Source of the DNA: Novipirellula galeiformis
GTDB lineage: Bacteria; Planctomycetota; Planctomycetia; Pirellulales; Pirellulaceae
DNA length: 64,000 bases
Assembly (NCBI RefSeq): GCF_007860095.1
Contig: NZ_SJPT01000011.1
Coordinates: 1 to 64,000, forward strand
Direction: 5' to 3'
Shown here piece after piece: positions 1 through 64,000 of this stretch. A model generated the notes under the pieces. It did not search any database, had not been told where the DNA came from, and was given only the letters and a program-made list of their open reading frames with translations. The position numbers and the translations under genes are program-made. Every line of letters begins with the position of its first letter. Position 1 is the stretch's first letter.

Positions 1-566
1 CTCGAAGGTGGATCGGTCTGTGTTTACGCCACGCTCTGGCGAGCGTAGCTACCTTCGCCAGAAGGTGGGCCGGTCTGTGCTTACGCCACGCTCTGGCAAG
101 CGTAGCTACCTTCGCTCGAAGGTGGATCGGTCTGTGTTTACGCCACGCTCTGGCGAGCGTAGCTACCTTCGCCAGAAGGTGGGCCGGTCTGTGCTCACGC
201 CACGCTCTGGCGAGCGTAGCTACCTCCGCTAGAAGGTGGATCGGTCTGTGTTTACGCCACGCTCTGGCGAACGTAGCTACCTTCGCCAGAAGGTGGACCG
301 GTCTGTGTTTACGCCACACTCTGGCGAGCGTAGCTACCTTCGCCAGAAGGTGGATCGGTCTGTGCTCACGCCACACTCTGGCGAGCGTAGCTACCTTCGC
401 CAGAAGGTGGATCGGTCTGTGCTTACGCCACGCTCTGGCGAGCGTAGCTACCTCCGCTAGAAAGGTGGGCCGGTCTGTGTTTACGCCACACTCTGGCGAG
501 CGTAGCTACCTTCGCTAGAAGGTGGATCGGTCTGTGCTCACGCCACGCTCTGGCGAGCGTAGCTAC
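1..566. repeat. 57-bp tandem palindromic repeat array
   Basis: About ten near-identical 57-bp units run from the window edge to about 566, so the array may extend further left. Each unit holds two short stems, ACGCT/AGCGT around CTGGCG and CCTTC/GAAGG around GCCA, joined by TAGCTA. A one-base insertion breaks strict periodicity near 460. The unit is the reverse complement of the repeats at 1308-1445 and 2737-3004. Short open frames across it (for example 8-232 and 236-460) are a by-product of the 57-bp period, which is 19 codons, and are not convincing genes. The array ends next to the sigma factor stop codon at 577. Confidence 0.95.
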
Positions 567-576
567 AACCGAGCAC

Positions 577-1185
577 TCAAATCTGCTCCAGCACCGACCG
601 CAATCGTTCCAGCGCTCGCACATACCGGATGCTGGCGGCTTTCGGCGTGATGCCAAGTGCCATGGCAACTTCTTGGTTGGTCAGTTCTTCAAAATGACGC
701 AGCGCAACGACTTCGCGATCCATCTCACTCATCTCACTCAGTGCCGACCGCACCTCCGCAATCAACTCAACCTTCACAGCCGCTTGGCTCGGTGAAGTCA
801 GATGAGCGATGAAACGTTGCGAAAGACACAGCGACGTGTTGCCCCATGGATTTTCTTCGTGCGGATTGGATTCACGCAACGTCGAACGTGATTCGGTGGC
901 CAGATGTCGGCGATGAACACGGCTAAGCGTCTGTCCGGTGACGAGTCGTAGCCAAAGAAATAGTGAAGGAAAATCGCCCTCGACATAGTGACCGAGCCGT
1001 TTTTCGGCATCTAAATAAACGTCCTGCAATACATCATCCGCATCAACACGAGCTCGAATCTGATCGCTGAGCCGGAAATGGATGATCTGCCACAACCGCG
1101 GGCGATGGACGGAAAACGCATCGGCAAACAGCGACAAATCGCCAAGCTTAAGTTGCTGTTCGATGTTTCCGACGTTGGGATTCAC
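577..1185 (-). CDS. ECF-type RNA polymerase sigma factor
   Basis: This is a sigma-70 family extracytoplasmic-function sigma factor of about 202 residues, which would direct RNA polymerase to a small regulon. A region-2 segment (DADDVLQDVYLDAEKRL) contacts core and the -10 element, and a C-terminal region 4 helix-turn-helix (REVVALRHFEELTNQEVA, then ALGITPKAASIRY) would read the -35. The frame stays open to 1425, but everything upstream of 1185 is repeat-derived sequence. I place the start at the GTG at 1185, just before the conserved region begins, with a weak TAGG upstream. It is divergent from the sulfatase at 1279, and the 57-bp repeats at 1308-1445 lie in its upstream region. No anti-sigma gene is adjacent. 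The family call is firm, the start less so. Confidence 0.85.
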   Translation of the reverse strand: MNPNVGNIEQQLKLGDLSLFADAFSVHRPRLWQIIHFRLSDQIRARVDADDVLQDVYLDAEKRLGHYVEGDFPSLFLWLRLVTGQTLSRVHRRHLATESRSTLRESNPHEENPWGNTSLCLSQRFIAHLTSPSQAAVKVELIAEVRSALSEMSEMDREVVALRHFEELTNQEVAMALGITPKAASIRYVRALERLRSVLEQI

Positions 1186-1278
1186 AAAAAAATGCCTATT
1201 GGCTGTAGATGTCGGCAATCGCTGGGGTTTCTGACCATGAGGTAATTGCACAATCCATTGTATCCAAGGCCGATTTTG

Positions 1279-4200
1279 ATGAAACCGACTCTCGCATTGC
1301 ACTTCATCCACCGTCTGGCAATGGTAGCTGCGCTCGCCAGAGCGTGGGACGAGCACAGGTTCCACCACCGTCTGGCGACGGTAGCTACGCTCGCCAGAGC
1401 GTGGATTGCGAACAAAACGGGCCACCGTCTGGCGACGGTAGCTACGGAAGGTCGTTACTGCATAAATGGGGTGCTAGTGCTCGCGGCCTTGCTGTCCATG
1501 CAGAGTCTTTGTGTTGGCGACGATGTCGATGCGCAAAAGCGGAAGAACATTGTGATCTTGTTAGCCGATGACCTTGGCTGGGGTGACGTTGGGTTCCACG
1601 GAGGAGCCGCCGACACGCCAAACATTGATTCGCTGGCCAAAGACGGCGTCCGACTCAATCGCTTCTACGCCTATCCGGCGTGTAGCCCGGCTCGTGCTGC
1701 GATGTTGACCGGACGATTCCCGCACCGCTATGGAATCTCTGGCCCCGTGCGACCTCGCGACGAAGGCTTGCCAACGAGCGAACCGTTGCTGCCCGCTGCG
1801 TTTCAAAAAGCTGGTTATGAAACCAGCCTGATCGGTAAGTGGCACCTGGGGCTCGCAGGTGATCAATCGCATCCCATCCGCCGAGGATTCGATCAATTCT
1901 ATGGCTTTCTCGATGCTTCGATCGACTACTACGAACACACTGCAAGTCGAGGGAAGATTGATTGGCAACGGGGTGGGACCACCCTCGATGAGAAAGGCTA
2001 CTCAACCGACTTGTTGGCCGATGAAGCAGTGCGTCAAATCAGAAACCGACGCTCACGTAAACCGTACTGCATCGTCGTTTCCTTCAACGCGCCGCACTCG
2101 CCCTTTCAAGCTCCGCAGAACTTGATCGCAAAATACCAAGGCAAATTGAGCGCAACGGAAGCGACCTACGCGGCAATGGTCGATTCGATGGACCAAGGCA
2201 TCGGACGCATTCTTGACGCGATCGACGACAGGCAACTTCGCCAAGATACGATCGTCGTTTTTGCATCCGATAACGGTGCGGCACGAGCCGGAACAAACAA
2301 ACCGTTTCGCGGCCAGAAGCGGCAAGTCTACGAGGGCGGCATTCATGTGCCTTGCGTCATCCGTGCTCCTGGTTTGTTGAAAGCCGGAAGCGAAAATGAA
2401 CAGCTCTGCGCGATTCACGATCTGTTCCCCACGCTCGCCGCAGCCACCGGAGTTTCAATCTCATCGGTGAAACCGCTCGACGGAGATAGTCTCTGGTCAC
2501 AATTGGTCAGTGGCAAGGCAACTTCGCGAACCATCGTGATTGCCGAGAACGACCACGCCATCATTCACGACGATTGGAAGTTGATTCAATTTGCCGACGG
2601 GGGCACGGAGCTGTTCAATTTGCGAAGGGATCCAACGGAGGAAAGAAACGTCGCTGGCTCGGAGGCGAAGATTGCCTCGCAGTTGTTGTCCAAGTTGATT
2701 CAGTACCAAGTGATTGTCCAAACGGATGGTCCCGTACCACCGTCTGGCGACGGTAGCTACGCTGGCCAGAGCGTGGGACGCACACAACCGGCACCACCGT
2801 CTGGCGACGGTAGCTACGCTGGCCAGAGTGCGGGGCGCACACAACCGGCACCACCGTCTGGCGACGGTAGCTACGCTGGCCAGAGCGTGGGACGCACACA
2901 ACCGGCACCACCGTCTGGCGACGGTAGCTACGCTGGCCAGAGCGTGGGACGCACACAACTGGCACCACCGTCTGGCGACAGTAGCTACGCTCGCCAGAGT
3001 GTGGTTTCTGGCCGACACACGCTTGCCGTCACAACCGCCAAGGAACTACAAGAAGGAGAATCGCTTGCAACGGCCACGCTCCGAGGCGACGCAAAGTACG
3101 GGGTGCTGGGCGATCCGCGAGTGGAATCCAGTGGGCGTGGCATACGCTTGCTTTCCAGCGAAGATGTCGACGGCAACGGCACACTTGCGGGCGAGGCGTC
3201 GCTTACCAGTGACCAAGTATCCGCCGACCAGCGTTGGTATCGCTTCTACATCTCGGGGCTCGCTCAAGACAACTTCGCCGTTGACCAGGACGAGCTGTAT
3301 TTGAAAGTCGAGTTTTTCCAAAAGCGCGGCACCGATTCACTGGACCTGATCAAAGAACGCATCTACCCGCAAGTTTTGCAGGAACGTAAGGATTTCTTCG
3401 ACAAAGACACCAACGAAAGCCTTGGACACTCGATTTGGCGAACCTACGCGATGGACTTCCGAACCCCGTTCGCAGAAGTCGATCGGCTGAAGCTGAGCGT
3501 CGGTTTTGCCAATGGGAAAGCTCAGACAGGGAAATCCGAGTTCTGGGTCAATTCGATGGACATCAAACCCATTGACGTACCCGCTAACTACGAAGCCGCC
3601 AAACCGACCCTGCAAGACTTCCCACAACCGGATGAATCGAAGCTGATTGCCCTTGGAGGTCGCTGGTACTTCAATCCGAAAGCTGGACAGCGCCAAGCAC
3701 CGAAGCAGTTCGACTACACCAACGCAGATCAGTTGCTCTACAAAACGGATCGTTACCACGCTCCGTTCGCTGGCAACATGAGTTCGTGGTTGCGTGCCGG
3801 TTACCTCGATTTCAACGGTGACGAAGTCACGAAGGACCAGTACAAGCCCTACGCTGTCATCGTCACGTTCACTGACGAACATCTGGTCATGCGAAGTCGG
3901 AACTTGCCAAACCACCCGACCGCGACCTTCCCTGATCGCTGGCGAATGTTGGACGGCAACCCGTCGTACATCAAAGAGCAGGCGAATACTTGGCACATTC
4001 CGTTGGAGCCGAAGCGTGATCCCAATGCGATCGCGATGGACGAAAAGAACTCCAACCAAGCTTTACCAATGGGCGCGATTGGTGTCGCAACCAACGGCGT
4101 GATCTTCTTCAATCCCTTCGATCACATCTTTGAAACCGATGCGGTTTGGCGACTCGATCGTTGTTGCGGCCACCCCAGCCCTCGACAACAGTACCACTAT

Positions 4201-4500
4201 CACAAGTATCCCGTTTGCGTGAAGACGCCTTGGAGCGACGAAGGGCAATCGCATTCGGGCGTGATTGGATTCGCATTCGACGGATTCCCCGTCTACGGGC
4301 CATACGAATCAAAAGGCTTGCTCGCCAAAGACGATACGAAGAACCCGCTCAACGACTTCAATCTTCACACAGACCCCGATCGTGGTCCCCACTATCACGT
4401 CACGCCGGGCGAATACCCCCACATCATCGGAGGATACTGGGGACAGATTGACACGAACAATCGTCCGGGACGAGGGAACGGGGCGGGAAATCAGAGATAG
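1279..4500 (+). CDS. exported sulfatase fused to YHYH-domain region, with embedded repeats
   Basis: This long frame gives a protein of about 1073 residues. Residues ~87-475 form an arylsulfatase-type domain that would hydrolyse sulfate esters outside the cytoplasm. It has the ADDLGWGD metal-binding start and a CSPAR signature whose Cys (~135) would be matured to formylglycine. Residues ~487-576 are five 19-residue copies of a 57-bp repeat. The remainder ends in a YHYH domain (YHYH at ~972-975, then GFAFDGFPVYGPYE). The ATG at 1279 has AAGG eight bases upstream and starts MKPTLALHF. Three more repeat copies (residues ~11-56) separate this from the hydrophobic stretch GVLVLAALLSMQSL, so a signal peptide appears interrupted. 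GTG codons at 1471 and 1477 are alternative starts after the repeats. It may be two ancestral genes joined at the repeat block. Confidence 0.85.
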   Translation: MKPTLALHFIHRLAMVAALARAWDEHRFHHRLATVATLARAWIANKTGHRLATVATEGRYCINGVLVLAALLSMQSLCVGDDVDAQKRKNIVILLADDLGWGDVGFHGGAADTPNIDSLAKDGVRLNRFYAYPACSPARAAMLTGRFPHRYGISGPVRPRDEGLPTSEPLLPAAFQKAGYETSLIGKWHLGLAGDQSHPIRRGFDQFYGFLDASIDYYEHTASRGKIDWQRGGTTLDEKGYSTDLLADEAVRQIRNRRSRKPYCIVVSFNAPHSPFQAPQNLIAKYQGKLSATEATYAAMVDSMDQGIGRILDAIDDRQLRQDTIVVFASDNGAARAGTNKPFRGQKRQVYEGGIHVPCVIRAPGLLKAGSENEQLCAIHDLFPTLAAATGVSISSVKPLDGDSLWSQLVSGKATSRTIVIAENDHAIIHDDWKLIQFADGGTELFNLRRDPTEERNVAGSEAKIASQLLSKLIQYQVIVQTDGPVPPSGDGSYAGQSVGRTQPAPPSGDGSYAGQSAGRTQPAPPSGDGSYAGQSVGRTQPAPPSGDGSYAGQSVGRTQLAPPSGDSSYARQSVVSGRHTLAVTTAKELQEGESLATATLRGDAKYGVLGDPRVESSGRGIRLLSSEDVDGNGTLAGEASLTSDQVSADQRWYRFYISGLAQDNFAVDQDELYLKVEFFQKRGTDSLDLIKERIYPQVLQERKDFFDKDTNESLGHSIWRTYAMDFRTPFAEVDRLKLSVGFANGKAQTGKSEFWVNSMDIKPIDVPANYEAAKPTLQDFPQPDESKLIALGGRWYFNPKAGQRQAPKQFDYTNADQLLYKTDRYHAPFAGNMSSWLRAGYLDFNGDEVTKDQYKPYAVIVTFTDEHLVMRSRNLPNHPTATFPDRWRMLDGNPSYIKEQANTWHIPLEPKRDPNAIAMDEKNSNQALPMGAIGVATNGVIFFNPFDHIFETDAVWRLDRCCGHPSPRQQYHYHKYPVCVKTPWSDEGQSHSGVIGFAFDGFPVYGPYESKGLLAKDDTKNPLNDFNLHTDPDRGPHYHVTPGEYPHIIGGYWGQIDTNNRPGRGNGAGNQR
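1308..1445. repeat. 57-bp palindromic repeat, three copies inside the sulfatase 5' coding region
   Basis: Copies begin with CCACCG at 1308, 1365 and 1422, exactly 57 bp apart; the third is cut short after TAGCTAC. Each full copy pairs a CCGTC/GACGG stem with a CGCTC/GAGCG stem. In the sulfatase frame they read HRLATVATLARAW, an amphipathic frame different from that used at 2737-3004. They also lie upstream of the divergent sigma factor. Confidence 0.95.
2737..3004. repeat. 57-bp palindromic repeat, five in-frame copies between sulfatase and YHYH regions
   Basis: Copies start at 2737, 2794, 2851, 2908 and 2965, exactly 57 bp (19 codons) apart. They read as PPSGDGSYAGQSVGRTQPA in the gene's frame, a hydrophilic Gly/Ser/Pro linker. 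They sit precisely between the end of the sulfatase domain and the downstream region, and copy number can change without a frameshift. Confidence 0.95.
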
Positions 4501-5015
4501 GAAATTGAAAACGTTGAATGGGCAATTGAGAAATGCAAATTGAGTGCGCCTGAACCGAAATTCATTTTGCATATTCAAATAGTCAATTCTCAATTTTCAA
4601 TACTGCTCGTCTAGAATCGCTCTCACTGCCATGAACAAACGTCAAATCCCCATCTTGTTCCTCCGCGACGTTGCACCGCTGCTGGTCCTCGGCTGTGCGG
4701 AATGGTTCGTCGACTTGATGGGCCCCCGCCAGGCGATTGATACGCCCCACAACCCTGGCATCACCTCGCGTCGACATGTCGAAGCATGGATGGCGCTGGA
4801 GCTTGAGGCGGAAGCTGGAGCTTAAGGCGGAAAAGGTAGGCGAAATCGGTTCCAGTTTGCGGGCATTGAATGTTCCTTCCAGTCGAGCTTGTCCTGGCGG
4901 ACGCCGTCTCGCTTCGTTGATCCCGCGGGGGCAAGCCCGCAGCGGAAGCGGAGAAAATTCCTGCCGCCCCAGATTGCCTGGGTGGTGGATGTGAGTGGTT
5001 GGCAATAAAGAGTCA
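4501..5015. other. intergenic region with AT-rich imperfect inverted repeat
   Basis: Immediately after the sulfatase stop, 4501-4607 is AT-rich and holds related segments (ATTGAAAACGTTGAATGG and later CAATTCTCAATTTTCAAT) that partly pair with each other. This could be a transcription end or a small dispersed repeat. The rest shows nothing clear apart from the weak small frame at 4631-4825. Confidence 0.4.
4631..4825 (+). CDS. possible small hypothetical protein (64 aa)
   Basis: A 64-codon frame opens with ATG AAC AAA CGT and encodes a mildly hydrophobic N-terminus (IPILFLRDVAPLLVLG) followed by an Ala/Glu-rich end. There is no clear Shine-Dalgarno site and I recognise no family. It lies between the sulfatase and the tRNA-anchored element. 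It could be chance. Confidence 0.25.
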   Translation: MNKRQIPILFLRDVAPLLVLGCAEWFVDLMGPRQAIDTPHNPGITSRRHVEAWMALELEAEAGA

Positions 5016-5074
5016 GCGCACGAAAAAAGCCGCTTGTAAATTTACAAGCGGCTTTCCGAGTGGAGGATAACGGA
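5016..5074. repeat. partial copy of tRNA-Ala 3' end plus terminator (att-like)
   Basis: Fifty-nine bases match 8487-8545 with three differences. Two of these differences are complementary to each other in the hairpin (GTAAATTTAC against GTGATTTCAC), so the stem is kept. It ends after TGGAGGATAACGGA, part of the tRNA acceptor and T arm, with no tRNA body beyond. Confidence 0.85.
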
Positions 5075-5131
5075 ATTCTCGTCTTGTCGACGCAAGTGCT
5101 TTTCAGGAAACAGCTTACGCATTTGGCTGTT

Positions 5132-5170
5132 TTTGAAATCTGACCCGATTCCCGACCAAATCTGACCCAC
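5132..5170. repeat. dispersed TTTGAAATCTGACCC module, left copy
   Basis: TTTGAAATCTGACCC at 5132-5146 recurs at 8380-8394, and both are followed about 20 bases later by TGACCCAC. Each copy sits just inside one end of the tRNA-anchored element, in the same orientation. Confidence 0.7.
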
Positions 5171-5376
5171 ATAGATCGCCCTCGAACGATGGTGGATCGT
5201 GCGAAGAATCGGGCCAGTTCGCTGGCAAGCAAGCGGAGCTGGCAAAGGTCGAGAAAATCTCTATACCGACTGCGTATGTGAAGCTTGGCCGATGGGGCTA
5301 TTCACAAGAGGATGCGCACGAGACTGTTGCAGATCAAATCGCTAGAGCAGGAAAGAAAGATTTCTGGAAATTTTAG
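5170..5376 (+). pseudogene. 5'-truncated gene fragment inside the element
   Basis: The frame 5170-5376 encodes a protein-like C-terminus (QAELAKVEKISIPTAYVKL, then GRWGYSQEDAHETVADQIA and RAGKKDFWKF) and ends at TAG. It has no start codon with a plausible ribosome site and begins right at the TGACCC repeat module. It therefore looks like the tail of a gene cut by the arrival of that repeat. The family is not recognised. Confidence 0.4.
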
Positions 5377-5386
5377 AGTCTAGCTG

Positions 5387-7354
5387 CTACTGGCTTTGAT
5401 TGACCACGTCGATCTGGTCGAAAACGACGCTCATTTGCGGTGAAAGCACGATTTTGAAAACGTTGCCTTCGAATGTCTTGAGATTGGGAAGCGACGTGAA
5501 TGACTTAACAAGCTTGCCGTCAAGCGAAAGCTCTACGTTTTCTTTGCCCCGCACCTTTACCGACAACTTGTGTTGAGTGCGTAAGGAAATGGCTCCCGAA
5601 AAAGTTGCCGAGTTGAATTCACCAAATTCCCCCGAACTAAAGAAGCCGATGATTGTTTTGTTCTCTTTTGTGACTCGAATGCAAAGGCTTCCCTGAACTA
5701 CCGGCAAAGCGAAAATGAGATCACCGAAGCCGTTGCTGCTCCGCTGAGTGGTCGAAAAAGCCACTTCAAGGTCATAGTGTTCAAATGGAATGCTACCGAG
5801 CGATGCCTTTGCCGTTTTTGGTGCAGCAAAACCATATAGTTTGCCACGTTGAACCTGCCATTTCCCTTCCTCTACTTTTCCTCGCAGGTCCAACTCAGAT
5901 AAAAAGGAAATGCTCGTCAATTCCAAGGTAGCGTCTCCCTTTTGCCACTGTTTGAGATCAGGGGTTGGGTTAACAAGGCTAGGCGTATTTACCGGCCCTG
6001 GCGTTGCCAAGGTCGGCGTCTCAGTCAAGGCAGGCATAGCGACTGACTTATCCAGATCTGGCTCAAACTCTTTCGCCTTGGCCATCGCTGAGGCCATCTC
6101 ATCCAACGCCAATACCGTTTCGGCATATTGAATCAACGCTTGCTGTAGCAAACCTCGGTAGAGGTCACGACGTTCGGAGTCACCGGCATTCTCACGTTTC
6201 ACCGATACGGTGTAGCTATCCCCCAAATTTGCTGAAATATCCTCCAACCGTCTTGCGAGCGACACAAATCTCCACTCGTCCGTTGACTCATCCCGATAGT
6301 TGACTCCCAAATTTAGCCACTCGTTTCCGAGAGCATCTCGGGCATTGGAGATGAGCATCTTAATCTGTTGGAAGGTCGCTTGTTGATCCTTTTGACCTCC
6401 ATCAATGATCGACAGTGCGACGGCAACGAACTTAGTCGCTGCGAGCAAGTCTTCCTTACCTGTGCCTGATGGTGCAAACCGGTAAAGAGGTTTCCGATCC
6501 AGATCATTTCTTGCCACTGCACGAAATGCAACTTCACACCACAACTTGCTCTGCTCCAATTGGAGTTCATGTTCACGTGCAGCTAAGGCAGCGGCATTTC
6601 CTCGAAATTTAGCTACGTTAGCAATCGCTCTTTGTTGCGCATTTTGGTTGGCACGATACATGTAGTCGAACTGTGGAGGTCGTTGATGGACAGGCAGTCC
6701 TTGGCGAGAAGGTACACCGGGCTCAGTTTGATTGTCGCTTGCAGAATTGTTTTGCCCTAAGACCGTCCACGTGTGGTAGGTATGATTCTCCGTTGGGTGG
6801 TAGAAAAATTTCTCTGCTGTCGTCCCGTAGAACCTGTCCCATCTAACTGGACCGCCAGCCCTGCGGTCCATTCGGTCATTGCCAGCCTGTGCTCGATTTG
6901 CCTGACCGGTCGCAATGCCTGCACGGGACTTACTTTTGCCCATAGCCTCGTCGATTGCGTCCAAGTTGGCTTCGACATCGACCAGCCTCACCATCAAGAA
7001 AAGCAGCCGTTGGTCGATTTCCTCCCACCCTTCATCTAGCTTTTCTGCCGGCGCCATCTGGCTTCGCCGAACCTCTAGCTTTGTGACAGCAGGAATCGTT
7101 TTGTCAAACTCAACATGACCGATGTCGCCGGGGATCACTGATGTCAGATCTGTGGCCTTGCCTTCCAAAATGATCGTAGCGTCATCACTTAGGGCTAAAG
7201 TAGTCACTTTGCCGCTGTAACGAACGGTAATCTTGCGTTCTCTTGGCTCTACGGACTGAATCTCAATAGGCACCGTAGTGGTTTCGGCAACCGCCGTGTT
7301 TGCGAACAGAAATGCTGTCGCCACAAACAATAGTTGGTTTGCAATCCGGTTCAT
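5387..7354 (-). CDS. exported hypothetical protein with C-terminal lectin-like/DUF1080-like domain
   Basis: The protein has 655 residues from the ATG at 7354, chosen because GGAG lies eight bases upstream and a signal peptide (NQLLFVATAFLFANTAVAE) follows at once. Residues ~25-95 look like a small beta-rich domain (IQSVEPRERKITVRYSGKV) of a type common in planctomycete exported proteins. The middle is helical with paired DEM/AMAKAKEFE-like segments and a Pro/Thr linker. The last ~180 residues resemble a concanavalin-like or DUF1080 fold (KLYGFAAPKTAKASLGSIPF, SLDGKLVKSF). It probably binds or processes extracytoplasmic carbohydrate, but this is inference. The coding DNA looks more AT-rich than its neighbours, in keeping with its place inside the tRNA-anchored element. 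Confidence 0.8.
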   Translation of the reverse strand: MNRIANQLLFVATAFLFANTAVAETTTVPIEIQSVEPRERKITVRYSGKVTTLALSDDATIILEGKATDLTSVIPGDIGHVEFDKTIPAVTKLEVRRSQMAPAEKLDEGWEEIDQRLLFLMVRLVDVEANLDAIDEAMGKSKSRAGIATGQANRAQAGNDRMDRRAGGPVRWDRFYGTTAEKFFYHPTENHTYHTWTVLGQNNSASDNQTEPGVPSRQGLPVHQRPPQFDYMYRANQNAQQRAIANVAKFRGNAAALAAREHELQLEQSKLWCEVAFRAVARNDLDRKPLYRFAPSGTGKEDLLAATKFVAVALSIIDGGQKDQQATFQQIKMLISNARDALGNEWLNLGVNYRDESTDEWRFVSLARRLEDISANLGDSYTVSVKRENAGDSERRDLYRGLLQQALIQYAETVLALDEMASAMAKAKEFEPDLDKSVAMPALTETPTLATPGPVNTPSLVNPTPDLKQWQKGDATLELTSISFLSELDLRGKVEEGKWQVQRGKLYGFAAPKTAKASLGSIPFEHYDLEVAFSTTQRSSNGFGDLIFALPVVQGSLCIRVTKENKTIIGFFSSGEFGEFNSATFSGAISLRTQHKLSVKVRGKENVELSLDGKLVKSFTSLPNLKTFEGNVFKIVLSPQMSVVFDQIDVVNQSQ

Positions 7355-7667
7355 CGCTCGTCTCCAAGCACGTCTTTCAGGAGTCATGATCAAAGGGAGT
7401 ATACTGGGGCCCCTCGGGTGCCGCAAATGCGGTACTGATCGCTATCCAACAGATAGCGAAACCTCAAGCAAAAGTGTTGAGCGTCGATGATGTTTCTGAT
7501 CTTGTTGCTGGAGTGACTCATTGATCGCCGTGGCAACTTCTTGAAGCATAGCGCCCGTTATCATCGCAGCCCTGTCAGGACGAGGTTTCCTTTCAAGCCG
7601 GCAGATCGCAGGCACTCGATTCGGTGGGACGTGCGTGAAGGTAGCGACCCGTTGTTGCCACCGATGA

Positions 7668-8306
7668 GTGGCCGAGTGTTGCTTGGATGAGGTGGATTGG
7701 GGCACCGTGAACTGTGGCATGCAGCCAGCCGAGATTGGGCGATTAGTCCCCGATGATTTGTATCCTTTGCACCCAGAACGAATTCATCAGGCGTCCGGAA
7801 AGCCGGAGTCCGGGCCGTGGGTGATTTTTGAACGTCCCAAGACATTTGAATATGCAGAGTGGATTCTTTTCGACGAGGTCCACGAGCTCTTGAGATGGGG
7901 TATCCGACGGTCGCAAGCCTGTAGTGGCAACGTGATCGTTTGTAATGAAAAGGGAATGTCGTGGTATCAAGACGACAAGCGCAATGCGGCCCAACGAATG
8001 ACGAAGTGGTGGGGAGAGGTGTCTAATGGGAAAACGATTACCGGTGTCGGGGTTATCACCCGAGTTCAACGTATCGATCCAACCTTCCCAAAGCACCCGT
8101 TGAAGAACCTGCGGAAGGTGCTGCCGAATCTCTTGCGACAGAAATACGGGAGTGAAATTGCAGACCTTTCGAACGCTCGAAGAGTGTCCCGTACATCGGT
8201 CACCAACCGATATTCAGATCCACGCTTTGAGACCTTGAAGGCAGCCATCATTGATCTGCGCCCGAAGCTCCAACCGTTTCTTGATGAGCTTGCCAAGAAC
8301 AGCTAG
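7668..8306 (+). CDS. unrecognised 212-residue protein in the tRNA-anchored element
   Basis: The frame opens with GTG directly after a TGA in the same frame, so 7668 is the earliest possible start; an ATG at 7719 is the alternative. The product is soluble, without signal or membrane segments, and Trp-rich in the middle (GPWVIFERPKTFEYAEWILF, MSWYQDDKRNAAQRMTKWWG). The C-terminus is basic and helical (SNARRVSRTSVTNRYSDPRF). I see no integrase catalytic pattern and no known family. Its place between the two att-like copies suggests element cargo. It is the only intact non-exported gene in the element. Confidence 0.6.
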   Translation: MAECCLDEVDWGTVNCGMQPAEIGRLVPDDLYPLHPERIHQASGKPESGPWVIFERPKTFEYAEWILFDEVHELLRWGIRRSQACSGNVIVCNEKGMSWYQDDKRNAAQRMTKWWGEVSNGKTITGVGVITRVQRIDPTFPKHPLKNLRKVLPNLLRQKYGSEIADLSNARRVSRTSVTNRYSDPRFETLKAAIIDLRPKLQPFLDELAKNS

Positions 8307-8379
8307 TGGTGACGGTTGTCTGGCGTTTAGAAAGAGATGGCCGTCCGCAGCGGTCATCTCTTCATTGGGTCGGATTTGA

Positions 8380-8420
8380 TTTGAAATCTGACCCAAAATC
8401 CACCCCATTTCCTGACCCAC
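8380..8420. repeat. dispersed TTTGAAATCTGACCC module, right copy
   Basis: This matches the copy at 5132-5170. Here it also closes a hairpin with the preceding TGGGTCGGATTT (8366-8377), giving a 12-bp stem with one wobble. Confidence 0.65.
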
Positions 8421-8493
8421 GCACTTGTCCCCACCATGCGGCTTGAATCACGAAACACCGTAAATCGTTGGTCATGAACGACTTCGGCGCACG

Positions 8494-8526
8494 AAAAAAG
8501 CCGCTTGTGATTTCACAAGCGGCTTT
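8494..8526 (-). terminator. rho-independent terminator of tRNA-Ala
   Basis: Reading on the minus strand just past the tRNA 3' end, GCCGCTTGTG pairs with CACAAGCGGC over a four-base loop and is followed by six T residues. This is a textbook intrinsic terminator, duplicated at 5023-5055 in the left att-like copy. Confidence 0.9.
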
Positions 8527-8531
8527 CCGAG

Positions 8532-8604
8532 TGGAGGATAACGGACTTGAACCGATGACCTCCTGCATGCCATGCAGGCGCTCTCCCAACTGAGCTAATC
8601 CCCC
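8532..8604 (-). tRNA. tRNA-Ala (anticodon GGC)
   Basis: The minus strand folds as a standard cloverleaf of 73 nt. The acceptor stem GGGGGAT pairs with ATCCTCC and includes the G3-U70 wobble that identifies alanine tRNAs. The D arm is GCTC/GAGC. The anticodon stem CCTGC/GCAGG encloses the loop ATGGCAT with anticodon GGC. The T arm ATCGG TTCAAGT CCGTT follows and the discriminator base is A. The CCA tail is not encoded. Its 3' end is the apparent target of the element to its left. Confidence 0.97.
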
Positions 8605-8945
8605 GGAAGGTCTCTTTCACTTTTGCAAAGAGTACTGACTGTCCCATCCTCTCGTCAAGTCCTGGTGCTTTTCTTCGCCAAAAAAACGGCTCCCGGCGCC
8701 TGCAAAACTTCCCAGATGTCCCTCCCATAGCCAATCATGCCGGTTTTTCCGAATCGAATGCCACTGGCAATCCAATGAATTACCCCAATCTTAGTGGGTC
8801 GCGCCCATCCATTGGGCCCTCCAACATCGAAGTTGGAGTTGATCGCTGGCAACCCTACCGCTGAAAAACCATTTGCCGGTCGCCGCTGGCGACTGAAATG
8901 ATTCGTAATGAACGTGAGATCGTGGACGTTTAGTTCGTGGACGTT
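8605..8945. other. intergenic region upstream of tRNA-Ala
   Basis: This stretch holds no convincing gene; a 65-codon frame at 8655-8852 (minus) lacks a ribosome site and coding character. It must contain the tRNA promoter. A short duplication of GTGGACGTTT appears at the right end. Confidence 0.5.
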
Positions 8946-8964
8946 TTGATCGCCGAGCGATCAA
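8946..8964. terminator. GATCGC-N3-GCGATC hairpin overlapping a sulfatase stop codon
   Basis: TTGATCGC, three bases, then GCGATCAA forms a perfect eight-base stem. It overlaps the TGA of the minus-strand sulfatase (8961-8963) and is followed on that strand by AAAACG. It belongs to a hairpin family also found at 12363, 18144 and 54438, each at a gene end. Confidence 0.6.
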
Positions 8965-10481
8965 CGACGGATGGGATCCTCGGTGACGGCATACTGCTTC
9001 CTTAGCCTTGCCAGCTCCGCTTCCAAATCGGCTTGCACCTCGGCGTAGTCAGGGTCGCCGTAGACGCTGTGCAGCTCGTGCGGGTCCTTCTGTAAATCAA
9101 ACAGCTCCCAATCGTCGAGTGGTTTACCTTCGAGGGCATAGAAGCGAATCAGTTTGTAACGGCCGTTGGTGACGCCATAGTGCCGCGCGACATTGTGCGC
9201 CCCAGGATTCTCGTAGTAGTGGTAATAAAACGTCTTTCGCCAATCGGCAGGCGTGTTGCCTTGGAAAATCGGTACCAAGCTGCGGCCTTGCATGTCGCTG
9301 GGGATTTTCGTTCCGGCGATCTCTAAAAACGTTTCCGCGAAATCGAGATTCGAAACGACGTCATTGTTGGTCTCGCCCGCTTTGACCACGCCCGGCCAAC
9401 GAACTAGCAGCGGGGTCTTGAGCGATTCTTCATACATCCATCGTTTGTCATACCAACCATGTTCGCCCAAGTACCAACCCTGGTCGGAGGAGTAAATGAC
9501 GACGGTGTTGTCAGCCAAGCCGGCTTCCTCGAGATAGTCCAATACCTCACCGACACTGTCGTCAACACTCTTCACACATCGCAGGTAGTCTTTCACATAG
9601 CGTTGATACTTCCACTGGATGACCTCTTTCTCCGTCATCTTGACTCGCGCCTCGTTGAACGCTGCGTTTTTGGGTCCGTAGGCGGCATCCCAGAGCTTGC
9701 GTTGCTGGGCATTCATGGTGCCGTACCCGGTCAGTTTTAGGTCGTTGGCATTGAGATGTTCCTTGATCGTCATCTGTTGACGCGAGGCCGATTGGGTGCG
9801 GCCGGAATAGTCATCCCGCAGCGTTTCCGGTTCAGGGATCGTGACGTCGTCGAGCCAGTTGAGGTACTTGGGACTGGGCATCCAATTGCGATGGGGTGCC
9901 TTGTGTTGGCACATCAACATGAACGGCTTTTGTGGATCCCGTTGTTCCTTCAGCCACGTCAACGTTTTGTCGGTGATGATCTCGGTCGTGTATCCGGTAT
10001 GCTGTCGCGTGACGGGTTTGCCATCGGCACCGGCGGTCAACATTGGCGGGTTGTAGTACGGTCCTTGTCCCTTCAAAACGTCGTAGTGATCGAAACCTTG
10101 AGGGGTGGAAACGAGATGCCACTTTCCAATCACGGCAGTTTGATAGCCGTCCGCTCGCAGCAATTTTGGAAACGTTTGTTGGTCTCCGTTGAATCGATCG
10201 CGGTTGGTTTTAAAGCCATTGAGGTGACTGTACTTGCCCGTTTGGATCACCGCACGACTGGGGCCACAGATCGAATTGGTCACCAAACAACGGTTAAACC
10301 GCATTCCTTGCTTGGCAATGCGATCGAGGTTCGGGGTCGAGATGCGAGCGGGATCGTAGGCGCTGAGCGCTTGTTCGCAATGATCATCAGTAAAGATGAA
10401 AAGGATGTTGGGGGGCGGCGCCGCTTGCGCTGCTGTAGTGACGACCAGCGTGAATAGGGTCGCGAGAACGGGGGATTTCAT
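8961..10481 (-). CDS. exported sulfatase (formylglycine type)
   Basis: The protein has 506 residues with a signal peptide ([20 protein letters not shown]) and an arylsulfatase/choline-sulfatase-like fold. The metal-binding start is [10 protein letters not shown] at ~26-35. The signature is CGPSRA with the catalytic Cys at 72, to be converted to formylglycine. Later conserved stretches are GKWHL and [20 protein letters not shown], and the C-terminal [11 protein letters not shown] segment is typical of family S1. It would release sulfate from exported or external sulfated polysaccharide; the exact substrate cannot be read from sequence. It is divergent from the DUF1080 gene at 10750, so the two may share a control region. 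The stop codon lies within a hairpin. Confidence 0.95.
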
Positions 10482-10749
10482 GCGGTATGCGGGCGGTTGG
10501 AGGAGCCGAGACGGGACGGTTTCGTCCTGACATTTTAATGAGAGCCTCCGGGGCAGGTAAGACTTTGCTCAGCGGACTTTCGCTAATTCAATGGGGTTTG
10601 CAGTAAGAAATCACGGTAAAACCGTAGCCCGACAGCGAAGGGGCAACTATTTTAGGAGCGGTTGAAGACCGTAATCGCGGATGGCGATTTCCCCTCAGAA
10701 CCTCCCTCCCCCCCACACAAACTCTTTCTCCCTCAGAAACGGAACCAAT

Positions 10750-12114
10750 ATGATCTCTCGGCCACGATACGCGCTCACCAGCGTCTGCTTGGCGCTCCTG
10801 GTCTCGGACGGTTTGTTGTCGGGTAGTGCCCCCGTGATGGCCGCGGGCCCCAAGGGGCCCGTCTACACCGAGGCGCCCGATTCGGAACCCAACTTTCCGC
10901 TGATGGGTGAGTTTGTCGGTCCGATCAAGACGGATACGGAGGATAAGAATGTCGTGGCGCTGCAAATTCGGCCGATCGGCAACGACACGTTCGAGGCGAT
11001 TCAGTACCTCGGCGGGCTGCCAGGAGAAGAAGGGCATCAGACCGAGACGGTGCAATTGATCGGCCGTCGCAGCGGTGATTTTGTGGTTTTGTCGGGTGGC
11101 CCCTACGCCGTGTTCGTCGAAAAAGAGGGCTGCCTTGTGTTGGACCGCAAGGGAAACCGAATCGGGGAACTGAAGCGAGTCGAACGAGAGAGCTCGACTT
11201 TGCATGCACCCGCGCCGAAAGATGGGATCGTGTTGTTTGATGGCTCGTCGACCGACCAGTTTATCGATGGCCAAATGACGAGTGATGGTTTGTTGATGCA
11301 CGGAACAAAAATCAAGCCGATGATGCAAGACTTCAACTTGCATCTCGAGTTTCGGTTGCCGTACATGCCCGAAGCATTGGATCAAGCTCGAGGCAACAGC
11401 GGTATTTATTTGCATGGACGCTACGAATGCCAGGTGCTCGACTCGTTCGCCACTCCACCAGTGTTCAATGGAGCGGGAGCCTTGTACCGATTCCGTGCTC
11501 CCGATTTGAACATGTGCTTCCCACCGCTGGCGTGGCAAACCTATGACATCCAATTTACCGCAGCACGCTGGGACGCCGACGGCAACAAACTCCGCGGCGC
11601 TCACGTGACCAGTTGGCTCAACGGCGTCAAAATCCAAGACGACGTCGAGTTGCCAGGACCGACGGGGGCAGGTAAAGCGGAAGAGCCCAACTTGTTGCCA
11701 ACCTTGTTCCAAGACCATGGTGACCCGGTTCGTTTTCGCAACGTATGGATTGTCGATCGTGGATTGGCGAGCGGCACCTTCCCGGTCGTTCCGACCCCGG
11801 AAGAGCTGGAGGCTTTAAAGAAAGAACAGCAAGCGAAGATCGAGCGTGAGAAAAAGGAACAAGAGAAGAAGGCTCGCGAGCTGAAAGAAAAGGAAGAAGC
11901 GAAGAAGAAGAAGCAAGCTGAGATGAAGGCGGCTGCGGAGAAAGCAGCTGCAGAAAAAGCGGCTGCAGAAAAAGCGGCTGCAGAAAAAGCGGCTGCAGAA
12001 AAAGCGGCGGCTGAGAAAGCAGCGGCGGAGAAGGCAGCGGCGGAGAAGGCCAAACCGGGATCGGACGCGGCGAAGCCGGCAGAGGCTGACAAGCCTGCCG
12101 AAGCGGCGAAGTAA
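10750..12114 (+). CDS. exported DUF1080 (3-keto-disaccharide hydrolase-like) protein with AAAEK tail
   Basis: A protein of 454 residues starts at ATG 10750, preferred over the upstream ATG at 10681 because GGAA lies about ten bases upstream and a signal peptide (ALTSVCLALLVSDGLLSGSA) follows. Residues ~155-335 are a DUF1080/glucanase-like beta-sandwich (IVLFDGSSTDQFIDG, GNSGIYLHGRYECQVLDS, SWLNGVKIQDDVELPGPTG). Members of this family act on, or bind, modified sugars outside the cytoplasm. After residue ~350 the chain becomes a charged helix rich in Lys/Glu, then eight exact AAAEK pentads, ending in an Ala/Pro/Lys tail. This resembles a cell-wall spanning or coiled extension, as seen in TolA-like helices. 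Confidence 0.9.
   Translation: MISRPRYALTSVCLALLVSDGLLSGSAPVMAAGPKGPVYTEAPDSEPNFPLMGEFVGPIKTDTEDKNVVALQIRPIGNDTFEAIQYLGGLPGEEGHQTETVQLIGRRSGDFVVLSGGPYAVFVEKEGCLVLDRKGNRIGELKRVERESSTLHAPAPKDGIVLFDGSSTDQFIDGQMTSDGLLMHGTKIKPMMQDFNLHLEFRLPYMPEALDQARGNSGIYLHGRYECQVLDSFATPPVFNGAGALYRFRAPDLNMCFPPLAWQTYDIQFTAARWDADGNKLRGAHVTSWLNGVKIQDDVELPGPTGAGKAEEPNLLPTLFQDHGDPVRFRNVWIVDRGLASGTFPVVPTPEELEALKKEQQAKIEREKKEQEKKARELKEKEEAKKKKQAEMKAAAEKAAAEKAAAEKAAAEKAAAEKAAAEKAAAEKAAAEKAKPGSDAAKPAEADKPAEAAK
11929..12048 (+). repeat. 15-bp in-frame tandem repeat encoding AAAEK
   Basis: Eight consecutive 15-bp units encode AAAEK near the C-terminus of the DUF1080 protein. Inner units are nearly identical at DNA level (GCGGCTGCAGAAAAA), so copy number could change by slippage without loss of frame. 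Confidence 0.95.
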
Positions 12115-12412
12115 CCGTAGGGGGACGACCGCAGGAGAACTGCGGCTAATGCTGCGCTGTTAAAAAACGGGGATGGACAGGCGGAGTTGCTTGCACGGCT
12201 TCATTCCACGGGTTCGTTTTTATTTCAAGGGCTCGTTTCCATTTACGCCGCTGGCGTAAGGAGCAAGTCCAACGCACGTACCAACAGCGTCAATACGAAC
12301 TTTTGAGTTGCCCAGCTTTGCACGGCGCGCCAAGGTCACACGGGGCGCCAAGATCGCGCCAAGATCGCGGAGCGATCAGCGACATTAAAGCGGCGACATT
12401 AAAGCGGCGACA
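12115..12412. other. convergent intergenic region
   Basis: Between two converging genes, with no open frame of merit. It holds short degenerate repeats (GATCGCGCCAAGATCGCG) and the hairpin and tandem repeat listed separately. Confidence 0.6.
12363..12377. terminator. GATCGC-N3-GCGATC hairpin between converging genes
   Basis: GATCGC, GGA, GCGATC forms a perfect six-base stem downstream of both the DUF1080 gene and the ABC permease. It could end transcription from either side and is a member of the family seen at 8946, 18144 and 54438. Confidence 0.5.
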
Positions 12413-12420
12413 TTAAAGCG
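12379..12420. repeat. 14-bp tandem repeat containing the permease stop codon
   Basis: Three exact copies of GCGACATTAAAGCG. The stop codon of the minus-strand permease (12413-12415) is inside the third copy, so the last codons of the protein derive from the repeat boundary. Confidence 0.9.
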
Positions 12421-13378
12421 GTGCGGGAAGATCGCGACGGTTAAAACAAACCATCGCAGCGATGTAAAACACGACCCCGAAGCCAATCAAAATCAACGGG
12501 TACACCAGCGGTGGCAGCATCGTATCATCGACGCGGTGAGTCAGCGTCCACGGTGTGTAGAGCGTGTCGCCAGCGACCATCGACGCCATCTGCTGTGGCT
12601 TGTAGCAGCTTAGGAACGTCATCGACAGCAGGAATTGGAGCGACTCGGCCGCTTTGCCAAGACCAAACATGACCGTTTGTACGATGTAGATCGCGACCGT
12701 GACACCGACCGTCCGCCATCGATAGCGATCGAGGCTGCTGAGCAGCGTTGCGAGGCCGATCAAAAAGAAGCCAAACGCGAACAGATGGAAGGTGGGCGCG
12801 GCGTACATTCGCACATCCACGCGATCCCTCAAGTGCAATGTCTGTATTTCGGGTTCGCCCATCGTCAGCGGAAAATCAAACTCGATGATGGGAATGCGAA
12901 TCGTCGGGGGAGGCACCGTCTCTTTCACGCTGGTCGTCTGCACTCCGGCCCCAATCCCGGCCCACACCAACAGGCACAATAACGCCAACCCGACCACCGA
13001 GACGGCGGCGTGCGAAAACAGTAACCGTGTCCGGCTGATCGGTTGCGAGAGGACCATTTCCAACGTTCCTCGTCCCAGTTCGCCACTGACCACGTCACTG
13101 CCACGCGAGATGCACCAGATCACGATGCACAGGATTACGATCGGTTCGTCATACGTCATCCCAACTCGCCCGGGATAGGTGAACAGTACATCGAACGGGA
13201 TGGGGGAAAACTTTTCAAAGTCGCGGAACTGTTCCACGATGTTTTGGAATCGCCCCATGTCCAACAGACTGACGACCCAAACTCGTACCCACGCGAATGC
13301 AAAGAGGGCCAACCCACACGACAAAAACAGCAGCAGTGATTGGCCGATATATTTCTTTAATAAAACACGGTCGATCAT
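12413..13378 (-). CDS. ABC-2 type transporter permease
   Basis: A 321-residue integral membrane protein with about six hydrophobic segments (for example SLLLFLSCGLALFAFAWV, VVGLALLCLLVWAGIGAGV, LFAFGFFLIGLATLLSSL, LVYPLILIGFGVVFYIAAMV). The stretch SGELGRGTLEMVLSQPISR is the cytoplasmic coupling motif typical of ABC-2 permeases. Its start overlaps the end of the ATP-binding gene by four bases, so the two are translationally coupled and form one exporter. The substrate is unknown. Confidence 0.9.
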   Translation of the reverse strand: MIDRVLLKKYIGQSLLLFLSCGLALFAFAWVRVWVVSLLDMGRFQNIVEQFRDFEKFSPIPFDVLFTYPGRVGMTYDEPIVILCIVIWCISRGSDVVSGELGRGTLEMVLSQPISRTRLLFSHAAVSVVGLALLCLLVWAGIGAGVQTTSVKETVPPPTIRIPIIEFDFPLTMGEPEIQTLHLRDRVDVRMYAAPTFHLFAFGFFLIGLATLLSSLDRYRWRTVGVTVAIYIVQTVMFGLGKAAESLQFLLSMTFLSCYKPQQMASMVAGDTLYTPWTLTHRVDDTMLPPLVYPLILIGFGVVFYIAAMVCFNRRDLPAPL

Positions 13379-14517
13379 GCTCCGGCTCCCGATTCTGCGA
13401 TCACATCCGCATTTGGCACTCCGGGGTCTCCTAGCAACGTGGTGCAGACCGATTCGCCGGCATGGACGGATTCATACACCGTGCGGAGTCCATACGGCTC
13501 GAAACGAATCTGTTTCAAATCGAGAGAATCGATCCATTTTAGAATGGGGCCGAGGTCGCCGGCGGTGTCGATCTGGACTTGATGGTGGGCAAGTCGCGAG
13601 GGACGCATTGAGACGCGGACCGCTTCTTGCAGCGTCTCGGGAACGGCAAGCGAGGATTGGCTGGTGATCGCCGTCATGCGGTGACGCTGGAACAAGTCGC
13701 TCATCCACATCTCGTGGGCCAAGCGGCCATGTCGCAAGAAAGCGACGCGGTTGCAAGTGTCTTCGATCTCGCTGAGCACGTGCGAGGACAACATGACCGT
13801 GCGGCCGTTGTTACGCGCTTCGATGACCAATTGCAGTACCGCGGCGCGGACGGTGGGATCGAGATTCGCGGTCGGTTCATCCAGAATCAACAGCGGTGTT
13901 TGCGGCCCGAATACGACGGCGAGCGCCAGTTTTTGTCGCATCCCGGTCGACATAAACGCCACACGGGTTTTGGTATTCAGTTCTAAACGCTCAGCAACAT
14001 CGCGACTGCGTTGCAGATCACCGAAGGGATGCATCTCGGCAAAAAATTTCAGCACCCCCTCGCCACGCATGTGCCGAGGCAATCGGGCGTCACCGGGCAG
14101 GTAAGCCACTTGACGTCGTACCGCAACGCTGTCTCGTTCGGCATCGATCCCGAGCACGGTCGCCCTCCCGCCGCTAGGATGCAGATAGCCGAGCAGCAGC
14201 CGAATCAACGTGGTCTTTCCCGCTCCGTTGGGCCCCAGCAGGCCAAAAATGTCTCCACTGCCGACACGCAGCGAGCAATCGACCAACGCCTCAAAGTCGC
14301 CATAGCGTTTGCACAAGGCGTCGCAACGCAGCACATCGACGCCGTCCTGCGGAGGGTTCGGATCGGCGTCGATCCGTTGGTCGGTGGGTTTTAGGGGCGG
14401 ATTCAAACGGTGGGGCTCACGAACCGAGGGAGAGGTGATGACGCCGACAATGGAATTTTGCTTAGCCTGGGTCGCTTGTTGTCGATCGCGACGCCCTTTA
14501 TTGTTTGCAGCAGTCAA
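13375..14517 (-). CDS. ABC transporter ATP-binding protein
   Basis: The protein has 380 residues; the ABC domain starts near residue 62. Walker A is GPNGAGKTT, Walker B is LLILDEPTANLDP, and the H-loop follows in MLSSHVLSE. The ABC signature reads MSTGMRQKL, a variant of LSGGQ often seen in ABC-2 exporters of the CcmA/NosF type. The first ~60 residues are a poorly conserved extension, so translation may begin later than the ATG at 14517. The C-terminal ~100 residues form a regulatory tail. It overlaps and pairs with the permease at 12413-13378. Confidence 0.93.
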   Translation of the reverse strand: MTAANNKGRRDRQQATQAKQNSIVGVITSPSVREPHRLNPPLKPTDQRIDADPNPPQDGVDVLRCDALCKRYGDFEALVDCSLRVGSGDIFGLLGPNGAGKTTLIRLLLGYLHPSGGRATVLGIDAERDSVAVRRQVAYLPGDARLPRHMRGEGVLKFFAEMHPFGDLQRSRDVAERLELNTKTRVAFMSTGMRQKLALAVVFGPQTPLLILDEPTANLDPTVRAAVLQLVIEARNNGRTVMLSSHVLSEIEDTCNRVAFLRHGRLAHEMWMSDLFQRHRMTAITSQSSLAVPETLQEAVRVSMRPSRLAHHQVQIDTAGDLGPILKWIDSLDLKQIRFEPYGLRTVYESVHAGESVCTTLLGDPGVPNADVIAESGAGA

Positions 14518-14576
14518 ATCGTGGGAAGCGGGCTTTCAGCGATCCCAAATAGCATACCCATTTCACAGGCAGATCC

Positions 14577-15770
14577 ATGTCGAATTCACCCTTGTTTTTG
14601 CCACGCGGTTTCCGTTTTGCTGGTACGACGTGCGGAATCAAAGCCAGTGGGAAACCGGATGTTTCGTTAATTGTATCGGATCGACCGATCGTCGCAGCGG
14701 GGGTCTACACCACGAATCAAATCGTCGCCGCCCCCGTCGTGCTGTCGCGTTCACGGACCCCCTCCGCTGCGATCCGAGCGGTGCTCACCAACAGCGGCAA
14801 CGCCAACGCATGTACCGGCGAGCAAGGCATGGCAGACGCCAAGGCGACCTGTGCTCAGCTCGCCGAGTTGGTCGGATGCAATGAAAACGATGTGTTGGTG
14901 ATGAGCACCGGCGTGATCGGTAAACCGTTGCCGATGGACAAGATCCGTGTGGGAGTGGAACAGGCGCACGGCAAACTCGCTAACGATGACACCGCGTTCA
15001 TCGAAGCTGCCGAAGCGATTCGCACGACGGATGCGGATCGTAAAACCGAATCATGCGAGTTAACGCTCGGTGGCCAAACGATTCGGATCGCCGCGATGGC
15101 CAAAGGCGCGGGCATGATCGCCCCGAACATGGCGACGATGTTGTCGGTGATGTGCACCGATGCTTCGCTTACCGAGCAAGACGCCCAACAAATGCTTGCT
15201 CGCGTGGCAAACGTTAGTTTCAATCGTGTCAGCGTCGATGGACACACCAGTACGAACGACACGCTATTGTTGTTGGCCAGCGGCAGTGACGATCCACTTT
15301 CGGGTGACGCGTTGGCCCAATTTGAAGCGTCGCTCACGGAGCTCGCGATCAAGCTTGCCAAGCAATTAGTTGCTGACGGCGAAGGCGCGACCCACGTGAT
15401 GCAGATTCACGTCGTCGGGGCGTCAAGTGATACGTCGGCCGAGATCATTGCCAAAACCGTGGCCGCAAGCCCGTTGGTCAAAACCGCGATCTCCGGGGGT
15501 GATCCCAATTGGGGGCGAATCGTTTCAGCCGCCGGCTACGCGGGCCAGCCGATCGAACCGTCACAGGTTGCCTTGTCCGTCTGTGGCCAATCGATCTACG
15601 ACAAAGGGACCCCGCTATCGTTTGATGCCGCGTCACTGAGCGGGACGATGAAGGCGCATCCGCAAATCGATATCGAGTTGCGAGTCGGCTCCGGAGCGGG
15701 CGAAGCGACGTATTGGTCGAGCGACTTGACGACCGACTATGTTCGCTTCAATTCCGAGTACACCACTTGA
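14577..15770 (+). CDS. argJ: bifunctional glutamate N-acetyltransferase/amino-acid acetyltransferase
   Basis: ArgJ transfers the acetyl group of N-acetylornithine to glutamate in arginine synthesis, and may also make N-acetylglutamate from acetyl-CoA. The 397-residue length is right for the family. The autoprocessing motif [14 protein letters not shown] is intact, with cleavage expected before the Thr, giving alpha and beta chains. Other conserved stretches are [25 protein letters not shown] and GGDPNWGRI. The gene stands alone, 59 bases from the divergent ABC transporter start. argH is present in this window at 28126, but not linked. Confidence 0.97.
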
Positions 15771-15836
15771 TCGAGGGTGGCATCTTCCCATCGAGCGGTT
15801 TGAACACGATGATAGGACCGCGTTTCTCACCTGTAA

Positions 15837-18134
<2,298 letters not shown>

Positions 18135-18143
18135 ACATCGTCG

Positions 18144-18162
18144 TTGATCGCTCCGCGATCAA
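18144..18162. terminator. GATCGC-N3-GCGATC hairpin after icd
   Basis: TTGATCGC, TCC, GCGATCAA is a perfect eight-base stem ten bases after the icd stop, followed by AAACG. It is the same family as the hairpins at 8946, 12363 and 54438. Confidence 0.6.
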
Positions 18163-18181
18163 AACGTAGCTTCCGACAGCA

Positions 18182-18214
18182 CGCTTAACGAACTTCATTG
18201 CAGTTCGTTAAGCG
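18182..18214. terminator. 13-bp perfect stem-loop between icd and SGNH hydrolase
   Basis: CGCTTAACGAACT pairs perfectly with AGTTCGTTAAGCG across a seven-base loop. There is no T tract, but the stem is strong and placed between two genes, so it could be a terminator or a regulatory hairpin ahead of the gene at 18257. Confidence 0.6.
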
Positions 18215-18256
18215 ATTCACCACGGCACACGAAACCCGACCACAGGATTCACGCTA

Positions 18257-18931
18257 ATGAACCACCTTCGTTTCTGCGTCTTGTTGTTCGCCGTCGGGTT
18301 CGCGACCGTGATGACTTCGCTTGATTGTGATGCGAGCGACCCAGCCCGTGCCAAAGTGGTCTGTTTTGGGGACAGCATCACGAAGCAAGGTTACTCCGAA
18401 ATCTTGGCTTCGCTGCTGGATGTCCAAGCCATCAATGCGGGCGTTGGCGGCAATACGACCTCCCAAGCCCTGCGGCGAATGTCACGCGATGTGCTAGCGC
18501 AGCATCCCGATGTGGTGGTGATCTTGTTTGGCACGAACGACACTCGGATCGACAATGCCGGCGTCTTCGTGCCGTTGGAAAAGTACACGGCGAATCTGCA
18601 CCAGATGATTGATGCGTGTGAGAAACAAGAGGCACGCGTGGTCTTGTGCACCATTCCTCCGATCAATCACGAACGCTACTTTACGCGTCATGATAAAGCG
18701 GCGTTTGAGCGAGTCGGTGGGCTCGGTGTGCTGTTAACCAAGTATCGTGAAGCGGTCGTGCAAGTGGCGAGTCAGCGGAACGTTGCGGTCGTCGATTTGA
18801 ATCAACTGTTACAGGAACAGCCCGAGTGGCTCAGTGACGATGGGGTGCATGCCTCGAAAGAGGGCGTTGCGATTTTAGCAAAGCATATCGCCAAAGCCGT
18901 CCGTCCTCTGATTGAAGCGGGGCCAAAGTAA
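18257..18931 (+). CDS. exported SGNH/GDSL-type esterase
   Basis: A 224-residue protein with an N-terminal signal peptide (LRFCVLLFAVGFATVMTSLD) and the four SGNH blocks. These are FGDSITKQG (nucleophile Ser), a Gly in NAGVGGNTT, FGTNDTR (oxyanion Asn), and DDGVHASKEG with the catalytic Asp and His. It would remove acyl or acetyl groups from extracytoplasmic polysaccharide or glycoconjugate. It follows icd after two hairpins and is probably transcribed separately. Confidence 0.93.
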   Translation: MNHLRFCVLLFAVGFATVMTSLDCDASDPARAKVVCFGDSITKQGYSEILASLLDVQAINAGVGGNTTSQALRRMSRDVLAQHPDVVVILFGTNDTRIDNAGVFVPLEKYTANLHQMIDACEKQEARVVLCTIPPINHERYFTRHDKAAFERVGGLGVLLTKYREAVVQVASQRNVAVVDLNQLLQEQPEWLSDDGVHASKEGVAILAKHIAKAVRPLIEAGPK

Positions 18932-19097
18932 ATCGCTGGAAATCACCCCGCAAAAAAGTCCAACCGCGAAAAAGTTCAATGCCTCGGCAAACTAGTGCTT
19001 TGTCGGGATTGAAAATGAGAGGTTGATCGTAGCGGAAGTCGTCAGGACTTTCGTGATTTGCGAGTTCAGCCGAGACTCTCGCGTGAGTGCCGCTACT

Positions 19098-19412
19098 TCA
19101 GACCAATCCTAGCGCCATCATCAGCGTCAGTTTGTCTTGCACGCCGACCAACGGCTTGCCCGCCCGCCCGCGGGTGAACACGATCAACGTCGGTAGCGTC
19201 GTGACGCGGTACTGAGTCGCCAATTCGCTCTCCGTCTCCGTATCGACTTTGACCACCTTGTAGCGGCCCTTTGCCTCGGACATCAATTTGTCGAGCATCG
19301 GGGTCATTTTGCGGCACGGTGCACACCAATTTGCATAGAAATCGACAAGTACCGGAACGTCGGCGTCGAGCACTTCGCGTTCGAACGCCGATTCAGAAAT
19401 CTTCTTTACCAT
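19098..19412 (-). CDS. thioredoxin
   Basis: A compact 104-residue thioredoxin with the redox site WCAPC at ~29-33 and the cis-proline turn TLPT. It lacks a signal peptide and so acts in the cytoplasm as a dithiol reductant. It starts ten bases after the stop of the DUF1080 gene upstream on the same strand and is the last gene of the pyrC-DUF1080-trx run. The association with pyrC may be simple read-through. Confidence 0.95.
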   Translation of the reverse strand: MVKKISESAFEREVLDADVPVLVDFYANWCAPCRKMTPMLDKLMSEAKGRYKVVKVDTETESELATQYRVTTLPTLIVFTRGRAGKPLVGVQDKLTLMMALGLV

Positions 19413-19422
19413 CGGTGAGATC

Positions 19423-20142
19423 TTACTTTAGCAAAACGATGTTTTTGAAGCGTACGGTCATCGCAGGGCCGCGGTGCAATTGGAAGGCAATCACGCCATC
19501 GGACGATGCTTTTTCGGGTTGTTGGTCAATCACCTCGGCTGTCATCGTGCCGTTAATGAAGTGTTGAAGTTGGTTGCCGCGAGCGACAATGCGGTACTCG
19601 TTCCACTCTCCGGGATGGATCGCGCTGGCGAGTGCTTTCCCATCGGCAAACGATTGGTCGTGCATCTTGCCCTCGGCATCGATCGTCACTTGATGACCTC
19701 GTTGGGCCAGGATTCCACGTCCCCGTTCTTCGTACAAGATCCCGGCAAATTGGTTGGTAAAGTCGATGTCGGCTTGGTAACCGCCCACGATGAATTTCGC
19801 TTCATCGACAATTTTGCTGCGATACTGGATTCCCGAGTTGCCACCTTCGATTTTGAACCAAGCGACCAATTCAAAGTCTTGCGGCGCGTCGCCCTGCCAA
19901 ATCAAAAAGGTGTTCGCGTCGATGGGATCGGTATCGGTGGTCTTGCCGACAATCTGGCCCTCTTCGACCGACCACAAATCCTCACGGCCTTTCCAGCCCT
20001 CTAGGCTCTTGCCATCAAACATCACCACTCGATCGGCAGCGGTTTTCGCGGCGGCGGTGGGAGGGGCCGCGTCATCCTGGGCGAACGAAACGGAGGGGGA
20101 AAGGAGCAGGGTTGTGATCAAACCGGCGGTAAGGCGTTTCAT
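19423..20142 (-). CDS. exported DUF1080 (3-keto-disaccharide hydrolase-like) protein
   Basis: A 239-residue exported protein: signal peptide (LTAGLITTLLLSPSVSFAQ), then one DUF1080 beta-sandwich. Recognisable stretches are VMFDGKSLEGWKGREDLW, FKIEGGNSGIQYRSKI, NEYRIVARGNQLQHFINGT and GVIAFQLHRGPAMTVRFKNI. The family is greatly expanded in planctomycetes and is linked to sugar processing. It sits 15 bases after pyrC and 10 bases before thioredoxin on the same strand. Confidence 0.93.
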   Translation of the reverse strand: MKRLTAGLITTLLLSPSVSFAQDDAAPPTAAAKTAADRVVMFDGKSLEGWKGREDLWSVEEGQIVGKTTDTDPIDANTFLIWQGDAPQDFELVAWFKIEGGNSGIQYRSKIVDEAKFIVGGYQADIDFTNQFAGILYEERGRGILAQRGHQVTIDAEGKMHDQSFADGKALASAIHPGEWNEYRIVARGNQLQHFINGTMTAEVIDQQPEKASSDGVIAFQLHRGPAMTVRFKNIVLLK

Positions 20143-20157
20143 GTTGTTGTCTCTAAG

Positions 20158-21507
20158 TTAGGTTCCAATGCCATCAACGGTGTTCCAAAAGCCACCACGG
20201 CTATGGTCAAACCGCAACTTGGATCCGCGAAAGGATTCGTCGAATCCACGTATTGTATTCCAGACGCAGTGGCCGTGGACATAAGTCGCTACGGGCCATC
20301 CTTGTAAAGTTTGTCCATCCCACGGGCTCCAGCGAGATTTGGTGTGTTGCTCGGCATCACGGATCGTCCGCGTTTCGCTCAGATCGACCAACACCAAATC
20401 GGCGTCATAGCCCGCTTCGATCCGTCCTTTGCCGACCATGCCCCAAACTCGGGCCGGTGCGTCGCTCATCCACGACGCGACTTGGTTTAGCGTGCAGCGT
20501 CCTGCGTTGGCTTGATCGAGCATCAACGCCAAGCTGTTCTCGACGGCGGGCAAACCGGAGGGGCTTTGCGGATAGGGCTGCGATTTTTCTTCCAAGGTGT
20601 GGGGGGCGTGGTCGGTCGCGATGACTTGAATCGTGCCGTCGAGCAATCCTTGCCAAAGCCCGTCGTTATCCGCCTTGGTTTTGATCGACGGATTCATCTG
20701 AATGCGACTGCCCAGTCGCGGGTAATCGTCGACGTTAAAGAACACATGGTGCAAACAAATTTCTGCGGTGATGTAGGGCGACGCATTGGCTAATAGCGGC
20801 AACTCGGCTGCGGTCGAGACATGCAGCACGTGAAAGCGATGTTGATGGCGACGAGCCAATTCCGTCGCTCGCTTGGTCGCGATCACCGCCGCGTTTTCGT
20901 CGCGAATGCGCGAGTGGTCGGCGATGTCGGTCGTTCCGGCTAACCGCTCGGCGTTGGCACGCACGGTGGCTTCGTCTTCACAGTGGGCACAAATCGGCAG
21001 CTCGGTTTCGGCAAAGATCCGTTCCAGTGCCTCTTGCTCGTCAACAAGCAGGTTCCCCGTGCTGCTGCCGATAAAGATCTTGATCCCCGGAACGTCCGTT
21101 GCTTGCTTGAGTTCAGCGACGTTGTCGGGGGTGGCGCCGATGTAGAACCCGTAATTGACTCGCGATTTTTCAGCCGCGATCGCTTCTTTGTCACGAACTC
21201 CTGCCAACGTGATCGCAGGCGGCTTGGTGTTGGGCATCTCCAGGAACGAAGTCACCCCGCCAGCGGCACAGGCCCGAGAGGCCGTCTCGAGGTCCTCTTT
21301 GTGAGTCAAACCGGGGTCGCGGAAATGAACTTGGTCGTCGATCACGCCCGGCAGCAAGTGACGGCCGCTGCAGTCAATAATCTGGTCCGCTTGTACGTTA
21401 GGGCCTGCGTCCACGTCCAGAATTTTGCCCTCCTCGATCAGCACCGATCCTGGGCGGACCGAGTCAGCGAGAACGACGTTGGCATTTCGAAATAGGATAC
21501 GGGACAT
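20158..21507 (-). CDS. pyrC: dihydroorotase
   Basis: This 449-residue cyclic amidohydrolase would interconvert carbamoyl-aspartate and dihydroorotate in pyrimidine synthesis. The start is set at ATG 21507 ([15 protein letters not shown]); an in-frame codon at 21525 is less likely. Key segments are [44 protein letters not shown] and the ATDHAPH metal/catalytic motif. The usual HxH metal pair near the N-terminus reads QxH here; I recall the same DDQVHFR form from Bacteroidetes-type dihydroorotases, so activity is not excluded. It leads a close run with DUF1080 and thioredoxin. Confidence 0.93.
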
Positions 21508-21580
21508 AAGGCCTTCCAGACGCAAGCGAGAACAAGAAACAACGGGCTCGTGGGTGTCAGGATAGCAGTCGAGGCGAGGA

Positions 21581-21687
21581 GTGAGGAGTGAGGAGTGAGG
21601 AGTGAGGAGTGAGGAGTGAGGAGTGAGGAGTGAGGAGTGAGGAGTGAGGAGTGAGGAGTGAGGAGTGAGGAGTGAGGAGTGAGGAGT
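21581..21687. repeat. 7-bp tandem repeat (GTGAGGA), about 15 copies
   Basis: The heptamer GTGAGGA repeats about 15 times without visible variation, ending about 74 bases upstream of the pyrC start. A period of seven and perfect identity suggest active slippage. It lies between SMUG1 and pyrC and does not interrupt either. Confidence 0.97.
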
Positions 21688-21750
21688 CGCTGCTGCTAAA
21701 CCAGCTGTAGCGGTTAAGGACGCTAGGCCAACGCCATCCTCCGGTTGGCA

Positions 21751-22494
21751 CTAGGCCCAGATGCCGGCTTCTTTCATCTGCTTGCTCGCGGTGCCAGCCC
21801 AGTCTCGGTTTGCCGCCGGCGATGCAGGACTGGGGTGAAGGATACGTGAAAGTTGGGCCTCGCAATCGATCGCTTCCATCGAACGCTTCAAACAACTTTC
21901 GGCATATGCCCCCACGCCGACGACATGCGCCGGGTTGAGGAGCTTGATTAGACGCTGCAAATGGGCGTCACAGATATTGTCGAGCAACTGTCGTTCGGCA
22001 GCGGGTAATTTATCGGGCGTTCGATTACGAGCCGATTCTTCCATGAACACCAACGGGCAATAGTTGACCACGAAGTGGTCTTTGAAGAACAGATCAGCCG
22101 TCTTGAAACGCTCGCGGAACAAGCCCCAAAGCCGACGGCCACTGACTTCGCTTTTGGGACACTCGAATCCTTGGATCGGACGCTTGGGATGTTCGTGTTC
22201 CGGGCGATCGATGGGGGCATGGATGCCGATCCAATTTTTGACCGACTCGATCTCGCCAAACGGTACCCCGGTTTGCGTCATCCCCCACGGCCCAGGGTTC
22301 ATGCCTAGAAACATCACCTTGATCCCTTTCTCGTTGACTTTCTCGATGTACGCTTGATGGGCCTTCCAGGCGTAGCGCAGCGGGTTGTAGACGTGCGTCA
22401 CCGGTTCGGCGAAGGAGAGCGAGTCGACGTCGTCGCGCAGTTGGCGAGCGGCAGCAATGAGTTGAGCGTGAAGACTCGGTTTCTTTTTAGCCAT
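21751..22494 (-). CDS. SMUG1-type single-strand-selective uracil-DNA glycosylase
   Basis: This protein of 247 residues removes uracil and oxidised pyrimidines from DNA for base-excision repair. It carries the SMUG1 signature GMNPGPWGMTQTGVPFGEI at ~64-82, with the catalytic Asn at 66, and the C-terminal HPSPASPAANRDW motif with the catalytic His at ~220. Both match vertebrate and bacterial SMUG1. Its ATG overlaps the TAA of the membrane protein upstream (TAATG), indicating coupled translation. SMUG1 in bacteria is patchily distributed, and planctomycetes are among those that have it. Confidence 0.93.
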   Translation of the reverse strand: MAKKKPSLHAQLIAAARQLRDDVDSLSFAEPVTHVYNPLRYAWKAHQAYIEKVNEKGIKVMFLGMNPGPWGMTQTGVPFGEIESVKNWIGIHAPIDRPEHEHPKRPIQGFECPKSEVSGRRLWGLFRERFKTADLFFKDHFVVNYCPLVFMEESARNRTPDKLPAAERQLLDNICDAHLQRLIKLLNPAHVVGVGAYAESCLKRSMEAIDCEAQLSRILHPSPASPAANRDWAGTASKQMKEAGIWA

Positions 22495-23312
22495 TAGAGA
22501 GTTTCAGGTCCTTCGGACACGGTTTCGAGTTCGGTTTTCTGGGGTGCGGGAGGATCCTGAGTGACGCTGGCAAACAGGTCTCGCGACTGACTCAAGATCA
22601 TGATCTTTTGCCAGATTTTGCGACTCATACTGGTGCTCAGTTGTTCGATCTCGGTGACGGCGGCGACCGAATGAGCGTCGTCGAATCGCTCGACGTATAA
22701 TGCCGCAATCTTGCCAACCAACGACAACATCTCGCTGCAATAGTCCAGGTAACGACTGAGCAAGAACGGCGTCATGTTGTATTTGGGTGAGTGATCGGTC
22801 GCCTGCCAATTTCGCAAAATCCGTTCGGGATCTTTGGTCAATTGATGCATGTCGATGATGTGGGCGATCGATCGTAACTCGTGAACCGCCGCCAACGCTC
22901 GTTTGCGTTTAATCCGCGTTTCCAAACTGATCAAAAAGTACAAGGCGATGCCGACAAACACGCCACCGTTGATGCCGGCGTCAAAGGTTTGAATGAAGTC
23001 CATCGGACTGACTTCATCGGGTTCCAAGCGAACGACGAGCGCTCCGTAGAAAATCAAAACCGCCAACAGACTGAACGCCAACAAGTAACCGACCGCGCGA
23101 ATCCACAAGATCGGTCGCCCAATCCAGGCGGAACGCGATGCCGCTTGCAGCGAGACTTGGTGAAGTTGCCCGCATAGCTTGCCCAGCCCACAATCAGGAA
23201 ATCGCTCGTCGATCCGCACTTGCAGCATCGCGACCGTTTCCACGATGCGGTCATCACGCAGTCTCAGCAGATCGTGAGGCTTTTTTGCGACGTAGTCGGT
23301 TGTTTCGTTCAT
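22494..23312 (-). CDS. hypothetical membrane protein coupled to SMUG1
   Basis: The 272-residue product has two transmembrane segments (WIRAVGYLLAFSLLAVLIFY at ~85-105 and GVFVGIALYFLISL at ~135-150). They are flanked by cytoplasmic helical regions: an N-terminal LLRLRDDRIVETVAMLQVRI helix and a C-terminal portion rich in Leu, Glu and Ser (LSTSMSRKIWQKIMILSQSR). I recognise no family. The stop codon overlaps the SMUG1 start by one base. A role in DNA repair cannot be claimed from this alone. Confidence 0.8.
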   Translation of the reverse strand: MNETTDYVAKKPHDLLRLRDDRIVETVAMLQVRIDERFPDCGLGKLCGQLHQVSLQAASRSAWIGRPILWIRAVGYLLAFSLLAVLIFYGALVVRLEPDEVSPMDFIQTFDAGINGGVFVGIALYFLISLETRIKRKRALAAVHELRSIAHIIDMHQLTKDPERILRNWQATDHSPKYNMTPFLLSRYLDYCSEMLSLVGKIAALYVERFDDAHSVAAVTEIEQLSTSMSRKIWQKIMILSQSRDLFASVTQDPPAPQKTELETVSEGPETL

Positions 23313-23435
23313 TCGTATGCGTCTCGCAGAAAAGCCGGAAGGGGTGTTTCGCTCCGCATGACAAACCCGATCGTGGTGCGGGGAATGGCAGGGCGTGAAG
23401 CCTATCCCACAATCTCAGGCTGGCTGACTGGGCTA

Positions 23436-24266
23436 CTAGACGGCCATGTATTCTTCGATTGCATCGATCACGATGTCTTCGGGTGGAGTTCTGCCCACCC
23501 ACTTTTCGATGCATTGGCAAATCATACCGACTCGGCGCTGGTCGATGTTCATCAAGGTAACGTTGAAATTCGAGAGCGTTTCGGCCACCGCCTCGCTATT
23601 GCTAAGGTCAATCACCAAGCACGTGGGGCTCAAGCCGGATGCGTCTTCGATTTCCAGTGCCACCGCATCCGCATCGATCTCGCCAACCAGGATGATATCG
23701 GCCGTAGCGATCGATGGCCTGTTCGAGTCCGCTTGATCTTCGGATGAAGGGTCGGATTCGGCCAAAGCTTGTTTCAGCGTTTCGCGAAACGGTTCGGGAA
23801 ATAGCGTGTCGAGGTCGCGGCGGATTTCGCCAATGACACAGGCTGAAGCGGTGGAATCGTTTCCTTTGGCTGAAAGATGGGCAAGGATCTGAGCCGAAAT
23901 CCATTGACTTTCCGCGTCAAATCCAAGCAGTCCCGAGCTTTGGGAAGTGGAGGCTTGTAGACCCGAGCGGGCAATCGGATCACGATAGAAGCAATCGAGT
24001 ACCACCGGACCCGATGGATCGGGAAGATGACCGGCGGCCCAGCACGCTGCGGCGCTGACCAAATGCGGGCCCAACAAAATCCCGCGCACTCCGAGCACCT
24101 CGAGGCCCGCTAGTGCGATCGGCAAATTTTCGGGCGAAACGTCAAACGACATCACGCGCCAATCGAGCTTCATTGCCGCAAAGGCACGCTCGATGGCAAG
24201 TTGTGAAGGATTCCCGGCAATCGGGTGGCCTAGCACTGCGATGATCGGTTCGGTGGTACCATCCAT
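23436..24266 (-). CDS. shikimate dehydrogenase-like protein lacking catalytic residues
   Basis: The N-terminal ~70 residues follow the AroE substrate-binding fold (AVLGHPIAGNPSQLAIERAF, LDWRVMSFDVSPENLPIALA, LEVLGVRGI). The SLS shikimate-binding motif is replaced by AGNPSQ, and the catalytic Lys expected in the NVTxPxK loop is missing (GILLGPHLV instead). The second half has no clear Gly-rich NADP loop. The protein is therefore probably not an active shikimate dehydrogenase; it may be a regulatory or repurposed paralogue. It is 276 residues long, close to AroE, and sits 123 bases upstream of the membrane protein-SMUG1 pair on the same strand. Confidence 0.65.
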   Translation of the reverse strand: MDGTTEPIIAVLGHPIAGNPSQLAIERAFAAMKLDWRVMSFDVSPENLPIALAGLEVLGVRGILLGPHLVSAAACWAAGHLPDPSGPVVLDCFYRDPIARSGLQASTSQSSGLLGFDAESQWISAQILAHLSAKGNDSTASACVIGEIRRDLDTLFPEPFRETLKQALAESDPSSEDQADSNRPSIATADIILVGEIDADAVALEIEDASGLSPTCLVIDLSNSEAVAETLSNFNVTLMNIDQRRVGMICQCIEKWVGRTPPEDIVIDAIEEYMAV

Positions 24267-24307
24267 GTTTCAGTTCGCTTTTTCAAACCAAACCTGAGGA
24301 ATTTCAA

Positions 24308-25162
24308 GTGGACTCGGGGAGACATGAAACCTACTTGATTCCATTGCTAAACCGAAGGGCGCTGACCCTCTTGGGCGGGGGAATGCTGGCCAACATTGTG
24401 GCGGTTTACTTGCTTGCAAATCCGGATCATGGAATCACAGAGAACGAGGAGGTGAGCGACGTCTTTCGTTACCTCGTTAAGGGAACGGTGCTGGGAAGTA
24501 TCGCGGTAGCGTGCTGGATTGCGACCGCTGCTCGGCCGCCGGTTTTGCGATACGCAGGCCAAGCGGCACTGATCCTGGTCGGTGTGACGTTGTATTGGAA
24601 AACGTTTCACGACGACCCTTGGATTTCAACGTTAATTGATACGATGGGGATCGTCTCTGTCCAAAATCTTCTGTTTGCTTGGTTTTGGGTACCCCACTGG
24701 AACGATCCCCGTCAGTCAAGCGAACGGATGCGGGGGCAATTTTCGATTGCCTCCCTGATCGCAATCACCGCGGCTTTCGCATTCCTGCTGGGTAGCGCCC
24801 GCCACTTTTCGCCCCCGATTGAACCCGTCCAATACTGGCCGGTTCTGTTTGGAATTTGGGGAGGCATGCCGGTGATGGTCACCTTGGTCTGCCAAGCCAT
24901 GCTCGCTCCCTCGTTTCGCTACCGTGTTGTCCGCTTGTTGGTCGTGGGGTTGCTCGCCATCTTGGGGAGCTTTGTGTTGGCGTGGTTGGAACTTGAATTT
25001 GCCAAGCGGGGTAACCCGTCGGGCAACCCATCCGACAACCCATCGGCCTCGAGCTTGCTGCTCTACCGAATTCATTACCTGATGGTGTTGAGTGGATACT
25101 TGTTGGCATTCATGGTTGCTGGCATCGCAGCCCGTGCGAGTGCACCGAAGTCTGCGATCTAG
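24308..25162 (+). CDS. hypothetical polytopic membrane protein
   Basis: The 284-residue product has about seven hydrophobic segments (LTLLGGGMLANIVAVYLLA, GTVLGSIAVACWIATAA, AALILVGVTLYW, IASLIAITAAFAFLLGSA, LFGIWGGMPVMVTLVCQAML, LLVVGLLAILGSFVLAWL, YLMVLSGYLLAFMVAGIAA). A short GNPSGNPSDNPSAS linker precedes the last one. The earliest start is GTG 24308 with GAGG nearby. Similar orphan membrane proteins are common in planctomycetes, and no function can be assigned. It is divergent from the AroE-like gene, about 40 bases away. Confidence 0.75.
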   Translation: MDSGRHETYLIPLLNRRALTLLGGGMLANIVAVYLLANPDHGITENEEVSDVFRYLVKGTVLGSIAVACWIATAARPPVLRYAGQAALILVGVTLYWKTFHDDPWISTLIDTMGIVSVQNLLFAWFWVPHWNDPRQSSERMRGQFSIASLIAITAAFAFLLGSARHFSPPIEPVQYWPVLFGIWGGMPVMVTLVCQAMLAPSFRYRVVRLLVVGLLAILGSFVLAWLELEFAKRGNPSGNPSDNPSASSLLLYRIHYLMVLSGYLLAFMVAGIAARASAPKSAI

Positions 25163-25215
25163 CGTCGTCCCTGCCATCGGCGCCCACGCCGCGGCGGCTC
25201 CCTCCGGTCAATTGA

Positions 25216-28020
25216 CTATTGGCGTGCGGCATCGATGACGGCATCGACGACGAGACGATCGTCGTATTGAGTCAATGTGACTTGACCGCCACGAAACCAA
25301 TGCATGATCGGATGGACATAATCCAAGGGCGGATTGGTTGGGATCGCATTGCCCTGCCAAACGGTGCTGGTCCATTGATCGGATTGAGGCAAGAATTCGT
25401 ATTGGCCCCCGAGCGTGCATTGCAAATCGGTGTTGAAGATCGCTTGCGTTGCCGTCAATGCTTCGGCCGGTGGAACGCGTAGTTGGCGCGACAGCATGCC
25501 GAGGAAATCCGCTCCAGCGCGACTGCTCGTTGCGGAGCGTTGATACAATTGGTTGGTGACCCAGCCTTCGAGTTGGCTGCCGCGCAAGTTTCCGATTCGA
25601 CCGCGCAGCTGTGCGGCATCCTCCACTTCGACCGATGCCAAGAAGGGCAAACTCGCCGTTAGCAAATCGGGATAGAACGACAGCACACTGAACCCGCCGC
25701 CGGTGTATCGATAAATACCGCCCAGCAAACGAGTCATCCCAGGTCTCACCGGCGTGCCTCGGCCGAGCCCTAGCGGCAATCGGTCAATCATGCCTGGCAA
25801 CGGCCATGCGCCGATGTAACCGGGTAATTGTTTCAGGGCGCGAAACGTCTTGATTAGCCCATCGAAATCATCGGGATTCGGCGGGTTTGAGTCTTTGATC
25901 GCAGCAAATAGATGCGTCGGCGGACCCAGTTGTTCTGACACCACGTGCGCCTGGGCCGCGACAATGTCGTCGGGAGCGAACTGCATCGCGACTCGGGTAG
26001 GCGGTCCAAGTTGTTGAGCGTATTTTCCGTATTGAGCCGGCGACCAAGGAGCAATCTCGGCATGGATCGCCAGCCGCTCGATCTTGGCGTTGCGGTCGTC
26101 GCCGGCAAACATCGTTTTCCGCTGGACACCGGCCATGATCGGATCCATGTGAGGAAACCGCGAACTGTAGCTGGCTGCGATCTGCGAGTACCAATCGGAT
26201 TCTTCGGCGGTCACGTTGCGCAATTCCACATCGGCAATTGGCAGAAACGTGCCGCGTCCGCCGCGGCGAGTGTCGATCAGATCCTCGCCCACTTCGACGA
26301 TCCCGCTGGCGTCGGCACGCTGGCTAAAGTTATTGGGCAAGTACCCCAAGTGAATCAATTGATCGATCGAGGGGGTCGGCGTCCCTTCGGCCGCTGCCGC
26401 CAACTTGGCCAGCTGCACCAGAGTGATGTCGGACTTGGCACCAGTCCGTCGCCGCAGCTCGATCAGGTATTCGGGTGACACCAGACCTTGCAACATTTGT
26501 GGTGAAAAGTAGGTGAAGATGGAATCTTGGCGTTCCAACGGCATCAGTCGCCGCGCCAATTGGAACTCCGATGTGGCCGCGAGCGATTGGCCATCTTTGC
26601 CAACTTGGACAAACCGTTTAACGAGCGTTTCGCTGTTAGTGACGAAGATATAGTTGCCATCCTCGACCATGTAGGATCGCACTCGATTGTCGGCGCTGTG
26701 CAGAAACGAGACCGTTTTTCCAGCAATCGTCGTCTCCTCAAGCTGGATTGCTTCATCGGAGTTGGCTCGATTGTTGCGATCATTTTGCAGCGAACTGCGA
26801 AACAGAAAGGCGTTCTTGACGTGGAACAGCACGCCTAGGGTCGCGCCTTCGTTGAGGAACAAATCTCGCCCGATGATCGCTTGATCTTCGATCACGGTCG
26901 GGCCAAGCAGCCGCGACAGCTCGTTCATGTGCAAATGCAATTGCGATTCAATGGCCTTGGTGCCTTGGCTGCGAAATCCACGCAACGTCGCCATTCGCGA
27001 CAGATCGCCTCCGTATTCTTCGGAAAGGTCACGAAACCACAAATAGTTTTCGAAAGAGCCGTAGCGGATATAAAAACACTCCGGAGGCACTCGCGTCGCG
27101 ATCGGTTCCATAAACGTGGTGTCGTTCACATCGCCGGGGGCGTTGCCCGTTGGAATCGGCTGGGTCCATCGTGGCGCCGGGGGAATTGAAACTTGGCGAC
27201 TCATGGCCGGCGGAACTTGATGTCCCGAAGCAGTGCGGCGAAACATCGCCTCGGTCGCTTCCTCGGCGCCCGCAATCAACTTCAACGTTGACACCAGCGC
27301 ATCCTCGGTCTTCGACTCGGTTTCGAACCACGATGGCAGCGGAAGATGCAAGCGTCCCGAAAGCATCGCGACCAAATAATTTTCGACCCACGGGGGATAG
27401 TCGCCAAGGTCGATTCGCGTTTTAGCGGCCGCGGTGTAATCGGACCACCACTGGCCCAACAGCTGAGCGTGGGGCGTGTCATTCGATTCGGGGCGAAGTT
27501 CATATTCACCGATCACACCCGTTGCATCGCTCACGGTGATGAGCATCGGCGCGCTGCCCTGGAACAAGAACGAGACACGGCGGGCCACCGTCTCTTCGGT
27601 CTCTTGGTCATCGCTGGTGATTTCGCGGATCAATTTTCCCACCCGCCTGAGCAATCGGCCTCGTCCTGGCTCGGGAACGGGACGCTCCGAAGGCGGGATG
27701 ACCTTGACCCGGACCTCCTGCCCAACCGGATAAAACACTCGTCGCTGGGCATCACTGACGCGGAGCGGGGGCTGTGTCCCCACCGATACCGGGGCTGCTA
27801 AAGGGATCTCAATCGTGGCGACACCAAACGGCTCGCCGACCTGCGCGGCGGCCAAGATCTCGACCGCCTCACCCGACGAAGGGACCAGCAGCAACGACAG
27901 GGCAACGAGCGACGCTAAACGGGGGGCGAGAGCCGTCGTACCGACATGCCGATCCGCGAACTGCCCCCGACAACGGCCAACCGCAGGCGACATCGAAATC
28001 GTTTTCCAGCTAAATTTCAT
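25216..28020 (-). CDS. large exported hypothetical protein
   Basis: The protein has 934 residues from ATG 28020, although an in-frame ATG at 28056 is possible. A Sec signal lies late (ALAPRLASLVALSLLLVPSS at ~32-51), suggesting the first ~25 residues are n-region or that the start is further in. The mature protein has an N-terminal beta-rich part (IPLAAPVSVGTQPPLRVSDA), a Gln/Glu segment, and a long globular region with FYIRYGSFENYLWFRDLSEE and VFYPVGQEVRVKVIPP. No catalytic motif or domain I know is visible; the FYIRFGSF-type segment recurs in planctomycete exported proteins. It is divergent from argH, with a 105-base shared upstream region. Confidence 0.8.
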   Translation of the reverse strand: MKFSWKTISMSPAVGRCRGQFADRHVGTTALAPRLASLVALSLLLVPSSGEAVEILAAAQVGEPFGVATIEIPLAAPVSVGTQPPLRVSDAQRRVFYPVGQEVRVKVIPPSERPVPEPGRGRLLRRVGKLIREITSDDQETEETVARRVSFLFQGSAPMLITVSDATGVIGEYELRPESNDTPHAQLLGQWWSDYTAAAKTRIDLGDYPPWVENYLVAMLSGRLHLPLPSWFETESKTEDALVSTLKLIAGAEEATEAMFRRTASGHQVPPAMSRQVSIPPAPRWTQPIPTGNAPGDVNDTTFMEPIATRVPPECFYIRYGSFENYLWFRDLSEEYGGDLSRMATLRGFRSQGTKAIESQLHLHMNELSRLLGPTVIEDQAIIGRDLFLNEGATLGVLFHVKNAFLFRSSLQNDRNNRANSDEAIQLEETTIAGKTVSFLHSADNRVRSYMVEDGNYIFVTNSETLVKRFVQVGKDGQSLAATSEFQLARRLMPLERQDSIFTYFSPQMLQGLVSPEYLIELRRRTGAKSDITLVQLAKLAAAAEGTPTPSIDQLIHLGYLPNNFSQRADASGIVEVGEDLIDTRRGGRGTFLPIADVELRNVTAEESDWYSQIAASYSSRFPHMDPIMAGVQRKTMFAGDDRNAKIERLAIHAEIAPWSPAQYGKYAQQLGPPTRVAMQFAPDDIVAAQAHVVSEQLGPPTHLFAAIKDSNPPNPDDFDGLIKTFRALKQLPGYIGAWPLPGMIDRLPLGLGRGTPVRPGMTRLLGGIYRYTGGGFSVLSFYPDLLTASLPFLASVEVEDAAQLRGRIGNLRGSQLEGWVTNQLYQRSATSSRAGADFLGMLSRQLRVPPAEALTATQAIFNTDLQCTLGGQYEFLPQSDQWTSTVWQGNAIPTNPPLDYVHPIMHWFRGGQVTLTQYDDRLVVDAVIDAARQ

Positions 28021-28125
28021 GAGCGATTCAATCTTTCTCTGCTTGGGGGTCGTCACCCGTGTTTCTTGGGTGATAATGGCACGAGCGTTTCATTATTAAG
28101 ACCGACCGTGCAACAGGATAGGGCG

Positions 28126-29511
<1,386 letters not shown>

Positions 29512-29535
29512 GGGGCAACGGTCCACTTTGGATTC

Positions 29536-30795
29536 TTAGGACCGCTGATTGCTCCATAGCGAAAGCAGTTCGACGAGATGCTCGGTCGCCTCGACCATTT
29601 CGTCGAGGCAGGCGAATTCGCGGACGCTGTGAATGTTGTGCTGGCCGCTCGACAGATTTGGCGTCGGCAATCCTTTCTCGGTCAATTGACTGCCATCGGT
29701 CCCGCCGCGAACGATCTCGCGGCGACACGGACGGCCGAGATTCTTAAACGCTTGCTCGGCAAACTCAACCGCTTGGGGAAGCGTTTCCAAGCCCTCGCGA
29801 AGGTTGCGGTATTGACGATAGATCGTGACGTCCGCTTTGACGCCGGGCGTTCTCTTTGCGGCGGTTTCCGCAGCGCTGCGAACGCGATCGGCATACCCCA
29901 CCAAATCATCGGAATCAAACGAACGCAGGATCAACTCCACGGTCGCTTCGCCGACGCCTCCGTGGATCGCGTGGGGATGGATAAACCCTTGGCGATCTGA
30001 GGTGGTTTCGGGCGTCATCTCTTGGCGTGGCAAATCCGCGACGAAATCGGCCGCCGCTCGCATCGCATTGACCATCACCCCTTTGGCGATTGCCGGATGT
30101 ATGTTGTTGCCGGTGAACCGCACCGTGGCTCCATCAGCCGAGAAGGTTTCGACATCAATGTCTCCGGCGCCACCTCCATCGATCGTGTACGCGACCATCG
30201 CATTCAATGCCGGCAAATCGATTTTGTCGGTACCGTGCCCAATCTCTTCGTCACAGGTAAACAACACACGAACGTCACCGTGTTGCAAATGAGGATTCTC
30301 GATCAAGGTCTGAGCGAGCTCCATGATGATGGCGATGCCCGCCTTGTCGTCACCGCCCAGCAGCGTCGTCCCGTCGGTCGTCACCAACGTCTTGCCGATC
30401 ATCGATTCGAGCTCGGGTGTTGCGGCACAGGAAATCTCGATTCCCGCGGGCAGCCGAATGTCGCCTCCGGGATAAGACTCGATCACCTGGGGCGAAACGT
30501 TCTCGCTGGGGGCTTCGGGTGACGTATCCATGTGCGCGACCAAAGCGACCACGGGGCTATGCCCTCCGTTGGTTGCGGGAATGGTCCCCCACACCAAAGC
30601 GTTCTCATCCATCCGAGCGTCCGTGATACTCATTTCACGCAACTCTTGCTCCAAAAATCGAGCAAGCGTCCGCTGTTTTTGCGAGCTGGGATATTGATCG
30701 CTATTGGGGTCCGCAGCGGTGTCGATCCGCACGTAACGCAAGAAACGCTCGAGCAGCCGTGTTGAATTGATCGTGACGGTAGGGGGGTGTGTCAT
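29536..30795 (-). CDS. pepT: peptidase T (tripeptide aminopeptidase)
   Basis: A cytoplasmic M20B zinc aminopeptidase of 419 residues that removes the N-terminal residue of tripeptides. Zinc ligands and catalytic residues are visible in LVAHMDTSPEAP, LLGGDDKAGIAIIMEL and FTCDEEIGHGTDKID, with a later RGGTDGSQLTEKGLPTPNL segment and the C-terminal GQHNIHSVREF. It converges on argH and is transcribed separately. Confidence 0.95.
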   Translation of the reverse strand: MTHPPTVTINSTRLLERFLRYVRIDTAADPNSDQYPSSQKQRTLARFLEQELREMSITDARMDENALVWGTIPATNGGHSPVVALVAHMDTSPEAPSENVSPQVIESYPGGDIRLPAGIEISCAATPELESMIGKTLVTTDGTTLLGGDDKAGIAIIMELAQTLIENPHLQHGDVRVLFTCDEEIGHGTDKIDLPALNAMVAYTIDGGGAGDIDVETFSADGATVRFTGNNIHPAIAKGVMVNAMRAAADFVADLPRQEMTPETTSDRQGFIHPHAIHGGVGEATVELILRSFDSDDLVGYADRVRSAAETAAKRTPGVKADVTIYRQYRNLREGLETLPQAVEFAEQAFKNLGRPCRREIVRGGTDGSQLTEKGLPTPNLSSGQHNIHSVREFACLDEMVEATEHLVELLSLWSNQRS

Positions 30796-31038
30796 GGTTT
30801 ATCGCGTTGACTGGATTAGCGTGTGAACGAGGCCAAGTTTTGATATCTTTACGGCAAGTGACACCATATTAAGAGAGAATCGTTGACGGTTTAAGGTTAC
30901 GGCGTAAAGATTCGGACGAAAGCGTGCCACGCGCCCGCGACTCCACTCGCTGAGCTCCCGCCGACCTGCGGATGACTCTCCACACTCATCCTTGCCTTGC
31001 CCACGGCGCTGCGAGGTTACCTCCAGTGAAACAATCCC

Positions 31039-31941
31039 ATGACCGAAAAAGTCGCCCATTTCATTTTCGATGTGGAAAGTATCGCGGATGGGGAACTGAT
31101 CGCGGACGTCCGGTACGGTGGCCAAGGGCTATCGCCCAAGAAAGCGATCGAGACCTATCAAGATGAGTTGGTCGAGCAAAACGGCACCACCTTTATCCCC
31201 CATACCTTCCAAATTCCGATCTCGGTCGTGATCGCCAAAGTGGCTGCCGACTTTAGTTTGATCGACATCGTTTCCTTGGATGAACCCCACTTTCGTCCGC
31301 ACGTCATCACGGAGCACTTTTGGCGTGGTTGGGAGATGTATGGCAAACCGCAATGGGTCACCTTCAATGGCCGATCGTTCGATCTGCCGGTCATGGAGCT
31401 TGCCGCGTTTCGCTATGGCATTTCAGCGGCCGCTTGGTTCAAGTCCGATGGCTATCGGTCGCCGCGAAATCGCTTTACCACCGAAGCTCACTTGGATTTG
31501 CAGGAATTGCTCACCAATTATGGCGCGGCGCGTTGCAATGGTGGTCTCAATCTCGTCGCCCAATTGGTCAAAAAACCCGGCAAGATGGATTTGCGAGGCG
31601 ACCAAGTTCAACAGCAATACGATGACGGCAACCTGTTAGAAATCAGCGATTATTGTCGCTGCGATGTGCTCGATACCTACTTTATTTTCCTGCGATCAAT
31701 GGTGTTGATGGGCAAAACCACGCTCGATAACGAAATGGAGTTGGTGCAAAAAGCGAAACAGTGGATCGAAGCTCGAGCCGATTCGTCGGAAGCCTATACC
31801 GCCTACTTGAACGCATGGCGCGACTGGGAAAAGCCAGCGGATAAGGTGCTCGAACCTGCTGAAACGCAAACGGGCGAGGAACCAACGGACACAAAAGAAA
31901 CACTCGCCAATGACGCCGCAGACGACAAGCCACAGGATTGA
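31039..31941 (+). CDS. PolB-like predicted 3'-5' exonuclease
   Basis: A 300-residue DnaQ-fold exonuclease related to the proofreading domain of family B polymerases. The three exo motifs are present: FDVESI (DxE, Exo I) at ~10, FNGRSFDLPV (Exo II) at ~108-117, and YCRCDVLDTYFIFLR (Exo III, YxxxD) at ~201-215. The last ~45 residues are an acidic low-complexity tail (EPAETQTGEEPTDTKET). It probably trims DNA in repair, though its partner is unknown. ATG at 31039 is the first in frame after the intergenic gap. Confidence 0.88.
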   Translation: MTEKVAHFIFDVESIADGELIADVRYGGQGLSPKKAIETYQDELVEQNGTTFIPHTFQIPISVVIAKVAADFSLIDIVSLDEPHFRPHVITEHFWRGWEMYGKPQWVTFNGRSFDLPVMELAAFRYGISAAAWFKSDGYRSPRNRFTTEAHLDLQELLTNYGAARCNGGLNLVAQLVKKPGKMDLRGDQVQQQYDDGNLLEISDYCRCDVLDTYFIFLRSMVLMGKTTLDNEMELVQKAKQWIEARADSSEAYTAYLNAWRDWEKPADKVLEPAETQTGEEPTDTKETLANDAADDKPQD

Positions 31942-32089
31942 ACCCAACTGTAAATGCTAGCAAACAGCGACTTCGAGAACTCACCTTTACCTCGCGGTCG
32001 TTTTCTGGCTAGGGTCTTCTTTTGGACAGATCGTTCAACACTCCATCTTAATTCTTGGATTGGTAGGTAGCCTTACTCAGGGCGCGACA

Positions 32090-35000
32090 ATGGCTAGACA
32101 GGGACGTCTTTGCCGGCACGGTTCACTCATCGCTCTCCTTTTCCGAGCGAGCCTCAGTTGCTGCGCGTTGATTTGCAGTTTCAGCGGCAAGCATGCCAGA
32201 GCGGCAGATCCGATTGCGAACGAGGCCGTCAAGCCGATTCGAAACGAAGCGTTCCAGGAGCAAGCTCGAGCTAAAAAACTCGACCTCCATCTCGAACTCC
32301 GCTGGGCGGCGCAAACGGCTCAGCATTGGAGCGTCGACGTTGACGTCGTTGATCCCGATGCTGCGGCAGCGATTTCGGAGCTACGTAATTTTTGTGCCGA
32401 TGCCACTACTTGTGGCGAGATGCAGCTTTCCAAATCGGCCCCCCATTGGCATCTTCACTCCTCCGTTGCCATGGCTTCGGGCGGGGCGAGTTTCCGGGTG
32501 CAAGCCTCCTCCGCCGCTGAACTTGTGATCACAACGAAGGCTCATCCGGGCATGCCCTCCGCGGGTTCCTCGTCCGCGGGTACGCCTTCGGTGGGGGCCT
32601 CGTCTGTGGGGGCCAGCGATCCGGCGGTGGGATCTTCGGCGACCCAAACCGTCACACCGTCGATAACACGGTTGCCGATTGCGCAACTCATCGCAAACTC
32701 CTTCTCGAGCGAATCGGGGCCGCAATGGACGCTACAGCGTTCGGCGAGCGACTCGCTCCGCGTATCCGCCGATCCCGCTGGGGGCCTTTCACGCTCGAGT
32801 TTGGTATCGCAGCCCAATGCGGAGATTCGGTTGCATGTCCGTGGCAACTCGGTTCAAGTTCCTAGCGAGGGCGAAGTCCGTGTGCACAGTTCCGTGGTGC
32901 GTGTCGCGGATCACCATGTGGTAGCGACGCAAACCTATCCGATGCCGCTGGACGCGGATGGCAACAGCGGTCCGATTGAGATCCAACACCTCACCCCTAG
33001 CGAACCGGGGGTTTACGAAATCCGTTGTGAATTGGAGCAGGGCCAGAATGCATTGTGGTCTCGATTGCGTCGCCGCAGCGATTCGATTGGACGCACCAAC
33101 TATGTCTTCGTGGTGCCACCGCCCGCGGGATCCTTCAACGGCAACATCAATTTTGAAGCTTGGCAAACCGTCGCAAAAATCAAACCAACCGATGGCTCGG
33201 AGTGGACCGTTCCCACCTTCCTCAGCACCCGTAACAATCCTTTGATTCCATCGAGCTTGATCAAGCATGACGGTTCTCGTTCGGATGGGGGCGATGCGGG
33301 GCAAAAAATCACGATTGTGCCGAGCGGCAAAACCTTTGAGACCAGTCTCGCGAAGCTGCGTAGCGGTCTTCCTCATCATATTACCGTTCGTTATTCCGCA
33401 GAACGCGACATTCATGTTCACCTGCGATTGACGAGTGGTTCAAGCGACAATCCCGCTTTGACGAATTATGTCCTAAGCGATGAAAAGCGAGCGGAAGACC
33501 GTTATCGCGAGGATCCACATCCGTGGCGCAGCCAATCGTTCCTTTATTATCCTCAAGGAAACGATCAGCTGCGTTTAACGAACCTCGACCTCGACCAGGA
33601 CGCGGCGATCGAATCGATTGAGATCAAGGTGGGACCTTCCCATTTCGCATCCGCTGCGGTGATCTCGACGAGTGCTCCTTCACGGCTTTCCACGTTGAAC
33701 CTCAGCGACCTCGCTTGGCCCCAGGCGTTTGCAAGCGATGAAGTGAAGCGTTTGGCGAAATCCGATTTTGGGCACGCCGCGATTTCCTTGCACCAATTAT
33801 TTGTTGCGACCGAGCGGTTAAAGGAATATGCCGCCCTTTCGGGGGTCAATTCGATTTGCGTGTTAGCAAACGAAGGTGGGGCAGCGTGGTTCCCGACAGC
33901 TCAATTTGCATCCAACCCGATTTCCACCGCGTCACCCAACCACAACGTCCAGTCGCAATACCTCGACCTATTTCTGAGTCTGATGGATGACAGCGACCTG
34001 CGTGTGATCGTAGGCTTGAATCCATTGATGGCGTTTCACGCTGTCGAACAGGACCGGTCGCAGTCGTTCACCGCCGAGCGTCCAGCGCCCTACAACCTGC
34101 TCGAACCGGTCGTGCAGCAGACCCTTTTGGCTTTGGTCCAAGAGGTCACTGCGACGTCGAATCGACACACGTGCTTTGCCGGATTGGCAATGCATTGCAG
34201 CGGTTCGAGTCATGCAGCCGCATTTGATCCCACCGTTGCTCCGAGCGATTCGACGCTGCGGCAATTTGCGATCGCCGCTGGTAAGCCTGACGCATCGATC
34301 GCGGAGGTGCGAAGTTGGATCGGCGAAGACCAGCAAGCATCGCTGCGTCGGTGGGCGATCCAATCGAATCGCAATTTCTATACATCGATGGCCAATCAAA
34401 TGCCGGGCAAATTGTGTCTGATGATGGGGTTGCCAGCCCGCCATTTGTCGTCCGAACCGGGCGTGTCGTTAGTCGACATGGCATGGCCGTCAACGAATTC
34501 GAACTTGGTTCCGTTGATGTCGCAGGCCCATGAGGGCTGGAATTCACTCGCCCAACAAATTGACACTCAACAGCACAGCGTCCAACATTTAACGATGCTG
34601 CAACCGATCGCGGGTCGGATTGGATTGACGATCACACCCGGCCGAATCCAGCGTGTAATGCAGGACTCGCTTTCCCAAGACACCGTTCCCATCAATTTCC
34701 CCACGGTGATTGACCGATCGCTTGCAGCTCAATTGAGCCGCTGGATCGATCGACTGGATCCCAAAGTGGTGATGGTGGACTATGGGACGCTACGGGGGAA
34801 TCTGTCGCGAGACCTGCGTCCTGTACTGATTAGCCACAGTGCGTTACCAAGTCGACCGATGAAAGAATTCGGTTCACCGGATCAAGCCTCGCAAACGGTT
34901 CAAGTTCGTTGGGGTGTCGAAAATCAACATTTGATCTTAAGCCTGACCAACCATGCGCCTTGGCCTTGCGAAGTCGACTTGATCTCGAAAAAGGCGATCG

Positions 35001-35962
35001 GTTGGAGCGTGATTGGCAACAGCGCGGCGTCTCCGCGTCAAAGTGCCGACAAATTGACATCCACGATTGATTTGAATGCCGGCCAAATCAAGGTCCTGCG
35101 TTCGGAGCTTCCCGAGACATCGGATAGCCTTGCGACTTGGTTATCACGGGTCCGTGGCGGCACCACCACCGTTGATCAAATCAAGTCCGATGTGACGGTC
35201 GTCGTCGAACGGTTGGGAATGCTTGCCGACAGCGAACCGTACGATGCGTTGTCGAATCCAGGTTTTGAAGTCGTGGGCGGCATCGGGATCACGGGATGGA
35301 TGCACGCTCAGTATCCCGAAGGTGCCGTTCGTCTGGCGGAGGACGAGGCCATCGAAGGGAAGCGTTCACTTTGTCTAACGACCGCCAACACGATGGCCAC
35401 CAAGACGTGGTTGGTCAGCGAAACGATCACGCCACCCAAGACCGGTCGCATGGCGGTCTCGTTGGCATGCCGCAGCGAAGCGAGCGAGGCGACCACGCCT
35501 CACCGCGTCCGGGTCTCGGTCGAAGGAACTCAAGCGGGAGTTTCGTTTCGATTCTCTGAAGAGGTCGATGTACCACGAAACGGACAATGGCAACCGCGTA
35601 AGTCATTGGTGGAAGCCGACTTAATCGATCCGATGACGGTCGAGTCGTTGCGGATCACCATCGACAGCCTATCGCCTGGGAAATTGTGGATTGACGACGT
35701 TCGCTTGCATGACTTCTTTCCGATGAACAAAGAGCGAGCTGAGTTGCAAAGTCAAGCGTTTTTGGCGGTTCAAGGATTACAGCGAGGCAACTTGGCTCCG
35801 TCGTCGCGGCTGTTGAAAAACCGTTGGGCTCAGTTCCTGTTGAATGACACCCGAGTTCGCCCTCAGCCGGTGATCCAAAACACGCTCGAAGAAGAAGAAG
35901 TTGCGCCGCTGGGCGTGGCCGAGCGAATCAAGGGCTGGCTGCCCAAACCGATACGCTTCTAG
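32090..35962 (+). CDS. very large exported protein with glycosidase-like barrel and C-terminal carbohydrate-binding-like domain
   Basis: A 1290-residue exported protein starting at ATG 32090 (signal SLIALLFRASLSCCALICSF). Residues ~150-185 form a Gly/Ser/Ala-rich low-complexity stretch (AGSSSAGTPSVGASSVGASD). Residues ~580-930 look like a TIM-barrel of the GHL10/putative glycoside hydrolase kind (GVNSICVLANEGGAAWFPTA, DLRVIVGLNPLMAFH, FAGLAMHCSGSSHAAAFDPT). This is an inference from pattern and not a firm assignment. Residues ~1060-1220 resemble a CBM4/9-type domain (NPGFEVVGGIGITGWMHAQY, KLWIDDVRLHDFFP). The final ~60 residues are helical. No partner gene is nearby; it probably acts on polysaccharide outside the cytoplasm. 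Confidence 0.85.
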   Translation: MARQGRLCRHGSLIALLFRASLSCCALICSFSGKHARAADPIANEAVKPIRNEAFQEQARAKKLDLHLELRWAAQTAQHWSVDVDVVDPDAAAAISELRNFCADATTCGEMQLSKSAPHWHLHSSVAMASGGASFRVQASSAAELVITTKAHPGMPSAGSSSAGTPSVGASSVGASDPAVGSSATQTVTPSITRLPIAQLIANSFSSESGPQWTLQRSASDSLRVSADPAGGLSRSSLVSQPNAEIRLHVRGNSVQVPSEGEVRVHSSVVRVADHHVVATQTYPMPLDADGNSGPIEIQHLTPSEPGVYEIRCELEQGQNALWSRLRRRSDSIGRTNYVFVVPPPAGSFNGNINFEAWQTVAKIKPTDGSEWTVPTFLSTRNNPLIPSSLIKHDGSRSDGGDAGQKITIVPSGKTFETSLAKLRSGLPHHITVRYSAERDIHVHLRLTSGSSDNPALTNYVLSDEKRAEDRYREDPHPWRSQSFLYYPQGNDQLRLTNLDLDQDAAIESIEIKVGPSHFASAAVISTSAPSRLSTLNLSDLAWPQAFASDEVKRLAKSDFGHAAISLHQLFVATERLKEYAALSGVNSICVLANEGGAAWFPTAQFASNPISTASPNHNVQSQYLDLFLSLMDDSDLRVIVGLNPLMAFHAVEQDRSQSFTAERPAPYNLLEPVVQQTLLALVQEVTATSNRHTCFAGLAMHCSGSSHAAAFDPTVAPSDSTLRQFAIAAGKPDASIAEVRSWIGEDQQASLRRWAIQSNRNFYTSMANQMPGKLCLMMGLPARHLSSEPGVSLVDMAWPSTNSNLVPLMSQAHEGWNSLAQQIDTQQHSVQHLTMLQPIAGRIGLTITPGRIQRVMQDSLSQDTVPINFPTVIDRSLAAQLSRWIDRLDPKVVMVDYGTLRGNLSRDLRPVLISHSALPSRPMKEFGSPDQASQTVQVRWGVENQHLILSLTNHAPWPCEVDLISKKAIGWSVIGNSAASPRQSADKLTSTIDLNAGQIKVLRSELPETSDSLATWLSRVRGGTTTVDQIKSDVTVVVERLGMLADSEPYDALSNPGFEVVGGIGITGWMHAQYPEGAVRLAEDEAIEGKRSLCLTTANTMATKTWLVSETITPPKTGRMAVSLACRSEASEATTPHRVRVSVEGTQAGVSFRFSEEVDVPRNGQWQPRKSLVEADLIDPMTVESLRITIDSLSPGKLWIDDVRLHDFFPMNKERAELQSQAFLAVQGLQRGNLAPSSRLLKNRWAQFLLNDTRVRPQPVIQNTLEEEEVAPLGVAERIKGWLPKPIRF

Positions 35963-36285
35963 CGCCAATTTTGTCTCCAGGCGTCCCCCACGCGAAACCG
36001 TTCGTAGCGTTTCTTGCGCATGCGAGTGCCACTCCGGAATCGAGTTGGCGTACAATGGCCCGCAGACGCCGCCTTTGTGCCATCGACTTTGGTAGCCCTG
36101 CGCCGCTCCGCGACAACAAGCATCCGGTGAGCGCCAAGGTCGATGGCATTGGGGGCTGCGTGCTGAATTTCACACACACCCGGGTAGAGCCTCCCCCAAC
36201 GGTGCCTTTCAAGGTTAGGTCCTGGAACCAGCATCGTTTGCGGTGAACCATGGCTGCCGAGAAACATGCTAATTTTGAGAGTTCG
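35963..36285. other. intergenic region upstream of the PVC dehydrogenase
   Basis: This stretch holds no convincing gene, tRNA or repeat; frames read through it on both strands are short and unconserved in appearance. It presumably contains the promoter of the gene at 36286. Confidence 0.5.
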
Positions 36286-39200
36286 ATGCATCGCTTGATC
36301 TTTTTCCATGTGGTTTTGTTGCTCGCCGTTGACGACCGTGGGTTGCCCGCCGAAGAGCTACCACGCGTGCCTCCCACTGCTGCTGCGGCAGCTGAGCAAA
36401 CCATCGAGTTACAAGCTGGTTTTCGTGCCGAGTTGATTGCGGCCGAGCCGATGGTGACGGACCCGATTGCGATGAAGTATGACGAGAACGGTTCGGCGTA
36501 CGTGATTGAGATGAACGACTATCCGTACTCGAATAAATCCCATGATCAAGCGTGGCAAACACAAACCTCCGAGCCGATGGGACGAGTTCGCTTTCTAGAA
36601 GATACCGATGGTGATGGAAAATTCGACAAATCCACCGTCTTTGCCGATCGCCTTTCTTGGCCTACCGGAGTCGCGTTATGGAAAGGGGGGATCTACGTGC
36701 TGGCGACTCCTGACGTCTGGTACTTGAAAGATACCGACGGAGATGGTCGGGCCGATGTTCGCAGGAAGGTCTTTACCGGTTTTCGCAAATACAATGTCCA
36801 AGCCGTGATGAATAACCCGTTGTGGGGACTTGATCACGAAATCTATACAGCCGGGGCGAGCAATGGAGGAGAGATCACAGCAATCCGCTCGGTGGAGCAA
36901 GGGGAGACGTCGGCACAGGCTTCGCCCGCCGCAGTGATCCGCCGTAGCGATTTTCGCTTTGATCCAAGACAGGAACGATTTGAACCCGTCTCCGGTGGAG
37001 CGCGGTTTGGGCATGCCCAGGACGATTGGGGCAATCGCTTTTTGACCGACATTCGCAACCCGGTTCAACATGTTCTCTTTCCAGCCCATTATCTCCATCG
37101 CAATCCTTTTCTCCGCGCCCCGCATGTGCTGCAGGATGTCGTCCCCTCGGGCGATAGCCTTGCCGTCTTTCAGATCAGTCCTCCGGAAGCTTGGCGTGCC
37201 ATCAATGCGCAGCGGTTGGCTGCAGATGACACAAAAAAATCGCCATTCGATTCGACGGTTCCCAAAGGATACGTGACATCCTCAAGTGGAGTCACGATCT
37301 ATCGAGGGCACGCCTATCCAGAAGAATTCTATGGCAACGCCTTCATCGGAGAAGTGGCGGGGAATCTGGTCATGCGTTACCGGATCGAAGCCGATGGAGT
37401 GACGTTCCAGGGTGAACGGGCTCATCAAAAGGCCGAGTTTCTGGCTTCCACGGACAATTGGTTTCGGCCGGTCAATTTCATCAATGCACCCGATGGAACG
37501 CTGCATGTACTCGATATGTATCGTGAAACGATTGAGCATCCCTGGTCGATGCCGGATGATTTGAAAGCTCAGGTCGATTTAACATCCGGAAAAGATCGTG
37601 GCCGGATCTATCGCTTGGTTCCCCCACGCTATCGTGAAGGATTTGTCAAACCTCCGGTTCCACGACTGGGAACCGCCAGCACAAAGGAGTTGATCGCTGA
37701 GCTTGCCAATCCTAATTCCTGGTGGCGCGAGACCGCGCACCGATTGCTGTTTGAGCGGCAAGACCTCAGCCAGGTCTCGCTACTGAAAAAAATGCTTCGC
37801 GAACACGAGATGCCGGTCACGCGAGTCCATGCACTTTGGACGCTGGAGGGGTTGGAGTCTCTCTCAACCGCAGATTTGGTAGCGGCGATCAAAGATCCGG
37901 CCGCCGGCGTTCGAGAGCATGCGATTCGTCTGGCCGAGCGGCGATTACCCCAGGCACCGAGTCTGGTGCCGTTGATCGTGGACGCGGCCGGCGATGATGC
38001 TAGACGAGTTCGGTTCCAAGCGGCATTCACTCTGGGTGAAATCGAGGACCCTCGTGTCGTTGCCGCCCTTGCACAACTGGCCCGCCGGGATGCGAACGAT
38101 CCGTTGATGCAAACGGCGGTGATGAGTTCCGTGTCTCGATCGGTGGAGCCTCTGCTTAAGATTTTCTTACAAGATCGCTCGTTCTCGGAGTCCAGCTCAG
38201 GATTGGAAATGATTTCGCAACTGGCTTTGATGATCGGTTCGAAAGCAGAGTTGGCTGTTGTGAACGAGTTTCTCTCGGCCCTTTCGCAGTCCACTGCGAC
38301 GGTAAAAGTGGCAATGCTGAAGAATTTGGCGGCAGGATTGCGACGAGCCAAACGAGATTTAAGTGAAATCATCAGTGACCCCTCTCACTCAAGTGGACCA
38401 CTGGTTGCGGCGTTTTTGGAGGCGTCAAACGCCAACGCTCTCGACGCTTCGCTGCCGCAATCGCAACGTCTCGATGCGATTGCGTTGCTCGGCTACGATC
38501 GGTTTGAACGTGCAAAACCAACGCTCGAAAAACTGCTTAGCATTCAACATCCACCCGAGCTGCAAATGGCTGCGGTCGCTGCGTTGACGAGTACGGCTCG
38601 CTCGGATGTCGCTGCGATCTTGCTTGACCGATTCCCGGCGCTCACACCGAGTGTGCAAGCGGAGGTTGTGAACCAATTGTTGCAGCGCACCCTATGGATT
38701 CCCATCGTTTTAGATGCCGTGGGCGCGGGCACGGTACCCGCGAATCTTGTTTCTCCGAATCGTCGTGCGGCTTACCTGCGAAGTTCTCAGCAAGAGATTC
38801 GGCAGCGTGCCGTCAAAGTGTTCTCCGAAGACCAGCCTCATTCGCGTAAAGACGTTCTCGACAAGTACCAAGCGGCGTTGGCGTTAAGCGGGGATGCCGA
38901 GCGTGGAGCACCTCTCTTTCTAAAGAATTGTGCGAACTGTCATCGCTTTGGCGATCTTGGGTTTGACGTTGGCCCCAATCTAGCCACGATCCAAAATCGT
39001 TCTGCCTCGCAATTGCTGGTAAACATTCTTGATCCCAGTCGAGAGGTCAGCCCGAATTTCCTCGAATACAATGTGCTCTCGGTCGACGGGCGGATTTCGT
39101 CTGGAATGATCGCGGCGGAAAATGCGAACAGCATCACGCTTCGTCAAGCCGAAGGGGTGGAAACAACCATTCAACGAGTGGAGATCGAAGAGTTGCGATC

Positions 39201-39303
39201 GTCGGGGAAATCGTTGATGCCCGAAGGGATTGAGCAGACGATTGATGCTCAGGGAATGGCCGATCTGATTACCTATTTGTTATCGTTGGGGCAGGCACCT
39301 TAG
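36286..39303 (+). CDS. PVC-type membrane-bound dehydrogenase with HEAT repeats and cytochrome c domain
   Basis: The product has about 1005 residues. The start ATG 36286 gives a clear signal (HRLIFFHVVLLLAV) with GAGAG upstream; ATG 36250 would add 12 residues. Residues ~40-440 form the six-bladed beta-propeller seen in PVC dehydrogenases (GFRAELIAAEPMVTDPIAMK, DTDGDGKFDKSTVFADRL, GLDHEIYTAGASNGGEI, VLDMYRETIEHPW). Residues ~470-860 contain HEAT-like repeats (VRFQAAFTLGEIEDPRVVAA). The C-terminal ~130 residues hold one heme c site (CANCHR) and the usual VGPNLATIQNRS and EYNVLSVDGRISSGM segments. It would oxidise an unknown sugar or alcohol in the periplasm and pass electrons to its heme. Confidence 0.95.
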   Translation: MHRLIFFHVVLLLAVDDRGLPAEELPRVPPTAAAAAEQTIELQAGFRAELIAAEPMVTDPIAMKYDENGSAYVIEMNDYPYSNKSHDQAWQTQTSEPMGRVRFLEDTDGDGKFDKSTVFADRLSWPTGVALWKGGIYVLATPDVWYLKDTDGDGRADVRRKVFTGFRKYNVQAVMNNPLWGLDHEIYTAGASNGGEITAIRSVEQGETSAQASPAAVIRRSDFRFDPRQERFEPVSGGARFGHAQDDWGNRFLTDIRNPVQHVLFPAHYLHRNPFLRAPHVLQDVVPSGDSLAVFQISPPEAWRAINAQRLAADDTKKSPFDSTVPKGYVTSSSGVTIYRGHAYPEEFYGNAFIGEVAGNLVMRYRIEADGVTFQGERAHQKAEFLASTDNWFRPVNFINAPDGTLHVLDMYRETIEHPWSMPDDLKAQVDLTSGKDRGRIYRLVPPRYREGFVKPPVPRLGTASTKELIAELANPNSWWRETAHRLLFERQDLSQVSLLKKMLREHEMPVTRVHALWTLEGLESLSTADLVAAIKDPAAGVREHAIRLAERRLPQAPSLVPLIVDAAGDDARRVRFQAAFTLGEIEDPRVVAALAQLARRDANDPLMQTAVMSSVSRSVEPLLKIFLQDRSFSESSSGLEMISQLALMIGSKAELAVVNEFLSALSQSTATVKVAMLKNLAAGLRRAKRDLSEIISDPSHSSGPLVAAFLEASNANALDASLPQSQRLDAIALLGYDRFERAKPTLEKLLSIQHPPELQMAAVAALTSTARSDVAAILLDRFPALTPSVQAEVVNQLLQRTLWIPIVLDAVGAGTVPANLVSPNRRAAYLRSSQQEIRQRAVKVFSEDQPHSRKDVLDKYQAALALSGDAERGAPLFLKNCANCHRFGDLGFDVGPNLATIQNRSASQLLVNILDPSREVSPNFLEYNVLSVDGRISSGMIAAENANSITLRQAEGVETTIQRVEIEELRSSGKSLMPEGIEQTIDAQGMADLITYLLSLGQAP

Positions 39304-39366
39304 CCCGGGATCTTTCCCAGTCCAATGCATCCGTTTTGAAGTTGTGTTATTGTCGTTTTTCCGAGC

Positions 39367-39480
39367 AAATCATAACCCGACGCGTTAGCGAGGGACCGAA
39401 TCAAGCGTGGTATTCTCTCGCGGACGCTTCGGGCTGTGAAACACTCGCAACTTCAAAACTTGCGTTTCGTGTTATGATTT
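39367..39480. repeat. MITE-like element with terminal AAATCATAAC/GTTATGATTT
   Basis: The 114-bp stretch starts AAATCATAAC and ends GTTATGATTT, a 10-bp perfect terminal inverted repeat. Inside is CGACGCGTTAGCGAGGGA, nearly identical to the core of the repeat at 51661-51732. No open frame is present. It sits just upstream of the amidohydrolase pair. Confidence 0.75.
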
Positions 39481-39529
39481 TGACTGCGTACTTCATTCAC
39501 AATCGCTCCCGCGTACGAACCAGCAGGAA

Positions 39530-40459
39530 ATGATGAATTCTTTTGACCGACGAACCTTCATCACCCTTTCGACCGGCGGCGTCGCCGCGGGGTTGGGAGC
39601 GGTGGGCTCCGCGGGGGTGTCCACTGCGGAAACCGAGGTTTCGAGTCGCGATCTCCCGCTGGCGACCGATGGGGATGCGATCTGGGATTTACACTGTCAT
39701 CTTTCCGGTGTTCCTGGGCAAACGGTTGAAGAACGAGCCGCGCAGTTGCTCGAGTACGCCGATCGGATGCAGATCCAGCGGTTGATTTTCTTTATGGGCT
39801 GGCCATGGTCACAAAATCCGACGCCGGATGATTTCCGCAGACAAAATGATCAAGTCATTCGAGTGCTCGAGCGTTGGCCGGAACGGCTATTCGGTTTTGC
39901 CTATTTGAATGCAAGTCATCCCGATGCGTCGCTAGCGGAAATCGAACGTTGCATCCACGAAGGACCAATGGTCGGCATCAAGTTGTGGGTGGCCAGCAAG
40001 TGCAGCGAGGAAGAGATCGATCCGTTGATTCGACGCTGTGGAGAATTGAATGCGTTGATCTACCAACACACGTTTTTCAAAGTGACCGGAAATCTGGCAG
40101 GCGAGTCCACGCCGCTCGATCTGGCTCAGCTCGCAGCACGCCATCCCGAGGTGCCGCTCATTTGTGGGCACACCGGTGGCGATTGGACGCTCGGGATTCG
40201 TGCGATTCGCGAGTTCCCCAATGTATCCGTAGGGATCGGAGGCAGCGATCCGACCGCAGGGTTTGTGGAAATGGCGGTGCGTGAACTGGGCCCCGAACGT
40301 GTCGTCTACGGAAGTGACATTGGGGGTCGTAGCTTTGCCACTCAATTGGCGAAAGTGTACGGTGCCGAGATTACGCCTGAGGAACGTAAGCTGATCTTGG
40401 GTGGCAACCTGCGGCGGATGTTGAAGCCCATTCTGCAGAAAAAGGGAGTCACGCTATGA
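39530..40459 (+). CDS. Tat-exported amidohydrolase
   Basis: A 309-residue TIM-barrel metal-dependent hydrolase (amidohydrolase 2 family). The N-terminus carries a twin-arginine-like signal (FDRRTFITLSTGGVAAGLGA), so export folded through Tat is likely. Metal and active-site residues are in WDLHCHLSG (HxH), VGIKLWVASKC, YQHTFFKVTG, CGHTGGDW and VVYGSDIGG. It could hydrolyse or decarboxylate a cyclic or aromatic acid; no substrate can be read. The stop overlaps the start of the next gene by four bases (ATGA). MM at the start leaves 39530 or 39533 as the initiation codon. Confidence 0.9.
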   Translation: MMNSFDRRTFITLSTGGVAAGLGAVGSAGVSTAETEVSSRDLPLATDGDAIWDLHCHLSGVPGQTVEERAAQLLEYADRMQIQRLIFFMGWPWSQNPTPDDFRRQNDQVIRVLERWPERLFGFAYLNASHPDASLAEIERCIHEGPMVGIKLWVASKCSEEEIDPLIRRCGELNALIYQHTFFKVTGNLAGESTPLDLAQLAARHPEVPLICGHTGGDWTLGIRAIREFPNVSVGIGGSDPTAGFVEMAVRELGPERVVYGSDIGGRSFATQLAKVYGAEITPEERKLILGGNLRRMLKPILQKKGVTL

Positions 40460-41235
40460 TCATTGATGTGAATGTCTATCTCTCGCGTTGGCCGTTCCGA
40501 CGATTGCCACACGATAACCCAACTTCGCTAGTTCGAAAGTTATCGCAACGCGGTGTGCGCCAAGCCTGGGCAGGCAGTTTCGACGGTCTGTTGCACAAAG
40601 ATATCTCCAGTGTGAACTCACGACTGGTCGCCGATTGCAAGGAACACGGCGAAGGCTTGTTGGTGCCGGTGGGGTCGGTCAATCCGACCCTTCCTGATTG
40701 GCAGGAGGATCTGAGGCGGTGCCATGAAGTCCACCAAATGCATGCGATACGTCTTCATCCCAACTACCATGGATACACGCTCGATTCGGAACAGTGTAGC
40801 CAATTGCTTAAGGAAGCGCATGACCGCGAGTTGGTTGTCCAATTGGTGTTGTCGATGGAGGATCCCCGCGTGCAACATCCTTTGCTGCAAGTGCCCGTCG
40901 TCGATACCAAGCCTTTGGAAACGCTAGTGAAGCAGTATCCCGATCTGCGACTCGTCATCATGAATAATTACGGCGCGATCAAGGAGAGCAGGGCGGCACA
41001 GCTCGCCGAGTCGGGGCAGGTCTATTTTGAAATATCGCATTTCGAAAACGTGGGGGCTTTAGAAAAATGGGTCACGACCGTTCCCCATGAACGGCTATTG
41101 TTTGGATCCTATTTTCCTTTTTTTAACCTCGAAGCGGCGCTGCTGAAGTTTCAGGAGTCCCAAGTGGGCGGTCTTGCGACGTCCGCCATCCAATACAGCA
41201 ATGCGCAATCATTGACGGCAGCGGCTAAAAACTAA
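40456..41235 (+). CDS. amidohydrolase-family protein lacking HxH
   Basis: A 259-residue barrel protein with the amidohydrolase 2 fold but with altered metal site: the first strand reads IDVNVYLSRWPFRRLPHDNP in place of DxHxH. Later conserved segments (AIRLHPNYHGYTLDS, LQVPVVDTKPLETLVKQYPD, ERLLFGSYFPFF) are kept. It has no signal peptide. The gene overlaps the Tat-exported paralogue by four bases and is translationally coupled. The different locations (exported against cytoplasmic) argue against a simple two-subunit enzyme, unless the partner is carried through Tat. It may bind a metal differently or be a non-hydrolytic relative. Confidence 0.85.
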   Translation: MIIDVNVYLSRWPFRRLPHDNPTSLVRKLSQRGVRQAWAGSFDGLLHKDISSVNSRLVADCKEHGEGLLVPVGSVNPTLPDWQEDLRRCHEVHQMHAIRLHPNYHGYTLDSEQCSQLLKEAHDRELVVQLVLSMEDPRVQHPLLQVPVVDTKPLETLVKQYPDLRLVIMNNYGAIKESRAAQLAESGQVYFEISHFENVGALEKWVTTVPHERLLFGSYFPFFNLEAALLKFQESQVGGLATSAIQYSNAQSLTAAAKN

Positions 41236-41294
41236 TTTGCTAAAAACAAAGTCGTGGGCGCGAATCCGATGCGTCTGCGGCGTTGCCGCGTGAA

Positions 41295-41720
41295 TCAAGG
41301 GCTCTCGACCGAAGCCGCGACGGGGCCCAGTCGGAGTATGTCCGAGCCAATCTCGACTCGTTGTGATTGTGCGCGGCCACCCGCATCGACCCAGCGGAGC
41401 TCGGCGAGGAAGCGGTGGGACGCTTCCTCGATCACTTGGTAATGGCCCGAGAGGATTTGCTGCACTTCGCCTCGACCGCCTCCGATATCGCCCTCGAAAT
41501 CGAGATAGTGAACCCGGTGATCGGCTAATTTCTCTACTTTCATAGAAATCCCCTGCTGAAACGACGCGATCGGTTCGGTGGCCCATGTTTTTAAAGCTCC
41601 AGCGGCTTCAAACATCCAATCAAAGTGCGTCGGTACCGGGTTCGATGCGTTTTGACCGCGTGTCCCCTGGGGACCAGGGGTGTGCCGCAGGATCACGAAG
41701 CGGGGTGGAATTGCATTCAA
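41295..41720 (-). CDS. stand-alone LigD 3'-phosphoesterase-like protein
   Basis: A 141-residue protein that matches the N-terminal phosphoesterase domain of the NHEJ ligase LigD. It has RFVILRHTPGPQG with the His at 13, THFDWMFEAAGALKTWATEP with the Asp at 34, and DHRVHYLDFEGDIGGGRGEV with the His at 68, the metal/catalytic pattern of that domain. In LigD the domain trims 3'-phosphate or ribonucleotide ends. Here it is free-standing, with no ligase, polymerase or Ku gene in the window. I set the start at TTG 41720, behind GAGG; a TTG at 41741 is also in frame. Confidence 0.7.
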   Translation of the reverse strand: MNAIPPRFVILRHTPGPQGTRGQNASNPVPTHFDWMFEAAGALKTWATEPIASFQQGISMKVEKLADHRVHYLDFEGDIGGGRGEVQQILSGHYQVIEEASHRFLAELRWVDAGGRAQSQRVEIGSDILRLGPVAASVESP

Positions 41721-41908
41721 TTTTGCTTGCCTCGGGGCCAATTCGCTGGCGAAGAATCGTGGTTTCAGTCGAGAAAAGAGGGGACCGATGATCCGTCAAT
41801 TCGATTCGGGATTGACGGTTAGGTAGCGATATCATCATCCTTTTGGGATCGATCCATGCCTCCGTAACGTATGGACGGTTCCCATTAACGAAAACTATCC
41901 GAGCACTC

Positions 41909-44122
41909 ATGTCTAACGCATCCAGCGCGAACGTACAAATCCAGCTCCCCGACGGCACCCTTCACGAGCACCCCGCCAGCACCACGGCGATGGATATCGC
42001 CAAAGGGATCAGCGACGGATTGGCCCGCGGCGTGATCGCCGCCGAGATCAGCGGCCGAGTGGTCGACGCCAATCGTCCGCTGGGCGAATTGAGCGAAGAT
42101 GATCAACCGATCGCCCTGCGTTTGTTGACCAGCCGCGATGCCGAAGCACTCGACGTCCTGCGTCACTCGGCCGCCCACGTGATGGCCCGCGCCGTGATGC
42201 GACTCTACAAAGGCGTCTCGCTCGCGTTCGGCCCCACCACCTCGGGTGGCTTCTACTACGATTTCGACATCCCTGAAAAAATTAGCGAAGACGATTTCCC
42301 CAAGATCGAAGCGGAAATCAAAAAGATCATCAAGGAAAAAGAACCGTTTGAACGCTTCATTCTCGATCGCGATGAAGCTCGCAAGCTGTGCGACGATTTG
42401 GACCAAGATCTCAAAGTCGAACACATCGACACCGGGTTATCCGATCAATCCACCGTCAGCTTCTATCGCCAAGGCGAATTCGTTGACCTTTGCCGCGGAC
42501 CGCACATCCCCGACGCCGGCAAGATCAAGGCGATCAAAATGATGAGCGTCGCCGGGGCGTACTGGAAAGGCGATGCCTCGGGGCGGCAACTGCAACGACT
42601 CTACGGCACCGCGTTCTTTGACAAGAAAGAGCTGGCGGCCTATTTGGAACAACTCGAAGAAGCCAAACGCCGCGACCACCGCGTGCTCGGCAAACAACAC
42701 GGTTTGTTTGCGATCAACCCCGAAGTTGGCCAGGGACTTTGTCTGTGGCTTCCCAAAGGCGCTCGCGTCCGCGTGACCTTGGAAGAATTTCTTCGCAAGG
42801 AACTGCTCACCCGCGGTTACGATCCGGTCTACAGCCCGCACATCGGGCGTGTTGAACTTTATGAAACCAGCGGCCACTTTCCGTATTACCGGGACAGCCA
42901 ATTCTCGCCGTTGTTCGGCAGCGAAGCGGGCGGATTGGTCGACGCTTGGAATCAGCGGTTAGTCGATGGAACTCTCGATAGCGACAGCGAAGAAAAGCTG
43001 ATGGAAGCCGCCAAGGTGCTCGGCGCCGAGTTCCCCGATTACAAGTCGTCGTCCTCGAGCGAAGACAAACAAAAAGTGCTGCATCGTTGGCAAACCGTCC
43101 ACGAGCGGTACTTGATCAAACCGATGAATTGCCCGCATCACTGCCACATGTTTAAGGCGATGCCGCGTTCGTACCGGCAATTGCCACTGCGATTGTTCGA
43201 GTTCGGAACCGTGTATCGCCACGAGCAAACCGGCGAGCTGAACGGCATGCTCCGCGTTCGTGGTTTGACTCAAGACGACGCTCATATTTTCTGTACCGGC
43301 GATCAAGTCGAACAAGAATTCAAAGCGACCATCGAGCTGACCAAGTTTGTGCTCAATGCCGTGGGGCTCGACGATTATCGCGTGCAATTGTCATTGCGAG
43401 ATCCCAACAGCGACAAATATGTCGGCAGCGAAGACAACTGGGATCATGCCGAAGGCGCCCTGCGCGGCGTGCTAGAGAACTCGGGTTTGGATTTCAATGA
43501 AGAACCGGGCGAGGCGGCATTTTACGGACCGAAGGCAGACTTCATGGTTCGCGATTGTATCGGCCGTTCATGGCAACTTGGTACCGTTCAGCTCGATTAC
43601 AACTTGCCCGAGCGGTTCAAGCTCGAGTACACCGGCAGCGACAATGCGACCCATCGCCCCGTGATGATTCACCGTGCTCCGTTTGGATCGCTCGAGCGTT
43701 TCACCGGCATGTTGATTGAGCATTTTGCCGGTGCGTTCCCAATGTGGTTGTCGCCTGAACAAGTTCGTGTGTTGCCGCTAAGCGACAAGTCATTGGAATA
43801 CGCCGTGGCGGTTGCGAAGCAGTTTGACGAAGCCGGATTGAAGGTGACGATCGACAACAACGACGGCAAGGTGCAAGCGAAGATCCGCAACGCGCAACTC
43901 GACTTGGTTAACTACATGGCTGTGGTCGGTCCGAAAGAAGCCGAGGCAGGCCAAGTGGCACTGCGCGACCGGATTGATGGCGACCTCGGATCGATGCCAA
44001 TCGCCGAAGCGATTGCACGGCTCAAAGACGAGATCGCGACTCGCAAAGTGCGGCAAGCGGTCAAGAGCAGCCTCAGTGCCGCTGCCGCCGTCGACTCCGG
44101 TGCAACCGGCCACGAATATTGA
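41909..44122 (+). CDS. thrS: threonyl-tRNA synthetase
   Basis: ThrRS charges tRNA-Thr and edits Ser-tRNA-Thr. The 737-residue product has the TGS-like N-terminus ([20 protein letters not shown]), the editing domain with HSAAHVMA, and the class II core with motif 2 ([20 protein letters not shown]). A zinc-ligand Cys lies in [12 protein letters not shown] and the anticodon-binding domain forms the C-terminus. Compared with a typical ThrRS of about 640 residues, about 60 extra residues (~335-400: [18 protein letters not shown], then a Ser-rich [10 protein letters not shown]) are inserted before KPMNCPHH. The start is ATG 41909; upstream in-frame codons to 41843 are unlikely. A strong hairpin follows the stop. 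Confidence 0.96.
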
Positions 44123-44140
44123 TTCACCGCTAGGTGTTTC

Positions 44141-44166
44141 ACCCTCCCAGCCGTCGTTGGGAGGGT
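44141..44166 (+). terminator. strong stem-loop after thrS
   Basis: ACCCTCCCA pairs perfectly with TGGGAGGGT across an eight-base loop, 18 bases after the thrS stop. No T tract follows, so it is either a rho-assisted terminator or an mRNA-stabilising hairpin. Confidence 0.65.
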
Positions 44167-44583
44167 CGGAAATCGAGCCGTCAGCGAGATTTACGGGCGG
44201 GGGCCCGCGGTGTGCAAACATCCGACGTGCATTTTTTTCACATCGCGTCGCCTGTCCGAACGACGATTGATGCTCGTCGAGCTCTGAGCTAAGTCACGAG
44301 CGGGTTTCTCGATTCAGTGAGCCGTAACGCTGAAGCGACCGGGACTTGCGCATTTCCGATGATCAACTCCTCACCATCCGTGGAGGTGAGGAGACGGCAT
44401 TCACGTTGTCGCCGTGATGATGCGAACCGCACCTGCGTAATCCGGGACTTTTGAACTTGAGTTTGCTGGTGCATCACCACGGGGGGATTAGTGCACGACG
44501 GCTCGGTCGTGCGGCAGCAAGCCGCATGTCTATGTTGCCGGTTACTAATTTACATTGGTCCCGCGCAGTGTAGAATCTCAAGG
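44167..44583. other. intergenic region between thrS and the Cys-rich gene
   Basis: No gene, tRNA or clear repeat is visible over this stretch. The frame of the next gene is open back to 44491, but that part lacks protein-like character. Confidence 0.5.
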
Positions 44584-45249
44584 GTGAGGAGCGAGCCAAT
44601 CTTTGGCCCGTCGCGAGGCTTTGAGCCTACTTTGTTTTTCTTTCATTCCCATCGATCGGCAACGCTTAAACGAGTCATCAGCTCTACGCTGTTGATTGTG
44701 TTGGCGTGTGGAATGACAGGATTGCCGATTTCCACTCCCATTTCTGAGAAAAACGGGCGGTTTCCGTGTGAAAACTGCCCCTGCGGTTGCTCCACCGCCG
44801 AGTATTGCTGGGACAAATGTTGCTGCCACAGTGACGCTGAAAAATTGCAATGGGCCTTCGATAACAACGTCCAACCTCCTGCATTTTTAATCGCCCGGAC
44901 TGGCAAATCGTTTGCTGTTTCGCTGGCGAGTGGCAAAAAAGACGCTCCCAAACCCGCGGCCTCGTGTTTCGCTTGCTCAGCTGTTTCTGCCACGTGTGCG
45001 ACGAAGCCGATGCAAGCAGTGGATCGGGATTCTGAATCCGATTCGCTGACGAAGACGCGGCTCGTGCGACTCGAGGATGCCGCCGGTTGCCACGGCATCG
45101 ATTGGCTGTGGTCCATTTTTTCCAGTGCGGTGACGCAAACGCGTCCACCTATGCTGGCGTCCTGCACGCCTCCGCTGCTATTCCGTTTCGTGCCCTGCAA
45201 TCAGCAAGCGGTCTCGATCTCCCTTTGTCCGGAACCGCCGGTGCCCTAG
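44584..45249 (+). CDS. Cys-rich exported protein of a planctomycete family, possible metal binding
   Basis: The protein has about 221 residues from GTG 44584; TTG 44632 and GTG 44491 are alternatives. A hydrophobic export signal (ISSTLLIVLACGMTGLPIS) is followed by a dense Cys cluster (PCENCPCGCSTAEYCWDKCC and CCHSDAEKLQWAFDNN), then VQPPAFL. I recall this Cys pattern followed by EKLxWA...PPAF from uncharacterised planctomycete proteins, and it looks suited to binding soft metals such as Cu or Zn. A second small Cys group (SCFACSAVSATC) follows. It lies upstream of a DUF4198 gene and a Cys-rich lipoprotein. A metal role is inferred. Confidence 0.65.
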   Translation: MRSEPIFGPSRGFEPTLFFFHSHRSATLKRVISSTLLIVLACGMTGLPISTPISEKNGRFPCENCPCGCSTAEYCWDKCCCHSDAEKLQWAFDNNVQPPAFLIARTGKSFAVSLASGKKDAPKPAASCFACSAVSATCATKPMQAVDRDSESDSLTKTRLVRLEDAAGCHGIDWLWSIFSSAVTQTRPPMLASCTPPLLFRFVPCNQQAVSISLCPEPPVP

Positions 45250-45574
45250 CGTCCGTGCCCGCTGTGCCTTGACACCGGGGTGACTTACATCGCCCCGTGC
45301 GCCGAGGTCTCTATGACATGTTCCGATTGCAATCTGGCTCGTTGCTGCGTGTCCGGTCGTTCCGCTTGTACGGGATTCCGACCGCGCAGGTATCACCGCT
45401 GCCGCGCTAGTGTTTGAAGGCTCGCTCCTCACACCAGTGTGGTCTTCGCCGCTGGCGCGGGAGCGACCTGCGACGCCTGAGTGCAACTTCCGTTGATCCT
45501 TTCGCGACACATGGATGCCGCGTGCTGGCTAGCGGTCCGCGCCCACCCGAACAACACAAAAGCAGGCTAACCTT
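45250..45574. other. gene-poor stretch before the decayed DUF1559 gene
   Basis: Only short frames occur here, without start signals or recognisable motifs. It may contain further unrecognised debris of the gene decaying at 45575. Confidence 0.4.
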
Positions 45575-45808
45575 ATGGACCTTTTGCTCTGACTTCACCC
45601 CAAGCCGAAACACGCTCGGCGCGCCTTTACACGGGTGGAGCTACTGGTGGTGATTTCCATCATCGACGTGCTGGTTGGCCTACTGTTGCCCGCCGTCCAA
45701 GCGGCTCGCGAAGCGGCCCGGCGGATGCGGTGCAGTGACAACCGAAAGCAAATCACGCTGGCGCGATGCTCAAAACCCCGGGAGCAAATCGTTGCGACAG
45801 CTCAATAA
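45575..45808 (+). pseudogene. decayed DUF1559 prepilin-like gene fragment
   Basis: The reading frame starts ATG at 45575, meets TGA at codon 6 (45590-45592), then reads [38 protein letters not shown] and [10 protein letters not shown]. These segments are the nearly invariant prepilin signal-anchor of DUF1559 proteins, huge families in planctomycetes. The conserved part stops after ~45 codons, and the frame ends at TAA 45806; the several-hundred-residue pseudopilin body is absent. Both an internal stop and a large 3' deletion mark it as dead. Confidence 0.85.
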
Positions 45809-45818
45809 GCGAACGCGC

Positions 45819-45995
45819 ATGTTCGAGTATCCACTTAGCTATCTCGTGAATTCACAAACGTTTACGGATCTTCACCCTGCATTGCAGACATTGATCGCAG
45901 CAGCAATCTGGGATTCATTCCCACCGGAACATGAATTTCACGCGATCCTGATCGAAGTCGGCCCCGATTGGCAGAGCCGGCGTCATTCCTCTTAA
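45819..45995 (+). pseudogene. C-terminal gene fragment
   Basis: Fifty-eight codons (RTRMFEYPLSYLVNSQTFTD, LHPALQTLIAAAIWDSFPPE) resemble the conserved C-terminal end of larger planctomycete proteins that finish with a YPxSYLxYS segment. No preceding part of such a protein is present, and it directly abuts the DUF1559 remnant. I read it as a leftover piece of a deleted gene. A small functional protein from ATG 45819 is the alternative. Confidence 0.45.
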
Positions 45996-46029
45996 CGACC
46001 TTTCTCCCCCTTTCCACTCGAAGGAACTT

Positions 46030-46842
46030 ATGATGACTTACTCATTGCGAACTCTCTCGCTCATCGGTTTGCTCGTTGCCGCATCGACGGCGTCGGCGCA
46101 CGACGTTTGGCTAAATACCAATACTGCCATCGTGCGGACCGGTGAAAACGTTTACGTCGATCTCCGCTTAGGCAATCACGGAAACCATCATCGTGATTTC
46201 AAACTGGCCGGTCGAGTTACCCTCGATTGGGTTTCGCTGGACCACATCACGCCCGATGGCAATAAAATGGACATCAAGGGTAAAATGTTTGCGACGGCAT
46301 CGGCTGAGAAAGAAGGTTACTGGACCACCCCTCTGGCGGTTTCCAAACCTGGTGTTCACTGTGTTGCACAGTCGCTTGATCGTGTGATGAATCATGGCAA
46401 ATCGATCCGCAGCATCCGCACCGCCAAGACTTATTTCCTCGTTTCCGATTCGCTCGATTCAGCGACGGTGGATCGTGATGTGCACGAAAAACCTGTCGGA
46501 TTGCCACTCGAATTGGTGCTGCAAACTTGCCCGTTTAGCGAGACGGTTGCGGGCAGCCCCATCACCGTTCAAGTTTTGCATCAAGGAAAACCGCTTGCCG
46601 ACGTCGTCGTTGCGTTTATCCCCGAGGGAGTGGAATTGTCAGGCGACCTTGATCCCGAGTACGAATTTCGCAGCGATAGTGATGGCAGGGTGTCGTTCGT
46701 TCCCAAGACAGGCAATCGTCACTTGATCGTGGCTCACTACACCGCGATGGACGAGCGCAGCGACGACTACGAATTCACGAGCTATGCATCGACGATTACG
46801 ATCGATGTTCCCAATTCACACCGCATTGCCAACCCAAAGTAA
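46030..46842 (+). CDS. exported DUF4198 protein
   Basis: A 270-residue exported protein: signal (LSLIGLLVAASTASAHDVWL), then the DUF4198 fold (HDVWLNTNTAIVRTGENVYV, YWTTPLAVSKPGVHCVAQS) and a C-terminal Ig-like part (PITVQVLHQGKPLADVVVAF, DSDGRVSFVPKTGNRHLIVA). DUF4198 proteins are periplasmic and are often found with nickel, cobalt or copper uptake systems; the mature N-terminal His-Asp would be exposed after signal cleavage. AAGGA lies just before the ATG pair at 46030/46033. It is followed 48 bases later by a Cys-rich lipoprotein gene and is probably co-transcribed with it. Confidence 0.88.
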   Translation: MMTYSLRTLSLIGLLVAASTASAHDVWLNTNTAIVRTGENVYVDLRLGNHGNHHRDFKLAGRVTLDWVSLDHITPDGNKMDIKGKMFATASAEKEGYWTTPLAVSKPGVHCVAQSLDRVMNHGKSIRSIRTAKTYFLVSDSLDSATVDRDVHEKPVGLPLELVLQTCPFSETVAGSPITVQVLHQGKPLADVVVAFIPEGVELSGDLDPEYEFRSDSDGRVSFVPKTGNRHLIVAHYTAMDERSDDYEFTSYASTITIDVPNSHRIANPK

Positions 46843-46890
46843 GCCGATGCGGTCCACTTTGAAATCCATTTTTGACTCTAGGAAAATACG

Positions 46891-47223
46891 ATGAAACGAA
46901 TCTTCTTTCTCGCCACACTCACCCTTTCGGTTGCCGTCTTAGGCTGTGGACAAAACACCGAGACAGCGACCACAGTGGCGCCGACGACAGCAGAGCCAGC
47001 GAGCGAAGCAACACTGGTAGCATTACACAAAGCCGACCTGTTGGACGGTAGCGAAGATCATGTGATCAGCAAATGTTATGTTTGCGAACTTGGCATGGAT
47101 GGCAACAAGGAGATCACCTGCGAAGTGCACGGTTACACCGCTCACCTTTGCAGCGAGGGCTGCCGCACCCACTTCGAGGCATCGCCGGAGGAAGTCATCG
47201 CCAGCACCAAGATCCCCGAGTGA
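46891..47223 (+). CDS. Cys-rich lipoprotein with TRASH/YHS-like domain
   Basis: A 110-residue lipoprotein: lipobox in FLATLTLSVAVLGCGQNTET with Cys ~20, then a Thr/Ala linker, then a compact Cys/His module (KCYVCELGMDGNKEITCEVH, TAHLCSEGCRTHFEASPEEV). The CxxC...C.H...C..C spacing resembles TRASH or YHS metal-binding domains used in heavy-metal sensing and transport. It follows the DUF4198 gene. The likely role is to hold or deliver a metal at the membrane surface. Confidence 0.8.
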   Translation: MKRIFFLATLTLSVAVLGCGQNTETATTVAPTTAEPASEATLVALHKADLLDGSEDHVISKCYVCELGMDGNKEITCEVHGYTAHLCSEGCRTHFEASPEEVIASTKIPE

Positions 47224-47385
47224 TTTTCGGTTGTGTTGATATAGGCTTAATCGAGTCACTGTTCAAGCGACACCGTTGCGGCAGATTTGAGTTGCCTCTC
47301 CCTGCAAACAGGTCGTGCGGCTCAGGTCATCTATTTTGGCACTGAACGTGTGGTCTTTGGAGCGGCGTGGGGCCTCGCCGCGTCT

Positions 47386-47446
47386 ATTCGAACGTTTTGC
47401 GAGCTGCAACCGGACGGCTCGCGCCGTGCCGCTAACAAATCGATGG
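47386..47446. repeat. dispersed repeat with CGGACGGCTCGCGCCGTGCCG core
   Basis: ATTCGAACGTTTT followed by CCGGACGGCTCGCGCCGTGC and CGCTAACAAATCGAT recurs, with small changes, at 54644-54703. The core ACGGCTCGCGCCGT is palindromic. It lies between converging genes and has no coding value. Confidence 0.8.
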
Positions 47447-47505
47447 CATTGGCCCGTACGGCTCAGGTTTATTGCCCAGCGTCTTACGGGGCTTACGGCC
47501 CACTG

Positions 47506-49488
47506 CTACGGCGCCGACTCGACCTCTTGTCTGGTTAAGACCCCGTCGCCGTTGGCATCCAGATCATCGAACACTCCGTACAGCTTCTTCGGGGTGTCGC
47601 TGCGGGCGAGTTTGCCATCGCCGTCGCTGTCGAGTTGCTCGAATTTTTGTAGCCGAGCTGCGTTGCGAATCAGAGCTTGAGCTCTTTCTCGCAGCGTCAT
47701 TTCGGGCTTCTGCACTCCGCCTCGCTCTTGCTCGCTAAGCGGCACGGCGTAGTGGTAGTAGCCGATCATCATCTCGTCCCACGTTTGATCGCCCCAGCGA
47801 ACTGTTGCGGTCGGATCGGGATTATTCAAATTGCCTTCGCTGTTGTCATACGTCGCGGTGCAGACGATCCGGCTTCCCGTCGGGACGGCCAATGGATCCT
47901 GCAATACGTACGTGGTTTGCCAGTTGAAATCGTAATGGGGAATATCCATCAGCATCGTTCGTTTGCCCGTTGCCGTTTCCAGCTCGTAGCGAAACGACTT
48001 GCCTCGCACATGCATGTGCGGACTCATGCTCAACAGCGTTGCCTCGGCGGGAAAGCGAGGGCTCGTTCCTGAGGTTTTGTAGTTCGCTTCTCCCGGCGGA
48101 ATGTTTAAACGCGTCTGCAATGCACTGGTCGTGACAATCTCGTGCGTGATCGATTCAGGATCGGCAAAACAGATCCCCAGCGAACTTTGATCCTGCTGTT
48201 CCGTACCGATCGGCGTGTAGTGAACTTGGAAAATCAGTTCACTGCCCGCCGGAATCCGTTTGGCGTGACCTTTGGGTGCTAATTCCAATCGGGCGCCGGG
48301 AACATAACCGACCAAAAAACCACGCGCCGCGTCCAAGCCACCGCGAGTCCCCTTGGGGGCTGCGAAGGCCAAGATGTGGTGAACGACTTCGCGATTGCCC
48401 GGTTTCAACTCGGCCGCTTCGATCCAAACATCTTTGTCCAGTTTCGGATCGACACGGTAGTACTGGTAACGCACCTCGCCGGTCGCGGGAATTTTGATTC
48501 GCTCAGGACTGACGGGGACCACCAAGTCGGGTTCTCGCGGCAATTGCCATCCGGCTACTTTTTCGGGCAACGGCGGCAGATCGCTGGCGTCCCCTTTGGG
48601 CGATCCCGCATCGACCCAAGCGTAGAGCGTTTCTTTTTCTTCGTCGCTCATCATGCGGTCGTTAGCAAATGGCAAATGATCACCACTGGCGTGCCACGGC
48701 GGCATCCGACCTTCGCGAACGACCTCGGCCATCATGTCGGACCAGCCCACGACCTCGTCGTAATCGGTCAACGAGAACGGAGCGATCTCACCATCGCGGT
48801 GACACTCGGCGCAACGCTTTCGGAGAATCTCGGCGACTTGGCCGCCGTAGGTCACGTCGCTGTGCTCGGCGACTTTTTTGGTGCGCCCGATAATGCAACC
48901 CACCGTATCGGTTTGCGGTAGTGAAACCTCTCGCCCCGAGATCAATTCATCCAGTGCACTCCGCAGATCGTGACGACGGGGTTCGTCGCGGATGTAACCG
49001 ATGCCATATTGGTCATCAATTCGGCCACGATAGCGAAGCTCGCGATCAGCATCGTAGACAAACACCTCGGGGGTCCGTTCCGCAGCGACTTGATCAGCGA
49101 ACCGATTGCCGGCGTCTTTCAACAGCGGGAATTCGATGTTTTGACGTTTGGCAAACGAGGCAATCTCTTCGAGCGAATCTTGGCGATTGCTCATCACGCC
49201 GATCACGCGAACGGATTGCGACTCGTATTGCTGTTGAATTTCGCCCAGCCGAATCGCGTACAATTTGGCCAGTGGGCACTCGGTGCCGAGCATGGCAACG
49301 ACCAACAGCGAATCGGACTGGAAATCGTCGAGCTTCCAAGTTCGTCCACGGAAATCGATCAGATCGATTCGCTCGAGCGATGTGCCGCCGGTGGCTGCGG
49401 GATCATTCGCAAGCGTTGGCAACATGGGGACCACGAGCGAAAGCATAACGACCCAAATGGACGCGATTCGGAAGCGAACGCAAATCAC
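47506..49488 (-). CDS. exported redoxin-cytochrome c-copper monooxygenase-like protein with EF-hands
   Basis: A 660-residue exported multidomain protein. After the signal, residues ~35-190 are a peroxiredoxin/thioredoxin-like domain (VVAMLGTECPLAKLYAIRL, with a single active-site-type Cys). A c-type heme site CAECHRDGEIAPF follows at ~230. Residues ~330-590 resemble the copper type II, ascorbate-dependent monooxygenase fold, with likely copper ligands in REVVHHIL, IFQVHYTPIG and SMSPHMHVRGK. The C-terminus has two EF-hand loops (DSDGDGKLARSD, DANGDGVLTRQE). It would be a periplasmic redox enzyme; the substrate is unknown. This domain order is common in planctomycetes. An in-frame Met at residue 15 is an alternative start. 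Confidence 0.9.
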   Translation of the reverse strand: MICVRFRIASIWVVMLSLVVPMLPTLANDPAATGGTSLERIDLIDFRGRTWKLDDFQSDSLLVVAMLGTECPLAKLYAIRLGEIQQQYESQSVRVIGVMSNRQDSLEEIASFAKRQNIEFPLLKDAGNRFADQVAAERTPEVFVYDADRELRYRGRIDDQYGIGYIRDEPRRHDLRSALDELISGREVSLPQTDTVGCIIGRTKKVAEHSDVTYGGQVAEILRKRCAECHRDGEIAPFSLTDYDEVVGWSDMMAEVVREGRMPPWHASGDHLPFANDRMMSDEEKETLYAWVDAGSPKGDASDLPPLPEKVAGWQLPREPDLVVPVSPERIKIPATGEVRYQYYRVDPKLDKDVWIEAAELKPGNREVVHHILAFAAPKGTRGGLDAARGFLVGYVPGARLELAPKGHAKRIPAGSELIFQVHYTPIGTEQQDQSSLGICFADPESITHEIVTTSALQTRLNIPPGEANYKTSGTSPRFPAEATLLSMSPHMHVRGKSFRYELETATGKRTMLMDIPHYDFNWQTTYVLQDPLAVPTGSRIVCTATYDNSEGNLNNPDPTATVRWGDQTWDEMMIGYYHYAVPLSEQERGGVQKPEMTLRERAQALIRNAARLQKFEQLDSDGDGKLARSDTPKKLYGVFDDLDANGDGVLTRQEVESAP

Positions 49489-49561
49489 AAAGCACCTGCG
49501 AGGTTGGACGAGAAAATTGGTTGGACGAGAAATTCAGTTTGGATTTTTTTATAGCAGAGCG

Positions 49562-49632
49562 GCGTAGGGCCGGTTCCTACCGGCCGACTCTATCGATCTG
49601 TCAACCGCGGCCGGTGGAAACGGGCCCTACGC
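49562..49632. repeat. imperfect 71-bp inverted repeat (REP/BIME-like)
   Basis: GCGTAGGGCCGGTTCC...ACCGGCC and GGCCGGTGGAAACGGGCCCTACGC face each other across a short spacer, forming ~24-base arms with about four mismatches. It lies between divergent genes and has the look of a dispersed REP pair. Confidence 0.75.
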
Positions 49633-49668
49633 GAAACCGCACCCCTATTTTTGGCTCGTTCCTAAATA

Positions 49669-50592
49669 ATGAAACCACCGTCACCTGCGAATGTTTCGGC
49701 AGCTTTTTGCCAGCTAATCGACCCCAGCATTAGGATATCCGAAGTTCGCTCGGTTGGGGGCGGCTGCATCAGTAACGCCCTGAAGATCACACTGGCGTCG
49801 GAGCGGCTTGGCAATCGTAGGGTGTTCGCCAAGTCAAACGAGGCTGGGTTTATCGAGAATTTTCAATCCGAATGGGACGGTTTGAACGCTCTGGCTGCCG
49901 CTGAATCGATTGTGGTCCCTAAACCGCTCGCCGTGGGCATCGCCGCCGAGCAAGCGTGGTTGATCACCGAGTGGATGGAAACGCGGCCTGCATCGGACCG
50001 TTTTTTTGCCGACTTCGGTCGACAATTGGCGGAGCTGCACCGGGTGACCGCTGGCAACCCAATCGGTTGGAGAAGTGACAATTTTCTCGGTTCGGCGATC
50101 CAGCCCAACACCGCAACCGCTTGCTGGGCCGAATTTGTGGCCGAAAATCGTATCGGTTTCCAACTCCGCTGGGCCATCGACCAGCAGCGGGTTGATGCGA
50201 AGCTGCGCCGCGACGGCGAGGCGATTGTAGCTGCGATGCCCGAACTGTTGTCCGGTCGTGCGGACGAAACCTCGCTGTTGCATGGCGATTTATGGAGCGG
50301 CAACTATCTTTGCGGTGCCACGGACGACCACCATTGCGGGGTGCCTGTGATCATCGACCCGGCGGTCTATTATGGATGTCGCGAAGCGGAATTCGGGATG
50401 CTGAAGCTGTTTGGCTCCTGCCCGTCCGAGTTTTACGACGCCTACCAGTCCACTTGGCCGCTTCCCGATGGTTGGCAATATCGCATAAACGTCTATGTTC
50501 TTTATCATCTGCTAAACCATCTGAACTTGTTCGGAAGCGGTTACCTTGGCCAATGCCACCGAGTCGCAAGTGAAATCTTGCGAACGAAGTAG
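49669..50592 (+). CDS. fructosamine kinase family protein
   Basis: A 307-residue cytoplasmic kinase of the fructosamine-3-kinase/APH superfamily. Members phosphorylate the sugar of glycated amines so that the adduct falls off, which repairs glycated protein. The N-lobe reads VGGGCISNALKITL with the ATP-binding Lys in VFAKSNE. The catalytic loop is LLHGDLWSGN and the metal-binding segment IIDPAVYYGCREAEFGMLKL; all are family hallmarks. It stands 62 bases upstream of hisF in the same direction. Confidence 0.93.
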   Translation: MKPPSPANVSAAFCQLIDPSIRISEVRSVGGGCISNALKITLASERLGNRRVFAKSNEAGFIENFQSEWDGLNALAAAESIVVPKPLAVGIAAEQAWLITEWMETRPASDRFFADFGRQLAELHRVTAGNPIGWRSDNFLGSAIQPNTATACWAEFVAENRIGFQLRWAIDQQRVDAKLRRDGEAIVAAMPELLSGRADETSLLHGDLWSGNYLCGATDDHHCGVPVIIDPAVYYGCREAEFGMLKLFGSCPSEFYDAYQSTWPLPDGWQYRINVYVLYHLLNHLNLFGSGYLGQCHRVASEILRTK

Positions 50593-50654
50593 GGTCATTG
50601 GGCCTCGGCCGCGACTGCTTCGTGAATTTCCCATCGAACCCCTGAGAGACCGTC

Positions 50655-51434
50655 ATGCTCGCCGCGCGAGTGATCCCCTGTTTGGACGTCCACAACGGAC
50701 GCGTCGTCAAAGGCACCAACTTTGTCAATCTGCGTGACGCAGGCGATCCGGTCGAAGTCGCCCGTCGTTACGAGGCCGAAGGGGCCGACGAGTTGGTTTT
50801 TTTGGATATCACCGCTAGCCATGAGGATCGCGACATCATCTTGGATGTCGTCCGCCGCACCGCCGAGCAAATCTTTATGCCGCTGACCGTGGGCGGAGGC
50901 GTTCGCACGGTCGAGGACGTTCGTGCGTTGTTGTCCGCGGGATGTGACAAGGTTTCGATCAACTCGGCCGCCTGCAAAGACCCCGATTTTGTTCGTCGTG
51001 CCGCCGACCGATTTGGCAGCCAGTGCATCGTCGTCAACATCGACCCCAAACGTGTCCAGCGTGACGGCAAAGAGTTTTGGGAAGTGCACATCAACGGCGG
51101 TCGCACACCGACGGGCTTGGAAGCGGTCGCATGGGCCAAGGAGATCGAAAATCTCGGAGCGGGCGAAATCGTGCTGACCAGCATGGACGCCGACGGCACC
51201 TGTGACGGCTACGATTTGCCGATCACCGCTGCGGTCAGCGATGCGGTCTCGATTCCGGTGGTCGCCAGCGGCGGAGCAGGAGGACCCCAACACCTGATCG
51301 ATGCAATCAAGCTAGGCAAAGCCGATGCGGTACTTGCCGCTAGCATTTTCCACTTTGGCCAATTCACGATCGACGAAACCAAGCAAGCGATGCGTGACGC
51401 CGGGATTCCCGTCCGCTTGAAGCAAAATGCCTAA
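50655..51434 (+). CDS. hisF: imidazole glycerol phosphate synthase, cyclase subunit
   Basis: HisF, with the glutaminase HisH, makes imidazole glycerol phosphate and AICAR in histidine synthesis. The 259-residue barrel starts [20 protein letters not shown] (the catalytic Asp is in CLDV) and retains [35 protein letters not shown] and AASIFHFG. No other his gene is nearby, typical for dispersed planctomycete pathways. The AICAR it releases feeds PurH, whose gene follows about 620 bases later. Confidence 0.97.
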
Positions 51435-51437
51435 GGG

Positions 51438-51620
51438 ATGACGCTGGAAGGCGATTTCGAACAACTCGCTAAAAAATTTGCAAATCAATTTGCGGCCGAC
51501 TGCCAAACCCGGCCCGCGAAAAACAGCTCCCCGTTGGTGATCATTGGATACGGCTGCGGAGGGGGGGGTGGGAGAGTAAGAGGTAGGATCTTGGCGATTT
51601 TCGAGCGTCGCGGGGAGTGA
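51438..51620 (+). CDS. possible small protein after hisF
   Basis: A 60-codon frame opens with ATG three bases after the hisF stop, with AAGGG overlapping. The first half looks protein-like (TLEGDFEQLAKKFANQFAAD), the second half is Gly/Arg-rich over a G-run. No family is recognised. This could be a small coupled gene or chance. Confidence 0.25.
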   Translation: MTLEGDFEQLAKKFANQFAADCQTRPAKNSSPLVIIGYGCGGGGGRVRGRILAIFERRGE

Positions 51621-52055
51621 CGCTGGCCACGGAATGTCCTCGGTTGCGTTGCACGTTTTTCATTATCCGACGCGTCAGCGAGGGAAAATCGGTCTAGATT
51701 GGGGCCCTCGCTGACGCGTCAGGTCATGATTTCCTTGAGAAAACGCCAATCGCGTGACTTCCATCGTGCTCCTTACGGCCATTTGAGGCCCCGTTGGCGG
51801 TGCCATTGAGGGGGCCAACCTGCCGGGCGGGGTGCGACTTGCCGATGCGGCATTTCGGCGGCGAGTTCGTCCGAGGTGAGCACTTTGCCCCACGACAGCG
51901 GATCAAGGAAGTGCGGGAGAAGGCGAGCTGGGATCGGTGACCGGGTTGACCGCCACGCAGGCCGATGCGACAGTCTTCTAGTGGCGAAATCGTTTACTCA
52001 GGGTCGCCCGCACTACAACTTAATCGACAGTTCCTCTAACCCTTGCCGAGTACCC
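51621..52055. other. intergenic region before purH
   Basis: It contains the inverted repeat at 51670-51719. The purH frame stays open upstream to 51876, but that part (Arg-rich, no conserved segment) is unlikely to be translated. Confidence 0.5.
51661..51732. repeat. MITE-like element with 15-bp perfect inner inverted repeat
   Basis: ACGCGTCAGCGAGGG (51670-51684) and CCCTCGCTGACGCGT (51705-51719) are exact reverse complements with a 20-base loop. The flank ends TCATGATTT, similar to the end of the element at 39367-39480, and the core matches that element's ACGCGTTAGCGAGGGA. Confidence 0.85.
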
Positions 52056-53624
52056 GTGTCAGACCTTGTCCCCGTTCGTAATGCCCTCATCAGCGTCAGT
52101 GACAAAATGGGGCTGTCCGATTTTGCGATCGGTCTTCAAAACGCTGGCGTCACCATCTACAGCACCGGTGGAACACGCAAGCATCTTGAGGAATCGGGCG
52201 TCCACGTTGAGGACGTCGCCGACTATACCGGATTCCCTGAGATGATGGACGGCCGCGTTAAAACGCTGCATCCCAAGATCTTTGGTGGCATCCTGGGGAT
52301 GCGCAACCGCGAGGACCATGTGGCCAGCATGGACGAGCACGAGATGGTCCCCTTTGACCTTGTCGTGGTGAATCTCTATCCCTTCGCCGCCACCGCCGCT
52401 CGTCCCGGCGTTTCACGCGAGGAATGCGTGGAGCAAATTGACATCGGTGGTCCGAGTCTCGTTCGTGCTGCGGCAAAGAACCACAGCCATGTCGCGATCT
52501 GTACCAGTCCGGAGCAATACAGCGGCCTGCTCGACCAGATCGCCGCGGGCGGATCGACATTGCAACAACGACGTAAGCTCGCCGGAGAAGCGTTCGAGCA
52601 CACTGCGTCCTACGACCGCGCGATCGCCGATTACATGCAAGGCGAAACGTTGACGGGCGAATTCCCCTCGTCGCTGCACATCTCGTTGCGGCGAAAATCC
52701 CAGCTTCGTTACGGCGAGAACCCTCATCAACGCGCCGCGCTTTACATCGATCCCTCGGTGCGCAGCGTCAATTTGGTTTCAGCCCGACAAATCAACGGCA
52801 AGGAATTGTCGTACAACAACCTGTTGGACTTGGACGCCGCCCTTGAGATCGTGCGTGGGTTTGCCCAACCCGCCGTTTCGGTGATCAAGCACAATAACCC
52901 TTGTGGCGCTGCAACCGACGCCAAGATCTCACGAGCTTGTCGCAAAGCCCTCGCGGGTGACCCGCTAAGCGCCTTTGGTAGCGTGCTCGGGTTCAACCGC
53001 ACCGTCGACATGGAAACCGCAGAAATGTTGTGCGAGCCCGGCTTGTTCATCGAAGCCATCGTGGCGCCCGATTTCGAAGCCGGTGCGGTCGGTCTGCTGA
53101 CCACAAAGCCTCGTTGGAAAGAAAACGTGCGACTGATGCAGGTGGGGCGACTCGATGACGGCCCATCGTCATTCCAACGCCGATTCATTAGCGGTGGCAT
53201 GTTGATCCAAGATGCCGACCGTATGACCAGCGCCCCGCTGCAATGGAAAACCGTGACCGAAACCCAGGTCGCCGACGAATTGTGGGACGACGTTTCCTTC
53301 GCCTGGGAAATGGTTCGCCACGTGAAGAGTAATGCCATCGTCTTGGCCAAAGATACGTCGTTGATCGGTGTCGGTGCAGGGCAGATGAGCCGCGTCGACA
53401 GCGTCGAAATTTCGATCGACAAAGCGGGGGATCGAGCCCGTGGATCCGTGTTGGCTTCGGATGCGTTCTTCCCCTTCCCTGATTCGATCGAATCGGCCGC
53501 CGAAGCGGGGATCGTCGCCGTGATCCAACCCGGTGGCTCGCGACGTGACTCCGAAGTCATTGATGCCTGCAACAAGCATGGCTTGCCCCTTGTCATGACC
53601 GGTCGCCGACATTTCAAACACTAA
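52056..53624 (+). CDS. purH: bifunctional AICAR transformylase/IMP cyclohydrolase
   Basis: PurH carries out the last two steps of IMP synthesis. The start is GTG 52056, directly before the conserved VRNALISVSDKMGL; in-frame sequence upstream is not PurH-like. The 522-residue length is right. The N-terminal cyclohydrolase part has STGGTRKHLEESGV and MDGRVKTLHPKIFGGILG. The C-terminal transformylase part has SQLRYGENPHQRAALY, VIKHNNPCGAAT (catalytic Lys/His region) and DAFFPFPDSIE. The stop overlaps the trpC start by one base (TAATG), so the two are translated together. Confidence 0.97.
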   Translation: MSDLVPVRNALISVSDKMGLSDFAIGLQNAGVTIYSTGGTRKHLEESGVHVEDVADYTGFPEMMDGRVKTLHPKIFGGILGMRNREDHVASMDEHEMVPFDLVVVNLYPFAATAARPGVSREECVEQIDIGGPSLVRAAAKNHSHVAICTSPEQYSGLLDQIAAGGSTLQQRRKLAGEAFEHTASYDRAIADYMQGETLTGEFPSSLHISLRRKSQLRYGENPHQRAALYIDPSVRSVNLVSARQINGKELSYNNLLDLDAALEIVRGFAQPAVSVIKHNNPCGAATDAKISRACRKALAGDPLSAFGSVLGFNRTVDMETAEMLCEPGLFIEAIVAPDFEAGAVGLLTTKPRWKENVRLMQVGRLDDGPSSFQRRFISGGMLIQDADRMTSAPLQWKTVTETQVADELWDDVSFAWEMVRHVKSNAIVLAKDTSLIGVGAGQMSRVDSVEISIDKAGDRARGSVLASDAFFPFPDSIESAAEAGIVAVIQPGGSRRDSEVIDACNKHGLPLVMTGRRHFKH

Positions 53625-54403
53625 TGAATGTCCTTGATAAAATTCTGGTCGAGACTCGTAAAACGATCGCGGTGGATAAAGCCCTGCGATCCGAGGCGGA
53701 GCTCGAAGCCGCGATCGCGGACCTTCCACCATGCCGTGATTTCCACGCGGCATTGGCCGCTGGCGATGCGGTTCAATTGATTGCCGAAGTCAAGCGTGCA
53801 AGTCCCTCGGCTGGATTGATTCGCGAAGACTTTGATGCGGTGAAGATCGCATCGTGTTATGAGCAGGCTGGTGCCGCTTGTATCAGCGTTTTGACCGATG
53901 CTCCGTTTTTTCAAGGGTCGCTCGATTATTTGAGAGCGGTTCGGGCGGCGGTGAATTTGCCGATCTTGCGCAAGGATTTTATTGTTGATCGCTATCAATT
54001 GTTGCAAGCGCGTGAAGCAGGTGCCGATTGTGCGCTGTTGATTGCCGAGTGTCTTTCCGCCAACGAGCTGTGCGAGCTGCATCAGCAGGCGGCTGAGATC
54101 GGTCTGCAGACGCTAATCGAGTTGTTTGAACCGCAATACCTCGACGCGGTATTGGCGACCGGCACCCCGTTGGTCGGCATCAATAACCGTGACTTAAAGA
54201 CCTTTCATACCGATTTAGAGCACTCGGTGCGAATGTGCAGCGTGATCCCCCGCGATCGATTGGTGGTCGGCGAAAGCGGCGTTCGCACGCACGCGGACGT
54301 TCTGCATCTTGGCAAAGCGGGCGTCAAAGCGGTGCTGGTAGGCGAATCGCTGATGCGTCAGGACGATATCGAGGTCGCGACTCGCCAATTGCTCGGCAAA
54401 TAA
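53624..54403 (+). CDS. trpC: indole-3-glycerol phosphate synthase
   Basis: TrpC makes indole-3-glycerol phosphate from CdRP in tryptophan synthesis. The 259-residue barrel has the family marks LIAEVKRASPSAGLI (catalytic Glu/Lys), ISVLTDAPFFQGSLDYLRAV, LPILRKDFIVDRYQL, LVGINNRDLKTF and VVGESGVRTHADV. It overlaps purH by one base, an unusual purine-tryptophan pairing joined only by shared PRPP-derived chemistry. A GATCGC-N3-GCGATC hairpin follows the stop. Confidence 0.97.
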   Translation: MNVLDKILVETRKTIAVDKALRSEAELEAAIADLPPCRDFHAALAAGDAVQLIAEVKRASPSAGLIREDFDAVKIASCYEQAGAACISVLTDAPFFQGSLDYLRAVRAAVNLPILRKDFIVDRYQLLQAREAGADCALLIAECLSANELCELHQQAAEIGLQTLIELFEPQYLDAVLATGTPLVGINNRDLKTFHTDLEHSVRMCSVIPRDRLVVGESGVRTHADVLHLGKAGVKAVLVGESLMRQDDIEVATRQLLGK

Positions 54404-54437
54404 GCCGCGGCGGAACCATCGTGGGCGGATCGTCGCG

Positions 54438-54452
54438 GATCGCTCCGCGATC
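54438..54452. terminator. GATCGC-N3-GCGATC hairpin after trpC
   Basis: GATCGC, TCC, GCGATC forms a perfect six-base stem 35 bases after the trpC stop. It is a member of the family at 8946, 12363 and 18144. Confidence 0.5.
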
Positions 54453-54643
54453 GGAACGGTCCAAGACACTCGCCCCCCCACGTCACCGCCCCCATGTCAC
54501 CACCCGTGACGATTATACTAGACGGAGTTTCCCGCTCGCCCGTGGCGTTGCACGCGATTGCATCGCTGGCGGCAGTGGGGCCAATGTTATCGACTTTGAC
54601 GCTAAGCGAGTGAATTCGATGGCGGTGCGAGCCGCCCGGTCTA

Positions 54644-54703
54644 ATTCGAACGTTTTACTTGCTTCCACCGGACGGCTCGCGCCGTGCCGCTTACGAAGTC
54701 GAT
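54644..54703. repeat. dispersed repeat, second copy
   Basis: ATTCGAACGTTTT...CCGGACGGCTCGCGCCGTGC, then CGCTTACGAAGTCGAT, matches 47386-47446. It lies about 55 bases upstream of the FAD oxidoreductase start. Confidence 0.8.
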
Positions 54704-54757
54704 CGCGTTGGGCGTAAGTCGTCCGGTAGCATCACGCGAAACGCAAGTGAATTCAGC

Positions 54758-57328
54758 ATGAGAGTTCTCCAGCGAACAAATACTGCGTTGTTAACGACTT
54801 GGCTGTTCTTGATGGCGTCATTCGCTCCGCTGCAGCGTGCTGCTGCGTCGGAGCCGGCCGTGATCGCGCCGGCCGTGATCGCGCCGGCCGTGATCGAGCC
54901 GGTCATCGTCGAGGCGGACTTGTTGGTCGTCGGAGGTACTGAATCCGGCTGTGCTGCGGCGGTTCAGGCTGCCCGCATGGGAGTGCAAAAGATTGTTCTG
55001 GTCAACGATATCGATTGGCTCGGTGGTCAATTCAGTGCCGAGGGACTCGGTGCGATCGATGAAAATCGTGCCCATCAGTACAACGGCGCGGTGCCAATTC
55101 CCCGCTCGGGCATTTTTCGAGAAGTGATCGATGCGATTGAAACCAAGAACGCTCACCTTTATGGTGGCGTCAGGCGTCCGGGGAACACACGTGTGATCAC
55201 GACGGCGCGACCGATGGTTTCGGAGTCGGTGTTTCGCGACCTGATTGCCCCGTATCAGCATTCAGGCCAAATCCAGTGTTACTCACGCTACCGTGTTTCG
55301 AGGGCGATCGTCGATGACGACACCGTTCGTGGAGTCGAGTTCGTAACGACGGGCGCGAATACGAAACCGAACACGATGATCGTTCGCGCCCGCATGACGA
55401 TTGACGCCAGCGATTGGGGCGATGTTATCAAGTCCTCCGGTGCAAAGTGGGACTGTGGCATCGATGCGCAAGCTGAATTTGGTGAACCCAACGCTCCTGA
55501 AACGAATCAACCGACAACGGATCTGGCACCGATCACCTACTGTATGATCTTGGTCGAACAGGCCCAACAGTCACTGTATCCCAAGCCGATGACGTACGAC
55601 CCTCGTTACTTTACGGGGACGTGGGGGTGGATCGGTGAGGAATTCGCCTACACGACGCGGCGATTAGTCGACGGTAAAGGATTCGCGGAGATTGACCACG
55701 CGGATGTGCTGCTGATCAATTCGCCCCAAATCGACTATCCGCTCGATTCGCTGCCGGCCAACGTTGTGGCCGAGCTCGAGCAGAGCGAAGCGGGTGCTTC
55801 GAAAAAAACACTCGTTGCAATGACACCGGCGCAGCGTGAGATTGTTTTTCAGGATGCCAAACGCCACTCGCTTCGCTACTACTATCACCTGCAAACGAAC
55901 TTTCCAAAATTCCGCTCGATGGCGCTGAGTGACGAATTTGGAACGGCCGATCATTTGCCTCCGAAACCGTATGTCCGCGAGAGCCTTCGGCTTGTCGCTC
56001 GGCACATCGTTCGTGAACAGGAGGTCGAGGGATTTGGGGGCTACAAAAACTATGCGACCACAATGTTTCCGGATGCGGTTTTCTCGTGGCAATTCGAAAA
56101 GGATTTTCACCCGACTCAGCGATCCTGGGTGAGCGATGAGGGAGACGCGGGACCGTGGGAAGCTACCTTCCGTGGCAACCGTCGCTTTGGTCGCGGCGGA
56201 ACCGGACGCGCCGTCTTTCCGCTACGGGCACTGGTCCCCGAGCGAATCCAGGGACTGCTCGGTGCACAGAAAAACTTGGGTTATACGAGTATCGTTGGCT
56301 CGTCATGTCGGCTGCATGATCAATCGATTCATGCCGGCCAAGCCAGTGGCGCGGTGGCTGCGGTCAGTCTGCGTCACGACGTTGATCCGGCCGCGATTTA
56401 CCTCCGCCCCGACCAACTTGCCGAGATCTGGGAAGGGCTGTTGGAGCCCGTCAACGGCGCGCCGTTGGCCGTTTGGCCATTCTCGGATACCGATCCCTAT
56501 GACGATGGATTTGCCGCGATCCAGCAGCTTGCACTGCGTCGATTGCTCGGCCTCCGTCCCACCGACACGGCGTTTCGGCTCGACCAAGTCGCCACCGAAT
56601 CATGGATCGAGCGTGTAACGGATGCCATCGTCAACGCGGGCTATCCGGCACCGCAACTCGACTTCGAAACCAATGCCACGCGCCGCGAGGTTGCGATCTC
56701 GTTGTGGAATCAATTGAAATCACAGCCCATTCCCAAGCCGTTTCGCAAAAACGAATTGGATGCTGACGATGATGGGATACTCGATTCCGAAGACCCACTT
56801 CCCTTTACGCGAGGGACGGTTTCTTGGCAGCGATTACCGGAACACGATGGCAATCCTCCGCAGCTTCCTCCGTATCCAGCTAGAGCCGTTGCGATCAACT
56901 TTACCTCGGCCGCCGGTTCAATCGCTGAGTCGTTTACCAACGACGTGGGCAGCGAATTTTCTGCGAAGCGAGGGTTCGGTTGGCGAAAAGATTTGAGTAA
57001 CAACACGCGATTGCGTGGAACCAACCTTGGCCCTCTGCGCGACGGATTTGTCTTCACACGTACACAAGATGTCTGGGAGTGTGAAGTGGACAACGGAAAA
57101 TGGAGGGTGCATGTGTGTTTGGGCGACGCGGGGCACGAACAGTCCGGGCAACATTTGCGAGTCGAGAGCACCGTGATCGCGGAGGACATCGCCACATCTC
57201 TCGGCGTCTTTCACGAGACAATGGCCGAGGTCGACGTCACCGATGGCCACCTAACGCTAACTCTAGGCACACCGGCAGGCGGCGGAAACACAACGATCAA
57301 TTGGTTGATTGCCGTACCAAGCGAATAG
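54758..57328 (+). CDS. exported FAD-dependent oxidoreductase
   Basis: An exported flavoprotein of 856 residues; ATG 54758 precedes a signal peptide (TALLTTWLFLMASFAPLQRA). Three copies of AVIAP/AVIEP (15-bp tandem repeat) lie before the Rossmann start DLLVVGGTESGCAAAVQAAR. The FAD-dependent domain (pfam12831 type) continues through GGQFSAEGLGAIDEN, ARMTIDASDWGDV and VGSSCRLHDQSIHAGQASGA. A Ca-type DADDDGILDSEDPLPF repeat follows, and the last ~140 residues form a beta-sandwich like malectin or rhamnogalacturonan-binding modules. It probably oxidises a sugar or sugar acid outside the cytoplasm. Confidence 0.9.
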   Translation: MRVLQRTNTALLTTWLFLMASFAPLQRAAASEPAVIAPAVIAPAVIEPVIVEADLLVVGGTESGCAAAVQAARMGVQKIVLVNDIDWLGGQFSAEGLGAIDENRAHQYNGAVPIPRSGIFREVIDAIETKNAHLYGGVRRPGNTRVITTARPMVSESVFRDLIAPYQHSGQIQCYSRYRVSRAIVDDDTVRGVEFVTTGANTKPNTMIVRARMTIDASDWGDVIKSSGAKWDCGIDAQAEFGEPNAPETNQPTTDLAPITYCMILVEQAQQSLYPKPMTYDPRYFTGTWGWIGEEFAYTTRRLVDGKGFAEIDHADVLLINSPQIDYPLDSLPANVVAELEQSEAGASKKTLVAMTPAQREIVFQDAKRHSLRYYYHLQTNFPKFRSMALSDEFGTADHLPPKPYVRESLRLVARHIVREQEVEGFGGYKNYATTMFPDAVFSWQFEKDFHPTQRSWVSDEGDAGPWEATFRGNRRFGRGGTGRAVFPLRALVPERIQGLLGAQKNLGYTSIVGSSCRLHDQSIHAGQASGAVAAVSLRHDVDPAAIYLRPDQLAEIWEGLLEPVNGAPLAVWPFSDTDPYDDGFAAIQQLALRRLLGLRPTDTAFRLDQVATESWIERVTDAIVNAGYPAPQLDFETNATRREVAISLWNQLKSQPIPKPFRKNELDADDDGILDSEDPLPFTRGTVSWQRLPEHDGNPPQLPPYPARAVAINFTSAAGSIAESFTNDVGSEFSAKRGFGWRKDLSNNTRLRGTNLGPLRDGFVFTRTQDVWECEVDNGKWRVHVCLGDAGHEQSGQHLRVESTVIAEDIATSLGVFHETMAEVDVTDGHLTLTLGTPAGGGNTTINWLIAVPSE

Positions 57329-57423
57329 CCGTGCCAGTCGAAGGGAAGGATCGACAGAAGGTGGTCGTGGACGTCGCTTTTAGTCTCACGCAATCCGTGG
57401 GCGGGCAATGCGTGCCCACGCGG

Positions 57424-57480
57424 TTCGGCGAGGGGCAGTTCGGCGATGCGCAGTTCGGCGATGCGCAGTTCGGCGACGAA
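57424..57480. repeat. 15-bp tandem repeat, four copies
   Basis: TTCGGCGATGCGCAG repeats at 57439, 57454 and 57469 with a degenerate copy at 57424. It is intergenic, between the FAD oxidoreductase and the mutarotase. Confidence 0.85.
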
Positions 57481-57629
57481 GGGACGCAGCGATTCGATTC
57501 AGCGGGTACACTAAATACGGAAGGACCTTCCACAGGGCTGTCCCGAGAAATTGATGATCAAGCTGAAGCTCTTGGTGAGTTTCGCTACGGATGATCGGGC
57601 GTTCCTCACACTTTTTCTTGGCATCGTTC

Positions 57630-58514
57630 ATGCAATCCATCCTCGACCAACTTGCGTTGAAATTCTCTCTACCCGGACTTCGCTTTGAACTGGGACGCGG
57701 CAGACTTGTAAAAGCGGTCGTGGAAACCGACCTCGCCGAGGGCGAGATTTATCTTTACGGAGCCCATCTCACTCATTTTCAACCTGCGGGCGAAGCAGGC
57801 GTGTTGTGGATGAGTGACGAGTCGGTTTTCGAAGTCGGGAAACCGATCCGTGGTGGAGTGCCAATCTGCTTCCCTTGGTTTGGCCCTCATCCCACCGATC
57901 CCGCAGCTCCGCTGCATGGGGATGCGCGAATTCGTCACTGGGATTTGGAGGCGGCCGAAATCGACGGCGATGGCGTTGTTATCTTGACGCTAGCCACTTC
58001 GATTGATGACTTTACGCTGACCTATCAAGTCACCTTTGGTCGTTCGCTCGCGATCTTGTTCCGCGTTGAACTATCGAAGCACGCCAACGGTTCCGTCTCA
58101 TTTGAAGAAGCCCTGCACACCTATTGTTCCGTTCAAGATATCCAGCAAGCACTGATCGAGGGCTTGGAGTCGGCGAGCTACGCCGACAAGGTTGATGGAA
58201 TGAAGCGGAAGCCGGCGACCGACGAATCGATTCACTTCACTGGCGAATGTGATCGCATCTATTTCACCGCGGCAGCGGATTGCATCCTTCATGACACCGC
58301 GATGAGACGATCGATTAAGATCCGAAAATCCAATTCGCAGTGCACCGTGGTCTGGAATCCTTGGATCGACAAGAGTGTTGCGATGCGTGATTTCGGTGAC
58401 GATGAATGGCAGTCAATGGTTTGCATCGAAACGGCCAACGTCGCGCCGCACTCGATCGAGCTGAAACCCGGTGGCTCGCATGTGATGACCGCCGAGATTT
58501 CCGTGGTGTCATGA
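57630..58514 (+). CDS. D-hexose-6-phosphate mutarotase (YeaD family)
   Basis: The 294-residue cytoplasmic aldose-1-epimerase family protein equilibrates alpha and beta anomers of hexose-6-phosphates such as glucose-6-phosphate. The start is ATG 57630. Conserved segments are VLWMSDESVFEVGKPIRGGV, PICFPWFGPHP, FEEALHTYCSV (catalytic His region), ECDRIYF and VVWNPWIDKS, with C-terminal ETANVAP. It lies 40 bases upstream of the M20 hydrolase in the same direction. Confidence 0.92.
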   Translation: MQSILDQLALKFSLPGLRFELGRGRLVKAVVETDLAEGEIYLYGAHLTHFQPAGEAGVLWMSDESVFEVGKPIRGGVPICFPWFGPHPTDPAAPLHGDARIRHWDLEAAEIDGDGVVILTLATSIDDFTLTYQVTFGRSLAILFRVELSKHANGSVSFEEALHTYCSVQDIQQALIEGLESASYADKVDGMKRKPATDESIHFTGECDRIYFTAAADCILHDTAMRRSIKIRKSNSQCTVVWNPWIDKSVAMRDFGDDEWQSMVCIETANVAPHSIELKPGGSHVMTAEISVVS

Positions 58515-58554
58515 AACATATGCGAATGGCATCACAATTGCACTAGCACCCAAC

Positions 58555-59796
58555 ATGATCAGCACTCCACCCCCTTGGCTAATTACGCTTCATCAACACG
58601 CCGAGCCTCTCGAAGCAGAGTGGGTTGCGATGCGCCGCCATTTGCATGCTCACCCTGAACTTTCCGATGCGGAATTTCAAACGACCGAATATTTGACCCG
58701 TGCTTTCGCCCAGCTTGGATTGCCGACGCATGTCCCGATTGAGGGGCGGGGATTGACGGCCGATTTGGTGACGTTCGAGCAAGCCCCCGACCACTGGATC
58801 GCCATTCGTGGAGACATCGACGCGTTACCGATCACCGACTCCAAAGCGGTTGCCTACCGCAGCCGTTGCGAAGGAGTGATGCACGCCTGTGGTCATGATG
58901 TTCACGCGTCCGTTGTATTTGCGGCGATCCAGATCTTGTCATCGATGCAGGCGGCGAATGGCTTGCCGTGGCCGATTGCCGTTCGCGCCCTGTTACAACC
59001 GTCCGAAGAGTTGGCGACTGGCGCCCGTTACATGATTCACAATCACGCCTTGCGTGACATCGACGCGATTTTGGCGCTGCATGTCGACCCGACCCGTTCG
59101 GTTGGCTGTATTGGATTTCGCCACGGCACGCTTACCGCGGCCTGCGATGCGCTGCGAGTTGGCTTTCATGGCAACGGAGGTCATGGGGCTCGGCCTCATC
59201 TCACGAACGACCCCGTGGATGCGATGACCCATTGGGTGCAATCGGCGTTTCGCCGCCTCGGGCGAACCGTCAACGCTCACCAGACCGTGGTCTTTTCCAT
59301 CGGCCAAATGGAAGCGGGGCACAGTCCGAATGTGATTCCCGATTCGGCGTCGCTAGCCGGTTCGCTCCGTTCGCTCGATGCCCAGGCCCGTCGCGTTGCC
59401 TTGGAAACACTCGAAGATGTTTGCGAAGCGATTGAGGTTGAATCCGGGTGCAAGGTCGAGATGACGCTCGGTTTTTCGGCGCCCGCGGTGGTCAACAGCA
59501 CGCCGTTGGTCGATTTGCTCTCGACATCCGCCACGCAGCTTTTCACCGCGGGTGCCGTCGAGTGGATCGACGAGCCGAGCATGGGCAGCGAAGACTTTTC
59601 GTACTACCTCGAGCATGTCCCCGGAGCGATGTTCCGGCTCGGTGTCGCGGGCGAGCAAGTCGGGCACGCTCCGCTGCACACTCCTGCATTCGATATCGAT
59701 GAACGAGCGATTCTCGTCGGTGCTAAGCTTTTTGCTGCCGCCGTGATTGCCTATTTCGATCCTGAGCACGCTAAGGTGGACACCGAAGCCCGCTAG
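58555..59796 (+). CDS. M20 family amidohydrolase
   Basis: A 413-residue cytoplasmic zinc amidohydrolase of the M20D type, acting on N-acyl amino acids or related amides. The metal-binding segments are RGDIDALPITD, GVMHACGHDVHAS and LQPSEELATGARYMI, and the C-terminal MGSEDFSYYLEHVPGAMFRL matches the subfamily. The substrate is not predictable. It follows the mutarotase and precedes the YbdK-type ligase; the three may be co-transcribed but share no obvious pathway. Confidence 0.93.
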   Translation: MISTPPPWLITLHQHAEPLEAEWVAMRRHLHAHPELSDAEFQTTEYLTRAFAQLGLPTHVPIEGRGLTADLVTFEQAPDHWIAIRGDIDALPITDSKAVAYRSRCEGVMHACGHDVHASVVFAAIQILSSMQAANGLPWPIAVRALLQPSEELATGARYMIHNHALRDIDAILALHVDPTRSVGCIGFRHGTLTAACDALRVGFHGNGGHGARPHLTNDPVDAMTHWVQSAFRRLGRTVNAHQTVVFSIGQMEAGHSPNVIPDSASLAGSLRSLDAQARRVALETLEDVCEAIEVESGCKVEMTLGFSAPAVVNSTPLVDLLSTSATQLFTAGAVEWIDEPSMGSEDFSYYLEHVPGAMFRLGVAGEQVGHAPLHTPAFDIDERAILVGAKLFAAAVIAYFDPEHAKVDTEAR

Positions 59797-59840
59797 AGCA
59801 CGACACGCGTTCCTTCCATCCCATCGCGGAGACGACGTTC

Positions 59841-60956
59841 ATGGCAAAGCTAGAATTTCATTCCAACCCAACGCTCACGCTAGGCGTGGAGCTCGAATTG
59901 GGGATCTGTGACGGGCAAACGATGCATCTAATCAGTGGATGCAACTCTCTGCTGGAGCAAATACCGGACGAGCTCCGCGCGACGATTAAGCCTGAGTTAA
60001 TGCAGTGTTGTATCGAGGTGATTACCGGGGTTTGCAATAACGTTGGCGAGGTGCGCGAGGATCTGCGCGGCAAGCTCAAGCGGGTGCAAGACCTTACCGA
60101 TTCGCTCGATATGCGTTTATGGTGGGGATCCACGCATCCCTTTAGCCGCTGGGAAAGCCAAGATGTGACGCCGACCGAGCGTTACCTGAGCTTGGTTGAG
60201 CTATTGCAAGAGCTCGCCCGCCGTTTGATCACCTTTGGGTTGCACGTGCATGTCGGCGTGGACTCCGGCGACAAAGCGGTGATGATTTGTGATCGCATCA
60301 TGCAACACTTGCCTACGTTGTTGGCGTTGTCGACGAGCAGTCCGTTTTGGCAAGCGCGTGACACCGGGCTACACTCGTATCGATCCAAGCTAATGGAAGG
60401 ATTGCCGACCGCCGGCCTTCCCACCCTGATGCGAAATTGGAGCGAGTATGTTTGGTTGGTTAACCATATGATCGAAACGGGGTTCATCAACACGATTCGT
60501 GAGATTTGGTGGGACGTGCGGCCTCATCACAATTTTGGGACGGTAGAGGTTCGTGTTTGCGATATGCCCGGTGACCTCGATGCGGTGTGCGGGTTAACGG
60601 CATTGATTCAATGCTTGGTCAAAAGTCTTAGTGACGAAATCGAGGAAGGGACTTACCAATTTGATTGTCATCCAATGATGGTTCGCCAGAACAAATGGCG
60701 AGCCGCTCGCTTTGGTCGCTCCGCCAGACTGGTCAATACTCGCGACTATCACGTCGAGCCGGTGGAGCAGATTGTGTGTCAAATGGTCGACCAGTTGAGC
60801 GATACTGCCGTCGATCTTGGCTGCGCAAGCGAACTCAGCTTTGTCAAACAGATGGCGGCCAGGAGCGGATGGTCCGGAATCCAGCGCACGCTGTTGGAGG
60901 CGAATAATAATCCCGTTGAAATGGTTCGCCAGTTGACTGAGAAGTCACGGGTCTAG
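59841..60956 (+). CDS. YbdK-type carboxylate-amine ligase (GCS2 family)
   Basis: A 371-residue ATP-grasp-like glutamate-cysteine ligase family protein. The substrate and metal segments read LTLGVELELGICDGQTMHLI, PELMQCCIEVITGVCNNVGE, GLHVHVGVDSGDKA and FGTVEVRVCDMPG. YbdK has weak glutamate-cysteine ligase activity in E. coli; the true amine/acid pair is unknown. It follows the M20 amidohydrolase by 44 bases. Planctomycetes often carry several such ligases without making glutathione. Confidence 0.93.
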   Translation: MAKLEFHSNPTLTLGVELELGICDGQTMHLISGCNSLLEQIPDELRATIKPELMQCCIEVITGVCNNVGEVREDLRGKLKRVQDLTDSLDMRLWWGSTHPFSRWESQDVTPTERYLSLVELLQELARRLITFGLHVHVGVDSGDKAVMICDRIMQHLPTLLALSTSSPFWQARDTGLHSYRSKLMEGLPTAGLPTLMRNWSEYVWLVNHMIETGFINTIREIWWDVRPHHNFGTVEVRVCDMPGDLDAVCGLTALIQCLVKSLSDEIEEGTYQFDCHPMMVRQNKWRAARFGRSARLVNTRDYHVEPVEQIVCQMVDQLSDTAVDLGCASELSFVKQMAARSGWSGIQRTLLEANNNPVEMVRQLTEKSRV

Positions 60957-61029
60957 CCGCTCGCCCGATGAGCAACGAAGCGGGCGTTAGGGCGCAGCAG
61001 CCGATTCAGCGGATCGTCAGCGCAGCGAC

Positions 61030-61040
61030 GGGGGGGGGGG
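61030..61040. other. run of eleven G residues
   Basis: An uninterrupted G11 tract lies between the YbdK and FabZ-like genes, where no coding frame is broken. It could slip during replication or be a sequencing-length artefact. Confidence 0.9.
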
Positions 61041-61113
61041 CAGGCAAGATGGCGCAGCCAGCAATCAATCGCGTGGCGACCTTCGCTGTGTAATGGCTTG
61101 GGCGCCAACGCCC

Positions 61114-61641
61114 TTAGCGTGATTTTCGTGACTCAAGATGTTTCTTAACCGAGTCGATCGGAATCGGAATGCCTCGCAGGATGCCATCGACAACAAGCTT
61201 GCCATCGACGACGCCTTGGAATTTGGCAACGATCATGCGACCGCGACTCGCCTTTTTCAGCTCGATCAGCAGGATCAGCTTATCACCGGGAGTGACGACG
61301 CCGCGGAAACGAGCCTCGTCTAGACCGCCGAAGCCGACCATTGCGGCGCCAAGCAAGTCATGTCGCTGGGTGAAGTAGCTGGAAAGCTGGGCGACCGCTT
61401 CAAGCTGGATCACTCCAGGCATGATCGGCATGCCTGGCATATGGCCACGCACCCAAAATTCGTCTTCGGTGACATCTTTGTAACCGGCGCACACCGAGCG
61501 TTCGGTGTCCTCATAGAGGATACCGGTCAGATGTTCCATCTCGAAACGTTGCGGATTTAGCTTGCGAATGTCCTCGATATCCGCAATCGGATTTTCAAGG
61601 TCCAGCAGTGCCAAATCAACGATAAGATCGCTTTTAGCCAC
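61114..61641 (-). CDS. FabZ/FabA-like 3-hydroxyacyl-ACP dehydratase
   Basis: A 175-residue hotdog-fold dehydratase for fatty acid elongation. The active-site helix reads RGHMPGMPIMPGVIQLEAVA with the catalytic His and the MPG turn, and the neighbouring QLSSYFTQ and GLDEARFRGVVTPGDKLIL match the family. The first ~40 residues (DLENPIADIEDIRKLNPQRF) are also characteristic. It resembles FabZ more than FabA by size, but substrate range cannot be set. It starts 35 bases after the 32-residue basic gene on the same strand. Confidence 0.88.
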   Translation of the reverse strand: MAKSDLIVDLALLDLENPIADIEDIRKLNPQRFEMEHLTGILYEDTERSVCAGYKDVTEDEFWVRGHMPGMPIMPGVIQLEAVAQLSSYFTQRHDLLGAAMVGFGGLDEARFRGVVTPGDKLILLIELKKASRGRMIVAKFQGVVDGKLVVDGILRGIPIPIDSVKKHLESRKSR

Positions 61642-61676
61642 GAACTGCTCCGTTAGTTTTGCGGGCAGCGGTAGAT

Positions 61677-61775
61677 TAGGTTTTAACTTTACGACGCTTT
61701 GCTTTACGCGCTTTTGCGTTGGCCGGACGTTGTCCGTGGTTCGCTTTTTTCAGCTTATGGTGTGGTTTTGCCATG
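61677..61775 (-). CDS. 32-residue highly basic protein
   Basis: A short frame directly upstream of the FabZ-like gene encodes MAKPHHKLKKANHGQRPANA followed by KARKAKRRKVKT. About half of the residues are Lys, Arg or His. It is the size and composition of a small ribosome-associated or RNA-binding protein. I believe similar short basic proteins occur in other planctomycetes but cannot name a family. The start has no clear Shine-Dalgarno site. It is likely co-transcribed with the dehydratase. Confidence 0.65.
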
Positions 61776-62072
61776 GATCTATACAACTTAGGTGAGCGGA
61801 ATAGTTATCGAAAAATCTCAGCTAGAGTTTTATCGAGCGTGAGAAAATAGCATGTTTGGCATCGTTTTGGTAGCCATCCCCCAAAAGGTTCCTGGGAAGA
61901 AGGCTTTTCACGGTTGCGGACCCTCACAGGATGCCGTTGAGGGGCCACAATGGCTTGGGGTGTTTGTCGCTAAACTCGGCGGAGTACTGGGGTTATGACG
62001 TGGACCAGACAAGGGCGTGTGGAGTGAACCCCACGCGGCCGTTGAGCAGGACGCTTGATCGAGCCGCCGATC

Positions 62073-63353
62073 CTAACGAAAAAATGTGGGAGAGGGAGGA
62101 CGAATATCGGACCCGCCAGGATAGGATTGTGCGGATTCAGGAGCTTGTTGGAGGGGGCGTAACGCGATCCCCGAGCGTGAAAACGATTGCTCCGGTTGAG
62201 GCTGTGCGGCGGAATAGGTGCTGCTGCGTCGAACCGAAGGGGGGAGCAGCCGATCCGATGCCATCCCGCGGTTCGAATTCGAGGGTGGTGTGCTGCGTCC
62301 GTAGCCAGGCTGCGCGGCGGGATTGGCCGCGACCGCATCGGTTTGGTGATCTCCGTCCAACTTGCGACGTTGGTACCATCCGTTCGCGTGCGAGCTGGCG
62401 AGCGCTGTCGCCTGCGTGGCTGCCGATTGCGATCGGGTTGCTGGTGAAGGTGTTTCCATTTGAGCTAAACGAACCGAACCAGTGGCCCGGGGGTCAACCG
62501 TCGAGTTCACAGGTGCAACGTTGTTCGAGGGCGAGTTGATTGCGACACGACTGTCTCCGACATCGATGTTCGAGCCGCGTTTGGCAAACTTCTCTACCGG
62601 TCCGCTGCCCGCGGCAACCCAGGCGAGCCAGTAGTCCTGCAGCTCGGCCAACGATTCATAGCCGTAGTGTTTGCGAACATTCGCAGTCCACGATGGATTC
62701 TGCATGTAATCTTGCAGGAATTGAATGAACGTTTGCGGGCTGTCTTGATCGATCAAAAAGCGACAGACCGAGTAGCCTTGGGCGTACATCGGCAAGACAT
62801 CGTTAGGGTACTCGGTCAACAGAAACAATTTGTTCATGGCGATCCCGCGACGCGTTCCCAGGAACTCTCGCAGCTTCGCTTCGTGTTTTTGACGCTCCGA
62901 CTCGTGCTCGACGGTCGTGCAAATGCCCTCATCGGCCCAGCGAGGTAGCGGGCGTCCGAAATGGGTGGCCAGAATGGTATGGGTGACTTCGTGGGGAAGG
63001 ACACTGTCAAGAATTCGCTCGGGCGTGCCCACCACTTCCATCTGGAAATCGCGAACCGGAGCACGGTTGTACGTCGTCACTCCTTGAGCCGCTAATTGCG
63101 GTCCCGAAACAACGCGGACGGGACAGGGCACAGGCCATGGTGGCAACGGGGCACCCAGCCAATACGTCGCTAAGTCCTTGCGGTAACGCTCGGCAGCTTC
63201 GCCAACCGCTTGAGCTAACGCTTGATCGGGCGCGTGGATTAGAAAGTTCTGAGTTCGGAAGTTCGCGGCTTCCGCGCCGTTCCCAACCAACACGGCTGAT
63301 GCAATACCAGCCACCGCGAATACGAGACGTCGTAATATCAATCCGGCTTCCAT
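62073..63353 (-). CDS. exported gluzincin-like metalloprotease with low-complexity tail
   Basis: The protein has 426 residues with a signal (LVFAVAGIASAVLVGNGAEA). The catalytic region has LPHEVTHTILATHFGRPLP (HExxH zinc motif) followed by RWADEGICTTVEHE, in which the downstream Glu would be the third ligand, as in the peptidase MA/DUF1570 group. It continues with LPMYAQGYSVCRFLIDQD. After residue ~260 the chain is Ser/Gln/Pro-rich and disordered (SPATRSQSAATQATALASSH), possibly a cell-surface extension. It stands alone with about 300 bases of empty sequence on its right-hand neighbour's side. Confidence 0.82.
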   Translation of the reverse strand: MEAGLILRRLVFAVAGIASAVLVGNGAEAANFRTQNFLIHAPDQALAQAVGEAAERYRKDLATYWLGAPLPPWPVPCPVRVVSGPQLAAQGVTTYNRAPVRDFQMEVVGTPERILDSVLPHEVTHTILATHFGRPLPRWADEGICTTVEHESERQKHEAKLREFLGTRRGIAMNKLFLLTEYPNDVLPMYAQGYSVCRFLIDQDSPQTFIQFLQDYMQNPSWTANVRKHYGYESLAELQDYWLAWVAAGSGPVEKFAKRGSNIDVGDSRVAINSPSNNVAPVNSTVDPRATGSVRLAQMETPSPATRSQSAATQATALASSHANGWYQRRKLDGDHQTDAVAANPAAQPGYGRSTPPSNSNRGMASDRLLPPSVRRSSTYSAAQPQPEQSFSRSGIALRPLQQAPESAQSYPGGSDIRPPSPTFFR

Positions 63354-64000
63354 GCCGCAGCACTCCCCGTAGTATCCGTACTAGTTTCGACTCATTGATC
63401 GCTCGGTTAGTCGTTCTTGCTTGCAACCTTCGATGACAATCCTCGCCACCAGGGTCACCAAACCGACCAGCGTCGCGGGCAGTCTAGGCGAATCAAACGC
63501 GTTAGAGATAGACGAATAATCCCGATCGCGACCTCGGCGGCGGATTCCCGCTTCATCAAATCCGTTTTCTTGAGCCCTTTTTGCCCGATTTTCGAATTAA
63601 ATTCTGCTAAATCGGCGTGTCGAAAAACGAGTGAATTTTGACAAGACGCTCACCATGGCGACGGTCATCCTGCCTGAGGTGGGGCAGGTGCCTGCGTCCG
63701 CTTTCACCGAAACTCTCGGCCTCCGAGTTTCAACCATCGCTCGAGGTTTCCCCGGGCAATTCCGCAGTTGAGGCAAGCTGTGCAGTCGCTCATCTACAAT
63801 GCTTCGTCGCTTCCGTCGTCGCGGACCAGGAAAATTTGCTCGTTCGGCAATCCTTGCCACCGTTCGCGCCGTAGAAGCTACGAAATGTAGATAGCATTAG
63901 GCGCTAGCCACGCGTTTCTTCGTGGTTTTTGGATAGATTGCTAATAGGGGACCTCGATCGCATCACATAAAAATTGCATTAGCGGCCGCGCGGCACGGAC
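63354..64000. other. intergenic region at the right edge
   Basis: No convincing gene, RNA or repeat is visible; short frames on both strands (up to 99 codons) are shadows or lack start signals. A gene may start beyond the window edge. Confidence 0.5.

Follow-up and report, generated by a model that had tools for sequence, protein, structure and literature searches.

The stretch of DNA analysed here (the window) comprises 64,000 nucleotides, corresponding to positions 1-64000 of contig C11 of the genome studied (G000, 7.4 Mb). Near its beginning lies a gene encoding a sulfatase-YHYH fusion protein, whose frame is open from 1246 to 4500 (1084 aa). The features of this region are the following:

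1-566, minus strand: intergenic REP1 array next to the sigma-factor gene, built from a sister variant of the 57-bp unit; TRF counted 9.9 units at 4-566, one of them 58 bp long
577-1186, minus strand: sigma-70 family (ECF-like) gene (Sigma70_r4_2, 3.1e-9), start approximate, divergent from the sulfatase gene
1279-4500, plus strand: sulfatase-YHYH fusion gene with two intragenic arrays
1308-1446, plus strand: array at site 1, with 2.4 units and three REP palindromes, of which the first is mutated; read in the HRLATVATLARAW frame
2736-3004, plus strand: array at site 2, with 4.7 units and five REP palindromes, located in the linker between the sulfatase and YHYH domains and read in the frame PPSGDGSYA(G/R)QSV
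2737-2776, plus strand: single inverted REP pair of 40 bp overlapping on GTAGCTAC, resembling the single-copy orthologues
2753-2817, plus strand: one REPIN of 65 bp (GTAGCTAC-hairpin, 17-nt spacer, hairpin-GTAGCTAC), whose last 8 bp also start the next REPIN
3005-3060, plus strand: linker remnant after the array (VSGRHTLAVT...QEGE), common to the single-copy orthologue G065 and, in altered form, G234

TRF reported a period of 57 bp for all three arrays. A preliminary description of this DNA had placed a 57-bp repeat twice within the sulfatase gene, and both arrays were recovered within one open frame. The two readings proposed for them were also confirmed, with HRLATVATLARAW at site 1 and PPSGDGSYAGQSVGRTQPA at site 2.

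The 57-bp repeat is a REPIN, composed of paired GTAG-tagged REP hairpins. Each hairpin consists of GTAG, an 8-bp stem and a GCCA loop, and each unit contains two inverted hairpins overlapping on the self-complementary GTAGCTAC, together with a 17-nt spacer. The period is 57 bp because adjacent 65-bp REPINs have the 8-bp GTAGCTAC in common (65-8); in the cluster of arrays described below, 41 of the 44 exact GTAGCTAC to GTAGCTAC intervals measured 57 bp. Folding was better than that of shuffled sequences for single hairpins (z -2.6 and -2.7) and for the 40-nt pair (z -2.8), and not clearly better for two whole 57-nt units (z -0.30 and -1.75). At the two variable stem pairs, Watson-Crick pairing was observed in 100% and 96% of the copies outside the cluster (73 copies, 13 distinct sequences), compared with 52% and 38% after shuffling, and in 90% and 86% of 69 copies inside it, compared with 47% and 40%; only copies with 6 or more of the 8 positions paired had been retained, a filter that somewhat favours pairing. 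Covariation in two relatives, G001 (28 copies) and G029 (89 copies), was similar to that outside the cluster. The stem structure of this hairpin, termed REP1, is under selection.

REP1 hairpins were found 308 times in G000 at up to 3 mismatches, compared with none for a reversed-pattern control, and the repeat is therefore not due to chance. In addition to this high copy number and the compensatory stem changes, other features of GTAG REPs and REPINs were observed, including the GTAG tag next to a short-stem hairpin, inverted pairs with a defined spacer, and the same REP on the flanks of a RAYT (REP-associated tyrosine transposase) gene. The repeat belongs to this well-known, probably mobile class of small hairpins, which are normally intergenic in bacteria.

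With the same pattern, 93 of the 308 hairpins fall in locus L013 (on contig C4) and in positions 1-3100 of the window, while no REP1 hairpin was found in the window beyond 3100. A tandem repeat of another kind, the heptamer GAGGAGT in 16 perfect copies, was observed at 21576-21687. The 57-bp repeat is not confined to the sulfatase gene. Its arrays continue on C4, where one lies within a kinase gene and others flank the RAYT gene on either side:

L013 6602-6967: array within the kinase gene, splitting the Pkinase profile into two stretches
L013 8665-8078, minus strand (C4:830450-831037): RAYT ORF with an ATG start, between two 57-bp arrays

The array at 1-566 had been described as a matching array in inverted orientation. 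Its orientation is indeed opposite to that of the sulfatase arrays, but it is a sister variant and not the same unit, with CCTTC arms and a 17-nt spacer of other sequence. Its spacers showed mean identities of 0.37-0.49 to all arrays except the one at the end of C4 (0.89), and the sister-array spacers are 0.89 identical between C4 and C11, compared with 0.89 and 0.88 within each. From these values, the array at 1-566 appears to continue the array at the C4 end.

In G001 and G002, the gene order is sulfatase, sigma factor, EF-hand and kinase, and the sigma-factor orthologue adjoins the sulfatase in G008 as well. With the join of C4 and C11 inferred from synteny, G000 very probably has first the kinase gene with its internal array, followed by an array, the RAYT gene, a second array, the redoxin-like gene, the EF-hand gene and an array at the contig end; across the contig ends, the order very probably resumes with array, sigma factor and sulfatase (two arrays). 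The redoxin-like gene, located between the RAYT-side array and the EF-hand gene, shows weak likeness to redoxin. Arrays are present inside genes at three places, namely the sulfatase signal peptide, the sulfatase inter-domain linker and the middle of the kinase domain. Between the two RAYT-flanking arrays, spacer identity (0.91) is about as high as within each of them (0.89 and 0.95). Site 1 has one measurable spacer, which is closest to the RAYT-flanking arrays (0.75-0.81, compared with 0.30 for shuffles). Copying among all sites would go beyond the data, because the spacers of site 2 and of the EF-hand/C11 arrays reach an identity of only 0.36-0.38 to the RAYT-array spacers, slightly more than shuffles do.

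The kinase array and site 2 share the Gly/Ser/Pro-rich reading PPSGDGSYA(R/G)QSV, and site 1 is read in the HRLATVATLARAW frame. Because GTAGCTAC gives TAG in one frame per strand, the kinase unit has four of its six frames open. Every one of the 11 genic units measured, and 11 of 33 intergenic units, had an open PPSGDGSYA frame; for the HRLATVATLARAW frame, the counts were 11/11 and 30/33, respectively. Units departing from 57 bp were found in 0/11 genic and 3/33 intergenic cases (56 and 58 bp), counts that are too few for this difference to be read as selection. A length that is a multiple of the codon had been suggested to ease entry into genes. We rejected tuning of the unit length to codons, since intergenic arrays have the same 57-bp period, which is set by the REPIN length. 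Other REP arrays in G000 have periods of 32/64, 40, 139 and 308 bp. The last of these lies at L025 653-1696 (G000:C7, reaching the contig end) and contains 3.4 copies of 308-bp tandem units with one REP1 hairpin each.

The ATG at 1279 is the likely start of the sulfatase, favoured because the MKPTLA start is conserved in G188 and G234; for the same reason, we set aside the reading that the array at site 1 lies only in the 5' UTR. The start may alternatively lie downstream of the site 1 array. Read from 1279, site 1 sits in the signal peptide after MKPTLALHFI. The hydrophobic helix described for this site falls in the stretched front of the signal peptide, and the hydrophobic part of the signal peptide comes 3' of the array.

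To place these arrays in context, 20 sulfatase orthologues were collected from 241 family genomes (E ≤ 1e-60). Inside the protein, REP1 (≤3 mismatches) and a second hairpin, REP2 (≤4 mismatches), are absent from 13 of the 20; G001 is counted among these 13, its one REP1-like match lying 5' of the probable start, within the open frame. Likewise, the kinase array is missing from both orthologues examined (G001 and G002), so that repeat-free orthologues exist for both genes. In the linker, REP1 was found as one pair in G065 and G182, as a decayed pair in G234 and in five copies in G000, and the sequence SGRHTLAVT after the array is common to G000 and G065 and altered in G234. The preliminary description had named non-repeat sequence in orthologues and a broken frame as arguments against its reading; orthologues do have a non-repeat linker at site 2, yet the frame here is open. 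The REP1-bearing sulfatases do not form one clade in the tree, and with carriers scattered in this way loss, exchange or repeated insertion has to be allowed for.

In G008, G199 and G187, REP2 (GTAGCGGAAGTCGTCAAGACTTTCG and near variants), another GTAG REP, lies in frame in the sulfatase gene. Its copies are more numerous in G008 than in its congener G199, and three REP2 sites comprise 52, 62 and 55 residues in G008 compared with 40, 28 and 29 in G199. Within the G008 gene, same-strand REP2 neighbours are separated by 36, 39, 45, 45 and 33 bp, each a whole number of codons, and downstream of the gene the spacing is 41 and 41 bp. Copy number differs by whole codons, in agreement with the earlier claim. 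REP2 arrays in G001 have a period of about 110 bp.

Identity by codon position revealed that third positions are the most variable in 7 of 7 sulfatase pairs (0.905/0.927/0.708 for G000-G234), and the G000 branch, at 0.088 compared with 0.091 and 0.10 for the nearest rows, is not a long one; the sulfatase therefore looks constrained. Additionally, window positions 3055-4497 are 90-92% identical to five other genera (G146, G181, G188, G221 and G234) and 78-79% identical to the own genus (G001 and G002), and the tree agrees. This mismatch of the C-terminal half with the genus likely reflects horizontal exchange of the locus or a problem of genus assignment.

An assembly artefact, or pseudogenes, could in principle produce such arrays. 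Both C4 and C11 end in the sister array, so that copy number is uncertain there, and the listed genome contamination is 4.14%. Both genes are nevertheless open throughout and align with their orthologues over the domains, and the sulfatase branch is not long. Scores typical of coding sequence were obtained on both sides of site 2 and of the kinase array, and the REP pair of the single-copy orthologues occupies the same position. We therefore regard this explanation as hardly credible.

Host selection was also considered, in which a flexible linker is favoured and the repeat is kept for a useful peptide. The single Gly/Ser/Pro-rich frame used by the kinase array and site 2, open in 10/10 units compared with 11/33 intergenic ones, would fit such a role, as would the variability of third codon positions and the filling of the same linker by two REP families. 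In contrast, 13 of 20 orthologues manage without the repeat, the REP1 and REP2 fillers have no common peptide, closely similar units are also intergenic, and site 1 is read in another frame. Selection for the peptide is quite improbable on this balance.

The frequency of intragenic copies was assessed with a codon-usage score of both in-frame flanks, a genic site requiring 3 bits on each side; a copy lying only a few codons from an ORF end is unable to reach this score. Scores were 14.7 for the kinase array and 25.0 and 12.2 for site 2, while site 1 scored 1.2 on the left, where only 9 codons are available, and 11.1 on the right. One intergenic array beside the RAYT gene reached 3.2 because of a short frame on the antisense strand, with 7 and 23 codons on the flanks. 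Among 50 REP1 clusters of G000 outside the cluster, sampled from listings and short of all 308 sites, one passed (L026, 8.5 bits), a borderline case 16 codons from an ORF end. None passed among the first 31 clusters listed for G029 or among 22 of G001, the latter picked mostly for arrays and so biased. At the sulfatase gene of G008, 3 of 5 clusters passed. In these samples, REP1 was mostly extragenic, as in GTAG REPs and REPINs (49/50, 31/31 and 22/22 clusters failing the coding test). The selfish entry into genes proposed earlier is supported in that arrays lie in frame in two genes with a RAYT gene adjoining, but such in-frame colonisation is local and exceptional in the clusters examined, and a general route into genes is not supported.

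The RAYT protein (P0001) contains DHLH and YIARNPERA, its putative HUH motif and catalytic Tyr region. The roles of these motifs are described in passages of PMC6006769 and PMC3733652. At a threshold of 0.001, the sole NCBIfam match was NF047646 (E 2.4e-10, 40.5 bits, below the curated cut-off of 80). No Pfam family was found at 0.1, and searches against PDB and PHROGs returned no matches. The sole relative returned by the named-genome collection, from Rhodopirellula sp. JC639, is 76% identical and has one REP1 on each side.

Including JC639, 10 distinct loci of this RAYT subfamily were compared (nine others, with a broken G002 locus counted once). REP1 or REP2 was found in the available flanks of 4 of the 10 (L033, L072, L074 and L092) and was absent from the flanks of 6, some of which are ended by contig ends. 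Other Y1-type transposase loci were not favoured as the mobiliser, as none of 43 had REP1 or REP2 in the available flanks; these loci derive from three sets (27, 3 and 13 weaker ones), with duplicates removed by hand. At L092 (G001:C10), the RAYT gene has tandem REP2 arrays with a period of about 110 bp on both sides, a second case of arrays next to RAYT. Near L076 and L086, of the same subfamily, other GTAG hairpin types were observed (GTAGCTGGGCCCGC... and GTAGCCACGTCCACTACG...), which suggests that RAYT and REP may change partners.

Across 60 relatives, REP1 abundance and close RAYT relatives track each other weakly. G012 and G013 have RAYT and no REP1, G024 has 165 REP1 matches without a close RAYT, and G008 shows in-gene expansion though it too is without a close RAYT. 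In G029, 721 REP1 sites (≤2 mismatches) were found in 8.2 Mb, likewise without a close RAYT, which makes this genome a good one for seeking another mobiliser.

The reading we prefer, with a probability of roughly 0.7, is that REPINs entered genes near a resident RAYT and grew in place by whole units. REPINs of the REP1 family would have moved into sites close to this IS200/IS605-like Y1 HUH transposase. The sulfatase linker probably contained a single REP pair at first, as in the single-copy orthologues, and then gained whole units; each further REPIN would add 57 bp, the foot palindrome GTAGCTAC being common to neighbours. In-gene inserts would have persisted where the protein accepts a flexible insert and the frame is kept, the putatively tolerant places being the front of the signal peptide, the inter-domain linker and the middle of the kinase domain profile. 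The anatomy of the units, their covariation and copy number, the adjacent RAYT gene, the empty and single-copy orthologues and the second REP family in the same gene of other genomes are direct observations. That this RAYT moved the REPINs is suggested by its position between arrays, flexibility presumably explains why the inserts were accepted, and growth may have occurred by RAYT insertion at GTAGCTAC, by slippage or by recombination.

Pure slippage would have hairpin DNA duplicating in tandem at replication and spreading by inter-array recombination, with RAYT as a bystander. This is possible, though on the doubtful side. It agrees with spacers that are more alike within arrays (0.78-0.95) than most are between arrays, with the many periods of REP arrays in G000 and G001 given above, and with the poor correlation of RAYT and REP numbers. 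On its own, however, it leaves unexplained the scattered single and paired hairpins genome-wide, the REPs around the JC639 RAYT and the enrichment of REPs in the flanks of this RAYT subfamily. Once a first insertion had occurred, slippage could well account for further growth.

A more specific form of RAYT-driven growth, which we offer tentatively and consider rather unlikely, is that RAYT inserts REPINs into the GTAGCTAC foot of existing REPs, so that a 19-codon ratchet makes protein repeats and the sulfatase-YHYH linker is a recurrent cradle for them. A tolerated REP pair would become a ratchet because the foot stops one of three frames per strand and each step equals 19 codons. If true, two different REP families would have come to occupy this linker in separate lineages.

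Whichever way the REPINs grew, the locus offers a concrete route from mobile DNA to a protein linker, with a second REP family doing likewise in the same gene. To our knowledge, the mode of REPIN multiplication and the part of RAYT in REPIN growth are poorly settled. Rare excision reads are reported in one paper. A single protein site here allows array size, RAYT adjacency and orthologues with no, one and five copies to be compared, and the growth step, target and protein cost thereby become measurable. Intragenic REPs and tandem REPINs are already published. In the main texts of the top-ranked literature results, we found no REPs in planctomycete sulfatase or kinase genes, no RAYT-side array entering two neighbouring genes, no empty/one/five-copy series at one protein site and no two REP families using one gene.

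The 2011 paper on REPINs and RAYTs is reportedly by Bertels and Rainey. In passages of PMC3116915 (2011), REPINs are moved by RAYTs, highly ordered tandem REP arrays are reported, and the distance analysis concerns extragenic copies. The present repeat resembles the REPINs described there in having a REP doublet as its unit, a high copy number and RAYT genes in the genome, whereas its neighbouring REPINs have the 8-bp GTAGCTAC in common and its arrays cross coding regions in frame. The review PMC10969869, citing Ogata, describes in part Rickettsia palindromic elements of ~150 bp lying in frame in many unrelated genes. Palindromes are likewise in frame inside unrelated genes here, although the tag is GTAG and not of the CGTC type; according to passages of PMC3733652, Rickettsia elements are CGTC-tagged and CGTC repeats are not associated with transposase genes. 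The same source (Di Nocera et al. 2013), in the parts concerned, describes GTAG REPs inside ORFs, with more than half of the inserts being dimers or groups encoding 20-30 aa, intragenic clusters of up to 43-82 aa, and RAYT genes with REPs on their flanks; it lists R. baltica as having several families of GTAG REPs and numerous genes for tyrosine transposases. The locus analysed here shares with these cases REPs in ORFs and a RAYT gene flanked by REPs, and goes beyond what those parts report with the sulfatase and kinase cases, the graded orthologue series and a RAYT-side array running into genes.
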